Below are positions 1 to 64,000 of a stretch of DNA of 64,000 bases, piece after piece. Position 1 is the first letter of the stretch. Each line of letters starts with the position of its first letter. The position numbers and the translations under genes are program-made. The stretch covers positions 1,237,891 through 1,301,890 of the forward strand of contig NC_092657.1 in the NCBI RefSeq assembly GCF_032118995.1, given 5' to 3'. The notes beneath the pieces were generated by a model, which made no database searches, had not been told where the DNA came from, and worked only from the letters and a program-made list of their open reading frames with translations. The DNA comes from Asterias amurensis. Lineage: Eukaryota; Echinodermata; Asteroidea; Forcipulatida; Asteriidae.

Positions 1-68
1 CTATGAGGTATTTTTCTCCTGTTTGGTTATATTTAAACATTCCCTTTTCCCATTCCAAGGTTGTGTCT

Positions 69-450
69 TAAAGACACTGGACACTATTCATAATTGTCAT
101 AGACAAGTCTTCTCACTTGGTGTATCTATGCATAAAATAACAAACCTGTGAAAATCTGAGCTCGATTGGTCGTCGAAGTTGCAAGATAATAATGAAAGAA
201 AAAACACCCTTGTCACACGAAGTTGTGTGCTTTCAGATGCTTGATTTCGAGACCTCAAAATCTAGTTCTGAGGTCTCGAAATCAAATTCCTGGATAATTA
301 CTTCTTTCTCGAAACCTACGTCACTTCAGAGGGAGCCGTTTCTCACAATGATTATACTATCAACAGCTCTCCATTGCTTGTTACCAAGTAATTAGTTTTT
401 ATGCTAACAATTATTTTGAGTAATTACCGATAGTGTCCACTGCCTTTAAG
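69..450. mobile_element. TTAA MITE, family A
   Basis: About 380 bp with terminal inverted repeats ending in the family A motif (right end GTGTCCACTGCCTTTAA) and an internal GATTTCGAGACCTC palindrome. Non-coding. Members throughout the window share the core TCATCGAAGTT / CACAGGTTTGTTATTTTATGCAT. Confidence 0.85.
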
Positions 451-1275
451 GTGATCCCCCTAAAATTCCGATTCCAAGGTTTTGTCTTAAACTGGGCGTG
501 AAAGACCTGGTTATACCAAAGTACCTGCCAAGCCTGTACTTATTATCGTTCAAACGAACTGACAAAAGTAGGGAGATTGCCATCATAGGGCTAGCTAGAT
601 GACCTAGCCCATGTTGGAGTCATTCGTTGCCATGAATACCACACCACAGTGCAATGCAGTGCAGCAGACACTAGCTGACATTTTATAAGAGTTATATGAA
701 CCTAAGATGCAGGTTCAAACTCCGTCCAATTTGTCTTCAGTTTTTCTCCTTCACCAACAAAAACTTACACGATAAGAAGGGTCCAATGTTAAACATCGGT
801 GTCCGTTTGACCGAATGCTTAACTATCAATTATTGTAATTTTGTATGTTTGTTTTTCGTATAAAATTCTTAAAAGTAAACTACCTTTTGAGGAAACCCAT
901 CCGCACACAAAAATCCAAAATGTCAGCAAACTTACCTTTATCAGAGAGCTGACTTGCCAAAATAACAAGCTCATGATCATTCATCAAACTTGCGAAACAA
1001 TGCGGGAGGGAGCAGACACTAAATAAAACAGCAAAGCAAAGATGGCGATCCATTACTTTTGTCCGTTATGAAATAGTGATGAGTGGTAACCATTGATGAA
1101 TCGAAATGTTCACTTGTAGAGTGATGGTAAAAAACAACAAACTTAACCAAGATGGGGGCCAGTCGCGTCAAAATAACTGAGCCATCGCGCGAAACGCACG
1201 GCCTATATCGGCGCGTATGACGCTCGCTCATTTTCCCGCCATTTTCCGGCATCCCGCGCTATGGAAAGAGCGTGT
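451..1275. other. Intergenic, no gene seen
   Basis: Mixed sequence without a supported exon. 1150-1260 is CpG-rich relative to the surroundings but carries no convincing reading frame. Confidence 0.5.
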
Positions 1276-1304
1276 CGTGGCTGAGCGGTCTAAGCCGGCC
1301 CCAC
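1276..1304 (+). other. tRNA-like A-box fragment
   Basis: GTGGCTGAGCGGTCTAAG matches the 5' half of a tRNA-Leu/Ser-type gene, but no B box follows, so it is a fragment or SINE head remnant. Confidence 0.4.
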
Positions 1305-2170
1305 ATAAACATTGGTTCACCATGCAGGCTTAAAGTTACAGGTCAAAATATCATGCCACGTGTATTAAATTTGTGACTGGTATCCTTGAATTCTTCTTCT
1401 TGTGTGGACATAACTAGCTCCAGATTTTCAGCGATATCTCAAAACGGCGACCAAATTTAGATTTTCACACGTCAGTTTTATTGTATACATCTACATCAAT
1501 ATAGTTTTAAAACAATCAAACGGTCACCCAAAACCCAAAGGTATACTTATTTTTCTTAAGTCTAAACTTTTTTTTTTCAATGATCAAATCACTAACAAAT
1601 TAGACATAGCATAATAGAGCATGGAGATACAAAACAGACAAACATTTGATTTTTGAAGTACGGTTTAACCATTATAACAAACAGTATAGCAATGTACATT
1701 TATTCTCATGTGCACTGCTATCGCGCATGAAAACACCCAACCATGAGTTGTGCATTTAGAGGTTTGCGACCTGGAAGGACCATTTTGTTTTTGTCACACA
1801 GTTGCTGGACGCCATTTGCGGTCCAAAATGCAGTTACAACCCAATGTGCAGTCTAGTCTGGCACCATGTGTGCCCACATTCGTTTGTTGGACCCAAAATG
1901 GCTTCTGTTCGTAAAGCCCCGTGCGCCTTTTTGCAATGCGAATTTGACGTCTCAAATTGGCAACAAACAATTTGTGGGCATCTCTTGCAATACATTTGCA
2001 TGAAGGCAATGGCTATGCTTCAGCTATGTCAATTATCTCAATAAACCAACTTGCGTTTTTCAGCCACCATCTATGATGGAACGTGTACGCGTTTGCTCAA
2101 AGATGGTGCCATGGTCATTGACGTCATGTGCAACACATACACAGCTGAGAGCCCGACCATTAGATGGGGA

Positions 2171-3106
2171 TCAACCTATTTTCGCCAGATATTCAGCCAA
2201 ATCTGAGAAATTCGTGGGTAAGGCATAATCAAATGCAATAAAATCATCATGGTAAATTTGACAAATACTTCTAATAAGTTCTGGTGGGACTTTGGAATAA
2301 TTTTCGATCAGCAATGACGTATTTGAACTTCCGCTGTACGGCTTTGGATACCTGTACTCAACACGACCTTTAACCCCAAGTTTGTCAGTCAGATAATCCA
2401 CATCCGGGAGAAGTGTTTCAAGTTTACCTATGACGTCATAACGCACGTGACAAGGTTTGTATTTCCGGAAGACCCGTACCCAGTGATTGTTGAAACTTTG
2501 ACCTTTGGTACCGTACAGGTGTGTCAGGAACTCTGTGAAGGTCACGTCAGGTTTTGTAAGGTTTGCCGGGCTTTGCTTACGAATTATTTTGATGATCTTG
2601 ACAGCGGCGTTGACGTAATAACTCGTGGGGAGTTTGACGAATTTATCCCGGTACGCTGAGAGAAGCCGAACCAGAGGATGCCGTACAAATAAAACCTTGG
2701 TGTACTCTTTTAAATTCTGTTGGATTTCTACAGTTGGTCGTGCTCTGATAAGCTTCAGTGGTGGCCATGCTTTTCTGAAGTTTTCACTGCTGATCTTGTG
2801 AAGATCCTGCATGAAACGTCGCCAATTCGAAGAGCCAACTTTGTTAATTGTAGTTACTATGATCTTGTAGTCATCATTCACGTACGACATACTTAGGAGG
2901 TATTTGATGGTCTGGTTTGCTATGGTGTTTTGGGAACCAAAGTCGAGGGCTTCAACGTGATATGTTTGACGACACATTCTGTCCATGTGCTTCTTGCGAT
3001 GCTGCTGAATCTTATTTGTTGTCTCCAACGAGAATGTTGGTTGTTGGGTTTTGGCGGTTGTAGTGACTGCCGTGTCCGATACATTGTGGACATTTGAAGC
3101 TTGTAT
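2171..3106 (-). CDS. Sulfotransferase copy 1, exon 3 (catalytic domain)
   Basis: One exon carries the whole catalytic domain to a TGA/TAA-type stop at 2171. The acceptor is AAAG at 3107-3110, weaker than CAG. The frame is open upstream of the first internal ATG and continuous with exon 2. Both PAPS motifs lie here. The last ~270 nt are almost identical to the paralog. Confidence 0.88.
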   Translation of the reverse strand: MQASNVHNVSDTAVTTTAKTQQPTFSLETTNKIQQHRKKHMDRMCRQTYHVEALDFGSQNTIANQTIKYLLSMSYVNDDYKIIVTTINKVGSSNWRRFMQDLHKISSENFRKAWPPLKLIRARPTVEIQQNLKEYTKVLFVRHPLVRLLSAYRDKFVKLPTSYYVNAAVKIIKIIRKQSPANLTKPDVTFTEFLTHLYGTKGQSFNNHWVRVFRKYKPCHVRYDVIGKLETLLPDVDYLTDKLGVKGRVEYRYPKPYSGSSNTSLLIENYSKVPPELIRSICQIYHDDFIAFDYALPTNFSDLAEYLAKIG

Positions 3107-4591
3107 CTTTAATGTAATGAAAGCAAAACAAAAGTTTCTATTAGGTTTTTGAACGAGTGGTTAAACTCGAAGAAATGAAGTTTGAACCCAGCCTGGTATC
3201 GTCCTGGGCCGGACATTTAAACACCATTTTGAGAAAACAAAATCACCAACAGAAAAATTTAAAGCATACCTTTGTGGTGTTGTCAACTTCTTTTCCATTG
3301 ATTTCATGTGAGTTGGGCAAGACTCGTTGGTCACTTTCTCCCACATGATGAAAAACTGCCGCTTGGTTTAAAGAAAAAAACATGAAATGTTCGTTAGATT
3401 TGAAAGTTGTTGTCAAGTTATCTTTTTAAACTTGAGATGAGACGCTGCCACTTTTCTTCTATTCTCTTTTCAGCATGTAAATTCAACACAAGAAGTTTCT
3501 GCCAACTTCCAAAATGGAAATTCAAATAGTTATTAACAAAGTGACACATCCTTATTTCCTAGATGAAAACATTGTTAGAGAAACAGGCTGCACCATGTAG
3601 GGAAGTGCACCTTTAGGTAGACCATTATGGAAGTACGCTGTTAGGGAAATTCTCCATTAGGGAAGTGCAGGGGTTAGGGAAGTGCACGGGTAAGTAAGTG
3701 CATTATTAGGGAAGTACACTGTTAAGGAAGTGCACCGTCAGTGAAGTGAACCGAAGACAAGTGCTCCATCGGGAAGTGCACCATTGGGGAAGTGTCCCAT
3801 TCGGGAAGTGGACTGTTAGGGAAGTGCACCATTAGGGAGTGCATTGTAAGGGAAGTGCACTGTTTGGGAAGCGCGATATAAGGGAAGTGCACCATCAGGA
3901 AGTGCATCATTAGGGAAGTGGACTGTCAGGGAAGTGCACCATTAGGGAGTGCATTGTAAGGGAAGTGCACTGTTTGGGAAACGCGATATAATTATAAGGG
4001 AAGTGCACCATCAGGAAAGTGCACTGTTAGGGAAGTGTCCCATTAGGGAAGTGTCCCATTAGGGAAGTGCACTGTTAGGGAAGTGCACATAGGGAAGTGT
4101 CCCATTAGGGAAGTGCACTGTTAGGGAAGTGCACAATTAGGGAGTGCATTGTAAGGGAAGTGCACTGTTAGGGAAGCGCGATATAAGGGAAGTGCACCAT
4201 TAGGGAAGTGCACTGTTAGGGAAGTGCACCGTTAGGGAAGTGCAAAGTTCAGAAAGTATTCAAAACGTGAAGTATACTGTATTAAGTGTACCGTCGGTAC
4301 ACTTAATACAGTGTACTTCACATTTTGAGAAGTATAGTTAGGGAAGCGCCCCGTTAGAGAAGTGCGCCGTTAGGAAACTTCTCCAAGTGGGACATGTACG
4401 TCTTATAGCGATACAAGCAGCATTTCGTTGGAAATATGACAGTACATGAACTTACATCTTTGTTGATGACGTGATGACGTATTGATGTAAGAGAGGGCAA
4501 TATAAGACGCGAAGAATGCACCGAGCAGGATGAAAAACCAAACAGCTAATCTCAACCCCTTAAAATTTCGCCGGAGAAACCGAAAAGCCAT
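2171..4591 (-). CDS. Carbohydrate sulfotransferase, copy 1 (three coding exons)
   Basis: Gene-level entry. Exons 4591-4456, 3355-3270 and 3106-2171 join in phase to 385 residues. The product should be a Golgi type II membrane enzyme moving sulfate from PAPS to a glycan. Exon 1 gives a short basic N-terminus and one membrane anchor (about residues 15-38). The PAPS 5'-phosphosulfate loop is KVGSSNWRR (about 163) and the 3'-phosphate motif is VRHPLVRLLSAYRDKF (about 215), both diagnostic of the CHST8-14/HNK-1 sulfotransferase family (Sulfotransfer_2). N-glycosylation sequons NLT, NTS and NFS are visible. Length is normal for the family. The start is the first ATG before the anchor. A divergent paralog with the same exon plan lies at 15.4-17.4 kb. 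The acceptor glycan cannot be read from sequence. Confidence 0.9.
3270..3355 (-). CDS. Sulfotransferase copy 1, exon 2 (stem)
   Basis: An 86-nt exon between a CAG acceptor (3356-3358) and a GTATGC donor. It encodes a short polar stem starting FFHHVGESDQR. Phase 1 in, phase 0 out, as in the paralog. The intron just upstream is also alignable to the paralog, which supports the exon edges. Confidence 0.8.
3597..4380. repeat. 16-bp minisatellite in sulfotransferase intron 1
   Basis: Dozens of units of the form TTAGGGAAGTGCACYR, with variants ending CATTAGGG or GTCCCATT. Lies wholly inside intron 1 of sulfotransferase copy 1; absent from the paralog. A short foldback interrupts the array near 4294. 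Confidence 0.92.
4269..4319. repeat. 25-bp-arm foldback
   Basis: Two 25-base arms around a single T at 4294, with one mismatch between arms. The left arm begins GAAGTATACTG and the right ends GTACTTC. Sits in the minisatellite. Confidence 0.85.
4456..4591 (-). CDS. Sulfotransferase copy 1, exon 1 (start and membrane anchor)
   Basis: ATG at 4591 followed by a basic stretch and a hydrophobic segment (LAVWFFILLGAFFASYIAL). The exon ends before GTAAGT at 4455 in phase 1. The paralog has the same anchor position, the same final HQQR and the same donor. The anchor is much more diverged between copies than the catalytic domain. Confidence 0.85.
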
Positions 4592-4727
4592 CGCAAGGTC
4601 GATAGGTGGCGCTGTTCCAATCCAATTGACAGTTGTGAGACACAACTTGTAATCTATTATTTTGAAAATAAAATTACTTCGAATTAATTCCCCCTTCGAA
4701 TCTTTGTTACTCTCATACTCACAGTAT

Positions 4728-4930
4728 CAATGGGAGACTTTTGGGACGCTTGGTGGCAGCAGACTGGTCTAGCTGGTGTCCAAATTTGATCCATATCTAT
4801 CCCACAATGCACCTCATTCAACAGTCTGCGCTTGCGCAATGGTAATTGCGAAAAGGTCTATGCCTGTCTGTGACTCTACCTGGTAAGTCTGCTGCCGCCA
4901 AGCGTCCCGGTGAATTAAAGTCTATAAACT
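4728..4930. mobile_element. Short inverted-repeat element
   Basis: Ends share GGGACGCTTGGYGGCAGCAG in inverted orientation. Its middle (AATGCACCTCATTCAACAGT) recurs inverted near 49050-49095, so it is dispersed. It lies just upstream of sulfotransferase copy 1. Confidence 0.65.
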
Positions 4931-6439
4931 GAGAAACTATAATATGCAAAGTCCACGAACGATTCCAGTACATTGAACATCATAATATGAGAGGTCAAGG
5001 CTGTCAATTCCAGAATACTGTTAGAAACTAAGATCTACTGGCTCGTTTCAGAGCCATAACCGCATAAATATACGATACACATGGTTGCATCTTGCACGTT
5101 TACTATTGTGCGTTACTTTTGTTAGTTTCTTTCTAAAATATAGGCGATGTTTGTGTGTGATCTGGTGATTAGTTACTTTTTTGTGTATGCAGTTTGATGG
5201 TAGTGTTTTTATGTTCAATGTATCCTCCCCTTACCAGTTTTCACGCTATTATGCCTTTTTCTTTGAATTGGGTAAAAAATAATGATGCCTTTTATCAACC
5301 GATGCCCTAATTACCTTCTTTTGTTAATATGAAGTATGCAAACAAATATTAAAACTTGATGGACATTGAAATGTTCACACTACACACCGATCTTCGATGA
5401 CTTCAACTGGCCCCATTTGTTTTGAGTTTTTCCTGTTTTCACGGCAAACAAGAAAGCATAGTTTCCCGGTGAAGCCATACATGGAAGAAACATCTACAGT
5501 GACTACAAGTGTTCTTTGAGACTCTGTGTATGACTCTATAGCCAGCAGTTGTCTTCGTTTTATTCAAAATATTTTTTAATGAAATTTTAAAATTACCATG
5601 GTAATTTACAGAAATTAACAAAATAAATAATTTAATAAAAAGTGTGAATAATCATTGGCTTTCAAATCTGATTTTTATTTATTTGTTCACTTTTTTTTTC
5701 TCTTAAAATTTATAATAAAGCGTATAAATAAACAGTGATAATTGAATCAACAAGCTGATCGTTTAAATTTTAATATTAATAATAATATTGATCGGAGGGT
5801 TAAAAAAAGAATCTACAAAAATATTAGAAAATGATATAAGGCACATGGCTTCTTTAAGCCTCTGTATTTCTTTTCCAGCAAAATATTCAGTCACATGATT
5901 TGATCATCATGAATTGTGAATTGAAATAGTGTTTGATGAAATATTTTCGGTGGGCAAATATTTTTATATGGCCTCAACATTACGACATATTTGTGTACCT
6001 TGTAGAAATGCCTAAAACACTAAACTTTTTGCATTTACAAGTGCAAATATCCAGTGGAGCCTTACGTGTTTCTAAGTTTTGGTAAAGGGAGAGGAGACCC
6101 TTTGCTTGGCAAATAAAACCACACAATTTTTATCTAGGGACTGTTTACATCGCGCACAGAGAGGTAAAAGATTTGCCACGATTTTAGGGACACCTCGAAA
6201 ACAGGACCTCCTACGATATAATGCTATGCATGAATGAGTTGAGCGTTGTAGTCACCGACTGAACTAGGCCTATAATAAATTTGCAATAATACTGACAAAT
6301 TAATATTCTAAGACAAAAATATACAAAAATACATACTAGAAAAACAGTCCGTAAAAAGTAGATACAAATTTGATTCATTGAATTAGGGAGGTATTACTAT
6401 AACTGACATTGATCTGGCCGGGGCGACATTCAAGGCGAG
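4931..6439. other. AT-rich intergenic DNA
   Basis: No exon, RNA gene or recognised repeat is apparent in this stretch. Confidence 0.5.
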
Positions 6440-6800
6440 ATAAGAACATTTTGATTAAACGGCTCCTTCGCTGAATAACGTAGTTTTTGAGAAAATGGCA
6501 TTTTCTCATTCAAATATTAAAATACGATATAGAAAGGTTTTCAACTCGACGTTTCGATCAGTATGCTCTGATTGACTTCTGGAAAAATATCAGAGCATAC
6601 CGCAAACCTTGCACAGTTTCAAATCTGAAATTAGCACCCAAATATTGTGCAGCAAGGGTGTTTTTTTTCTTCATTATTCTCCAGCAACTTCGATGACCAA
6701 TTGAGTCAAAATTTTCACAGATTTGTTTTGGTATGTTATATGTTGGGATACACCAAGTGAGAACTCTGGTCTTTGACAATATTTACCAAACGTGTCCAGT
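6440..6800. mobile_element. Degenerate TTAA MITE (family A relative)
   Basis: Carries the family cores GAACGGCTCC-like, CAACTTCGATGACCAATTGAG and ACACCAAGTGAGAAC and a right end ACCAAACGTGTCCAG. It contains a GACGTTTCGATCAGTATG foldback in place of the usual palindrome. Confidence 0.6.
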
Positions 6801-7171
6801 GGAAATCTTGCATTTAGGCCCAAATTTCAAGGTGATTTTACAGCATAGATTTTCATAGTGCTGTACGCCGTATATTTATTATCATTTTCCCGTTTAAACA
6901 ACCCTGCCCACTCGCCAACCTGCATGGAATGCAACAGTGTTCCTGTTTCTACATGTTGCGCCACATTAGACCTTTATCATGCTGTTGCCATCTTGAATTT
7001 CTCCCATTGATATCAATGTAACCAAACCGAGGCTGGAAGAACAAATTAGTCTGGTTCGTATTTGCAAAATGATTATTAACATGCATACATTAATGTTATT
7101 TGATATGAGGAACATGACCAATATGGAGGCATCATGGCAACTAGGTCTATAGTAACATGCTTAAAGCCTTT

Positions 7172-7410
7172 TTAATAGATGTTCAATTTGCATCGGGGAT
7201 AAAGAATACTAATTTTTGGTTTTTACCCTTATACACCGATGTGTGTAGCACTGTATACTCAGTACTTTCCCTAGTCCTGTGAAAAAATCACAGGCATTTT
7301 AATACTCGGGTGGGATTCGAACCCACGTCCTTAGCAATTCTAGAGCAGTGTCATACCAACTAGACCACCGAGATTGCCCGGTAGCTAGAGGCAGTTCGAA
7401 TCCTATGTTT
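7172..7410 (-). mobile_element. tRNA-derived SINE, family G
   Basis: On the minus strand a tRNA-like head with B box GGGTTCGAATCCC and a short CTCGG/CCGAG acceptor stem is followed by a body ending in CTTTATCCCCGATGCAAAT. Related copies are at 26.1 and 33.0 kb, and a fragment lies at 7430-7483. Confidence 0.75.
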
Positions 7411-7482
7411 TAGCAGCGGGTACTGCAAACGATTTAATAGATGTTAAATTTGCAAATTTTTGGTTTTTACCCATATACACAG

Positions 7483-7853
7483 CTTAAAGCCATTATACAC
7501 TTTCGGAACAGAAAAGTAAATAGAAGTTCACAGCTTTACAAATAACTTACAGGGTTTACAGAAGGTAATGGTAAAAGACTTCTCTTGAAATATTTTTCCA
7601 TGAAATGCTTTACTTTTTGAGAAAACATTAAAACAATTATCAATTCTCGATATCAAGAATACCGGATTTATTTTAAACACATGTCATTACACGGCGAAAC
7701 GTGCGGAAACAAGGGTGGGTTTTCCCGTTATTTTCTCCCGACTCCGATGACCGATCGAGCCTACATTTTCACAGGTTTGTTATTTTATATATAAGTTGTG
7801 ATACACGAAGTCTGGGCCTTTGGACAATTCTGTTTACCGAAAGTGTATAGAGA
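7483..7853. mobile_element. TTAA MITE, family B
   Basis: Starts TTAAAGCCATTATACAC and ends ACCGAAAGTGTATAG; core GACACGGCGAAACGTGCGGA-like. A more complete copy with TTAA at both ends is at 27510. Confidence 0.75.
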
Positions 7854-9675
7854 GTAAGAAGTACTCGTTACCATGGAGGATACGAATTCATCCGTGTTGC
7901 TAACTCACCTGTTTCTTAAGATGAGGAATGTCCTCCCCATGAAACGCACGAATGTCCAGGGATAAGTTGTATTCATCAACCAGAGTCCTTCGAGTATGGC
8001 TGCTATCTAGAGTCGAAACGTCACGTCAAACTCGATAATATGGCCCCATTTAACTCGGCCTCTACGTGGGCACCAGACGGTCGTTACATTTCGATAATCG
8101 TAGACACACCTTTTTAATGCAACGTCACAGCCTTTTTTGCCAACAAAGGTTTACAAATTCCAAAGGCTCATAATAAGACCTTGTTATTGCAACGTCACAG
8201 TTTTTGTCAAAGGTTTGGCATTTGTATGATAGCTATTAAATCAAAGCAAAATCGGACACAACCGTGTGTAACAATGTTTAAAAATGGAAAAACGGTGCTG
8301 ACCATTGATCTCCATTATACTGAGTATAATGGAGATCAATGGTGCTGACTTTGTTGGAAACAAAGCAACCATGGGATGTATTGTGATTTAATTAAAAGTT
8401 TGAAGAAATTTTGATTTTTGTTCCACATAATCTGTTAACACCATTGACTTGCGTAATCCACACTTTCTCTTCGGTTTCCCTGTTAGCTCAACTGCGCTAA
8501 AGTAAAAAATAATATAACAAAAATGCAATATTTTGGTGACATCACAAAAAGTACGTGTTCGGTTTTTGTGAATAGCGGGGTAGATATTAAACAAAATCGA
8601 ATGAATGAAATACGTAAACATGGACATACAAAACATTAAATATAGCTTTATAATAAATATTTTATTCGAACTTCCGGTTTGGACAGGAAGTACAGTCACT
8701 ACCAGGTCACAGACATAACAAGGGAACCTTCATTGATCAAACTCTCACAGACAATGTGACTTTATAAATATGAACATAAAAAAATGTTATGTCTGGATAC
8801 AAAATAAACTATGGCGTCATGATAACCTATGACGTCATTTGTATTCAAAAAAGGCTATAGTTAAAGTTCCTTATTTCACAAAATGCCTGGATGTGCGTTA
8901 TTGACCCCTTGTTTTTGTTTTGTTTTTTGACCAGCGGTGGAAGTTGCTGTATCCTGACTGGACTAGAAACGATCCGGTCTCGGTTTAAACATTTCCAGGT
9001 AGAATATGAAATAATCTATCCATACATACTAATTGGGGACTGTTGCCGACGTTCATAATGGGAAAATTTGCCGTGTTTTTGTGACTTGTTTTCTCCGTTT
9101 TGGAAGCCATTTTTCACGTACAAATTTCTCTTTTTAAAAATTGAGTTGCACCGATTGTTTTTATAACATAACGACAGATATGCTCTTCGTTTCAATTTAC
9201 TGGTACATTATTTTGGTTGAGACTTTTCAGAAAAGGCTGAAAATGACCGAATTCCAGAAGCCCTTTAAGACTTATTAGTATTCAAACCGAGGTCACGCAT
9301 GAAAACACGCCGCATATCCCGGCAGATAAATAACAATGGGGATTAGTGTACTGCAGGTAGAGTGAAACCCTCTGTGTTCAACACCAGCAGCCCAAGTCAT
9401 CGTCTGCGTTGCAGACCTACCTGGACATTCCCGCTTTTCGTGTGGTGGATTTTAATTGTGTAATGGTCTTGGAAAAAACAGGTGAGTTTTCTTGTTGTTT
9501 GATCGTTTGTTTGTTTGTGTGTTTGCTTGTTTGTTTTGATGATCTTCTTATCTGATAGAACTCGGCAATCTCCCTCAGGGGCGTGTTAACACCGACCTTA
9601 AAATGTTCATCCATTGACACGACGCGCCTAGAGCTTCGACTTGATAGCAGTGAGCAGAAAGCATTAACGCTCTGG
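7854..9675. other. Intergenic, mostly unassigned
   Basis: Contains the short foldback at 8302 but no supported gene. A 34-codon open stretch on the minus strand near 7915-8030 with a GTGAGT donor was considered and not accepted. Confidence 0.45.
8302..8342. repeat. Perfect 20-bp-arm foldback
   Basis: Arms CCATTGATCTCCATTATACT and its exact reverse complement are separated by one base at 8322. Confidence 0.9.
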
Positions 9676-9919
9676 CTCCAATTTCATATGAGCTGCTTAA
9701 GCAAAAAAATTGGCTTAAGCAAAAAATTCATTGCTTAGTAAAATCAGATTACCGGCCAAGACTCCACTCAATTGTAATGCGTAGTAAACAACAGCTTAAT
9801 ACTAGTCATAAGCAATGTATATGGCATGAAACTTTGGCCAGTAACATGTGTAAAATAAGCGAGCTATTTTCGTGATTAAGCAATTTTTTTGCTTAAGCAG
9901 CTCTATGAAATTGGCCCCT
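9676..9919. mobile_element. Foldback MITE, family C
   Basis: Ends are inverted copies of CAATTTCATAGAGCTGCTTAA; internal CTCGCTTATTTTACACATGT segment shared with copies at 34.6, 34.9 and 35.7 kb. Confidence 0.8.
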
Positions 9920-10230
9920 GTTTTGTGATGAGGGGTGTTGTCCACACCACAACCACAATCTGCCTGTTTGAATTTGCTGAAAGAAAGGCATTGTAAGTAT
10001 GTAAAGGTGAATAGGGCGCACATCTTGGCCATTCAGAAAACCCAATCGGGTGGTAATCGTGATACAGACGAGTGGCCATGTTTTCTTAAAGTCGTCTTCT
10101 TCATTCGTAAAAGTACAGTCACCATCTGGTGTACAAGTACATTGTATTACGCACTGTATTAAGTCGGCTGGCTCAGAGTGAAATATCAAGAGCGATGGGA
10201 AGTTGAAAAAAAAAGTCACGATCAAGCCGA

Positions 10231-10365
10231 CACAACCATACAAATCAACATAGCCACACCTACAGGCAACCATTCGCCAGAGTTGACTGCTATCTCTACA
10301 GCCCTTTCCCAAGAGATGTTAGGATTTGGAACAGGCTACCAGTGGCTGCAGTAACTGCAACAGTC
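10231..10365 (+). mobile_element. LINE reverse-transcriptase C-terminal relic
   Basis: The plus strand reads HTYRQPFARVDCYLYS, then YLYSPFPRDVRIWNRLP and AAVTA before a stop. The F-P-R-x-x-R-x-W-N-x-L-P signature marks the end of CR1/L2-like non-LTR ORF2 proteins. Only the extreme 3' coding end survives. Confidence 0.7.
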
Positions 10366-10408
10366 TGAACAGGTTCCAAAGAGAGAAGCACTGTCAGATA
10401 TAAGAAAG

Positions 10409-10842
10409 ATGGAGCTACTAATCCCTCTTAGGACATATTGACATACTCACCACCTTAAAGCACTATCTTGAAAGCACAGAGCACAAATGGAAATTGCAAC
10501 CCACCCTCTCCAGGACAGCAGCAATGCTTATGGGAGAGTACAACAATGCAAGATGCAAGATAAGGGTGTCGCACCATAGGGGCGTTGGAACATAGGATAG
10601 GGGTGTTGGGTCGTTGGATAAAGGTGTCCGAACACAGGGGTGTCGGAATATAGGCGTGTCGGAACAAAGGGGGATGCTATAAGAGGGATGGAGCTACCAA
10701 TCCCTCTTAGGACAAATTGACATTATCACCATCTCATAAGCACTATCTTGAAAGCACAAGCACAGAGCGCAAATGGAAATTGCAACCCACCCTCTCCAGG
10801 ACAGCAGCAATGCTTATGGGAGAGTACAACGATACAAGATGT
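10409..10842. repeat. 150-bp direct duplication downstream of LINE relic
   Basis: 10409-10556 and 10687-10842 are near-identical (both start GATGGAGCTAC and contain CACCCTCTCCAGGACAGCAG), separated by a G-rich minisatellite. Confidence 0.85.
10560..10675. repeat. G-rich minisatellite
   Basis: Irregular 16-18-bp units of the form GGGGTGTCGGAACATA lie between the two copies of the 150-bp duplication. Confidence 0.8.
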
Positions 10843-11119
10843 CACAAACTTTTCAATAACCGTGAGCTTCTAATGGTTCACACAGGACTCGAAAATAGTA
10901 AAAATTTGTCATATTTAGCGGCCATTTTGAGATTTAAGCCTACATAACAAAAGTCAAAGAAATCTGGAGGGCTCTTTTATAGGCTGATATTAAAATATTA
11001 ATATAAAAATATAATAATATGCCCCAAGGGAGCCCTGTGCAAAACATTGTGGTTTTTATCGCCGATCATTTCACCAAGACACTTAGCTATATACCATGGA
11101 GGACTAAACTAAAAGCTTA

Positions 11120-11290
11120 GAGCGTTTTTTATCACTTTGGAAAATGTTTTATGTTTCATCAAGTATGACATTTCAGATTTCAAGGGATATTTAAGTAACG
11201 TCATCATTATACCGTGTAAGTTTTATGTAAATCTGTGATCTTCACGGTTTTTGTTTCGTACCAATTCTATAACCTTCCTTTAAAGGAAAA
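11120..11290. mobile_element. Right-half fragment of TTAA MITE family N
   Basis: Shares ACCGTGTAAGTTTTATGTAAA and a CTTTAAAGG end with the fuller copy at 48033-48391. Confidence 0.5.
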
Positions 11291-11485
11291 GAGTGTAAAT
11301 TTCACTCTCTTGTCCGAGTGGTGCCAGTTTCGCTGTCACTCCTTTTGAGTAAAATTGGAACGAACTTCACTCTTTATAATCGCCATGAAAGTACCCGTGT
11401 TTCACTCTAAAAAAAAAAAGGTGGCCGTCATATGGCTCTTTGCAAGAGTTGTATGGCGGACACGAGTGGTTTTTCACTCGTGAAA

Positions 11486-11859
11486 TTAAAGGCAGTGGAC
11501 ACTATTGGTAGTAACTAAAACTAATTATTAGCATAAAACCTTTCTTGGTGACGAGTAATGGGGAGAGGTTGATGGTATAAAACATTGTGAGAAACGGCTC
11601 CCTCTGAAGTGCCATAGTTTTCGAGAAAGAAGAAATTTTCAACGAATTTGATTTCGAGACCTCAGATTTAGAACTTGAGGTCTCGAAATCAACCATCTAA
11701 ACGCACACAACTTAGTGTGACTAGGGTGTTTTCTTCTTTCATTATTATCTGGCAACTTCGATGACCGATTGAGCTCAAATTTTCACTGGTTTGTTATTTT
11801 ATGCATTATGTTGAGATACACCAACTGTCTTTGACAATTACCAATAGTGTCCACTGCCT
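11486..11859. mobile_element. TTAA MITE, family A
   Basis: Left end TTAAAGGCAGTGGACACT, right end AGTGTCCACTGCCT; internal ACCTCAGATTTAGAACTTGA palindrome. The right TTAA is lost. Confidence 0.88.
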
Positions 11860-12029
11860 CACTTGCATGTCTCAAATCAATATAAATATAATATTCCTCT
11901 TTTGTACTATCCATCCCAACCTGATGCTCCAAGCCGGTTTTCTTATAATAATTGATTGGTACTGCAGTCCCAATCGCTCATATTTGTACTCTTACGTAAC
12001 ACTCTTTGACACAATCGATAATCAGACGG

Positions 12030-12559
12030 TCAATGTATATAGCCGTAGAGCTGCAAAATGCAAACTTTGGGATAGCGACGAAACAGTAACTGCTCAGTTA
12101 CGCAAAAGTTAACACTGGGCCTAAAATGTTCTCTTGCCTTTTTCGTGTTCATATTATTTAATTTTGTAACAGTATTCCCTGTTTCTGATGTGTGTTTCTC
12201 AGTGTTGTCTTTTCCTTGTTTGTTGGGGTGTTTGTTGTTTGAATAAGCCAGTAATAACAGAGTCCAGTATTCTCCCGAAGCAATTAGAGCATACTGTTTG
12301 AAACGTTGAGTTGTTAACCACCTGTTCTCTTCAGAACCGAAACTACTCAAAAGAGATTCAATTCAATTCATTCAATTCAATTCAAAAATGGTTTATTAAA
12401 ACATGACTCGCAGTTAAAAAACTGAATTGCACATGTCAACACCATGTCAACATCATACATGACAACATCATACCCATAGTGCTACCACAAACCTCTCTTT
12501 AGTTTTCCCACCATGCAAAGTTTACTGGTATAGTTAATTCTTATCATATTGCTAGAGAA
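12030..12559. other. Intergenic repeat debris
   Basis: Includes AGAGCATACTGTTTGAAACG (a relative of the motif at 6545) and an ATTCAATTCAATTCAA tail like those at LINE 3' ends. No gene. Confidence 0.45.
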
Positions 12560-14310
12560 CTAGCGGGATGCCGCGCTTCGCGCGGCACCCCGCTAGGATA
12601 TAAAAATCCTTTACACAAATATTTCGAAATGTGGGTGAGGGTGTTATACGCCTCTCTCAATATTTATGCATGGTGTCATAATTTTAACCCAAAATGAAGC
12701 TATTTCGCACGTCCACCACTACTTGCAGTGGCTGTACCCACCTCGTTTTGGGTTAGACAACGTACCTTATGCATCTAGAAACTTTAAGGCTCCCCCGTGA
12801 TCCTTATAGGGGTCTAATATGTTGGGCCTCTCTAACGTTACACGTTTTTCAAATCAGCGTTGATAGGTGAAACTGACCGTTAGCCAGCAATAACTAAAGT
12901 TTCTTTTGTACTACACTACCAAAACTTTCTCCACACAATATACATTCATAATGCTTGCATTTCCTTTTTAAAAAACATCGTCAAAAATGACATTTTTACG
13001 TCCCACGATACATAGCGTTGCTACAGCACTATAAGTAAAGCGAGCTTTTGGAACATGCTGTGTGCCACAAATCTAATTTATCTACTGTTTTTTTTTTTTG
13101 GGGGGGGGCGGGGGTGGTAAGAGCGTAGGCCTCTTTTTAGTTTATTCTCATCTGAATTGGTATTGTAAACTTTCTGGTCAATAGGCTGCATGTATAACGG
13201 GAGCACTTAACGTGAACGTCAAAAAAGTGTTTTGCAGGCAGAGATGCCAAGTCCAGAGGCTAGCTATGTGTGAGATTTTTCAAAGCTCAACCCCCATCCC
13301 CCAGGAAAAAAAATTGCCAGTTTAAGAAGGCCTTTTTAAATCGCCGCCCAACCTTTTTTTTTTTTTTTTTTTTATAAATAAATAAAACAATGTGAAATTT
13401 AATTGTGGACAAAAAGTGTTTCAAAATGCATCAAAAGCCTCCTCAGAATAATTAAAACTCACTTGAGGTACACAGGAGATGTTGATGGTTAATGTGGAGG
13501 TTCGATTGTGTCAGATTATATCCTTCCAAACTTGAACAAAATAGACTAAAAATGATGTCCAAAATCAATCGCTCACTTCTGTTGTGTCTTCGCTAGTGGA
13601 GCGCATTTCAACGAATTTGCTAAAACAAACTTGTGCGCAATAAGCGTTTTGCGCTCTGCCGAATTTGAGCTAAACCTACTGGATGAGCAAAAGCGTGCGC
13701 AATCTGCAAATTTGCGCTCTGTTTGTACAAATTTGGTACAAAAAATGTCGTTAATTTTTTTTTCCGATCTCGCCCCAATAATGGTTGATGTGCGTGTGAG
13801 CGTGAGACAGAGCCCAAATGCGTGAGTCTCACGCCTAATGCGTGAGACTTGGCAGGTCTGGTTTTGTTTTATTGTCACTTTGGGCTTATTGCATCTCGCG
13901 AAATTTGAACGACAAACGACACAATTTCTGACCGTGTTCATGTTCACGCTGCTCTAGGAACAAACCTCCATACATCCCATATCTCTGGAACCCTATATCG
14001 TACAAACTAAATAAAAACGATAAACTCGTCCCCACTCCTTAATTTTCTCTAACTTATTTCACTTTCAGAAAGCATGTCAAGTCATGTTTAGGGTTTGTTA
14101 CGTCCAGTTTGGGTCAATAGACAAACTCCTAAAAATGTACCCCATTCAGCCGCACGAGGTCTCTTTTGTTAATATTATCTCCATCAGTAACCAACCCGAC
14201 GGGCCGATGGCTAAATTAGGGTTCAAAATGGATTCCACAAGGATGCCATACCACTGGACCTTCTAATTTTCAATCCAAGATGGCGCAGGTTACGCTTTTA
14301 ATAGTATAGA
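12560..14310 (-). mobile_element. Non-autonomous Helitron, 1.75 kb
   Basis: Read on the minus strand, the element starts TCTATACTATTAAAAGCG at 14310 and ends with hairpin GCCGCGCGAAGCGCGGC followed by ATCCCGCTAG at 12560. The flanks are A at 12559 and T at 14311, the A-T insertion site of Helitrons, with no target duplication. No Rep or helicase frame is present, so it depends on a helper. The interior includes poly-T/G tracts and GTGCGCAATSTGCAAATTTG-like motifs. The terminal rules are established for Helitrons; the assignment is read directly from both ends. Confidence 0.82.
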
Positions 14311-14500
14311 TTACACCCCTATGACCTTCCTGTACGAGTATCGTTCAACTTGTTTACAATGACTTGTGAATAACAGAGCAATGAGCCATTTTTTACGGTT
14401 ACAATAGTTTGAACGCTTACAATAGTTTGAAAAAGGTCCCGAGGTCAAACATGTTTTGCTTTCTTTAGAGTGCGGATCAAGGAAACGGGCTGTGGATTGA

Positions 14501-14870
14501 CTAGCCTTTAATCAAGGCGCACGCGGTGGCAGCACCCCTGGTATCACGCTGTTCTTTTTTTCGTGCGTGATATCTGGAGTCGTGCTTGACATCAGGGGCC
14601 AATTTCATAGCGCTGCTTAGCACATAAATTTGCTTAGCATGAAATTTCAACCGTGATAAAAACAGGAATGCCAACCAAATTTCCATGTGATTTTCAGGAC
14701 AAGCAAACAACAGCTAAACACCAATAAGAAGCGACATGCAACATTAAACAAATGGAAATTTGGTTGGTAATCCTGTTTTTAGCAAGGAAGAAATTTCATG
14801 CCAAGCAAATTTGTGTGCTTAGCAGCTCTATGAAATTGGGCGGGTGCCGCGTGCGCCTTGACTAAAGGCT
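14501..14870. mobile_element. Foldback carrying a family D element
   Basis: Outer arms share GCCTTTAATCAAGGCGCACG in inverted orientation. Inside, 14594-14838 is a family D foldback with CAATTTCATAGMGCTGCT ends and GGAAATTTGGTTGGTAATCC arm. The D element appears to have inserted into the outer foldback. Confidence 0.75.
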
Positions 14871-15375
14871 ACGGATTGACCCTCCCATAGCTGCCAGCCG
14901 ATTCTGCAGAAAACAAATCCCTGAAAATAGGTCAATCTTTGTTCTGTGGGCAAATTTGACAATCTCTCTGATTATGGAAAATGGTGTTCCAACTATATTA
15001 AAATATGTACTTCTAAATATCTCCTTGATTGTGGTATGTACAAAATCCCACTGATTGCAAGATGGAAATGTTGGTTCAATGGTGCAATACATTACTCGTA
15101 CAGGCACATTTGTGTACCCGGGGGGGCGGGACTGCCCCCCCTATTGTCTAGTTATGCCAATGTGTATAGACATGGTAGACAATACCTACACACGTAGTAA
15201 GGTTGTATGGTATGTGTATGTCAATATTAGGCGTTAAGAAGTTCAGAAACACGGACTCAAAGGTTGAACAAAACATGTCAGGAGAGAATTTTGAATTTTA
15301 ATACTAACCAGAGTACCATTTTTGTCTCACAACCCCGTCAAGGGGATTAAAACAGCGCCACCTATCGACACTACG

Positions 15376-15505
15376 ATGGCTTTAAAGTTACTGCGAGATT
15401 TAAAGGATTTGAGGTTATCTCTGTTGTTTGTCATTGTCTTCGCTGCATTCTCAACGTGTTATATCTCCATCTCCTACTCCAAGACGTCACACCATCAACA
15501 AAGAT
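15376..15505 (+). CDS. Sulfotransferase copy 2, exon 1
   Basis: Start ATG in the context CTACGATGG, then LRDLKDLRL and a hydrophobic anchor (LSLLFVIVFAAFSTCYISI). Ends in phase 1 before GTAAGT at 15506. Confidence 0.85.
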
Positions 15506-17386
15506 GTAAGTTCATGTAATCTTCTTTTTCGAGTCCACCATCTAGGCAAATGTTAGGCCAGTATTTTGCGCATCGCACAGCCCTCTCATTTGCTGCCATC
15601 GGGCCCAATTTCATAGTACTGCTAAGCACACAAATTTGCTTAGTATGAAATGTCTTCCTTGATGAAATGTCTTCCTTGATAAAATCAGGTTTACCATCTT
15701 AATTTCCATTTGTTGCATATTTCTTGTTACTGGTATTCAGCTGTTGTTTGCTTATTCTGAAAATCACGTGGAAATTTTGTTGGGAATCCTGTTTTTATCA
15801 AAGGAAGAAATTTCATGCTAAGCAAATTCCAAAGATTTTTAAAATTTGACGAAACCGCTGCTCGTGTTGAGTTCAAAAGGCTGATAACTTTGGGAAGATG
15901 GAATGGTCGTGGTATTGCCTTGTGTCAATTTCAAAATTACTTGACAACAACTGTCAAACCTAAACAAACATTTCATGTTGTTTTTTTTCTTTCAAGGGAC
16001 AGATTATTATCATATGGGAGAACGTGACCAAAAACGATCGGTGGCAAATTCACCTGAAATCAAAGGAAACAAAGTCAATGACAACATAAAGGTATGCTTT
16101 GTATTATTATTTTCAGTCATAGACATTTCCTTACATATAGACTCCCCATAATTATTTTTAGCTGTGTTCAAACTAAACGTATTCCTTCGAGTTTCATCCC
16201 ATACATACAACATTATATTATTAGTAAAGCGCCTTTACATCAAGATCTAAGCGCTAAAAACAGCATCAGACAGCATATTACATCTGATAAACATGAGTTT
16301 TGAGAGATCTTTTGATATACACTTTCTGATGCGTATTATGTGAGGTTGTTCCCGATTCAGCAATAATAAATATAGCCTTCATCATGTCATAAAAGAAACA
16401 ATTGTTTTTCCTTTTCATTACAGCACAATAATAGACCAACAACTTTACAGATACAAGCTTCAAATGTCCACAATGTATCAGACACGGCAGTAACTACAAC
16501 CGCCAAAACCCAACAACCAACATTCTCGTTTGAGACAAAGGAGATTCAACTGCATCGCAAGAAACACATGGACAGAATGTGTCATAGCAAATACCACATT
16601 GAAACCCTCGACTTTGGTTCCCAAAAACCTATAGAAGTCCAGGCCTTTAAATACCTCCTAGATCTGTCGTACGTGAATGATGACTACAAGATCATAGTAA
16701 CTACAATCCACAAAGTTGGCTCTTCGAATTGGCGACGTTTCATGCAGGATCTTCACAAGATTAGCAGTGACAAATTCAGAAAGGCATGGCCACCACTGAA
16801 GTTTTTAAGCAAACGACCAACTGTAGAAATCCAACAGAACTTAAAAGAGTACACCAAAGTTTTATTTGTACGGCATCCTCTGGTTCGGCTCCTCTCAGCG
16901 TACCGGGATAAATTCGTCAAACTCCCCACGAGTCATTACGTCGGCGCCGCTGTCAAGATCATCAAAATAATTCGTAAGCAAAGCCCGGCAAACCTTAAAA
17001 AACCTGACATGACCTTCACAGAGTTCCTGACATACCTGGACGGTGCTAAAAATGGTCAACGTTTCGACTCTCACTGGGCACTGACCTTCGAGAAATACAA
17101 ACCTTGTCACGTGCGTTATGACGTCATAGGTAAACTTGAAACACTTCTCCCGGATGTGGATTATCTGACTGACAAACTTGGGGTTAAAGGTCGTGTTGAG
17201 TACAGGTATCCAAAGCCGTACAGCGGAAGTTCAAATACGTCATTGCTGATCGAAAATTATTCCAAAGTCCCACCAGAACTTGTTAGAAGTATTTGTCAAA
17301 TTTACCATGATGATTTTATTGCGTTTGATTATGCCTTACCCAAGAATTTCTCAGATTTGGCTGAATATCTAACGAAAATAGGCTGA
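15376..17386 (+). CDS. Carbohydrate sulfotransferase, copy 2 (three coding exons)
   Basis: Gene-level entry. Exons 15376-15505, 16003-16091 and 16424-17386 join in phase to 393 residues. Same family and predicted role as the copy at 2.2-4.6 kb: Golgi type II enzyme, PAPS-dependent sulfation of a glycan. Motifs KVGSSNWRR and VRHPLVRLLSAYRDKF are intact, so it should be active. Two junctions allow in-frame alternatives: exon 2 may start at 15997 (AAG then CAG, six bases apart, two residues), and exon 3 may start at 16451 (nine residues shorter), the position used by the paralog. The 5' flank just before the ATG is conserved with copy 1, so the duplicated block included some leader. The two genes point away from each other across about 10.8 kb. 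Confidence 0.92.
15602..15831. mobile_element. Foldback MITE family D, truncated
   Basis: Begins GGGCCCAATTTCATAGTACT and ends inside the second arm at CATGCTAAGCAAATT. Lies in intron 1 of sulfotransferase copy 2. Confidence 0.75.
16003..16091 (+). CDS. Sulfotransferase copy 2, exon 2
   Basis: Stem exon encoding YYYHMGERDQ onward, ending before GTATGC. The acceptor CAG at 16000-16002 aligns with that of copy 1; an AAG six bases upstream would add two residues without changing frame. Confidence 0.75.
16424..17386 (+). CDS. Sulfotransferase copy 2, exon 3 (catalytic domain)
   Basis: Strong pyrimidine tract and CAG at 16421-16423, then an open frame to TGA at 17384. Contains both PAPS-binding motifs and the conserved C-terminal SSNTSLLIENYSKVP region. 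A second CAG at 16448-16450 is in phase. Confidence 0.9.
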   Translation, partial: HNNRPTTLQIQASNVHNVSDTAVTTTAKTQQPTFSFETKEIQLHRKKHMDRMCHSKYHIETLDFGSQKPIEVQAFKYLLDLSYVNDDYKIIVTTIHKVGSSNWRRFMQDLHKISSDKFRKAWPPLKFLSKRPTVEIQQNLKEYTKVLFVRHPLVRLLSAYRDKFVKLPTSHYVGAAVKIIKIIRKQSPANLKKPDMTFTEFLTYLDGAKNGQRFDSHWALTFEKYKPCHVRYDVIGKLETLLPDVDYLTDKLGVKGRVEYRYPKPYSGSSNTSLLIENYSKVPPELVRSICQIYHDDFIAFDYALPKNFSDLAEYLTKIG

Positions 17387-17571
17387 CCCCCAGCTGACAG
17401 TCATGATTGTGTGTGCATGTACTGCGCCGGCGCAATGCATTAATGCGCGCGTTCTTTGAGGAGGGTTTAAACATTCAAACTCGGGTCGTCGTCAGCAGCA
17501 GAATGTGATACGGATCTAAGTTGAAGTCAGGCTCTATGTTGTATAATTGCTTGAATGTTTCTTATTCCTAA

Positions 17572-17687
17572 TTAAAGGCAGTGGACATTATTGGTAATTA
17601 CAAAAAAAAAAAAAAAAATTATTGGTTAGCATAAAACCTTACTTGGTTACGAGTAACGGGGAGGAGAGGTTGACAGTATAACACATT
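17572..17687. mobile_element. TTAA MITE family A, left part only
   Basis: Left end TTAAAGGCAGTGGACATT through GAGAGGTTGACAGTATAA, then interrupted by the element starting at 17692. Confidence 0.75.
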
Positions 17688-17691
17688 AATG

Positions 17692-18166
17692 TAATACCTG
17701 CAACAGACAGTGATTAAATCTCTGTTTTGAAAATGGGGTATTCGCTTACATTCAATTTAACCAAGTTATTGCCGACAGAACTAACCGTGTAGCGTTGCTG
17801 GAAGGCAAACGTCAACGCTGTAATGAGTTACACAGGATCTCGTTGGCTACAAGACCGGAGAGTACAACGAAGACATCGAATACATACCCATTGAGTCAGC
17901 AATGGTCCAGGCAGCCTTTGTTTTAAACAAGGCATACATGTACTTCAATAATTACCTGGGGTGGATTTCACAAAGAGTTAGGACTAGTCTTATCTCGAGT
18001 TAGGACCAGTTACTCGTCCTAACTTAGGACTATCCATGCAATTTGTATATCTCCTTGTATATCTCCTTGCCGAAGCATTTTTAGGCATTCGCAGCCAAAA
18101 CCAGCTCTTTTTAGAGCCACCTCATTTTCAAAAGAGAGATTTAATCACTGTCTGTTGCAGGTATTA
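17692..18166. mobile_element. 475-bp element with long terminal inverted repeats and gene-like core
   Basis: About 45-bp inverted ends (TAATACCTGCAACAGACAGT) with AATG on both sides. The core holds two open plus-strand pieces in different frames: NRVALLEGKRQRCNELHRI and TGEYNEDIEYIPIESAMVQA. It also holds a fragment (17955-18045) of the GTTAGGACTAGTCTTATC foldback family. The protein-like pieces look like a captured, broken gene fragment of unrecognised family. Confidence 0.6.
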
Positions 18167-18204
18167 AATGTAATTATGATCACAGGTTTTAACTGAAAAA
18201 AAGA

Positions 18205-18490
18205 ATTGTGTGTACTATTTGATTGTTTGTTTGTTGGTTGGTTTGTTTGTTTGTTTGTTTGTTTAGTTGCTTGCTTGCTTGTTTGTTTGTTTGTTTTGTT
18301 TGTTTGTTTGGTGTGTGTTTGTTTGTTTGCTTGCTTGTTTGTTTGTTTGGGTGTTTGTTTGTTTGTTTGTTTGTTTGTTTGTTTGTTTGTTTGTTTGTTT
18401 GTTTGTTTGTTTGTTTGTTTGTTTTGTTTGTTTGTTTGTTTGTTTGGTTTGTTGGTTTGTTGGTTTGTTTGTTGGTTTTTTGGTTTATTT
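18205..18490. repeat. (TTTG)n microsatellite
   Basis: Nearly 290 bases of TTTG/TTTGG/CTTG repeats on the plus strand. Open frames across it on either strand are by-products of the repeat. Confidence 0.95.
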
Positions 18491-20050
18491 AAAACACAAT
18501 AGTCAGGAAAGTAAATGTAAATAAAGTTGTTGTTAAATGTTTTTAAACTGTTGAATATTCTGTATAATATCTTGCCGCAGCTTTGCGGTTCTGCCACTTT
18601 GCACCTTTTGACACATTATTGTTTTCAATAGGTCGACAAAAAACGCATGAAGATTGAAATTTATCATAATCAGTGAATATTCAGATTGATATAGAATTAA
18701 TGATTAACTTCTTGTTTACCTTTCTTACCGATTCCAACAAGTCCTTTTAAACAAAAATCGGTATCGACATGGAAGTTTTGGAAGTGCAAAGGTCAAGAGG
18801 CAGCTAGGCTTTCTTTACTCGGTCGCGTTTTGTTTTCTGTCTCTAAATATATACTGAAGTGCGCCCTCTGTTGGTAGTATACGTCTGCACCCCACTGCAT
18901 AACCATTAACCCGAACACAATCTTGACTGGCTGCATGTAATTGACTCGTATTTTGAAGAAATATTTATTGTCCAATATTGAGATGAACAATTTCTCGTAA
19001 AAAAAAAATTAATTGAAAATAATTTGTGGCGTAAGAATGGCTGAAGGATTCCCTTCCACTAAGTCTCTGCTTTACTTTACTAATATTAATTGAACTTAAA
19101 AATCCACCCCCCCCCCCCCCCCCGTCACCGCCTGCACATTGAACTCGTGGTAATTATTAACAAAATAATCTTTATTTCAGATATTAACTTATTTGTTACA
19201 AGAACTACCGCCATATTGGTTCCAGGTTGAGTCTACTAAGAGAACAACTTTAGTTAACAAGAAGGAACAATATTGTCAAACAGCCGATTTATGTGTATGT
19301 ATTAGTTTTATTCTATGATGTGGGATGGGGTGTATAATTGGGTACGTTGATTGTGCATGTATTAATTTGTTTGTAGCTATTTGTTAGTGTATAATCTCGA
19401 CCGTACATGCACCATGGATCAATCTTTATGCAGGACGACAACACCTTTTTTTTGGGGGGGGGGGGGTGGGGTGCACCTGTCCCCAACGGAACCTGAAGGG
19501 GAGGGAAAAATTTATTTTGTGTGACGATTAATACCAAAACTAGTGAAAGAACTTGACGTAAGGAAACCTATATATCATATTGGCCCGTTTAAATACGTAC
19601 AGGCTGAATGAATGTTTATGGGGAAAGTTTTTATAAAAGCACAGTAAAATTATGCTTAACAAAATCATGTTAACGGCTCGGCATGATATACATTCTGCTC
19701 TTTTTTACTTCGGCAGAATGAATTGACACAAGTAAGCAATATTAGTGTGTTAATCGTCCCATTTTCAGATACATAACTAAATTTAATTCAACTCAATTCA
19801 ATTCAATGTTTTTCAAATAAGTGAATTTACCTACCGAAAACCCATGAAGAGCAATTATATATTTTTTGTGTGTATTTTATGTGATGTCACAGCTAGGGGT
19901 GTGTGGCGGACCACCCCCCCCCCCACCCTAAAAAGGTTACGCCCCGCAATCAATCAGCACAACATTTAACATTGGAGCGACTTATGCAAGTTTAGTGGAA
20001 AAAATTAGCCTGCACAGTAAATAGTCTGGTTGCGGCGCTGTTTCACAATG
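18491..20050. other. Intergenic between sulfotransferase copy 2 and WW-CUE gene
   Basis: Contains homopolymer C/G runs near 19100, 19455 and 19915 but no supported gene or classified repeat. The WW-CUE 5' leader probably begins near its right end. Confidence 0.5.
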
Positions 20051-20060
20051 CTTTAAATAG
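20051..20060 (+). promoter_or_regulatory. TATA-like box upstream of WW-CUE gene
   Basis: CTTTAAATAG lies about 70-78 bases before the ATG at the expected side of the gene. The transcription start is unknown, so this is only a position-based guess. Confidence 0.2.
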
Positions 20061-20128
20061 AGGCGGCGTAATAACCCTAGTATTACTATTGATGTTGGGC
20101 GTTTGGTAAATAAACTACAATTTTAACT

Positions 20129-20211
20129 ATGGCGACTCCACAAGCTTGGTGGGCAAATATGCCCCTTCCTCCAGGTTGGGATGCAAAATACGACCAAGGG
20201 GCAAGGAAATA
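20129..20211 (+). CDS. WW-CUE gene, exon 1
   Basis: ATG in the context ACTATGG; encodes the first half of the WW domain (LPPGWDAKYDQGARK). Ends in phase 2 before GTAAGT. A TTTAAATAG box lies about 75 bases upstream of the ATG. Confidence 0.85.
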
Positions 20212-23200
20212 GTAAGTGTATATGTACCTCTGTATTTATAGACTGTTTTGTTGGTTTAACTTATGTTTTTAAGCAGTGAATTTTACCACTGTGGAAAAAT
20301 AATTTTGAGCCCCTTCTCCGCCGAGCTGCCGAGACGAAACGGGTCTCCGAGAGAGGGGGAACCATCGACTACAGACTATCCTGGTGTCATGTGTTTTCAG
20401 TAGGATAACAGGAAAATTGTTCACAATCAAAAACTAAATATTTTTTTTTCAAATCATCTATCCAATTTTTTAACAACACTTTCACTTCATGGTGTGTTGG
20501 AATTTTTAAAGTTTTGGTTTTACGTTGCGAGAGACAGTCCGCCATTAACAGTGCTTATGCATGCACGACATTGGAGCAACGTCATATGTTTTCACACCTT
20601 TCATTGGTTGGTATTTTATTGAATATTCAGAAGCTAGTATGGCGTGCAAAATAAATCAAAAATATTATTCAATTAGTACTTGACAAATTTAATTACATTT
20701 GTGTCCTAAGGCATTATGGCTACTTTATTAGAATCCAGAGATATCATAAGGCATGAAAGTAAAACACCCCACCCCCCTTGATGCACTCACACTTCATAAC
20801 AATCCATTTCCCCCCATTTCAGACCAGTAATGTTTGGTTCAGGAGATAAGAAACCAATCTATGATATTTTCTCTTTAATGTAGACTTAATATTTATTACG
20901 CTTATCAGAATTTATAACAGTTATGCAGTAAATAAATAAAAAAAATTGTTGTCATTTTCACTTAAAATATTTTAATATTTTCCCCACATTTGCACACCAT
21001 AGAATCCCAAATAGTAACCACCTCACGTGATCCATCTAGTGACTAAAGCAGAATGAAACTCAATCTAGCAGATAGTAATTTTGTTTTGAACTTTCGAGGT
21101 TGGATGATGTTTCTTGACTCATTTGAATTTTGGCATAATAATGCACTAGTGATTTGTACCGAAAATCAATCATTTTATAAATGTTTGAGCATAACCAACG
21201 ACAGGAAACTTTATTCTCAGCATGATTAAGCCTGATGAAAATACAGACCGTGAGTAAACTGCATAGCTTCTGTCACCGGTGCAGCTTGCACAATTTCGCG
21301 GTAAACGGGAGTCAAAGTCTGCCTCGATTGACGTCACGAACAGCGCCCTCTCGGGTAGGGGTCTATCTTGAATTTAACTGAATTTTTAAAACCTTAGTTA
21401 ACTGTTTATATTCATATTCCACTGATCAAAACACATATATTAGTGACAAAAGCTTTATTTTGAAAAAAATACCACTTCCAGGTCACTTTAACTCAAACTT
21501 TGGCTCTGTACTCCTTTTTGAAATAACTTGACATGAGATTGTGGTCCTTCCTGACATCCTTAGTCATAAAAGAACCCCCGAAGTAAGTACGCCTGGAACT
21601 ACCTGTTTGTGGAGACAATAGCGGAACGAGCCTCACCTGTGTGGCTATGGAGGAACTCTGACGAATCCTAGGATTTGTCAGAGAGTTGCCCACAAAGTTT
21701 GGACTAACTAAGTAGAATTACGACCACAGATGTCAAAATATTTTTTTTCACTCCTAATGTCACTGTCTGAATCAACATGTACCTAGTCAGTTTGTCACTC
21801 GTTTTATTATTTAAATTTGTCTATTTTAGTTTCTTTGTCCACCATTCCACCAAATCAACACAGTGGAATGATCCTCGTAAGCAGTATTACGAATCGCAAC
21901 AGAGAGCAGGGTTTGCACCAGCACCCCAGCACGCCCCAAGAATGGCCCAGCACTCTCCCAGAATGCCTCAGCACGCTCCCAGAATGCCTCAGCATTCCCC
22001 ACGGATGCCTCAGGCCATGGTAAGATACAAGCATGATATACCAACCCCCTGGACTAAATCAAGGACTGAAATAATAGTTGGGTAGTTAGGTTGGCGCAGT
22101 GGTGTCTTGCCTCGCCTTCCACCTCTGGGGACCCCAGTTTGAGTCCTACCGGGGGGGGGGGGGCACTATGTGTATTGGGTTTATCAGTCCCTACTTGACT
22201 TCGAGGGTTTTCCCTGGAACAATTCTCTGGGGTTTTCCTCCAACTTCTAAAACTGAAATTTCTTCACTGTCTCCTCACCTTGTTTAGATGCTGAAAAGGC
22301 ATTGACAAGTATTATCATAGATGTAGATGTAGATATAGAATCATTGTTGGCACATCTCATACCTGACTACAGACTCACATGCCGCTATATGTACATGTAT
22401 GCTGCTTTTTGCTCCTTGGTAAACATGATAAATTTCTTCTGGAGCATTTCAAGGGCACCAAAGAAATGACCAGGGGGCATAGAGGCAAGTATTAGGCCTG
22501 CACCCATTGCACAACGCGAGCACACTCCCACAACGCGAGCACACTCCCACATGCCTAGATGCTGTCTGCCATTTTGGGAGGCAAACTTGTGCTCAAACAT
22601 GAACAAAAGATTGGACTCCCAAAATGATGGAAATGGTGGCTTAACATCCCATTCAAAGGATGAAGGACTGTTGCTATTAAGGGTGTTGCTAAGGACTTAC
22701 TCATCTGCAACACATGATGACAAGGAAATCAAGCCATAGCTGTAGCCCAAGTCCAACACGGCCCAAGTTACTTAAAGGGAAGGTACACGATTGGTAATTA
22801 CTCAAAACAAATATTAACTCAAACACTGACTTGGTAACAAGCATTAGAGAGCTGTTGATAGTATAAAACATTGTGGGAAATGGCTCCTTCTCAAGTAGCA
22901 TAGATTTTGAAATAGAGGTAATTTCTTACTAAAATGATAAAAGTCTTTTAGCTAGAAGTCTTTTATTCCTATCTGAAAGCACACAAATTTGTCCAACAAC
23001 GGTGTTTTTTCTTTCATCATTTTCTCCCAACTTCGATGACCAATTGAGCTCAAATTTTCTCAGGTTTGTTATTTTATGCATTGTTGAGATACACCAAGTG
23101 AGAACACTGGTCTTTGACAATTACTAATAGTGTACCTTCCCTTTAATATCCTATGACAATTCAATCCTTTGGTGCACAGACTTTTGTTCAATGTTCAATC

Positions 23201-26200
23201 TTGGTTTACTCAAAAGTTTACAATAGCACCCCCTGTTGAATATCACATCAAATGTAAGCTTAACAACCGAATGAGAGCGGTATTGTATTGGTGTTGTAGT
23301 TTTTCAGTTACAACTGTTTATAAAAGTCCAATTTGACATGCTTTGGTGTTTGCTAGTGACCGCTAAGCTTGGGCAATATCACGATATTATCGAATATCGC
23401 GATATTAATTTGGAAACGATTTTGATATCGGATGGATTTGGTTTTAATCGAAATATCAATATATCGCGATATATTGCGATATCGATTAAATATCGCGATG
23501 TATTTGCTAGCTGAGACATCTTGCACCCCATAGGTTTGGAGTAAAACCAGAAGAATAGGTCATTAGAATACCTCTCTTATGCTATGACTGTCTCTTTTAC
23601 AACTTTCACTTGGAGTTTGAAGACTGATGATGTCAAATTAATTAATCGCGATTATATCGACTATCCCGTTATATATTGTCGGCGATATATCATGAATAAA
23701 ATAAATCGATATCGCCCAAGCTTAGTGACCGCCTTGTGCACCAAAGCAGTAAGCTTTACAGCATTTAACCCTCAAACCATCCCAAACTGATTAATAATTT
23801 GTGTTTGTTCGTTTTGTCAGAGACAAGCCATCCCAATGCAGCCGATTGTCAAACCAAAGTGCAAAACTTGTAATAGAATTGAGGTAAGAACTAGGTGCAG
23901 GTGAAGATAGACCAAGCATTTGTAAAACCACATAAGTTTAAAGGCACCGGACCCTCAAAATAATTGTTAGCATAAAAACTTACTTGGTAATGAGTAATGG
24001 GGAGCTGTTGATAGTATAAAACATTGTGAGAATGGGCTCCCGCTGAAGTAACGTAGTTTTCGAGAAAGAAGTAATTTTCCACTAAAATATTTGAATTTGA
24101 TTTTGAGATCTCAAAATTAGGTCTGGAAATCAAGCATCTGATAGCACACTTTTTGTGACAAGGGTGTTTTTTTCTTCCACTATTATTTCGCAACTTCGAC
24201 AACCAGTTGAGTTCAAAATTTCACAGTTTTTTTAAATTTTTACCAGAAGACTGGTCTTTGACAATTAGCAAAGGTGTCCGTTGTCTTTAATTTTAAATCT
24301 TGTACCACCCCTCAAGCCAGTTGGGCAATACGATTTTTTAGATCAATTTTTGCCCATGACACCAATCCCTACTTAGTGAAGATATATAATTTAATATAAT
24401 TTGTATAATATAATTTACCTGGAGAATTGTCATCTCCATTAGTCGACAAGGCTTTTAGAAATAAATTAAAAACACAGAGCAATGTTTTTTGAGAGAGTTG
24501 CATGAATTCGTTGTACATGCTAAAATAATTATTGTCTCACTGAGATGAAAGTTATTCTTTGTGAAATTGTTTTACTGATTTCTCAAAAACTAAAGCACCT
24601 GAGTTAGTAATATTTTAAGTGAAGCTTTAAACCGTGTAAGTTTAATGTGAATCTGTGGACGTTTTGTGTTTTGTGTCGTACAAAAAGTACCCAAACTCTT
24701 TTCTAAAACTGCGCTTAGGTGCCAAGCAACAACCAGGAATGTCAAGGATGTCAATTAAAGGCTCGTCAGCGGGAGGCAGAGTTAGTGAGAGCGAGAGAAG
24801 CTGAAGAAGCTCAGAGGAAGAAACACGAGAACCAACAGCGGATCCAGAAGGAACAAGAGAGGAGAAGAGTTCAGTCAGCTGCTAGGGCGAGGACACCGGT
24901 GCAGATAAACGTTCAGGAGGTAAGAATGTTGGAATGTAGGCTGTGGAGATTGTTGGAAAGTTTTCTGAGGAGGGACAGAGTTGTTGGAATGTCATTGGGA
25001 AGTGGTGAGAGTGTTGGAAAGTTTTCTGAGAACAATTAAGGGAGGAGAAGAGTTTAGTCAGCTGCCAGGGGTAGGACACTGATGCAGATAAACAGTCAAG
25101 AGGTAAGAATGTTGGAAAGGAGAGGGAGCATTGTTGGAGTGTCCTCAGGGCGAGGCACAATTAATTAGAGTTAGGAAGTGTTCAGCCAGCTGCTATGGCT
25201 AGAACACTGATGCAGAGACACGTTCAAGAATGTTGGAATGTCCTCTTGGAAGCAGTGAGAATGTTGGACATTTTTCTGAGGTGAGGTGGGATAGAGTTGT
25301 TGGAATAGAGAGCTGCTAGGGCTAGGACCTCGATGCAGATAAACGTTCAAGAGGAAAGAATGTTGAAATGTTGGCTAAGGAGATGGTTGGAATGTTTTCT
25401 GAGGAGAGGGAGAATTGTTGGAATGTCATTGGGAAGTGGTGAGAGCGTTGGCGAGTTTTCTGGTAACAAGGGAGAACAAGAGTTCGGGCTAGGACACCGA
25501 TGCAGATAAAGCTCAAGAGGTAAGAATGTTGGAATGTCTGCTGTGGAGAGGTGGAATTGTTGGAATGTCCTTTAGAACTTGAGAGTGTGTTGGAACGAGG
25601 TAGAGAGTGCAACACTTCTGCCCGCATTCCAACACTCTCACCTGTTTTGTTTCAACATTCGTTTTAAAATGTATTTTATCTGTTGTTTGTTGCAGACTGC
25701 CTTTGGGGAAGAGACAGTAGAGCAACGAGAGTACACAGCAGCAGAAAAGAGAGAAAGTATGTAAACCTAAACCATAGAGTTATATATAAGAACTAGAGGG
25801 CGCACGAGTGATGCTTCGTGCACAAACGCCACGGGACCGCAAGATGACAAACGCGTCATTATGCACGCGCGTTGAATATGAAATACACGTTTGAGGTTTT
25901 TTTTTTATTGAACGCTCACGCGATGCTGTTTGTTCAATTTAGAAAATGGCCGTCTGCTCGCATACCGGGGCGCGTATATAGGCCAGTGCGCGCTCTAGTT
26001 CTTATATATAACTCTATGATCTAAACTTAACTTTACTAAGTTTATTAACTCTTGAACTGTAAGGGTCGTGGGTTCACATCCTACCCGAGTAATATGCGTG
26101 TAATATTGTTTTCACAGGACTCAGGAAAGTACTGAGTATACAGTGCTAACACACATCGCTGTATGGGTAAAAATAAAAAATAATATTCTTTATCCCCGAT

Positions 26201-29200
26201 GCAAATTTAACATCAAGTATAATAATGGGTTTAATAATCAGCACAGATTCTTTGTCATACCCATGTCAAGTAATGGTTCTCTTCATCTGATTAGTGATCA
26301 ACAACTTGAATGACGCCTTCCCTGGGATCGAGAAGACGGTTGTTGAGATGGTTCTTGAGACGAGCACATGGGATGCAAATAAAGCCACCTCTGTCCTCTC
26401 CACCATGTCGCCGAGGAAACCAGTGGCCCCTAAGCCAAAGGCAACGGTAAGAGAGGAGTAAAGGCACTGTAAGATCGAAAAACACAAGTGTTCACAGATT
26501 CAGACATAACTAGAAAGGGTTCCTTTAAACATTTCTGCCTAAAGTGATAAACTTGTTACCGCAAACTCTTCTATATCTTATCTCCACCATGCAAAGTTTC
26601 AAATCCTACTGATAAACTTGTTGTTTGAAAAACAGAAAACACAGAAGATCTCGTTTCAATATTTTCTCGTGACCTCGATGACCAATTGAGCTAAAACTTT
26701 CACAGGTTTGTTTGTTCATGCATAAAATGGTGGATCACACAAAACGTAAACACTGTGTGCGACTATTTTGTCACCTCACCTTGTGTCGTCGAAAAGGCAC
26801 ATTTGCAGGAAGTATGAACCATCCTTTAGCTGGTGGCAAACAATCCAATCAGGTATTTTTCCTGATTTTCCTGAAGTAAAATTGTGAAAGTTTTGACTCA
26901 ATTGGTCATCGAAGTTACAAGGGAACAATGAAAGAAAAGAGACCCTTGTTGCTCAACTTTCTGCGCTTTCAGATGCCTAACGAAGGCTTCAGGCCCGACG
27001 GTTTTTTAATATTTGTGTGAAAAATTACCTCTTTTGAAAAACTACGTTACTTCAGAGAGAGGCATTACTAACAATGTTTTAACAACATTACTTGAGTGAG
27101 TAATTGCTTGTTTAGTAATGACCAATAGTGTTGAGTGCCTTAAAGGCAGTGGACACTATTGGTAATTGTTAAAGACTAGCCTTTACAGTTGGTGTATCTC
27201 AACATACGCATAATATAACAAACCTGTGAAAATTTGAGCTCAATCGGTCATCGAACTTGAGAGATAATAATGCAATAAAAAAACACCCTTGTCCCACGAA
27301 ATTGTGTGCGTTCAGATGGTTGATTTCGAGACCTCAAGTTCTATACCTGAGGTCTCGAAATCAAATTCGTGGAAAACTACTATGGCACTTCAGAGGGAGC
27401 CGTTTCTCATAATGTTTTATACCATCAACCTCTCTCCATTACTCGTCACCAAGAAAGCTTTTATGCTAATAAATATTTTGAGTAATTACCAATAGTGTCC
27501 ACTGCCTTTAAAGCCATTATACACTTTCGCAACAGAAAAAAAATTACAGATTTACAAATAACTTACAGGGCTTAAAGAAGGTAATTGTGAAAGACTTCTC
27601 TTGAAATATTATTCCATGAAATGCTTATTATTCCATGAAATGTTTACTCTTTGAGAAAACATTAAAACAATTATCAATTCTCGATATCGAGAATTACAAA
27701 TTATTTTAAACACAGTTCATGACACGGCGAAACGTGCGGAAATAAGGGTGTGTTTTCCCGTTGTTTTCTCCCGACTCGGATGACCGACAGAGCCTTAATT
27801 TTCATAGGTTTGTTATTTTATATATAGGTTGTGATACACGAAGAATGGGCTTTTGGACAATACTGTTAACCGAACGTGTCCAATAGCTTTAAAGTGAAGC
27901 CCTCACCTTGAGGTGGCTGTTTGTGGCCATGTGAGGTTTGAGGATCCTGATAAAAATTATAAATGATTTTGAAATCTTGTTGCATTTTCATTTCTCAGAC
28001 GTCCAGTGCTGCAGCTTCTTCGTCAATTTCTCCGACCCAACCAAGTGATGCAGTGAAGAAGAGAAGTAAGAAATACCTTATGATCTTTTAGTTGAGGAAA
28101 ATAACCAAAACATTGCAGTGGTTTTCTTGATTGTACCATGTGGGCCGCCATACTTTAAGATTGGTCGGGGGGGGGGGCCTTCTATTTCCAATCTGAATCT
28201 GAAGTATAATAGTATCCTAATGGAAACGTCACACCAACTTGTTGTAGTGAAGATGGCAGCATTATGCGCACAACACCTTGTAAACCATAAGCCTTTTTGA
28301 GGTATGGCGGACGTGATACGCGCGCGTCACACGTCGCGACTGATGCCACGCTCACCATGTTGGTGGTCATTAGGTTTACGTGTAAACGCCGCGTCGCCTA
28401 AAATGCGTACTTCACTGAATAACATACGTTCTATTTCTATGGTCAAAACCACAAATTTACCACAACTTTACAGTGTTGAAGCATTGTGTCCGCCATACCT
28501 CAAAACGGCTTATTGTTGATGCTATGTAAAAGGAGTAGGTCTCATAACTCAAACATAGTCCCACATAGCTTTGCAGGAAAATAATGTATGTTAAAGCGCA
28601 GTGAGCGTCACTGAGTGACAGGTATACGTGCTCTATGTAAGAAGCCACTATAAAAGTCAATGAAGAAATTTCAGTTTTCATAGCAGATGAAATTGGGCCC
28701 AGCTTGGAATCATTCAGGTAAAGCCCAGTCAAAGTTCCTGCGAATGTTACAGTCGACTGTTATTATAAAGACAGGCATGCAACTCTTTCGCTCTTTTTAT
28801 TTTAATTTTTTTAATTTTTTTTATAAAACCTTATATATGCCTGGCAACAACAATGCACAACTACAATAATGTAAAATAAGCCTAGTACATGCTAACAATG
28901 CACCTTAAAGCAAAATAAACCTCAACATTTTCTAGGGTACCATTGTGGGTCTTGTGTCCTGTGGCGTTTTGGCTGCCTCGCTCCGCACTTAGGTTGTGCC
29001 TTTGAAGATTTTCCTCTTTTTTTTTTCAATAGCTGTAAAGAGCTCTGTCGCAAAAAGGTTCTGCTTATAAAGAGTACATTTTGAAGTTGTGAATCTCATT
29101 TCTGCTTTGTGTTTTTTTGTTTTGCTGTCCTATTGTTATAGCGTTCCTATTATAGAGTAGCTTGACCAGTCCTAGCGACCTTGTTATAACGAAAGTTGAC

Positions 29201-32200
29201 TGTAGAGTGATTAGGTTTCACTTTTTTGAGAGATGCTTGGCTTCATATCCTGAATCAATAAATGAAAAAGGAAGTACATTTCCTTCTGTTTTGTTTTAAG
29301 GCAGTGGACACTATTGGTAATTACTCAAAATAGTATTTAGCATAAAAACTATCTTGGTGACGAGTAATGGGGAGCTGTTGATAATATACAGCATTGTGAG
29401 AAACGGCTCCCTCTGAAGTAACATAGTTTTTGAGAATGAAGTAATTGTTCACTAAAGTATTTTAATTGAATTCGAGACCTCAGCTGAGGTCTCGAATTCA
29501 AGCATTTGAAAGCACACAAATTTGTGCAACAAGGGTGTTTCATCCATAATTCTCTCGCAACTTCGACAATCAATAGAGTTTAAATTGTCACAGGTGTGTT
29601 ATTTTATGCATATGTTGAAATACACCAAGTGAGAAGACTTGTCTTTGACAATTACCAAATGTGGGCAGTGCCTTTAAGCTGTCTTTCTCTTTCTTTGTAT
29701 TGACAGTGCTAACTCAGTTGCAGTCAATGCATACATCAGCGTCCAGTACATTGGTTGAAATGGCACTGAGTACAGCCAAGTACGATGTGGCCAAAGCAAG
29801 CCAGCTACTCAGGATGACCCTTGACCCACCAGGGGGTCAGAAGACGGCTCCGGCTAAGGTCGTCAAACCAGGTAGGTTTAAAATAATAATGTTAAAAAAA
29901 TAAATAATGTGGTTGTAGGCCTTGAACTTCTGCAGGCCTTAAATAATAAAAATTAAAATAGTAACAACTAGTTCTTCTATAAACCTGCTGTATATTTTTA
30001 TATGTAACTATTTTTGTATGTAGACTATTTTCTGTATGTATTGTAATTTTTACTGTAATTTGGCCGTTGGCCACGAATGTAAAAAGAAATAAACTATCTA
30101 TCAATCTATATAGCGCATTTCACAATAATCGTGTCAAAGCGGTTTACATTAGTGCCCTGGTCATTGGGCAAATAACATTCCTGTAATGTTTCTCGGCTCC
30201 CAGGGGAGTAACCAGCCCTGAGCTACCGTGGTGCTAATGGGTTTTTTCAAACACAATATCAACCTCTACTCTCGCAGGTACACTTTTAAGCATCTGGCTC
30301 AAGGACACAAGTGCTGGGATTCGAACCCACACTCTGATGACTTAAACACCAGGGCCCAATTTCATAGAGCTGCTTAAGCACAAAGTTTTGCTTAAGCAAA
30401 AAAATCCTTGCAGCTCTATGAAATTGGCCCCTGAGCTTGAACTTGATGCTCTTAACCACACAGCCATGACATCTTGAATGAATCTAAACTCTGGAAACTC
30501 TTTAATGAAGCTTTGTCGTAATGATGTAGAATAAAGTTCCATGAAGTAACTGTAAGGATGATGTAGAATAAAGTTCCATGAAGTAACTGTAAGGATGATG
30601 TAGAATAAAGTTCCATGAAGTAACTGTAAGGATGATGTAGAATAAAGTTCCAGGAAGTAACTGTAAGGATGATGTAGAAAAAAGTTCCATGAAGTAACTG
30701 TAAGGATGATGTAGAATAAAGTTCCATGAAGTAACTGTAAGGATGATGTAGAATAAAGTTCCATGAAGTAACTGTAAGGGTGATGTAGAATAAAGTTCCA
30801 TGAAGTAACTGTAAGGATGATGTAGAATAAAGTTCCATGAAGTAACTGTAAGGATGATGTAGAATAAAGTTCCATGAAGTAACTGTAAGGATGATGTAGA
30901 ATAAAGTTCCATGAAGTAACTGTAAGGATGATGTAGAATAAAGTTCCATGAAGTAACTGTAAGGATGATGTAGAATAAAGTTCCATGAAGTAACTGTAAG
31001 GATGATGTAGAATAAAGTTCCATGAAGTAACTGTAAGGATGATGTAGAATAAAGTTCCATGAAGTAACTGTAAGGGTAATGTTTTTTTTTGTTTTCAGCC
31101 ACAACCAGCCATGGAACTACTAGTGTAGTCACAACTACACGTACCGTCGTCCAACAACCGAAGAGGAGGTGAGACTGTCTTTAAACTTATTTCAAAAACA
31201 TGGCAGTGGGTTTAGCTCCAGGGCTACATTTCATAGAGCTTTTAAGCACACAAATTTGCTTAGCATGAAATTGTTTCCTTGATAAAGACAGGATTACCAA
31301 CAAAATTACTATTTGTTGCATATTTCTTGTTACTGGTATTCAGCTGTTGTTTGTTTATCCTGAAAATTACATTTGGTTGGTAATTCTGTCATTTACATGT
31401 TAACAATTTGGACACCCAGTTTTTATCTTTGTATAGTTGTAATTTTTTTTCTGTGATTCTTTGTAGAAACAATTTCACCTTTTGTTTGTTGTGCGTTGTG
31501 CCTCACTAGACAGTGGTGCAAAAAAAGTAACAAATTTGCTATCCCCGATTCAATAACTACCTCAAATAATATTTACTCACCTAATAGAATAACAAGTTCA
31601 CTTGTTTCTGCTTTGGAAGAGTTCCTCAAACCAAATTAAAAAACTTAAAATACAAAGACAAATGGCACAGGAGTTCTATTAACAGTCACTTGTCTGTGTT
31701 TTTTTGCTCACCCTTAACCCTGCATCAATTCTCCTCATCCCAATCAACTCCTCTGAACACCCCTTCACGATGACCCTCTCTGTACCCCGACCTCATCTTT
31801 CTCCCCTGACCACACCCTCTTCCATCTTCTACCTTCCTATTCTCTACCCCCCGCCCTTTGCTGTTCCCTTCTCCCTCTCCCCGCCCTTTGCTCTTCGCTA
31901 CACCCCCCTCTCCCCTACCTTTGCTATTCTTCCACGACCTTGCGGTAACTACTCACAAAACTCAGTGATCCTGAACTCTCCTCTTCCCTGACCACACCGG
32001 TTGTGTCAACCACACCCCGCTCACCAACCACACCTGTTTCATCAACCAGTACTGCTCGAGCATCCACAGTCACCATAGCAACCAGGGCTCCTTCACCATC
32101 ACGGCAACCTCGTCAGACTCGTCAGACTAAAGGCGGAGCCACTCAGAGAACCAAGGGTAGGCCCAGATTTTCCCTCTGAAGCCTCCAGGGCCTAATTGCA

Positions 32201-34337
32201 TAAAGCTGCTTCAGCACAATAAGAAGCTTAGCTCAACAAAATAATGCTTACCAGAATAAGGTTACCAGCCAAAGTACCCTTGTACAATCTGTGACTGGTA
32301 TCCTGCACAAATCTGCTAAGCAGAAATTTGTAAAGCAATATTTTGTGCTTAAAGCGGCTCTATGCAATTGGGCCCTGTACACATGATTCACCTCACAAGG
32401 GTCGATTTCGGAAAGAGCAAAGATCAATCTTAGCTGTTAATTGGTAAGCAAAGTGTGATGTCACAATGCAAATCACTATGGTGATTCATGACAACTTGTC
32501 TTAAGATGAATCTAAGTAGCACAATAATAGCACATTATTAGCAAAAAGCTATGAAAATAGATCAAGATTCAAAAATTTGTTGTTGACCTCAGAAGCCCAG
32601 TTCATACTTATGAAAGTGGGATTTTTGGACGGTCCTTGTGCGCGCTATGCGCGCAATACTGATCATGTGCGCGTATGCTCAGAGCCACAACAATTATTAT
32701 TATTAAAGAATCAAATTAGAGGAATTTAAAAATCAATGATGTATAGTTCTTTGGTTCTTCCAAAAGTGTCATCTTCTTTGATCTTTTTCTTACAGAATCT
32801 CCAAAGAAAGCACCATATGTCTCCAAGTCTACCATCGCCCAAGGACCAGATGCCTCTTTACTCAGTGGACCAGATAAAGACATCTTGTTGTAAGTCCACC
32901 TTCTTGATTTAAAAAGATGTTAAATTTGCATGGGGAATAAAGAATATATATATATATTTTTTGTACCCATACACACTGATATGTGTTAGCACTGTATACT
33001 AAGTACTTGCTCAAGTTCTGTGAAAAAAACGCATTATATATTACTCAGGTGGGATTCGAACCCATGACCTTTGCAGTTCTAGAGCAGTAATACCAACTAG
33101 ACCACCAAGATTGGCTAGAGGCAGTTCTTGATTTTGTTTCATTTTAACTTGATTTGGGGTTGAACAAAAACGAATCGGCTAGAGCAAGATTTGATTAACA
33201 TGTCGTTGCTCTACGGACTGAGCTATCAAGTGGTGTGTCTTTGCCTAATGGTTCAGAGCATCGAACTCGAGCTCTGGTGTTTCTGATCAGCAGAGTATGG
33301 ATTCAAGTCCCAGTTGGGACACCTGCAGCCGATTTTCACAAAAGGCTAAGATTAATCCTATCTCGAGTTAAGACAGGAACATGTAACCCGTCCTAACTAA
33401 GGATGGGCTCAATGCGTCCTAACGTCTTCGGATCTGGATCTGAACTCGTCCTAAGTTTTAAGATTGATCCTAAGTTAGGAAGAGTTTGGTGAAATCGACA
33501 GCTGTGTCCTTAAACAAGACACTTAACCATGATGGTTCGTCCTTCTGATTGGTAACGCATGTAAAAGAACCCAAGTACACTAATCGAAAAGGGAAGGGGT
33601 TTGCCCAAGTGTTCCTGGTTTCTGTTTTACTTCTTTCTTGCATCTTCGATGACCAATTGAGCCCAAACTTTCACAGATCTGTTATTATTTTATGCAGGTG
33701 TTGGGATACACCAAGTGAGGATACTGGTCTTTTACAATTACCAAAGGTGGTGTCCTGGGGTCGGTTTCACAAAGAAAGTCCCAACTTAGGGGTGCTAGGA
33801 CTCGTAAGGAGATATTAAAAACAAAAGGCTAGTCAAATATAAGGACGAGTAACACTTCCTTTCTCAAGATAAGACTACAATCCTGGCCAAAATGCTTGGG
33901 CCACCCATTCCCAACGTAACATAAAACCATTCCATGTCCACTTCCCCCTAGACGAGAACTATTCTCTCTCCCGTCCCCCGTTCCTTTGCACAATGTTGAC
34001 TGGAAGGCAGAAAACCGTGCAATCAGAACCAACATTGAAAGGGGGTGGGGGGCCCAACGAGATATCGCCAGGATTGTAGTCTTAACTATTTGTGAAATCC
34101 ATTGCTGTGCCTTTAATAATTTGATGATCTTATTGTATTTTTAGGACGGCTTACATCAACGAGAATCGCAGCGATAAGAGTCTTGTCCATGGTCCGCAGA
34201 AGGAGAACGTGGCTGGACCAAGCCACCCTAACGGCAGAGACTATAGTCTAGCATCCGGACCCGATGACTGTATCTGTAATGGACCACAAATGAGTCTAGC
34301 TAAAGGCTCCATGTTCACATCAAACAGGCAATTGTAA
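20129..34337 (+). CDS. WW / zinc-ribbon / coiled-coil / CUE-UBA protein (12 coding exons)
   Basis: Gene-level entry. Twelve exons join with matching phases to 509 residues and end in TAA at 34335. Domains in order: WW domain at 13-44 (W17, W40, P43, with YFFVHHSTKSTQW); HxPRMxQ repeats at about 58-90; zinc ribbon with C105, C108, C120 and C123; Glu/Arg/Lys coiled coil at about 124-170; CUE/UBA-like domain at about 200-242 (LNDAFPGI, then a WDANKATSVL helix); a second UBA-like helical segment at about 273-312 (MALSTAKYDVAKASQLL); Ser/Thr/Pro linker at about 330-415; and a C-terminal tail with repeated Gly-Pro motifs (QGPDASLLSGPD, HGPQKENVAGP, LASGPDD). WW domains bind proline-rich ligands and CUE/UBA domains bind ubiquitin, so an adaptor in a ubiquitin-linked pathway is the inference. 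I do not recognise the orthologue. The introns are heavily loaded with repeats. Confidence 0.85.
21830..22019 (+). CDS. WW-CUE gene, exon 2
   Basis: Acceptor TTTTAG at 21824-21829. Completes the WW domain (FFVHHSTKSTQWNDPR), followed by four to five short repeats of the form QHxPRMP. Donor GTAAGA. The repeats are Met/Pro/His-rich and probably disordered. Confidence 0.88.
22086..22335 (+). mobile_element. tRNA-derived SINE
   Basis: A box GGTTGGCGCAGTGG and B box AGTTTGAGTCC, a body with GGGTTTTCCTCCAAC, and an (ATGTAG)n 3' end. Lies in intron 2 of the WW-CUE gene. Confidence 0.8.
22772..23146. mobile_element. TTAA MITE, family A'
   Basis: Ends TTAAAGGGAAGGTACACG and its inverse, with TTAA at both sides. 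Internally like family A. Confidence 0.88.
23364..23724. mobile_element. hAT-like MITE with 8-bp target duplication
   Basis: Perfect ends TAAGCTTGGGC...GCCCAAGCTTA, interior dense in ATATCGCGATAT, and GTGACCGC duplicated at 23356-23363 and 23725-23732. An 8-bp duplication is the hAT hallmark. Lies in intron 2 of the WW-CUE gene. Confidence 0.88.
23821..23883 (+). CDS. WW-CUE gene, exon 3
   Basis: A 63-nt exon between TTTTGTCAG and GTAAGA. Encodes the first CxxC of the zinc ribbon (KPKCKTCNRIE). Phase 0 on both sides. Confidence 0.8.
23937..24290. mobile_element. TTAA MITE family A, diverged
   Basis: Starts TTTAAAGGCACCGGACCC and ends GGTGTCCGTTGTCTTTAA. Core sequence retained. Confidence 0.78.
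24540..24700. mobile_element. Fragment of TTAA MITE family N next to exon 4
   Basis: Right-half sequence (TTTCTCAAAAACTAAAGCAC, GTAAGTTTAATGTGAATCTG) shared with 48033-48391. It ends about 20 bases from the exon 4 acceptor. Confidence 0.55.
24719..24919 (+). CDS. WW-CUE gene, exon 4
   Basis: Second CxxC (ECQGC), then a highly charged coiled-coil helix. Phase 0 on both sides; donor GTAAGAATG at 24920. The 3' end of this exon and its donor are repeated several times in the next intron. Confidence 0.85.
24865..25560 (+). repeat. Tandem copies of an exon end plus its 5' splice site
   Basis: The last ~55 bases of exon 4 and its donor (true site at 24920) recur in the intron. Copies end near 25103, 25236, 25359 and 25519. 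Each copy contains a version of CAGATAAACGTTCA; two keep GAGGTAAGAATG intact and the others have mutated donors. Spacer sequence rich in GTTGGAATG is duplicated with them. Confidence 0.85.
25696..25756 (+). CDS. WW-CUE gene, exon 5
   Basis: A 61-nt exon after TTTGTTGCAG, encoding TAFGEETVEQREYTAAEKRE. Ends in phase 1 before GTATGT. A MITE begins 16 bases into the following intron. Confidence 0.8.
25773..26018. mobile_element. MITE with ATAGAGTTATATATAAGAAC ends
   Basis: Near-perfect inverted ends of about 30 bp, CpG-rich interior. Begins 16 bases after the exon 5 donor of the WW-CUE gene. Confidence 0.85.
26052..26214 (+). mobile_element. SINE family G, partial head
   Basis: B box GGGTTCACATCC, body and 3' end CTTTATCCCCGATGCAAAT as in the copies at 7.2 and 32.9 kb, in plus orientation. 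Confidence 0.7.
26295..26446 (+). CDS. WW-CUE gene, exon 6 (CUE/UBA-like domain)
   Basis: Starts in phase 1 after GATTAG and encodes INNLNDAFPGIEKTVVEMVL and a third helix with WDANKATSVLSTM. The FPG turn and the three-helix spacing match CUE domains. Donor GTAAGAG, phase 0. Confidence 0.85.
26640..27139. mobile_element. Old, scrambled TTAA MITE pieces
   Basis: Family A cores in both orientations (GATGACCAATTGAGCTAAAA at 26678; TTGGTCATCGAAGTTACAAG near 26903), plus TTGCAGGAAGTATGAACCAT shared with the element at 50134. Confidence 0.55.
27140..27511. mobile_element. TTAA MITE family A, complete
   Basis: Inverted ends match over about 24 bases, flanked by TTAA on both sides; central GATTTCGAGACCTCAAG palindrome. 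Confidence 0.92.
27510..27894. mobile_element. TTAA MITE family B, abutting family A
   Basis: Left end AGCCATTATACACTTTCG, right end CGTGTCCAATAGCTTTAA. It shares the junction TTAA with the family A copy on its left. Confidence 0.82.
27999..28065 (+). CDS. WW-CUE gene, exon 7
   Basis: A 67-nt Ser/Ala-rich linker exon between TTTCTCAG and GTAAGAAA. Phase 0 in, phase 1 out. Confidence 0.75.
28288..28516. mobile_element. Inverted-repeat element with family F-like core
   Basis: Ends TAAGCCTTTTTGAGGTATGG and inverse (GTCCGCCATACCTCAAAACG). Core ACTGATGCCACGCTCACCAT is shared with 48.5 and 58.2 kb. Confidence 0.75.
28750..29202. mobile_element. pogo/Tigger-like MITE
   Basis: Ends CAGTCGACTGTTATTATAA and TTATAACGAAAGTTGACTG, both next to TA. 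Such CAGTCGACT-type ends with TA duplication fit the Tc1-mariner/pogo group. Confidence 0.65.
29296..29678. mobile_element. TTAA MITE family A
   Basis: Left end TTAAGGCAGTGGACACT, right end GGGCAGTGCCTTTAA; ends 28 bases before exon 8 of the WW-CUE gene, so it supplies part of the pyrimidine tract region. Confidence 0.85.
29707..29871 (+). CDS. WW-CUE gene, exon 8 (second UBA-like segment)
   Basis: Follows TATTGACAG. Encodes MLTQLQSMHTSASSTLVEMA, then KYDVAKASQLLRM, a UBA-like helical pattern. Ends in phase 1 before GTAGGT. Confidence 0.82.
30105..30480 (-). mobile_element. tRNA-derived SINE split by a family C foldback
   Basis: Minus strand: GGTTAAGAGCATCAAG (A-box side), interruption by the 81-bp family C element at 30352-30432, then GTGGGTTCGAATCCCAGC (B box) and TGTGTCCTTGAGCCAGA. 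The head resembles a tRNA-Leu/Ser type. Confidence 0.75.
30520..31081 (-). repeat. 37-bp minisatellite, about 15 units
   Basis: Unit begins GATGATGTAGAATAAAGTTC and ends CATGAAGTAACTGTAAG; units are almost identical. Lies in intron 8 of the WW-CUE gene, ending 17 bases before the exon 9 acceptor. Because 37 is not a multiple of 3, all minus-strand frames stay open; none is likely coding. Confidence 0.96.
31099..31168 (+). CDS. WW-CUE gene, exon 9
   Basis: Begins after TTTGTTTTCAG and encodes a Thr/Val-rich linker (TTSHGTTSVVTTTRTVVQQP). Ends in phase 2 before GTGAGA. A 37-bp minisatellite ends about 17 bases upstream of the acceptor. Confidence 0.78.
31218..31392. mobile_element. Family D foldback, partial
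   Basis: One arm TTTCATAGAGCTTTTAAGCA and part of the other (TTTGGTTGGTAATTCTGTC). Confidence 0.65.
31966..32156 (+). CDS. WW-CUE gene, exon 10
   Basis: Open Thr/Ser/Pro/Arg-rich exon ending before GTAGGC at 32157. The acceptor used here, CTCAG at 31961-31965, keeps phase 2. A long C-rich tract upstream makes the exact start less certain than the end. Confidence 0.6.
32188..32378. mobile_element. Family C-related foldback
   Basis: Starts GGGCCTAATTGCATAAAGCT and ends CTCTATGCAATTGGGCCC. Confidence 0.72.
32796..32889 (+). CDS. WW-CUE gene, exon 11
   Basis: Follows TTTTTCTTACAG; encodes KKAPYVSKSTIAQGPDASLL and a second GPD motif. Phase 1 in, phase 2 out; donor GTAAGT. Confidence 0.82.
32914..33126 (-). 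mobile_element. SINE family G
   Basis: Minus strand B box GGGTTCGAATCCC, body, 3' end near TTCCCCATGCAAATTTAA. Includes a (TA)n expansion near 32948. Confidence 0.75.
33235..33620 (+). mobile_element. tRNA-derived SINE interrupted by a foldback
   Basis: Head: A box TTTGCCTAATGGTTCAG, B box GGATTCAAGTCCC. The body TGTGTCCTTAAACAAGACAC resumes after 33500. The insert at 33325-33505 is a foldback with TAAGATTAATCCTATCTCGA and TTAAGATTGATCCTAAGTTA arms. Confidence 0.72.
33640..33757. mobile_element. Fragment of TTAA MITE family A
   Basis: Core GATGACCAATTGAGCCCAAA, ATACACCAAGTGAGGATACT and an ACAATTACCAAAGGTG end. Confidence 0.65.
33872..34082. mobile_element. Tc1-mariner-like MITE nested in a foldback
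   Basis: Ends AGACTACAATCCTGGC and GCCAGGATTGTAGTCT flanked by TA at 33870 and 34083. It sits in a GGTTTCACAAAGAAAGTCCC foldback (33772-34100). Immediately upstream of the last WW-CUE exon. Confidence 0.7.
34145..34337 (+). CDS. WW-CUE gene, exon 12 (last)
   Basis: Follows GTATTTTTAG. Encodes TAYINENRSDKSLVHGPQKE and further Gly-Pro motifs, ending MFTSNRQL and TAA. Phase 2 in. Two near-back-to-back foldback elements start about 270 bases downstream. Confidence 0.82.
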
Positions 34338-34610
34338 GGTTTTGAAGGATGGAGGCGGGCTCTTACAAAATGAATCGTCTCATTTCATCATGTTTAAGAT
34401 GGCACGCTTAAGGTAGGGTCAAAGATTGGTTTTGTCAACATAATGCTGATTTCTTGGCCAAATTAACAAGTGTCTAGTCAAACCAAATTATCAAGTTATA
34501 CAGTGTCTATTTGTTGAGAAAAAAATTGAAGTCTATGGAACAATTTTGAAGGGGCACCAAGGCCTATACAGAGGACATGGCCCCTGGGCCTCTGTGCAAT
34601 TTCAGGCCAG

Positions 34611-34856
34611 GGCCCAATTTCATAGAGCTGCTTAAGCACAAAATTCTGCTTAAGCAAAATAATCCATGCCTAGTAAAATCAGATTATCGGCCAAGACTCC
34701 ACTCAATTGTTATGCTAAGTAAACAACAGCTAAATACCAGTCACAAGCAATGTATACGGCATGACATTTTGGCCAGTAACCTGTGTAAAATTAGCAAGCT
34801 ATTTTCATGCTTAACCAAATTTTTTGCTTAAGCAGCTCTATGAAATTGGCCCCTGG
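34611..34856. mobile_element. Family C foldback
   Basis: Complete ends (GGGCCCAATTTCATAGAGCT and inverse); core GACTCCACTCAATTGTTATG. Confidence 0.88.
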
Positions 34857-34859
34857 TTA

Positions 34860-35096
34860 TACATAGAGCTGCTTAAGCAAAAAATTTGCTTAAGCACGAA
34901 AATAGCTCGCTTATTTTAAACATGTTACTGGCCAAAATTTCACGCCATATACATTGCTTGTGACTGGTATTTAGCTGTTGTTTACTTAGCATAACAATTG
35001 AGTGGAGTCTTGGCCGGTAATCTGATTTTACTAAGCAGGGATTTTTTTGCTTAAACAAAATTGTGTGCTTAAACCGCTCTATGAAACTGGGCCCTG
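34860..35096. mobile_element. Family C foldback, inverted neighbour
   Basis: Same family as the element ending three bases to the left, in the opposite orientation; the two together make a ~485-bp inverted pair. Confidence 0.88.
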
Positions 35097-35684
35097 TACA
35101 TGTTGGTGTGCTTAAAGAAATTGTCAAGTATGAACAAGTGTCTGTATTTGGTGGTGAGACAAACTGTTGTTTGCAGTGTTATTAACTCTTGTAAAGTGTA
35201 AAAAATCTCAATGTAACACAGCTATATAAAAAACTTTATATTAGTATTATTAATATAACCACAGCATTTATAGCTAGAATGTAATATCCTCTTATGGAAA
35301 TGTTTCCTTTAAATCAGAATAATAGTGGCCTCTTATAGAGCGCTCAAGTCTGTCAGGCTCATGGTGCTTTATTCTGCGAACTGTATTCAGAGTGGATGTT
35401 GGTGGGTAGAAGTGGATTCTGTAGTTCAGGTGTTTCACTTTTCATTGACAAGTCTGCTGGACCAGTTAGCTTGTCATTTTCGCTAGTCCGCCAGGATTTT
35501 CACTTGCTTAAATAGTTAGTGGCGTGATGTTTCGACCTGAGCAGAGTCTTTCTCTTTCCCAGTGTTGTAGTTGATTGCTTGGTGTCCGAGTTTGAGCCCT
35601 TGGTGTCCGAGTCCTTGGGGTCAAAGTCCTTGGGGTCAAAGTCCTTGGGGTCAAAGTCCTAGCCATGAAGTTGGGTCCAGGGGT
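35097..35684. other. Intergenic after WW-CUE gene
   Basis: No exon seen. A short GTCCTTGGGGTCAAA direct repeat (four units) lies at 35595-35660. Confidence 0.5.
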
Positions 35685-35718
35685 CAATTTCATAGAGCTG
35701 CTTAAGCAAAAAAATTGC

Positions 35719-36094
35719 TTAAAGGGAAGGTACACGTTTGGTAATTACTCAAAAAAAATATTAACTTAAAAACTGACTTGGTAACGAGTATTGGAGAGCT
35801 GTTGATAGTATAACACATTGTGGGAACTGACTCCCTCTGAAGTAATGTAGTTTTTGAGAAAGAGGTAATTTCTCACTCAAATAATAAAAGACTTCTAGCT
35901 AGAAGTCCTTTATTCCTATCTGAAAGCACACAACTTCGTGTGACAAGGGTGTTTTTTTCTTTCATTATTATCTCGCAAGTTCGAAGACCGATTAAGCCCA
36001 AATTTTCACAGGCTTGTTATTTTATGCTTATGATGGGATACACCAAGTGAGAAGACTGGTCTTGACGATTACCAAACGTGTACCTTCCCTTTAA
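35719..36094. mobile_element. TTAA MITE family A', nested
   Basis: Ends AGGGAAGGTACACGTTTGG and its inverse. Comparison with uninterrupted family C copies shows GCTTAAGC became GCTTAA-element-TTAAGC, so TTAA was duplicated. Confidence 0.92.
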
Positions 36095-36170
36095 GCACGA
36101 AAATAGCTCGCTTATTTTACACATGTTACTGGCCAACATTGCATGTCGTATACATTGCTTGGGACTGGTA

Positions 36171-36530
36171 TTAAAGGCAGTGGACACTATTGGTAATTAC
36201 TCAAAATATTTATTAGCATAAAACCTTTCTTGGTGACAAGTAATGGGGAGAGGTTGATGGTTTAAAACATTGTGAGAAACGGCTCCCTTTGAAGTGCCAT
36301 AGTTTTCGCAAAAGAAGAAATTTTCCACGAATTTGATTTTGAGACCTCAGGTTTAGAACTTGAGGTCTCGAAATCAACCATCTAAACGCACACAACTTCG
36401 TGTGACAAGAGTGTTTTTTTCTTTCATTATTATCTCGCAAGTTCGATGACCGATTGAGCTCAAATTTTCACAGGTTTGTTATTTTATGCATATGATGAGA
36501 TACACCAACTATGAAGGCTAGTCTTTTTTT
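36171..36530. mobile_element. TTAA MITE family A, nested, 3' end missing
   Basis: Starts TTAAAGGCAGTGGACACT inside the same family C copy; stops at ACACCAACTATGAAGGCTAG without the closing repeat. Confidence 0.85.
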
Positions 36531-36797
36531 TAGCGTAAGCACATTTTGCGCTTAAGCAGCTCTATGAAATTGGGCCCTGCTCTTGAGCTGGTTCTTCTCA
36601 ACACTGAAGAGTGGAAGAGATTTTTGACTGGTCCACAGGTGTTTTAACTAGCAGACCCCAACAGATGAAATTCCCTCCATTGTATTGCGGATATTCAATA
36701 CATGTGTGTGTCCAAGTTATTGTATAAAGAAAGTGGGTAAAATATTGTGTAATAATCAATTGTATGCGTAGAGTGTAGTAAATGTTTTAATTTATGA

Positions 36798-37735
36798 CTG
36801 CAAGAGGTTAAACTTGTACTTTTGACTGATTTGGGACAATTTTATTTTTCGGCCAATTTTTTAAAATGGGCCTTTTTGAGCCAGGATTTTGTGTAAAAAA
36901 AAACTGCAAGGGGTTAAACTTGTACTTTTGACTAATTTTGGGACAATTTTATTTTTCGGCCAATTTTTAAAAATGGGCCTTTTTGAGCCAGAACTTTGTG
37001 TTAAAAAAACTGCAAGGGGTTAAACTTGTTATTTTGACTAAATTGGGACAATCTTATTTTTCGACCAGTTTAAAAAAAATAATGGGCTTTTTTGAGCCAG
37101 ATTTTTTCGTAAAAAAAAACTGCAAGGGGTTAAACTTGTTCTTTTGACTAAATTGGGACAGTTTTATTTTTTCGCCAATTTTTAAAAATGGGCCTTTTTG
37201 AGCAATAGTTTTTTTGTAAAAAAAACTGCAAGGGGTTAAACTTGTTCTTTTGACTAAATTGGGACAATTTTGAGCCAGGATTTTGTGTTAAAAAAACTGC
37301 AAGGGGTTAAACTTGTTCTTATGACTAAATTGGGACAATTTTATTTTTTGGCCAATTTTTAAAAATGGGCCTTTTTGAGCCAGATTTTTGTGTTAAAAAA
37401 ACTGCAAGGGGTTAAACTTGTTCGTATATGACTGAATTGGGACCATTTTTTTTTTGCAAATTGCAAGGTGTTAAAAAACTGCCATGGGGTAAACTTGTTC
37501 TTTTGACTAATTTTGGGACAATTTTTTTTTAAATAGGCCAAAAATGAATACGTCCCAAAGAACAAGTTTGCAGTTTTTTTTACAAAAAATCCTGGCTCAA
37601 AAAGGCTCATTTAAAAAAAATGGATGACAAATAAAATTGATCCAAATCAGTTAACTGAACACGATTAACCCCTTGCATTTTTTTTAACAAAAAATTCTGG
37701 CTCAAAAGGCCAATTTTTAAACATTGACAGCGGAC
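36798..37735 (+). repeat. ~106-bp satellite, left arm
   Basis: About eight units of a ~105-bp repeat, each containing CTGCAAGGGGTTAAACTTGT and ATGGGCCTTTTTGAGCCAG. The final units near 37555-37735 are already in the opposite orientation. Confidence 0.93.
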
Positions 37736-38164
37736 TCTGGTTCTATTTGATCGAGTGTTTCAATAATTTCTTGAAAAACGTGATATTTATCTCTTAATAT
37801 TATAGGCCTTGGTGTAAATTTTATCAAGAGTTTATTGTTTAACTCCTGTTTGAATTTTTTTAATCTCAACTGCAGGGTAGCTACCATAGGCATATTCCTT
37901 TATTTGTTCATATACAACCTCTTTTTACTTTTGTGTAGATATTTTGTGTGTATTTTTTGTAATGTTTTAAAAGTTTAAACTATGCTCTGTCACTGTTAAA
38001 TGTGTTTCTTTGGCTGCCTGTTTTGAAACAAAAACCCTGTGATATATACATACTTAAATATTTTATCAATATTAATATAATAATAAATTCCCAATATTAT
38101 GAAAACACAAGAAAAAAACATGTATTTTTGTTTTTGTCTCCAGTCACAAGAATTGTTCTTCTGC
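37736..38164. other. Spacer between satellite arms
   Basis: AT-rich sequence unrelated to either satellite. No gene seen. Confidence 0.5.
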
Positions 38165-38575
38165 GTGTATTAAAGTAAACGGTATATCCAACGTATCATG
38201 AACATACACGATAAATCCAAACTTGTCATGTCAGTACAGGATAAGTCCAAAAACTTATTGTTTACATACATGAAAAATCCATACTTGTCGTGTACGTACA
38301 CAATAAGTCAAAACCTATGATGTACGTACACAATAAATCCAAACTTGTCATGTATGTACATGATAAATCCAAACTTATGTAACAGTAAATCAAAACTTGT
38401 CATGTATGACACAATAACCTATGGTGTACGTACACGATAAATCTAAACTTATCGTGTAAGTACACAATAGATTACTGTTTACGTATACGATAAATCAAAA
38501 CTTATTGTGTACGTACCCAACACACAATAAATCAAACCTGTCGTGAACGTACACAATAACTTATTGTGTACATAA
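38165..38575. repeat. Short tandem repeat with TGTACGTACA palindromes
   Basis: Irregular ~30-bp units of the form AATCCAAACTTGTCATGTAC plus GTACACAATAA. Confidence 0.85.
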
Positions 38576-38694
38576 TGATTTTAGGCATTGTTAAATCCAT
38601 ATTTCCAAAATTTAGCATTATCTCAAAAAGTTGCCATGGTAAACAACTAAAACCTAGATTTTCCTGCTCCTTGGAAATTGTTTTTGTCAAAAAA

Positions 38695-39530
38695 TAGTCA
38701 AAAGAACAAGTTTAATCCCTTGCAGTTTTTTTAACAAAAAATCCTGGCTCAAAAAGGCCCATTTTTAAAAATTGGCCGAAAAAAAAAATTGTCCCAAATC
38801 ATTCCAACAAACAAGTTTAACCCCTTGCAGTTTGTTTAACAAAAAATCCTGGCTCAAAAAGGCCCATTTTTAAAAATTGGCCGAAAAATAAAATTCTCCC
38901 AAATCAGTCAAAAGAACAAGTTTAACCCCTTGCAGTTTTTTTAACGAAAAATCCTTGCTCAAAAAGCCCCATTTTTAAAAATTGGCCGAAAAATAAAACT
39001 CTCCCAAATCAGTCAAAAAAACAAGTTTAACCCCTTGCAGTTTTTTTTACAAAAAATCCTGGCTCAAAAAGACCCATTTTTAAAAATTGGCCTAAAAATA
39101 AAATTGTCCCAAACCAGTCAAAAGAACAAGTTTAACCCCTTGCAGTTTTTTTTACAAAAAATCCCGGCTCAAAAAGGCCCACTTTTAAAAATTGGCCGAA
39201 AAATAAAATTCTCCCAAATCAGTCAAAAGAACAAGTTTAACCCCTTGCAGTTTTTTTTTACAAAAAATCCTGGCTCAAAAAGGCCCATTTTTAAAAATTG
39301 GCCGAAAAATAAAAATCTCCCAAATCAGTCAAAAGAACAAGTTTAACCCCTTACAGTTTTTTTAACGAAAAATCCTGGCTCAAAAAGCCCCATTTTTAAA
39401 AATTGGCCGAAAAATAAAACTCTCCAAAATCAGTCAAAAGAACAAGTTTAACCCCTTGCAGTTTTTTTAACGAAAAATCTTGGCTCAAAAAGGCCCATTT
39501 TTAAAAATTGCCGAAAGATAAAATAAGCCC
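38695..39530 (-). repeat. ~106-bp satellite, right (inverted) arm
   Basis: Eight units in the reverse orientation of the left arm (AAGTTTAACCCCTTGCAGTT and CTGGCTCAAAAAGGCCCAT). Spacing varies from about 102 to 108 bp. Confidence 0.94.
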
Positions 39531-39532
39531 AA

Positions 39533-41035
39533 CCTCGGAAATTTCTTCTCTCCGAATTGCCTCAGAATTTAACCAAAGGAAGTTCGTCATGTGTAAAAGA
39601 CAGTCTCCAAGTTACAGGTTGCTGGAACAATAGGATGGGTCTCAAATGTTCATTTTAATCTGGATTTTAAACCGTCGTACTATCCGAAATAAGGCATTAT
39701 CTCAAAAAGTAGCCATCGTAGACGACTAAAACCAAGATTTTCCTGCTCCTCGCCCCCAATTACACCTGGGTATGAAATTTCAGGCGATTTGGAAGACACA
39801 AATTTCGGCCGATTTTTGAAAAAACGACAAGGGGGTAGGTAGCTTGACGTTTTTTCACCCTCGGAAATTTTTTCTCTCCGAATTGCCTCAAAATTTAACC
39901 AAAGGAAGTTCGTCATGTGTAAAAGACAGTCTCCAGGTTACAGGTTGCTGGAACAATAGGATGGGTCTCAACTTTTCATTTTAATCTGGATTTTAAACCG
40001 TCGTACTATCCGAAATAAGGCATTATCTCAAAAAGTAGCTATCGTAGACGACTAAAACCAAGATTTTCCTGCTCCTCGCCCCCAGTTGCACCTAGGTATG
40101 AGATTTCAGGCGATTGTGAAGACACAAATTTCGGCCGAATTTTGAAAAAACGACAAGGGGGTTAGGTAAGCTTGACGTTTTTTCACCCTCGGAAATTTTT
40201 TCTCTCCGAATTGCTTCAAAATTTAACCAAAGGAAGTTCGTCATGTGTAAAAGACAGTCTCCAAGTTACAAGTTGCTGAAACATTAGGATGGGTCTCAAA
40301 TATTCATTTTAATCTGGATTTTAAACCGTCGTACTATCCGAAATAAGGCATTATCTCAAAAAGTAGCAATCGTGTAGACGACTAAAACCAAGATTTTCCT
40401 GCTCCTCGCCCCCAATTACACCTAGGTATGAAATTTCAGGCGATCTGGAAGACACAAATTTCGGCCGATTTTTGAAAAAACGACAAGGGGGTTAGGTAAG
40501 CTTGACGTTTTTTCACCCTCGGAAAATTTTCTCTCCGAATTGCCTCAAAATTTAACCAAAGGAAGTTCGTCATGTGTAAAAGACAGTCTCCAAGTTACAG
40601 GTTGCTGGAACAATAGGTTGCGCCTCAAATATTCATTTTAATCTGGATTTTAAACGGTCGTATATACTATCCGAAATAAGGCATTATCTTAAAAAGTAGC
40701 AATCGTGTAGACGACTAAAACCAAGATTTTCCTGCTCCTCGCCCTCAATTACACCTGGGTATGAAATTTCAGGCGATTGTGAAGACACAAATTTCGGCCG
40801 ATTTTTGAAAAAACGACAAGGGGGTGGTAAGCTTGACGATGGCTAAGAAAAAAAACGACACGGGGGTAGGGTAGGTAAGCTTGCCATTTTTTCACCCTCG
40901 GAAAAACTTTTTCTCTCCGAATTGTCTCAAAATTTAACCAAAGGAAGTTCGTCATGTGTAAAAGACAGTCTCCAAGTTACAGGTTGCTGGAACAATAGGT
41001 TGCGCCTCAAATATTCATTTTAATCCAGATTTTGA
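39533..41035. repeat. ~328-bp tandem repeat, about 4.5 units
   Basis: Units start near 39533, 39858, 40185, 40515 and 40893, each with TCTCCGAATTGCCTCAAAAT and ACCAAGATTTTCCTGCTCCT. The fourth interval is longer because of a local duplication of the AAACGACAAGGGGG segment. A short related piece also sits at 38600-38690. Confidence 0.94.
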
Positions 41036-42239
41036 GGTACCGTTATATCGAAAACCAGGCATTATCAGTCTGGTACCCTATAGTTGGTCTCATAACCAAT
41101 GCTTCGTACTCAGCAATTTGCCGCATACACATGTATTTAAAATGGTCTCCAAGCATGCAGTTGACTCTTGCCGTCTCCGTGGACGATATTTAGAGCCTTT
41201 TTGATAAGGTTTTTAATCTTCAGGGAACTGTTCAGGCAAGATTACTGTATATTCGTATATTCTGATTCAATACTACGTCTTTCACCCCTCTGAAGAAACG
41301 CCGGTATAAGCAATGTTTGTGACTTCTATGTTTATGGCATCGTAGCATACACTACGTTTAGCTGGTATGCTAGCTCTATGGTCTACTGTTCACATTACAA
41401 TGCGCGATTTAGCCCAGGTTGGACTCCTCCGTTGCAGGCAACGACTGACGTCCTACCAGGGCTGTGCGCGATTGTGTGTTTTCGCTCCCTATAATTCTAT
41501 GTTATTCAGTATAGGTTGTTGTTTTCCTTATGGTTTTTTTTCAGGGATTGTGTCTGATTATTCACTGCAGACGTACAAGAATAATACTATAGCCTATATC
41601 TTACATCAATGTTTTGAAATGAGAATTGGCCTTAAGTCTGGCACTGTGAATATAAAAAAAATCATAATATTGTCAACACTTCTATTATTTACACATGCAC
41701 ATACACTTGAAGTTTTAATTATTGTAAAGATTCAAATAAAATTTAGTATACAATTTTTGGCTGCTAAAATTGAAATGTGTCAGTATAAAGAGCAATTTGT
41801 TATGTGAAATGTAGAAACCCGAAAACTAAACAAATCAATAAAAAAGGTAAAAATATCCGTGCCGTGTCTTTTCTAGAATTAAATTACTAAGATTATCAAT
41901 AATTTATTACATGTAAATATTTATGGTTTTGTTTGCCACATAACGCCCTCTGTTTGAAAATGCCCCCCCCCCACCCCCGCCCAGTTTGCCCCGCTTCTAG
42001 AGACTTCAATCGCTGATATTATCTCAGTTAAATAGACCCGTTTTAGTCCCGTGCATTTTATTTATCCCAAACACCATCGAATTTGTGCATGCTTCAACTA
42101 TGTTGTACCCAGTCCCAATCTTTACATTATCTGGGGTACATCGGGAAATCCTTGTAAAACACGCGAGTGGAAGGCACTCTCTATATACGTTTGGATTTAA
42201 AGTTGTCCACTCTAATAGTAAAACTCGAGCCCATTGTTC
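41036..42239. other. Intergenic, one long AT-rich open frame
   Basis: A 146-codon plus-strand frame at 41367-41807 has no motif, biased hydrophobic composition and no splice context; I do not call it a gene. Confidence 0.4.
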
Positions 42240-43985
42240 TTAAGAAGAGCGGTGGCCCAGTGGTAGAGCTCCGGATTATGAACGCAAAGGTACTGAGTTC
42301 GAGCCCCGGCTTGTGTCTTTTTCTACGCGTAAGAACATTGGTTTAAGCGGAACCCTATGGCATAGGGAAATCCTTGCTTAATACCTAATAAATAACTTGC
42401 GAGTGGAAGGCATAAGCTACAATACATTTTGATTTAAAGTTGTTCACTCTAAGGTTTATAATTAAACTCGAACCCATTATTATCAAGAAGAACAGTGGCC
42501 CAGTGGTAGGGCTCCGGATTCTGAAGCCAAAGGTGCTAGGTTCGAACTCCGGTGTGTGTTCTTTTTCTGCGTTGAAGAACATTGGTTTACGCGGTACCCT
42601 ACGGCCTAGGGAAATCCTTGCTTAACCCCTAACCCCTAATCAATAAATAATTTGCGAGTGGAAGGCATAAGCTACAATATGTTTTGATATAAAGTTGTTC
42701 ATTCTAGGGTATAACATTAAACTCGAACACAAATGAAGTAACAGTAGTAGTGGCCCAATGGAAGGGCTCCGGGCTCTACATCCAATGGTACGGGGTTCGA
42801 ATCCCGATCTGTGTTCTTTTTCTACGCTTGAGAACATTGGTTTGCGCTGTTCGCTATGGCATGGGGAAATCCTTGCTTTATACTTAATTAAGTAATTTGC
42901 GAGTGGGAGGCAAAAGCTATAATACGTTTTGATTTAAAGTTGTTCATTCTAGGGTATAACATTAAACTCGAACGCAAATGAAGAAAGAGTAGTAGTGGCC
43001 CAATGTAAGGGCTCCGGACTCTACATCCAATGGTACGGGGTTCGATTCCCGGTCTGTGTTCTTTTAGTATGCTTGAGAACATTGGTTTGCGCGGTATCCT
43101 ATTGCATAGGGAAATCCTTGCTTTACACTTAATAAATAATTTGCGAGCGGACGGCATAAGCTATAATACGTTTTGATTTCAAGATGTTCATTCTAAGGTA
43201 TAACATTAAACTCGAACGTAAATGAAGTAAGAGTAGTAGTGGCTCAATGGAAGGGCTCCCGACTCTACACCCAATGGTACGGGGTTCGATTCCCGGGTGT
43301 TCTTTTTACTACGTTTTGATTTAAAGTTGTTCATTCTAAGGTATAACATTAAACTCGAACGCAAATGAAGTAAGAGTAGTAGTGGCCCAATGGAAGGGCT
43401 CCGGACTCTACACCCAATGGTACGGGGTTCGATTCCCGGTCTGTGTTCTTTTTCTACGCTTGAGAACATTGGTTTGCGCTGTTCCCTATGGCATGGGGAA
43501 ATCCTTGCTTTATACTTCATTAAGTAATTTGCGAGTGGGAGGCAAAAGCTATAATACGTTTTGATTTAAAGTTGTTCATTCTAAGGTATAACATTAAACT
43601 CGAACGCAAGTGAAGTAAGAGGAGACGTGGCCCAATGGAAGGGCTTCAGACTCTACACCCAATGGTACGGAGTTCGATTCCCGGGTGTTCTTTTACTACG
43701 TTTAATTTAAAAGTTTTTCATACGAAGGTTTAAAATTAAACTCGAACGCATTAAAAGTAAGAGGAGACGTGGCTCAATGGAAGGGCTCCGGACTCTACAC
43801 CCAATGGTACGGAGTTCGATTCCCGGGTGTTCTTTTACTACGTTTTAATTCAATGTGTGTCATACGAAGGTTTAAAATAAAACTCGAACGCATATAAGTA
43901 AGAAGGAGCAGTGGCCCAGTGGAAGGGCTCTGGTCTCTGGACCGAAAGGTCCCGGGATCGAACCCAGCTTCAGAAAAGTTGGAGA
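42240..43985 (+). repeat. Tandem array of tRNA-like SINE units
   Basis: Nine units, each with A box TGGCCCARTGGWAGGGCTCC and B box GGTTCGANTCC. B boxes start near 42297, 42540, 42795, 43040, 43284, 43428, 43672, 43814 and 43956. Steps are 243, 255, 245, 244, 144, 244, 142 and 142 bases. Short units lack about 100 bases of body (the GAACATTGGTTTGCGCTGTT segment). The tRNA-like folds are degenerate, so these are not tRNA genes. Confidence 0.9.
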
Positions 43986-44084
43986 CGTTTTAAAAATATT
44001 TTTTATATAAAAAAAAATACATCAATATAAAAAAGAGCATAGGTTCGTTTTAAGTTTTAAGTTTAAAGTTTCTTTCCTCAGCGA

Positions 44085-44215
44085 GTGCTAGCGGTGAGTG
44101 CCACTGTCTGGTGGGTCGAGGCTTCTCGGACGGCAACCGCGCTGCCACCACCGGGGTTCGAACCGGGGACCCTTCGCTTCGGAGGCCGACACCCACCTAC
44201 GACACCCACTTGGGT
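44085..44215 (-). mobile_element. Another tRNA-like SINE head
   Basis: Minus strand GTGTCGGCCTCCGAAGCGAA followed by B box GGTTCGAACCCCGG. Different head from the adjacent array. Confidence 0.55.
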
Positions 44216-44229
44216 CCCCCCCCAGGATA

Positions 44230-44860
44230 CCTTCGCATTTTTGACCTGATAAACCTTCGGTTCATACTTTACATAGAAAGCTATGGCATGGGATTTCAGT
44301 GCTTTACACTTAGTATATAATTTGTGAGTTGAATACTTTTCATAGGATACTATGGTATGGGAATATCAATGCTTTATACTTGGTATATAATTTATACTTA
44401 TAGTATTTGTGAGTTGAATACTTTTGATAGGATACTATGGCATGGGATTTCAGTGCTTTATACTTAGGTATGGACCATTTACTTATGAAACATAGTCATA
44501 ATGGGGAACTCTTTGGTTCGGACTTAGAAAATATTTGAGTTGAAGGCACACGCTGTAGGCATAAGTATATACAATTTAGTTTAATTGGGAAGCCCGGGTT
44601 CGCATGGTACTAAGGCATAAGGAAATCCTTGCTTTATACTTAGTAAATAATCTGCGAGTCAAAGCAAAGGCATATGCATTACTTAGGAGTAGGTATATGG
44701 GTGGACAGGGGGACTTAAAAATATAATGTGATCGGAAGGCATACACTGTAAGTATAGGCACACAATAATTACCAGGAAACATAGGCATACAGTGGACTCT
44801 ACTGTTCGAACTTAGAAAATAATTGAGTTGAATGCACACGCCGTGGGTACGGAAAATTAG
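44230..44860. repeat. Decayed body units of the tRNA-like array
   Basis: Several copies of CTATGGCATGGGATTTCAGT and TTTATACTTAGTATATAA; these match the body of the array at 42.2-44.0 kb without the tRNA-like part. Confidence 0.7.
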
Positions 44861-44924
44861 TTCACGGGGGAAACGGTATTGTTGTGAATTATCGGTTTGA
44901 CATTATGGGAATTGGGGATTGTCG

Positions 44925-44990
44925 CTGGAGAGGGTGACGGGGTTTTGGGGTTGGGTGACGGGGTTTGGGGTTGGGTGTAGGCTACCTGGG
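44925..44990 (+). repeat. G-rich direct repeat with G-quadruplex potential
   Basis: Repeats of GGGTGACGGGGTTTTGGGG and GGGGTTGGGTG give many G3-G4 runs separated by 1-6 bases. Confidence 0.7.
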
Positions 44991-45114
44991 ATCAACATGA
45001 CGGCGGGAATAAATAAAAGGGTTGATTTTCACCAGTTGGTGGGTACTCGCCGTGTGTCGTAGTATTTGTTTTAATGTGTACAATAATATTTGAGACACCG
45101 TTGTATAAAATTTA

Positions 45115-45490
45115 AAAAAATAGAAGGTAGACGGCTCAAACCAAGAATACACCTCTGTGTGAAATTTTAGGAATTTTCTTTAATTAAAAATTTTCGGCCG
45201 ACTTTGGAAAAAAACGAAAAGGGTATAACTTGGACGGTTTTTTCGTCCTCGAAAACATTTTCTCTTATATTATTTGCTTCAAAATTTTACCAAAGAGAGA
45301 AGACAGTCTCCAAGTTACAAGTTGCCGGAACAATTGGAAGGGTCTCAAATATTGATTTTAATCTTAATTTTCTAAGGCACCGTTACGCCGAAAACATTGC
45401 ATTACCAAAACCAATGGTTCTGATCCTCGCCTTACATTACACCTTTGCATGATATTTCCGGTGATTTTGAAAAGAAAATGTTTCGGTTGA
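45115..45490. repeat. Dispersed, diverged copy of the ~328-bp repeat
   Basis: Shares AAGACAGTCTCCAAGTTACA and the surrounding order with units at 39.5-41.0 kb, about 4 kb away from the array. Confidence 0.8.
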
Positions 45491-46689
45491 TTTTAGAAGA
45501 GAAAAAAAACCCGGACCCTTTATTTGAACTTAACTAAAAAAATACTATTTGTCGTAAAAAAAAAAAACTAAAAACAAAACAAAAAAACAAGTTGGCCAGT
45601 TCATAATCATAGCGGAGGTGTCAAACCAATTTTTAGAATGACAACATATGATAACAGGCAATCTGCAATTAAAAGGTCGAAACTTGATACCATGATAGCC
45701 ATGACAGCACCGGTAATTTTGGAGAATACGTTGGTAAGCAGTTTTTTTTACATGTAATTTACGTCAATATCTTACATTTCAGAAAAATGTATAATCTACA
45801 TGTAACACGATGATCACACAATGATCTTATGTTTTTAAGATACAACTATCCATGAAGTAGAATAATCTGACAACACAGAAAAGTCCATTGTTTCGTCTGA
45901 ATGACAGCAAGTTGCCAGTGACGATGCAATGACCTGTCCTATGCTCATAACGTTAAGCTACTTCCGGATTGCCGTTGTTTATGTTGAGCTTGAAGGTGAA
46001 ATAGAAAGCGACAAAATTACACGTTTTATGACAAACTAGGTGTTTGCACGTCTTCCACGAGGCATATTTTTGTTCTACATTATGAACTTGAATAAACTAC
46101 ATAGTAAAGCTTACCCATACAGACATTAAATCACATCAAATCATCGTAAGTATATCCACGGTGTTGACAAACTTTCAAGCATGGCTGGTGGCCATTTTGA
46201 ATATCGTGACGCGGCATCAAGCCGTCGAGTGTCCAGACCTCTACTGTGCGTTTATATGGTGTAAAGCGGTAGTCGGGTACCTTCCGTTTGCTTTGGCTGG
46301 TTCCAATCACCGGTGCCTGTCCAAGATCACATGGGTACGTAACTGGCTCCCGCAAGATCTCGCGGAATTATTCGAAGTGCGAGAATCGAAGACTGGAATC
46401 ATTAATTGAGTGATAATTAAACGTTGTTATTGTGATAAAAGGTGGTATTAAACCAATTAGCCTACCGCTTGATAGAAATTTGAAAATTTAGTGCAATGAT
46501 GACAGAACTGAGGTATATGGGTTTTTTATATTTTTTTCCCAAACCTATTATTAAGTAAAAGTGATTTGTATTGTTGAAATTTAATGTTATTGTGTTAGCA
46601 AAATTGCAAGGCTTAGACACGTGATTTAAGCTGAATTTGCGGAAATACTGACATTTAAAAATAAGGCAAAATTTAATAATTTAAAATAT
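45491..46689. other. Unassigned region with a GC-richer island
   Basis: 46150-46400 is richer in G+C and open on both strands (minus 74 codons ending VCQHRGYTYDDLM; a plus ATG at 46181 starting MAGGHFEYRDAASSRR). Either could be a small exon; nothing decides between them. Confidence 0.3.
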
Positions 46690-47070
46690 CATGAGGTCCA
46701 GTATTCTTTAACAAATTTTTGGCAGATGTTTTTTGGTAATTTATATCACATGGGCTAATCCAGCATTTTTATAGATTTTGGTTCAAAAATCACAAGGCAT
46801 TAGTCCAGCAATTACTTTTTCCGATTTAATAAAATATCACAAGAAGAAAGTCCAGCATTCTTATCAAATTTATGTCAAAATTGACAAGAAAAGAAGGTCC
46901 AAATGATTAAATCCCACTTTTTTTTTCAAGGGGCAAGTCCAGTATTTAATCAAATTTGGGTCAAAAATTGAGAATATCACTAGGGATACTAATTAAGTCC
47001 ATCCTTTGTTTTAACAAATGTGTGTCAATGTTTGGAAAATCACAAGCATTCTTATCAAATTTGGCCAAAT
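46690..47070. repeat. Degenerate ~60-bp tandem repeat
   Basis: Five or six decayed units with GTCCAGCATTCTTATCAAAT and TTTGGGTCAAAAATYACAAG. Confidence 0.7.
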
Positions 47071-47661
47071 ATGACTCATGGTTGGGCCGTGACTGGCTTT
47101 GACAGAAGGAGAAATAAACAAGAAACAAGCTTTATTTTTATTGCATTTTATAGCAAATTTATTATTATATTAATTGTTGAAATACTTGTTACATAATATG
47201 TTCATTACCATAGATTTGTTTTTCTTTTCAAAAAAGCAAATCCTACGACCATTGTTTGTTATTAATCCCAACCAAAGCATTTAATTGACACCATTTCAAT
47301 ACACCATTTCTAAGCCCAAATCCATAAGCTGTTTACCCGTATGCAAATTTTTGTGCTTAATATACATAGCAGAAAAATGTGCGTAAGCATAAGCGTAATT
47401 CATCATGATTTCCCAAGTAAGCAGAACATTTCTTGGCACGCATGCACGTTCACCATATTTGCATTGTTTCGTCACTTGTGTGCTAACCACGGGCTAGCCA
47501 GCATTAACCTTTGCTTATGGTAAACTGCTTCCTGAAATAGAAATTCTGCTAAGAGGGTAGTCGGTAAGCACAAAACAGCTGCTTACATGTTTTATGAAAT
47601 TGGGTCCAAAGCATTGGCCACCATGTTGATAAACATGCCTGCAAGGCTAAAATGTGACGCT

Positions 47662-48032
47662 AAACCTGTATCCAATTTCATAAAGGTGTTAAGCAGAAAT
47701 ACTGCTCAAAAATTTCTTTGCTAAGCAAAAGTTGAGTGGGGCACCAGCCACAACAAGGCCACCTTACTGCAATTCTGACTGGTAGCCTGTTGCTGCTAAA
47801 AGCCATCTCTTTTGTGCCCAGCAAGTTTTTGTGCTTACAGACTTTGTCAAATTGGACCCTGTGAAAACCACTTGCCCTAAGCGTGGAATTCCCTGCTTCT
47901 GTTAGCTCTGATTCTTTGCTTACGATAAGCAGAGCCATGAAACCGGGCCCAGGTTTGAACACAAGCAGGACACTGTTAAGCAACTATGTTCCGCATAAAC
48001 CGCTCTATGAAATTGGACCATGTGTTCTATCC
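47662..48032. mobile_element. Decayed family C-like foldback pieces
   Basis: Fragments ATCCAATTTCATAAAGGTGT, TTGCTAAGCAAAAGTTGAG and CGCTCTATGAAATTGGACC in mixed orientation. Confidence 0.5.
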
Positions 48033-48391
48033 TTAAAGGATTTGGGTACTATTTCAAAATGTCCACAGATTTACATTCAACTTACAGGGTTGGAAGATAA
48101 TGATAGTGGAAAGCTTCCCTTCAAATAGTACTTACTGAGGTGCTGTAGTTTTTGAAAATGAATAAAAAAATGTCATGAAGATATGTTTGTAAATGATTAA
48201 AACAAGTTTCGTCTCGAGACGAAAATTATTTTCATGACATTGTTTTACTCATTTCTCAAAAACTACAGCACCTCGGCATGTAATATTTTCAGGGAAGCTT
48301 TCTACTAACATTATCTTCAAACTGTGTAAGTTTAGTGTAAATCTGTGGACATTGTGTTTTTTGTCTTACAAAAGTTACATAGACCCTTTAA
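48033..48391. mobile_element. TTAA MITE, family N
   Basis: TTAAAGGATTTGGGTACT to ACATAGACCCTTTAA, with a central TTTCGTCTCGAGACGAAA palindrome and ACTACAGCACCTC arms. Confidence 0.75.
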
Positions 48392-48499
48392 CAAATACAA
48401 CATTCAATTAATGTATCAACATGCGACAGTCTGACAGTGTCCCTTTATACAATACAAATACTCAATGGAATACAAACATTTGCCAATAAAATATATTAA

Positions 48500-49026
48500 C
48501 AATAGACCCCTTGCACGCATGTTCACATGGCGACTGTGCCAGGCTCACCATTTTGGTTGGAAAAAGGTTTCAAGTATAATAATTATAATAATTTGGGGGG
48601 CTAATCGTCCTTACTCGCAGTTAGAGCTGAATTGCGAAGGACGCGGCTACAACGTGTTCGAGAAGCAGGCATGCAAGGGCGCCTTTGGCTGCCAGCCACA
48701 TCAACCCATTATGACCACGGAGCACAGCCAAGATCGAAGATATTTGATTTTTTCCTAAGGGAGGAAAACCGGATAGTTTCGAAAACCCTCGTGGCACAGC
48801 GGAGAACCAATGCACAACTCAACTCACATATGGCCCCGACCAGGAGTCGAACCGTTGTCACCTTGGTAAGAGGCGAGCGCTTTACGCACAAGCCAATCAT
48901 GCCACAAGCCAAGTAAATGCTGCGTCGCCAAAAATGCACACCTTACTGAAAAACGCAGTGACAATGCCCACCAATATGGTGCATGCAACATTATTCTGAT
49001 GACGACGTCAGGAGAATTGGGTCAAT
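48500..49026. mobile_element. Family F element split by a SINE
   Basis: Left part ACCCCTTGCACGCATGTTCA and right part ATGCTGCGTCGCCAAAAATG to TTGGGTCAATT match the unbroken copy at 58155. A minus-strand SINE occupies about 48565-48912, with B box GGTTCGACTCCTGG and a (TAA)n tail. Confidence 0.75.
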
Positions 49027-49032
49027 TGCTAT

Positions 49033-49192
49033 ACATAGACCTTTTCGCAAATACCCACCTGCGCAAGCGCCAACTGTTGAATGAGGTGCATTCTGATCTA
49101 GCAAGCGATCAAACTTGATTGCTAGCTAGACCAGCATGCACCTCTTTTACACGCCTTAGCGTGTTTACTGAGTGTTTGCTATAAGGTCTATT
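49033..49192. mobile_element. Dispersed copy of the 4.7-kb inverted-repeat element core
   Basis: ATAGACCTTTTCGCAAAT and AACTGTTGAATGAGGTGCAT match 4790-4865 in inverse. Confidence 0.55.
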
Positions 49193-50133
49193 TGGACCCA
49201 CCAAACAAAGCATCAGCCCCCTCATGGGTAACGCGTACAACCTGTGTTTGTGTATGGGCCAAATACCTGTGCTAGCTGTGTTAAAAATTAAAAAGTTCAC
49301 TTAAGCGCAGAATGCATAGTAATTTGGGGTAGGCCTACAAAATGTATGCACGCACACATATAAAACCTCCCTGCATGCCCCTGAATTATGCCAAGGCTGT
49401 AAAGAAATTCATAAACCTGATTTAGCAGAAAATACTTACAGAGCGAAAAATGGGTGGGTCACCAGTAAACACAGGTTAAACTGTTTAACCATTTTGGCCG
49501 TTAAAAAGTTTCTGCTAAGCAACATTTTTCTGTGCTTAGCAAGTTTTGGTACTAACAGGCTTAATGAAACCGGGCCTAGATGTAAGTGCCAATTCCTGCA
49601 GTTTGCAGAGCTATAAAATTGGACCCTGATGCAGCATTCCAAAATTAAACATGTCACATTGTTGTCAGGCTTTTGGCTCATGATTGCAGCAGTTTTGATT
49701 GGTCAATATAAAAAGCATTAGAGCTTAACAGATTGAGGTACAATTTAAGGCTCTGCTTACCGTAAGCACAGAATCGACGCTTATGGAAGTGGGCAATTCT
49801 GTGCTTACGGCAAGCGTATTTCACGAGTTAGCGGCGATTTTTGGCTTCTGCGCTCGCGTTATCAACGTTACTATGCTGTCTAAGCTTACAAGGCTAGCGC
49901 AGAAATTTTGAGCTAGCACGTCAAGCGGGGAACTGTTATCGAAAGCGCAGAATTCGGCGGTAAGCCCAGTCTGTTCTCAACACTAAACGCCCCCCCCCCC
50001 CCCCCCGCTCCCAATAAAAAAATAATTTAAAAACAACTTTCAAAAAGGTCAGCTGTAGAATTTACACCTTCGTCTTAATCCATGTCTACAATATACACAA
50101 TCAATACTGATGATCAATCTAAAAAACAGAGGG

Positions 50134-50912
50134 CCAGACTATTTCTTTAGCCTGGTTCATACTTCCTGCGAATGCGAATGCTATGCAATATTTGGCGTCA
50201 CAACTTCGCAAGGAACAACTTGCAATAGTTGAACTGTGTTTAAAGGAACACGTTGCCTTGGATCGGACGAGTTGGTCTATGAAAAAGCATTTGTAACCGT
50301 TTGTTATAAAATGCATGGTTAGAAAGATGTTTTAAAAGTAGAATACAATGATCCACACAACATTGCCTCGAAATTGCGTGGTTTTCCTTTTCCTTTGCGA
50401 ACTAACACGGTCGGCCATTTATGGGAGTCAAAAAGTTGACTCCCATAAATGGCGGACCGTGTTAGTCGACGAGGTAAAAGGAAAACCGTGTAATTTCGAG
50501 GCATGGTTGTGTGGATCATGTATTCTACTTTTACAACATCTTTCCACCCAAATGCTTTTCATAACAAACAGTTACAAATGCTTTTCAAAGACCAACTCGA
50601 CCGATCCAAGGCAACGTGTTCCTTTAACTCCTACGAAACAATCGCTGCAAAAAAAGCCACGTCTGTCCTGGAACTACATGCAGACCGCAAAGGTCATGAC
50701 CTTCATTGCCCCAGATCTTGGCCTTGGTGCCCCTTCAAAAGTTTCCAATTGACTATAAGATGTGCCAATGCAAGTGTTCTTTGCAAAATGAAAACGGCCT
50801 TGCTTTTTCGAGGGTGAAATTCCAGGTCTGCCATGTGACAAAAGTTCAAAGGTTCAAAAGTCAAAGTTCGCTCCACATTCGCTTTGCAGGAAGTATGAAC
50901 AAGGCTTAAGGC
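50134..50912. mobile_element. Inverted-repeat element split by a family E foldback
   Basis: Ends AGCCTGGTTCATACTTCCTG and CAGGAAGTATGAACAAGGCT are inverted. The family E element at 50239-50626 sits inside at a TTAA. Confidence 0.8.
50239..50626. mobile_element. TTAA foldback, family E
   Basis: Nearly palindromic over its whole ~385 bp: ends AGGAACACGTTGCCTTGG and inverse, centre GACTCCCATAAATGGC. TTAA on both sides. Confidence 0.92.
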
Positions 50913-51090
50913 TCAGTTTCAACTCAAGGGTAATATGTTTGGGACATGATAAGATTCTATCTATTACAAAGTGTCACAGCCCTTTTAAACATTTTTACGA
51001 GACAAACTCCCAGCAGGCCACATGATACTACTTGGGTATGCTCTAGAGGCAAAGTATACCTTGGGTAATTTTAACCATCAAATTTAATCA

Positions 51091-51260
51091 ATGGGTGCAT
51101 TCGATTAGCTTCCCTGTGCCAACCCTGCAGTCCTCATTCGGGTTTGCCCCTGACAAGAGCTAATCGAACGGTCCCACTCGCCCTCTCGTGGTGATGTCCA
51201 CTGGGGGCTGACCCAAGTCAGGCTGGGGTCGACCCAGGGAAGCTAATCGAACGCATCCTA
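51091..51260. mobile_element. 170-bp MITE
   Basis: Ends GGTGCATTCGATTAGCTTCC and inverse CAGGGAAGCTAATCGAACG; an internal GAGCTAATCGAACGG subrepeat. Confidence 0.8.
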
Positions 51261-51632
51261 TTGAAATGTAGATGTATACAGTAAAACTACATGTAACATG
51301 TGAAAATTCCATTTTGAGATACAATGTTTTGCTGAAAATCTACATAAGAGCAGCTTTGTCCACGCCGGCAGGAAGAATAATCCTAATAGGAACACACAAT
51401 CTGAAAACGTTACTCACAGTAACACTTCTCAGATTCAAATATGGGGGGAAAATGAATGACATATTTTTTACATAACCACATTATTTCAAAGTGAAATGTT
51501 TCTCAAAATGCTATCAATTGAAAGCTGCTGTAGGCTTTTAAACACAAAGTTTTTGTTGCCATTAATTTTTTAGAGTGAGGTCAAAAAAAATTCCCAAGAT
51601 TTTTCCAGTAAGGTTGCCTAGTTGCCAAAGAG

Positions 51633-52022
51633 GTTTAAAGGAACACGTTGCCTTGGATCGGTCGAGTTGGTCTTTGAAAAGCGTTTGTAACCGTTTTTTA
51701 TAAAATGCATATGGGTAGAAAGATGTTGTAAAAGTAGAATACAATGATCCACACAAACATGCCTCGAAATTGCGTGGTTTCCTTTTACCTTGTCGACTAA
51801 CACGTCGGCCATTTATGGGGGTCAAAATTTTGACTCCCATAAATGGCCGACCATGTTAGTTCGCACAGTAGAAGGAAAACCACGCAATTTCGAGGCAAAC
51901 TTGTGTGGATCATTGTATTCTACTTTTAAAACATCTTTCCAACCATATGCATTTTATAAAAAACGGTTACAAACGCTTTTGTTTTGACCAACTCGTCCGA
52001 TCCAAGGCAACGTGTTCCTTTA
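51633..52022. mobile_element. TTAA foldback, family E, second copy
   Basis: Same ends and centre as the copy 1.4 kb upstream, with TTAA both sides and only scattered differences. Confidence 0.92.
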
Positions 52023-52539
52023 AGTGTTTCATAAAAATACTAAATCAGTAGATATCCAAAAAACAATAATTAGTTTAAATTCTGGCAGTTGATTAAAATT
52101 CATTGCATTTTTCATTTAAAAAAACCCACAGTTTTGCACTACCCATCCAACTTTTAAAAAAAAGGGTTAATTTAAATTAGTTTGCATATTCTATGAATAT
52201 GTACACAGCCATAATCGTAGGTTTACTTGTTTGTGTCCATTATGAACAACAGTTTGAAAACCACTGATATAGCAGTTATGTCAATGAATGGGAACAATTA
52301 ACAATTGCTGTTTCAACGATGAATAAAAAGTGTGTGAGTTTGTGGAATACAAGATCTGCAAAGTGTTACTCAATATTCATCTGTTTTCAGGGGTCGAAAT
52401 GAACAGTGGCCCACTGGCCCCCGACGAGTGAAAATATCTCTGAGCCAACGATTTCACAAAAAACGCTAGCCCTGTATTTGGTATCAAGTGTATTCATGAT
52501 TGTGGCACATCATGATTTTATAATTACTAATGATGCATA
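52023..52539. other. 3' flank of zinc-finger gene
   Basis: AT-rich; probably holds the 3' untranslated region of the minus-strand gene. No clear polyadenylation signal chosen. Confidence 0.4.
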
Positions 52540-53201
52540 TTAATAATGTAGATTCATCATATTGCTAAACATGCTGGTGGCCCCTGGCGAAGTCATTCCA
52601 CTGCTGACACTCGTTGGTATCCCGCCGTGAATAATCGTCTCGGCCGGTACCATCCCGCCATGCGAGGGCGTCATGGTCGTCGCGACCGGCAATGGCGCGT
52701 GGGAGAGTCCTGAAGCAGCCATTGTTGACGGGATCAAATGACCGCTATAGAGCTCACTCTGCACGGCATGTCTCGCTTCAGCTAACGCCTCCGTAATCAC
52801 CGACCCGATCAGAGACTTCTCCCGGGCGTAGATGATCTGTCGACGATCTTTGAAATCGACGTCGTCATAGACGCTAAGGGTTTTGAGGGCCGGTGGAGCC
52901 GACGTTGACCCTTGAACTCTGGAGGTCATTTGTGACCCCTGGTGCGGAGCTTGGTGTAGATGAGGGTGGCTGTCCGTGGTTGGTAGCATCATCGGCTGAG
53001 GTGTGTTCGGCAGGGATCGTTGGGCGGTCTCGTGGAGGACAATGGGCGGGTTTAACGAGGGGTGTCTTTCTACGGGGCGGGCGCGGGGTGCTTTAGTACG
53101 AGAACTATTCATGATGCCGTGTTGGCGTTTGCGATGTTTGTACAGATTGCTGCTGGTACTGGTGGTGTAGTCGCACAACTCACATTTCTTCTGTTTTTCG
53201 C
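52540..53201 (-). CDS. Zinc-finger gene, last exon
   Basis: Begins GEKQKKCELCDYTTSTSSNL, the twelfth finger of the array, after TTTACCCCAG. The rest is low-complexity, with a more regular patch around VYDDVDFKDRRQIIYAREKS, and ends SNMMNLHY before the stop. Confidence 0.85.
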
Positions 53202-56200
53202 CTGGGGTAAAGAAATAAAAGAGTCAATTAAAAAATACTGGCAAACTTAAGTCGGTTCTTGAGTGACTCTCTCTGCTGTTGAGTTATGAAGCTTTGACAA
53301 TTCCCCCCCCCCCAGAAACAAGCCCTTATATTTAGTACTCTGTGTACAGCGCAGAGAAAGAGTCCTGTATAGGGTGAATTGTGTATTGTGAGCGGCACAT
53401 GCAAAAGCTTCGTATGTTTTTAGTTTTAAAAAAGTTTTTAGTTTTATAAAAAAATCTTGGGAATTGCACCGTATTGATACTTTTTGGATGTTCTGACAAG
53501 TAATGCTGACCTAACAGTGGATGACAAATCCTGACAGTGACTGCAGTCCACGCTTGTAAAAAAACCTTTCAAGAATTTGAATGAGGATTGTATGGTAGGA
53601 CTCGTAAGTGTGCATTATGCATGTGTCAAAAGTAGTATTTTGACTTCAATATTTAAATGTGATTCCCCCAAAATGAATCGTTTTATCACCCTAAATTGTG
53701 GCTATGTCACAAGATCAAGGACAAATGAGAGGGGACCAGTTGCTCTTTGATTTTAGTACCATTTTTGTTGGTGACCATACTTGAGCGCAAAAATAGAGTA
53801 GAATGGCCACAGGTCTTATTACTGGCAGATTTTCATTACACTTGGTTATGGGCAAGGAGTGCGTACTTGGATAACCAAAATGGCGAGGCGAGATTCGATC
53901 ACTTAATGGAAACCGGGGGCCTTTCTCAAACCCCGGCTTGGGCTCCGGCTCAGGCTCCGCGTGCTGATATCCGTGCAATACACGCTGCTCAAACATGTAG
54001 GTTAAATGCAAGCTGCGTACACAGCACGCGGAGCCTTAGCCTGAGCCGGAGCCCAAGCCGTGGTTTGAGAAAGGCCCAAGGTCGATGCAACTTGAATATT
54101 TTCAAAGTAAGAGGCTTTTTCACTGGCCCATATTTCAATTGACTAAGGAAAGATTTTTAACACTGAACTAGCCAGTCAAACCACGAGGAGTGTTTTTTGA
54201 CTGGTCCTCTGGTGTTTTTAATTGGCATTTGGCCAGCAGACCACTGTTAAAGGCCGTGGACACTATTGGTAATTGTCAAAGACTAGCCTTCACAAGTGGT
54301 GTATCTCAACATATGCATAAAATAAGAAACCTGTGAAAATTTGAGCTCAATTGGTCGTCAAACTTGAAAGAAAAAACACCATTGTCACACGAAGTTGTGT
54401 GCGTTTATATGGTTGATTTCGAGACCTCAAGTTCTAAATCTGAGGTCTCAAAATCAAATTCGTGGAAAATTACTTCTTTCTCGAAAACTATGGCTTTTCA
54501 GAGGGAGCCATTTCTCACAATGTTTTATACCATCAACCTCTCCCCATTACTCGTCACCAAGAAAGGTTTTATGCCAATAATTATTTTGAGTAATTACCAA
54601 TAGTGTCCACTGCCTTTGAAGGAGAACGTTGATAGTTATATTGGTATCAAACAATGAGACGCTTCCAAAAAACAAACTATTCCTTCAAAACTTCCCTTTT
54701 CCTTTGAAAAAAAGTTTTCAGAACCAACCTGTATGCATCTTTTCATGGTCCTGAAGACTCGCCTTTGATCTGGACTCAAAAGTACAGAACTCACATCTGA
54801 AGGGCTTGTGCTCTGGATGTTTCTTCATATGCGCACGTAGATTATACGCAAAGGGGAACGACGCCGTGCAGAATGTGCACTGGAATGGCGTCGGACGGGG
54901 CAGGTGTTTCCGAGCCGCGTGAAGCTGACACTCTTTCTCGCTGAAGAACTTCTTTCCGCAAGTGTCGCAGAGAATCGGCCGGATCTTCAAGTGCTTCCTC
55001 TTCATGTGAAGATTCAGGGTGTCGTGGCGTTTACAACGATAATTACATAAAGTGCAACCGTGAGGGCGCACTACAAGATGAACCTTGCGATGCATGCGGA
55101 GGTTGATTGCGCGTTTGAATGCCTTCCCGCATTGATCGCAGAGGTAGTTGCGCTCCTCGCGGTGGATCGGCGCATGGGCGTTCAGTCTACTCTGATCACC
55201 GAAGACGGCCTCGCAGATGGAGCATTTGTAGGGTTTATCCCCGGTGTGGGTCTTCAAGTGTCTCTTGTAGTGGTGCATGGTACCTTGGATGAATTTATGG
55301 CAGAACTCGCACTGCTGTTCTCGCACAACCCGCGGCGGTCGTTCCTTCTTGTGATTCTTGTTTCGATGAGCTTTCATCTGACCTTTGAACTTACAGCTAA
55401 AGTCACAGTCACCACAGCGGTAGCGATCTTCGGCGATTTTCTTCTCCTTCTTCACTTTCTCTGGAATCTTGACTTCTTTGGGGTGTTCATAACGCTCATG
55501 CATTCTTAAGGACCGTTGAAATTTACACACAAAGTCACACTCAGAACACTGGTAGCGATCCTCCCGGATGCGCGATTGGTATTTGTAAGCCACTGTTGGG
55601 ATTCCGTGGACTTTGTTCTCATGCTCTTTGAGGTCTTTCTTGAAGCGGCAGAAGAAAGTGGTGCAGCGGGAACACTTGTAGCGATCGTTGTCAAGGTGGC
55701 TTTGGGCCTCGTCTAGTGCTCCTCCCTCCCGATTGGTCAACTCATTGTCTCCATTTTCCTCCTCTTCCCCATCTTGACCATCTCCCTCATCCCTTGTCTT
55801 TTCCTGCTCCTTCAGATATATCTCTGGATGCGCCCCCTTCTTATGGGCCGTCAGTATCTGTTTGAACTTACAGACAAAGTGGCAATGCTCACATTTAAAT
55901 GCGTTCGCCGACCTCTCAGCCCGGGCTTTGAACTTTACTTGCAGCTTTTTAAGAGCTGACGTGTTGCCGCGTTGCTTTCGCTTCATCCGTGATACAACAC
56001 GCTTTGCGGGTTTGTACGGGATGAAATCAGCATCGTCATCTTCTGGGATGTCTTGCGGCTTCTTAGGGGTTGGTCTCTCGCGATGACGCGAGTGGATGCG
56101 GTTAGCGATGGTGTCTGGGCCCGTCTCTTGAGTTGTATCGCCTGTTTCCTTACTGCCTGATCCAGTTGGCTGAAACCCCTTCGTGGGGATCCCAAGAGCA

Positions 56201-57863
56201 GCTTGTACACCTTCAATTGTTACGCCTCCTTCAATCAGCTTCCTCGAAATTTCGTCTTGAGCGGCTGGTAGCTCAAGACTATCACCATCGCTCAAGTCAG
56301 GTGGAGATGACGTCTCGACGCTGTCACTCAGAGTCTGTTGAGTTGGTGATGGGGACGTGGGCGTGTCTTTGGGTAAATTGATCGGCTCGCTTTGAGATGT
56401 TTTTTTCGACGGTTTGTCTTTACTGGGAGGTGTGGTTTTGTCTTGATCTTGAGACTCTACTGCCGAGTTGTTGAGTGATGCATCTATAGTTGAGAGGAAA
56501 ATGAAAACAGTAGGAAGTAAGAAATGTGAACATGGCCCAGAGCTGCTTTTGCAAAATCAGTAGCTAAGCACAATCAAATTATGCTTAACAAAATAAGGTT
56601 ACCAAACAAAATACCATGTCACAAGTACAATTCGTTACTGGTATCCTGCTTAGTGTTGCTTAGCAGAAAATTCTTGAGCAATATTTTCTGCTTTGATGCA
56701 GCTCTACTGATGAAATTGGGCCCATGTCTGAGTTTCTGTTTTTCTTATAGTTGACAACAAGTAACCCAAATTGTACTTATTTAAAATCAGATAAATATTC
56801 AAGATAATTGTTAATTTTTTTAAACTGTGGTGTATTTTATTTTTTTAAAGAGGTTGGGAATATGATTTTATTTCAAATAATTATAAAAGTTGTTTTATTT
56901 TGACTTATTTTAAAACAAATGTTCAATGCAGCTATGGTTACATTGTCACAGTAAAACAATATGATCACAATGTGGAATTTGGACTTTAAGCTGTGTTGAA
57001 ACAGCTATTTTGAGGACTTTTTAGTCAGTTTACATTTCATGAATTTTTTCTTTCTGTGTGTTTGATGATAAAGAAAACGCCCCCCCCCCAAAAAAAAAAA
57101 ACAAACAAAAAAAACGTGTCAGCGCTCTACTTTAAGTGATTATATAGAAACTAAATCAATTCAATCTAATTCTTTACCATTTAAGCTTGATCCCACATTA
57201 TTATGGTCAAACTTATGTGCTTCTTGGTCTCCGGATTAACATACCGACACTCTACCAAATGGGTTTTCTAGCATGTTTCAAAAAATAAAAAGTTACCGAG
57301 TCAGTTTTCCTTTTGGTGTAATTATACAGAAATGCAATAAATAATATTATTATTTTTATTGAACTATTTTTTTGGCTCGATCCCGCTTCTGCCCCCTTCT
57401 GACTTAGATCTTTCACATGATTCTTATGACCGAACATGTGCTTCTTGATCTACAGTTTAATGTACCGGCACTCTACTAACTGGGTTATCCTGAGGATAGC
57501 ATCTATCTAGCCCTATAATGGTGGTCTCCCTAGTAAATTGTTCTTCGGTTGAGCCCAAATTAATTTTTAAAAAACAAAAAGTTACTTGTACCAAGTCAGT
57601 TTCTCTTTTGGTGTGATTTTACAGAAATGCAATAAATTATTATTATTTAAACTTGTTTTTTTTTTACCAGTTTGGCTTGATCCCGCTTCTGCCACCTTCT
57701 GACTTAGATCTTTCCCATGATTCTTGTGACCAAACATATGCTTCTTGATCTCTACCATGTCCTTGGTGGTGAAACTGCACTTATTACAAGAGAAGCTGAA
57801 GTCCATCTCATCTAGGTCCGGATCCATCATGACTTTGTGTCGAAGGTTTTTTCCCAAACAGTT
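52540..57863 (-). CDS. C2H2 zinc-finger protein, about 13 fingers
   Basis: Gene-level entry. Exons 57863-57668, 56483-54729 and 53201-52540 join in phase. If translation starts at the ATG at 57830 the product is 859 residues; a more upstream coding exon is not excluded. One isolated finger (FSCNKCSFTTKDMVEIKKH) near the N-terminus is followed by an acidic/Ser-Pro spacer and a Lys/Arg patch. Twelve fingers then run from about residue 250 to 666. Finger 11 is joined to finger 12 by a TGEK linker made across the last splice junction, which confirms that junction. A Ser/Thr/Pro-rich tail of about 190 residues follows. Nuclear DNA binding is expected from the finger array. I do not recognise a named orthologue. 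Confidence 0.88.
53917..54077. repeat. GC-rich 161-bp foldback in zinc-finger intron
   Basis: Arms GGGCCTTTCTCAAACCCCGG...GCTCCGCGTGCTG and inverse, about 48 bp each with few mismatches. The arms are rich in GGCTCCGGCTCAGGCTCC. Lies between the last two exons of the zinc-finger gene. Confidence 0.88.
54247..54620. mobile_element. TTAA MITE family A in zinc-finger intron
   Basis: TTAAAGGCCGTGGACACT to GTGTCCACTGCCTTTGAA; ends about 110 bases from the main exon donor. Confidence 0.88.
54729..56483 (-). CDS. Zinc-finger gene, main exon
   Basis: A 1,755-nt exon from CTATAG to GGTTGG, phase 1 on both sides. Eleven C2H2 fingers, several of the form YxCSxCxFxCKF. Long acidic segments (DEGDGQDGEEEE) lie between the early fingers. 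Confidence 0.9.
56534..56722. mobile_element. Family C-related foldback in zinc-finger intron
   Basis: Ends with CTGATGAAATTGGGCCC and contains CTTACTGGTATCCTGCTTAG-like core seen at 32.2 kb. Confidence 0.65.
57170..57470 (-). pseudogene. Downstream tandem copies of the N-terminal zinc-finger exon end
   Basis: On the minus strand 57437-57375 reads MFGHKNHVKDLSQKGAEAGS, a copy of the real exon's MFGHKNHGKDLSQKVAEAGS at about 301 bases spacing. Its donor is destroyed (the GGTAAAA is replaced by A-rich sequence). A third, more decayed copy begins near 57183 (TGGTCAAACTTATGTGCTTC). Confidence 0.8.
57668..57863 (-). CDS. Zinc-finger gene, N-terminal exon
   Basis: Acceptor TTTCCAG gives an open frame from 57863; the first ATG pair is at 57830 and 57827. 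An in-frame TGA lies just upstream of the acceptor, so coding starts here or in an earlier exon. Ends in phase 1 before GTAAAA, which rebuilds a GAT codon with the next exon. The 3' part of this exon is duplicated about 300 bases downstream. Confidence 0.7.
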
Positions 57864-58154
57864 CTGGAAAGTGACAGTCGTTCACCAGGCTTCCAAACCT
57901 CAAATTAACTGCGGGTAAAAAGTTAATAACCATTCATAAAAACCTCAGACAGTTTCGCTATTCCTATTGGTGGAGAGCGCGTCAGGTGGGTGTGTATAAA
58001 CCTTTGTTTATGACCAGTAAAAAGTGTTGACCCATGGGCATGACACGCGAGCTGTGATGTGATAATAAGACAGTTTCTTCGTTGCTGTTGGGCAAGAGCA
58101 ACGGCCCGGACAGTTGTGCCACATCACGCGATGCGCGCGACGCACACAGCATTC

Positions 58155-58385
58155 CCTTATTGACCCCTTGCACGCGCGTCACACGCGGCGACTGATCCGC
58201 GCTCACCATGTTGGTGGGCAAGTTAGATTTACGTGTATTAATGCCGCGTCGCCTAAAACGCGCAGTTTCACTGCATAACGCACATCATAGAGCTGTATAC
58301 AAAAACGTACAGTGAAACCGCCACCAGTATGGCGCATTCAATATTTTGTTGATGATGACGTCAGGTGAAATGGGTCAATAAGGAG
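58155..58385. mobile_element. Family F element, unbroken
   Basis: CTTATTGACCCC and GGGTCAATAAGG at the ends; core GCTCACCATGTTGGTGGGCA and ATGCCGCGTCGCCTAAAACG. Confidence 0.75.
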
Positions 58386-58532
58386 TTGTTTACCCGAGGG
58401 CGGCGGAGGGCCTTACCATTTCATAGCTGGAGGGGTGTTGTGTTGAAAGCAATCAATGAAAAATTTTTATTTTTGCATTTATTTTACTTTTTGACCCAAA
58501 GTGTAATGTTTTTTTTACCGAAAAGGTATTTA

Positions 58533-58685
58533 TGAATGGGAATCAAAGTGTGTTGAATCGGTTTTCAACTAGTGGCTTAAACCCGCCAAGGCCTGGTTCT
58601 TGATAACTTGCCTCGTTGAACCAGGCCTTGTTGGGATTAAACCACTAGTTGAAAACCTCTTCACCACACATTGATTCCCTTATTT
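58533..58685. repeat. 150-bp imperfect foldback
   Basis: Arms share GAATCAAWGTGTG, GGTTTTCAACTAGTGG and AAGGCCTGGTTC in inverted order around a ~20-base centre. Confidence 0.85.
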
Positions 58686-59061
58686 AAGAGAAAATCTATA
58701 AAAAATTCAGTTTGCCTTGCAGTTCAAGTTTTGAAATGAAGTTATTTAATCAGTTTCTGTAGTTCTCACCAAACATCAAAACCTCAAATTAACTGCAGGA
58801 CAAAAGTTAGAGAAATTAAAAAAAAGACTGTAAAAGAGTTTGTCAAAACAAAATTGTCTAATTCATTTAATTTGTTACAAAAAAGAATTCAATCATATTT
58901 TGTTCTCCCTTCTATTTTTTATTTCTAAATAACATTTAAACACAGAGCCTTAAATAGTTGACTAATTTCTCAAAAGTTTCAAACACAAAACAAGTAAAGT
59001 TTACTTTTTCATCATATTCAGAAAAAAGTAACACATTTTCATGAATTCTTCGGGCTCTTCT

Positions 59062-59438
59062 TTAAAGAGAGTGGACACTTCCGACACTATTGGTAATTGT
59101 CAAATAATAGTCTTCTCACTTGGTGTATCTCAGCATATGCACAAAATAACAAACCTGTGAAAGTTTGAGCTCAATTGGTCGTCGAAGTTGCGAGACAATA
59201 ATGAAAGAAAAAATACCCTTGTCACACGAAGTTGTGTTCTTTCAGATGCTTGATTTCGAGACCCCGAAATCAAATTAGTGGAAAATTGCTTCTTTCTCGA
59301 AAACTACGTCACTTCAGAGGGAGCCATTTCTCACAATGTTTTATTATACTATCAACCTCTCCCCATTACTTGTCACCAAGTAAGGTTTTATGCTAATAAT
59401 TATTTTGAGTAATTACCGACAGTGTCCACTGCCTTTAA
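59062..59438. mobile_element. TTAA MITE family A
   Basis: TTTAAAGAGAGTGGACACTT to CAGTGTCCACTGCCTTTAA. The central palindrome is shortened. Confidence 0.88.
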
Positions 59439-59636
59439 AAAAAAATGCACTACTGTAGGCCTAATAAATAATATATGTCGCCAATAATTACTACTAGCTG
59501 GGATTTTGAATTGAACTTTGATTTGAAGGACATGAAGGGAAAACCATTAACAATTGATGATGGTAAAACAACAATGTAGATTTCTGCCTCTTATTTGTAT
59601 TAATTCAAAATTTGTTATCCCTCTTACATGTCTTAG

Positions 59637-59787
59637 TCTTTCCAACCATGGGAATCCCAACCATGTTCCTACCTAGAACCCACCTACCAATCATCGGTTT
59701 ACAACAACCGGGCACCCGACCTCGGCGTCCCCGGGCCTACGACGCCGCTGCCAGGCGCAGCTCTAAGGACCCAGAGCACGTTAACCG
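59637..59787 (+). CDS. Possible internal exon of unknown plus-strand gene
   Basis: A GC-rich island in AT-rich DNA, flanked by TCTTACATGTCTTAG and CGGTAATT. Open for 50 codons as SFQPWESQPCSYLEPTYQSS and then a Pro/Gly/Thr-rich run. A second plus-strand frame is also open from an ATG at 59648. No homology recognised. Confidence 0.3.
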
Positions 59788-60221
59788 GTAATTCACGGCC
59801 CCGAGGTACTGAATTTTCATAAACTCTACCGGTTTTTCTTCCCATAATTTGACCTTATTAGCACACACCATATGACTACACAATTGCAACACTCTCAGTC
59901 TATGATGTCCAAGTACAAAACACCGTCATTCATTCTGAATTAATTTTTCACTATTTCGTAGTTTTTGGAAAATAGAAACATTGGTTTTTCTTATTTGGCC
60001 TGATTTGCATGTCCATAGAAAAAGCGAACCTAAGACCAGGGCGTGAAAAAAACACGGGTCAATTTCGACGAAAATCCCAAACCTTATCACTAACTTTAAG
60101 ACATTTGTAAACCACATAATGAAACAAAACACAATATATGCACTAAGTAATGATTTGCCCGTTAAACTGAGACAAAAATTACGACAACTTCAGGATAAAT
60201 AAGAGAGAAAATCTTACTCAC

Positions 60222-60279
60222 TTTTCACGCTGGGAAACAAATTTTCATTCTTCAAAAGCCGCCATGACACTTTGCTCAT
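60222..60279 (-). CDS. Possible first coding exon, MSKVSWRLLKNENLFPSVK
   Basis: ATG at 60279 followed by 19 open codons and a strong donor, GTGAGTAAG. It sits between the His-tail and zinc-finger genes. Its phase (1) does not fit the zinc-finger exon at 57863, so it may be the start of another transcript or a leader with an upstream frame. No downstream partner was identified. Confidence 0.25.
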
Positions 60280-60720
60280 TTTTCTAATGAACGTTGAGGG
60301 CGCTACATATTTTTCTATCTCGATTTATGTTGCTGTTTATACAAAAGGAAAAATATTAAAAACTAAACTGCGTTCTTTTTCTTTTTTGCATATTTTTTTT
60401 TTATTTGTTGAGCCGCGGGTAGAGTGTAACAGTATGCTCGTTGTTTGTTTTAGTGTTTGTTTGGTAGTTTTTCTTTTTTTGTTAAGGGGAGTTTTTGTGG
60501 TTTGTTATGAGGCATCCTTGGTTCCTCCAAAAATTACAATCAAAGCAAATCAAACAGTTTTATCAAACTTCATTAAACAAATATTATCGGAAGTTCCACG
60601 GAACTTAAAACCTTTAATATTATAACGTGGAATATTAACAATGGATCAACAAATAAAATTATGAAAACAGTCTTTCAAACAAAACAGAAGATAGCCATGC
60701 TGCCCATGCACAATGAAACT

Positions 60721-61262
60721 TCAGGCCTTTCGCCAGCCGCGATTTTTTATTTTATATGGTTTGAACTTATTCTTCCTTTGAATGTTCTTTTTGCCATGGG
60801 TGTGACCATGGGCGTGACTGTGGGAGTGGCCATGGGTGTGACGGTGGGAGTGGCCACTGGCGTGACCGTGTGAGTGACCATGGTTGTGACTGTGGGAGTG
60901 GCCAGGGGCGTGACGGTGGGAGTGGTCATGGTTGTGACGGTGGGAGTGGCCCTTGGCGTGACCGTGTGAGTGGCCATGGTTGTGACTGTGGGAGTGGCCA
61001 CTGGCGTGACTGTGGGAGTGGCCACTGGCGTGACCGTGTGAGTGGTCATGGTTGTGACTGTGGGAGTGGCCATGGGCGTGACTGTGGGAGTGGTCATGGT
61101 TGTGACTGTGGGAGTGGCCAGGGGCGTGACTGTGGGAGTGGTCATAGTCATCCGAAGCTGAACCAACATCAGAGGAGGCGGAGGCAGACGAACTACTTGC
61201 GGAAGAAAAAGAGTCAGATGAATCTACTTCTTTTGCTCTTGCTCTGGCGGCCTGCCGTTGTT
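60721..61262 (-). CDS. His-tail gene, last exon
   Basis: After CTTGTAG, 180 codons: QRQAARARAKEVDSSDSF, a Ser/Ala/Asp spacer, then the His repeats and a basic C-terminus. The DNA is a 48-bp coding minisatellite. Two other frames stay open only because of the repeat. Confidence 0.78.
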
Positions 61263-63895
61263 CTACAAGTTTGTAAGAGAAAAAGAGTGTGTACAATTAC
61301 TTTCAAGAAAGAGGGAAAGTGCAATTTGGTAAGAAGACCACTTGCTAGCCGTCGCGATGAAGCTAAGGTTACGGCTATGACAATAAAGGTGATGATTATC
61401 ATTATGAGAACCCAATACTCTTCAATATACTTGTATTTTCACATCATAGGGGGAAGAGAATCTCCACCAGAGACATTTCCTTATGACATCGGTTCTATAA
61501 ATGGGTTGCACATGACGTCATTGACCACCATAACGATGAAACGCATGCTATTATTGGCTGAGAGTAGTGCAGTGCGTACATGCATACACTTTCCATACAA
61601 AATGGCGGCCGGTAGCTGCGTGTGCAATATCCATCTTCAGGACAGCCCTTCCTCTCCACACTTACTCTTTTTCTTCGCCGCCATTCTTTTCCTCATTTCG
61701 GCCATTCGTCTGTTATGTTTTCTAGTCTGTTTCTTCCTGTTTTTCCTGAGAATATTAGCCTTATTGCTGACGAACCGTCGTACTTGTTTCACACGTGTAG
61801 CTTTTCCTGTACAAGGAAAAAACAACCGTGAAATCAGGCTGTGGTGGTACCTCTTTTTTTCGAAAACGCATTTTTGACGGTACATTAAATAAAACATTTA
61901 CTTTTAACATTTACTGTTGTTTCACCAGTGCTCCTTTCAGCGGCTTACGAAGAAGATGAACCACCGTGTACATGTACAAGAAAACAACAGGACTCAGCAG
62001 GCCCCGTGTTCCTTATTAATTTTTTGAAAACGCATTAATTTTTGATGTTTTACAGCATTTTTTTTTATAGACCTACGTTTTGTGGCTTTGAAAGGTTATT
62101 ATTAATATTCTATTGGTTTATTTAAACACATTCAAACATCGCAGCTACAAGCTGAATTGAGTTTAAAGTAAAGAGATTGTGAGAATGTATTTTCGTTTTG
62201 CAGTGTCACAATGTGTATCAAAGAGAACCGATGATGGCGGCGACTCCAGGAGTGCGGCTCCATTACTAGTTGAGGATGAGGCGGCTACGGACACAAGTCT
62301 TTGCCAACTGGGCCCAATTTCATAGAGCTGCTAAGCACAACAATTTGCTTAGCATGAAATTTCTTCCTTGATAAAAACAGGATTACCAACCAAATTTCCA
62401 CATGATTTTCAGGATAAGCAAACAACAGCTGAATACCAGTAAAAAGCAATATGCAAAACATGGAAATTTGGTTGGTAATCCTGTTTTTATCAAGGAAGAA
62501 ATTTCATGCTAAGCAAATTGTTGTGCTTAGCAGCTCTATGAAATTGGGCCCTGATGAGAACTTATCCTAATCAATACCGTTTGCCGTGCTGCAAAGCAAA
62601 TTTTGTGACCCGCTCTGTGAAAATGAGTCACATGTAAGCAATTTCAAGAATTGAGTTGTATGCATAAAGAACACATCAGCAGCAGTAATTTGGTATGTGT
62701 CTAAGCTTTGGGATGTATCGCGTTGCTGAGTTACTCCCGTTTGAAATTAGCCAGTATACCATTTTTTGTGAAAAATGAATTACAAGTAAAATGATATTTT
62801 AAACTACCATTGTGTGCAAAATGATACAAATTAGACATATAATAAGCATAATCACAAAATTGTTGTATTCATAGTTTTATTGCCTAAAAGTGTTCTAAAG
62901 GTTAACCATGCAACTAAAGATCTTTATTTTTTTATATTTTTTTATACATTTTCCACTTAAACTGTCCATAACTTAATATTGCATTGGGCGACATCTGACT
63001 CATTTTCACAGAGTGGGTCACATTTTGTCTGCTAACCAGAGAAGTGGCCCTTATACTTACGGTGTTTAGTCACAGGCGCGGTGCTGTTTCCCTTTAGCTT
63101 CGGCTTCGCTTTCGGTCCGTACCATTTCCCGTTTACATACTGCCTTGCGGATTTTCTCCGCGGGGCTCCAAACCTAAATTATAATGATTAAGCAAGAATA
63201 TGTCATGGACGGTAGAGTGGAAAAGGATTGATTTTAAAAGCAGAGTGTGGGTTCGGTTGAGAGTGAGACACTGTGTCCTTGAGCAAGACACTTAACCATT
63301 ATTCCTTCGGATGGGACGTAAAGCCATTGGTTCTGTGTTTTGTTATAAAAACAAACTATCAATGTACATGTACTTAAAAATACCCTGGTACACTTCTCGC
63401 TTTAAAGAAGGACTTTTGCCCACAAACGCTCAACCGAAGTGTGGACCTGAGAACAAAACAATTCTACATAATGTAGGGACTTGAAACACTATGTGTACTT
63501 ATACATGTCCACAGAGTGGATTCACCAGTGTTGATTAGTAGGGTAAAGTACGTTTATCTTCAATATTATGATTTGAATAAAGGCCGCACTCCAAATGAAG
63601 AATAAGAAGAAGGGGCGGGGATAGAGAGAGTGGAGGGGTGGAGATTCGTACCGGATCTTTCTAAGTTGTCTGGCAGCTGCAGATTCCCCTTTCTTTTTAT
63701 ACTTCATCATTTTAGCTTTCCTGCCATGTACGACCCGCCCAGGACCCCTCCTCCTGGCTTCTCTGGACCCGTGAGACCCGTGCCGCTTCTGGCGACGCGG
63801 AACACGGACCAGTATTTTGGGGTTGGGCTCGTCTGGATTTGTGTTGTCGTCCTGTGGTTGTTTTCCTTCATTGGGAAAGGATCGTTTGTGCCGAT
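60721..63895 (-). CDS. Basic protein with C-terminal histidine-repeat tail (5' end outside window)
   Basis: Gene-level entry. Exons 63895-63652, 63173-63061, 61806-61666 and 61262-60721 join in phase; the first enters in phase 1 from an exon beyond 64000. The visible body of about 165 residues is extremely Lys/Arg-rich (for example RRQKRHGSHGSREARRRGPG and ILRKNRKKQTRKHNRR), then a Ser/Asp stretch, then about 110 residues of His repeats (GHSHSHNHDHSHSHA type, 16-residue period), and a basic end (FKPYKIKNRGWRKA). His-Ser/Gly repeats usually bind zinc, copper or nickel; that is known of such tails, not shown here. No membrane segment or signal is visible in this part. I do not recognise the family; a nucleolar or metal-binding secreted matrix protein are both possible. 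Confidence 0.72.
61666..61806 (-). CDS. His-tail gene, third visible exon
   Basis: Between CTTGTACAG and GTAAGT; encodes KATRVKQVRRFVSNKANIL and RRMAEMRKRMAAKKK. Phase 1 on both sides. Confidence 0.75.
62310..62551. mobile_element. Family D foldback with perfect 91-bp arms
   Basis: 62310-62400 and 62461-62551 are exact reverse complements (GGGCCCAATTTCATAGAGCT start), with a 60-base loop. Lies in an intron of the His-tail gene. Confidence 0.95.
63061..63173 (-). CDS. His-tail gene, second visible exon
   Basis: Between ATTTAG and GTAAGT; encodes FGAPRRKSARQYVNGKWYGP and KAKPKLKGNSTAP. Phase 2 in, phase 1 out. Confidence 0.72.
63240..63425 (+). mobile_element. SINE body fragment
   Basis: TGTGTCCTTGAGCAAGACAC and GGATGGGACGTAAAGCCATT match the body at 33.5 kb and the SINE at 30.1 kb. 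Confidence 0.65.
63652..63895 (-). CDS. His-tail gene, exon at right edge
   Basis: Acceptor CACCAG at 63896-63901, donor GTACGA. The frame reading RHKRSFPNEGKQPQDDNTNP is chosen because it alone keeps phase with the three exons that follow. Confidence 0.65.
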
Positions 63896-64000
63896 CTGGT
63901 GAACAAGAAGATTGGAGTTGACTGATGAAAAAACAAACATCAACAACAACACCAACAACATTATTTGTTCCATACTTTCACAAATTATTTATCTGGGTCG

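Follow-up and report, generated by a model that had tools for sequence, protein, structure and literature searches.

A probable boundary-spanning minisatellite of the mirage kind at the exon 4 donor of a WW-CUE gene

Minisatellites whose units span an exon–intron boundary, termed 'mirages', are known in amphioxus where they have been reported from Adh, the globins BflGb6 and BflGb9, troponin C and PGBD5, have units of 10–160 bp, and reportedly do not disturb regular splicing. The human gene IFI6 (6-16) is said to contain a minisatellite that supplies multiple splice donors, as Turri et al. are reported to have described in 1995. In IFI6 isoforms, two downstream repeat units serve as donors (PMC4526556). 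In human segmental-duplication genes, variable tandem repeats at boundaries can convert exon sequence to intron (PMC2812944), and intron gain through tandem duplication is the subject both of the potato RdRp case (PMC4974935) and of the model of Rogers, as cited in PMC3087553. Among the open-licence papers listed for starfish, sea stars or echinoderms, to judge from titles and abstract openings, none reports boundary-spanning minisatellites.

Here we describe an array in the gene for a WW-CUE protein that is, very probably, a minisatellite of this boundary-spanning kind: the outcome of recurrent and mostly neutral local duplication, tolerated through use of the exon-proximal splice site. The gene lies within a stretch of 64,000 nucleotides, hereafter 'the window'. 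Its protein has a Pfam CUE match above the cut-off (E 8.3e-5) and a WW half-domain below its own (E 0.0048); the query for these matches included an extra exon candidate near 29700, added by eye. A protein search of the 491.5 Mb genome (23 contigs, E <= 0.01) returned five matches, all to the gene's own exons, and so no paralogue, including none without the array that could serve as an outgroup. Exon 4 is preceded by the acceptor CTTAG and followed, at 24920, by the donor GAG/GTAAGA (GAG/GTAAGAATG). Coding exon 2 contains a 21-nt tandem repeat (21924–22013) that translates into PQHAPRM/PQHSPRM repeats. Elsewhere in the window are two long frames that face in opposite directions and closely resemble each other (2171–3160, minus strand, and 16376–17386, plus strand), sulfotransferase-like by eye, and a 37-nt unit in 15 copies with 98% matches (30521–31082) that is open in three reverse frames.

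The end of exon 4—its last 35–75 bases—recurs, together with the donor and adjoining intron, in four further copies before 25560 (Table 1). When 55 exon and 12 intron bases were used as query against the remainder of the intron, these copies matched at 87% (67 nt), 89% (55 nt), 81% (54 nt) and 89% (47 nt), with bit scores of 79.2, 69.7, 55.5 and 50.7; the maximum in 100 swap-shuffles of the intron was 22.2, and the copies exceed it 2.3- to 3.6-fold. The first-pass annotation had spoken of at least four repeats, at least two with a perfect donor and others with mutated ones, and the search agrees: the four extra copies begin at about 25029, 25156, 25311 and 25486, the donor is intact in copies 2 and 5, and it is broken in copy 3, by a 7-nt deletion, and in copy 4, by a change of GT to GA. 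From start to start, the five units are spaced 183, 128, 123 and 167 nt apart (repeat family D6). The block from copy 1 to copy 2 (24877–25117) matches that from copy 4 to copy 5 (25311–25534) at 81% over 241 columns, which suggests that two units were, at least once, duplicated together. All seven plus-strand occurrences of the motif TTGGAATG in the window fall within 24929–25560. Among ten boundaries of the gene that were tested, the exon 4 donor alone proved positive; the acceptor side of exon 5 has no local copies in the same test. The following intron carries 38-nt inverted repeats (92%) 180 nt apart (25768–26023), the shape of a small inverted-repeat transposon.

Table 1. Positions of the host gene's exons, the repeat copies and neighboring signals in the window, and of comparable arrays at other loci of the genome (L037, L072, L083)
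Feature	Position	Strand	Description
WW-CUE gene exons	21830-22019, 23821-23883, 24719-24919, 25696-25756, 26295-26446	+	Joined, a single open frame
Exon 4	24719-24919	+	Source of the repeat; 67 codons, phase 0, open frame
Exon 5	25696-25756	+	Acceptor TTGCAG, 25690-25695
Copy 1	24846-24939	+	True exon end, donor 24920 and intron start; reference copy, family D1
Copy 2	25029-25122	+	Intact GAG/GTAAGA donor at 25103 (+183); 83% over 94 nt to exon copy
Copy 3	25157-25250	+	Donor gone through 7-nt gap; 72% over 152 columns, less alike
Copy 4	25311-25373	+	Donor mutated to GAGGAAAGA; begins later within exon sequence
Copy 5	25486-25549	+	Shortened exon part; intact GAG/GTAAGA donor at 25520 (+600); 89% over 65 nt to 24885-24949
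Donor-like GAG/GTGAGG	25281	+	Between copies 3 and 4; score 10.81, exceeds true donor
Donor-like GAG/GTGGGA	25286	+	Between copies 3 and 4; score 8.08
Shorter sub-repeats around GTTGGAATG	24947-25595	+	Between copies; 24 and 31 nt in tandem-repeat table
Inverted copy of donor-side repeat	25620-25646	+	Near intron 3' end and acceptor; inverted pairs I3-I5
WD40 locus L037			Exon end FDHTVSVWDVHSGR; 137-nt unit 2.9 times; three CAG/GTAAGA
Helicase locus L072, donor side	2694, 2815 (donors)		Exon end KALQKLPTILR; 121-nt unit twice; CGG/GTAAGT donors
Helicase locus L072 (G000:C10), acceptor side	1236-1527		89-nt unit 2.9 times, upstream of matched exon
TCP1-family locus L083	8330-8600	reverse	Exon end ATNAAVTVLRVDQ

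Searched at the DNA level, the 491.5 Mb genome shows the array solely at the WW-CUE locus, a result that holds within the limits of a search that skips very common words. The exact 18-mer over the donor, GAGGTAAGAATGTTGGAA, is found in three genomic places, all of them within the array; if up to two mismatches are allowed there are 341 places and, among the matches listed, most are another word, GGGGTAATAATGTTGGAA. A dispersed repeat or transposon as the source of the array is unsupported, since the searches place it only here.

The intact donor sequence, GAGGTAAGAATG, occurs at 24917, 25100 and 25517, and nowhere else on either strand of the window. The true donor at 24920 scores 10.23 in a matrix of approximate human splice-site frequencies, on which all such scores rest. 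Three sites in the intron score at least as high—25103, 25281 and 25520—and, on the whole plus strand of the window, ten. If exon 4 is read through 24920, its frame stays open up to a stop at 25037. When seven donors are joined in turn to exons 5 and 6, only 24920 keeps the frame open, for 138 codons; donor 25005 shifts the frame and leads to a stop after 121 codons, and the remaining five lead to a stop after 106 codons, within the extension of exon 4. Extension to 25103 or to 25520 adds a length divisible by three, yet includes the stop. As all six alternative donors lead to premature stops, the normal WW-CUE protein is, to judge from its frame, dependent on the first donor, 24920, and this is presumably the donor that the cell uses. 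The first-pass annotation had also claimed that it matters whether the first donor is chosen, and the single open frame among the seven bears this out.

How such an array might have arisen can be sketched. Local tandem duplication of the end of exon 4, its donor and the adjoining intron would have produced additional units, and a larger duplication that took two units with it, at least once, would have led to the present five, spaced 123–183 nt. The first unit, contiguous with the exon, would be under coding constraint and supply both exon end and donor; the remaining four would have turned into intron and decayed. Boundary duplications of this sort would be tolerated, we propose, because the exon-proximal splice site continues in use. 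We infer the order of duplication events, the near-neutrality of the array and that the first donor is the one used in vivo. The array had also been offered as a 'record of failed exon extension'. Nothing found here specifically supports this idea; tandem duplication over a splice junction describes the arrangement, and like arrays are present at other donors and one acceptor of the genome, and in amphioxus.

Decay of the copies was compared in a hand-aligned core of 60 columns from all five. The copies differ by 8–19% in this core, and by up to 28% over longer alignments, and the core divergence suggests that the units have not recently been homogenized. In the core, copy 1 is free of gaps and has three private changes, of which two fall at third codon positions and one is an ATG/GTG difference; the private changes number five in copy 2, four each in copies 3 and 4 and none in copy 5, and gaps occur in copies 3 and 5. 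These counts are low; they are compatible with constraint on copy 1, though copy 5 is no more altered at single bases. That copy 5 is without a private base change, despite being intronic, counts against the neutral reading, as does the persistence of 25103, 25281 and 25520 as strong donors.

Might these strong sites instead be regulated alternative 5' splice sites, the longer forms of exon 4, with their stops, being degraded, and donor choice thereby setting the level of the protein? The crowding of three sites at least as strong as 24920 into 600 nt, compared with ten on the entire plus strand of the window, speaks in favor of this, as do the extensions to 25103 and 25520, divisible by three but holding a stop, and the predicted accessibility of the GTAAGA donors. 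In local folds, the predicted unpaired fractions of these donors are 0.74, 0.73 and 0.89; 150 random GT sites, not matched in composition, give 0.40 (sd 0.17). In the two folds, of the intron alone and of the intron with its exons, 25103 and 25520 stay open (0.62 and 0.89); the value for 24920 (0.74) comes from the fold that includes exons, and the donor-like site at 25281 has a predicted fraction of 0.34. The predicted openness of the GTAAGA donors does not favor silence. The donor part is also less divergent than the exonic part in nine of ten copy pairs, which are not independent of each other, and together with the predicted openness this leaves room for function. Against regulation, however, the donor has been lost from two of the four intronic copies. 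For survival of the nine-base donor, which is intact in the other two, the neutral expectation per copy is 0.63–0.47 at 5–8% change, our estimate from half of the pairwise distances, and the two survivors about match what neutral decay would leave. Like arrays occur, moreover, in unrelated genes, and the repeats of amphioxus reportedly leave regular splicing undisturbed. We regard regulated donors as improbable. A regulatory RNA structure formed through the inverted copy near the acceptor was considered and rejected; this copy can pair with donor-side repeats, but its predicted partner shifts with the stretch that is folded, from 25005 for the intron alone to 25583–25593 and 25121–25125 when the exons are included.

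Arrays of like anatomy occur in three other genes—one WD40, one helicase and one TCP1-family gene—in a sample of 60 loci matched by the WD40 and Helicase_C profiles, some of them within one gene, plus four TCP1-family genes. The helicase locus carries arrays on both sides. The unit on its acceptor side comprises TTCTTATTTCAG and about 25 nt of exon start, and places three decoy acceptors ahead of the real one; compared with the true start of the exon, the decoys carry differences that change amino acids. In the TCP1-family gene, which we take to be CCT8, donors with intact CAG/GTAAAA at 8367, 8488 and 8593 are accompanied by broken ones with CAG/ATAAAA at 8424 and 8529. In all four donor arrays, that of the window included, the exon frame is closed by a stop ahead of the next donor copy that is intact.

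How often are junctions duplicated? A test of predicted junctions in 86 exons flagged two of 52 donors and one of 63 acceptors. One of these donors, L037:1850, was dropped because, on reading, it belonged to a dispersed repeat, which leaves two of 115 junctions, all predicted rather than annotated, some of them wrong and some from loci of one gene. The exon 4 donor of the WW-CUE gene, as the starting case, is outside this count, and so are the donor arrays of L037 and L072, which came from a separate scan that took in both strands and 64 strong donor-like sites; three of these sites, in two loci, had local copies. An earlier, narrower test found none of 30 donors duplicated; the other 30 of the 60 loci had no usable donor. 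In the window itself, a minisatellite of 16-nt units (3589–4244) includes a strong donor-like site, 3690, the surroundings of which occur in 11 local copies.

Splice boundaries might be preferred targets for duplication, for instance if pausing occurs or R-loops form at donors, and arrays at donors and an acceptor were both met in a small sample. Local repeats, however, make up 5.6% of the 189,894 bases in the 60 loci, 15.8% of the bases of the window, and 160 of the 14,556 exon bases matched by profiles, and with two of 115 junctions duplicated no special targeting is needed. That fraction, from a small sample and with thresholds that differ between the two measures, does not rise above the 5.6% share of repeats and leaves a preference for splice sites unsupported; targeting seems to us rather improbable, slightly more so than regulation. 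Duplications in introns and over boundaries seem, instead, to be tolerated, and those within exons to be rarer. With somewhat less than even confidence, we suggest that boundary-spanning minisatellites are general in this genome, affecting on the order of one junction in 100, donors and acceptors alike, and that splicing must almost invariably favor the exon-proximal copy.

Comparison with IFI6 points to a further possibility, that some of the downstream units are used as donors, lengthening the protein. The repeated units, three of five with an intact donor, are in keeping with this, and IFI6 isoforms do take two downstream units as donors (PMC4526556). In the WW-CUE array, however, the frame is closed with each of the six alternative donors tested, and the extensions are not open and in frame: five of the six donors have their stop inside the extension. 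We consider this use highly improbable. That the array is an artefact of assembly or a chance similarity is barely credible: repeats are prone to mis-assembly, and one published amphioxus case appears to lie in the genome draft, but every copy scores above all 100 shuffles, and the copies diverge by 8–19% (up to 28% in longer alignments), with gaps of their own, and so are not a single sequence laid down twice. The number of copies could still be wrong.

Splice sites duplicated at equal strength are a classic laboratory construct for studying choice by the spliceosome. The WW-CUE, WD40, helicase and TCP1-family genes of this one genome contain what amount to natural equivalents, and RNA junction counts over the arrays would tell whether it is a site's place beside the exon that decides or the sequence of the donor. 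If such arrays are general, they amount to an extensive natural collection of splice sites duplicated in cis, each with its own exon context; mirages would be no peculiarity of lancelets; and in tandem-repeat-rich deuterostomes new splice variants and introns could continually arise from them. The feature is of a known kind, and its recurrence across the genome as a natural test of splice choice outweighs the single case in interest.

Set beside the systems described elsewhere, the WW-CUE array has something in common with each. It shares with the model of intron gain the tandem duplication of sequence bearing splice signals; unlike that model, the locus, as seen in this single genome, shows no sign of a new intron. 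For segmental-duplication genes novel introns have been proposed, whereas here it seems to be an intron already present that became larger. As in IFI6, a minisatellite supplies several donors; there, downstream units are used and isoforms result, whereas here the extensions would hit stops or shift the frame. Three structural features of amphioxus mirages were tested, and the WW-CUE array has all three. Its tandem unit spans the exon–intron boundary (35–75 nt of exon, donor and intron); many but not all mirage units keep AG/GT, and here three of five keep GAG/GTAAGA; and the authentic exon copy lies at the edge of the cluster, copy 1 being contiguous with the open exon 4. As to undisturbed splicing, the open frame from 24920 is in keeping with it. 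The array differs from published mirages in its nested larger duplication and sub-repeats, and in its spacings of 123–183 nt, which extend above the 10–160 bp reported and count against the fit.

It differs, too, in its host, which appears not to be amphioxus. AAA specifies asparagine, with ATA as isoleucine, in the mitochondrial code of echinoderms and flatworms, and lysine in that of amphioxus. In the mitochondrial COX1 on contig 23, eight of eight AAA codons align, by eye and in the matched stretch, to asparagines of PDB chain 5j4z_BN, which argues against amphioxus. The host is apparently an echinoderm and likely a sea star, as the repeats, the number of contigs and COX1 would suggest. Two further copies of COX1 lie on contig 5 (G000:C5:658874-660214 and 675294-676634), at 451 bits versus 454.9 for the copy on contig 23, the product of either a recent transfer or an assembly join. 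The boundary-repeat structure known from lancelets seems, then, to extend to another deuterostome phylum.
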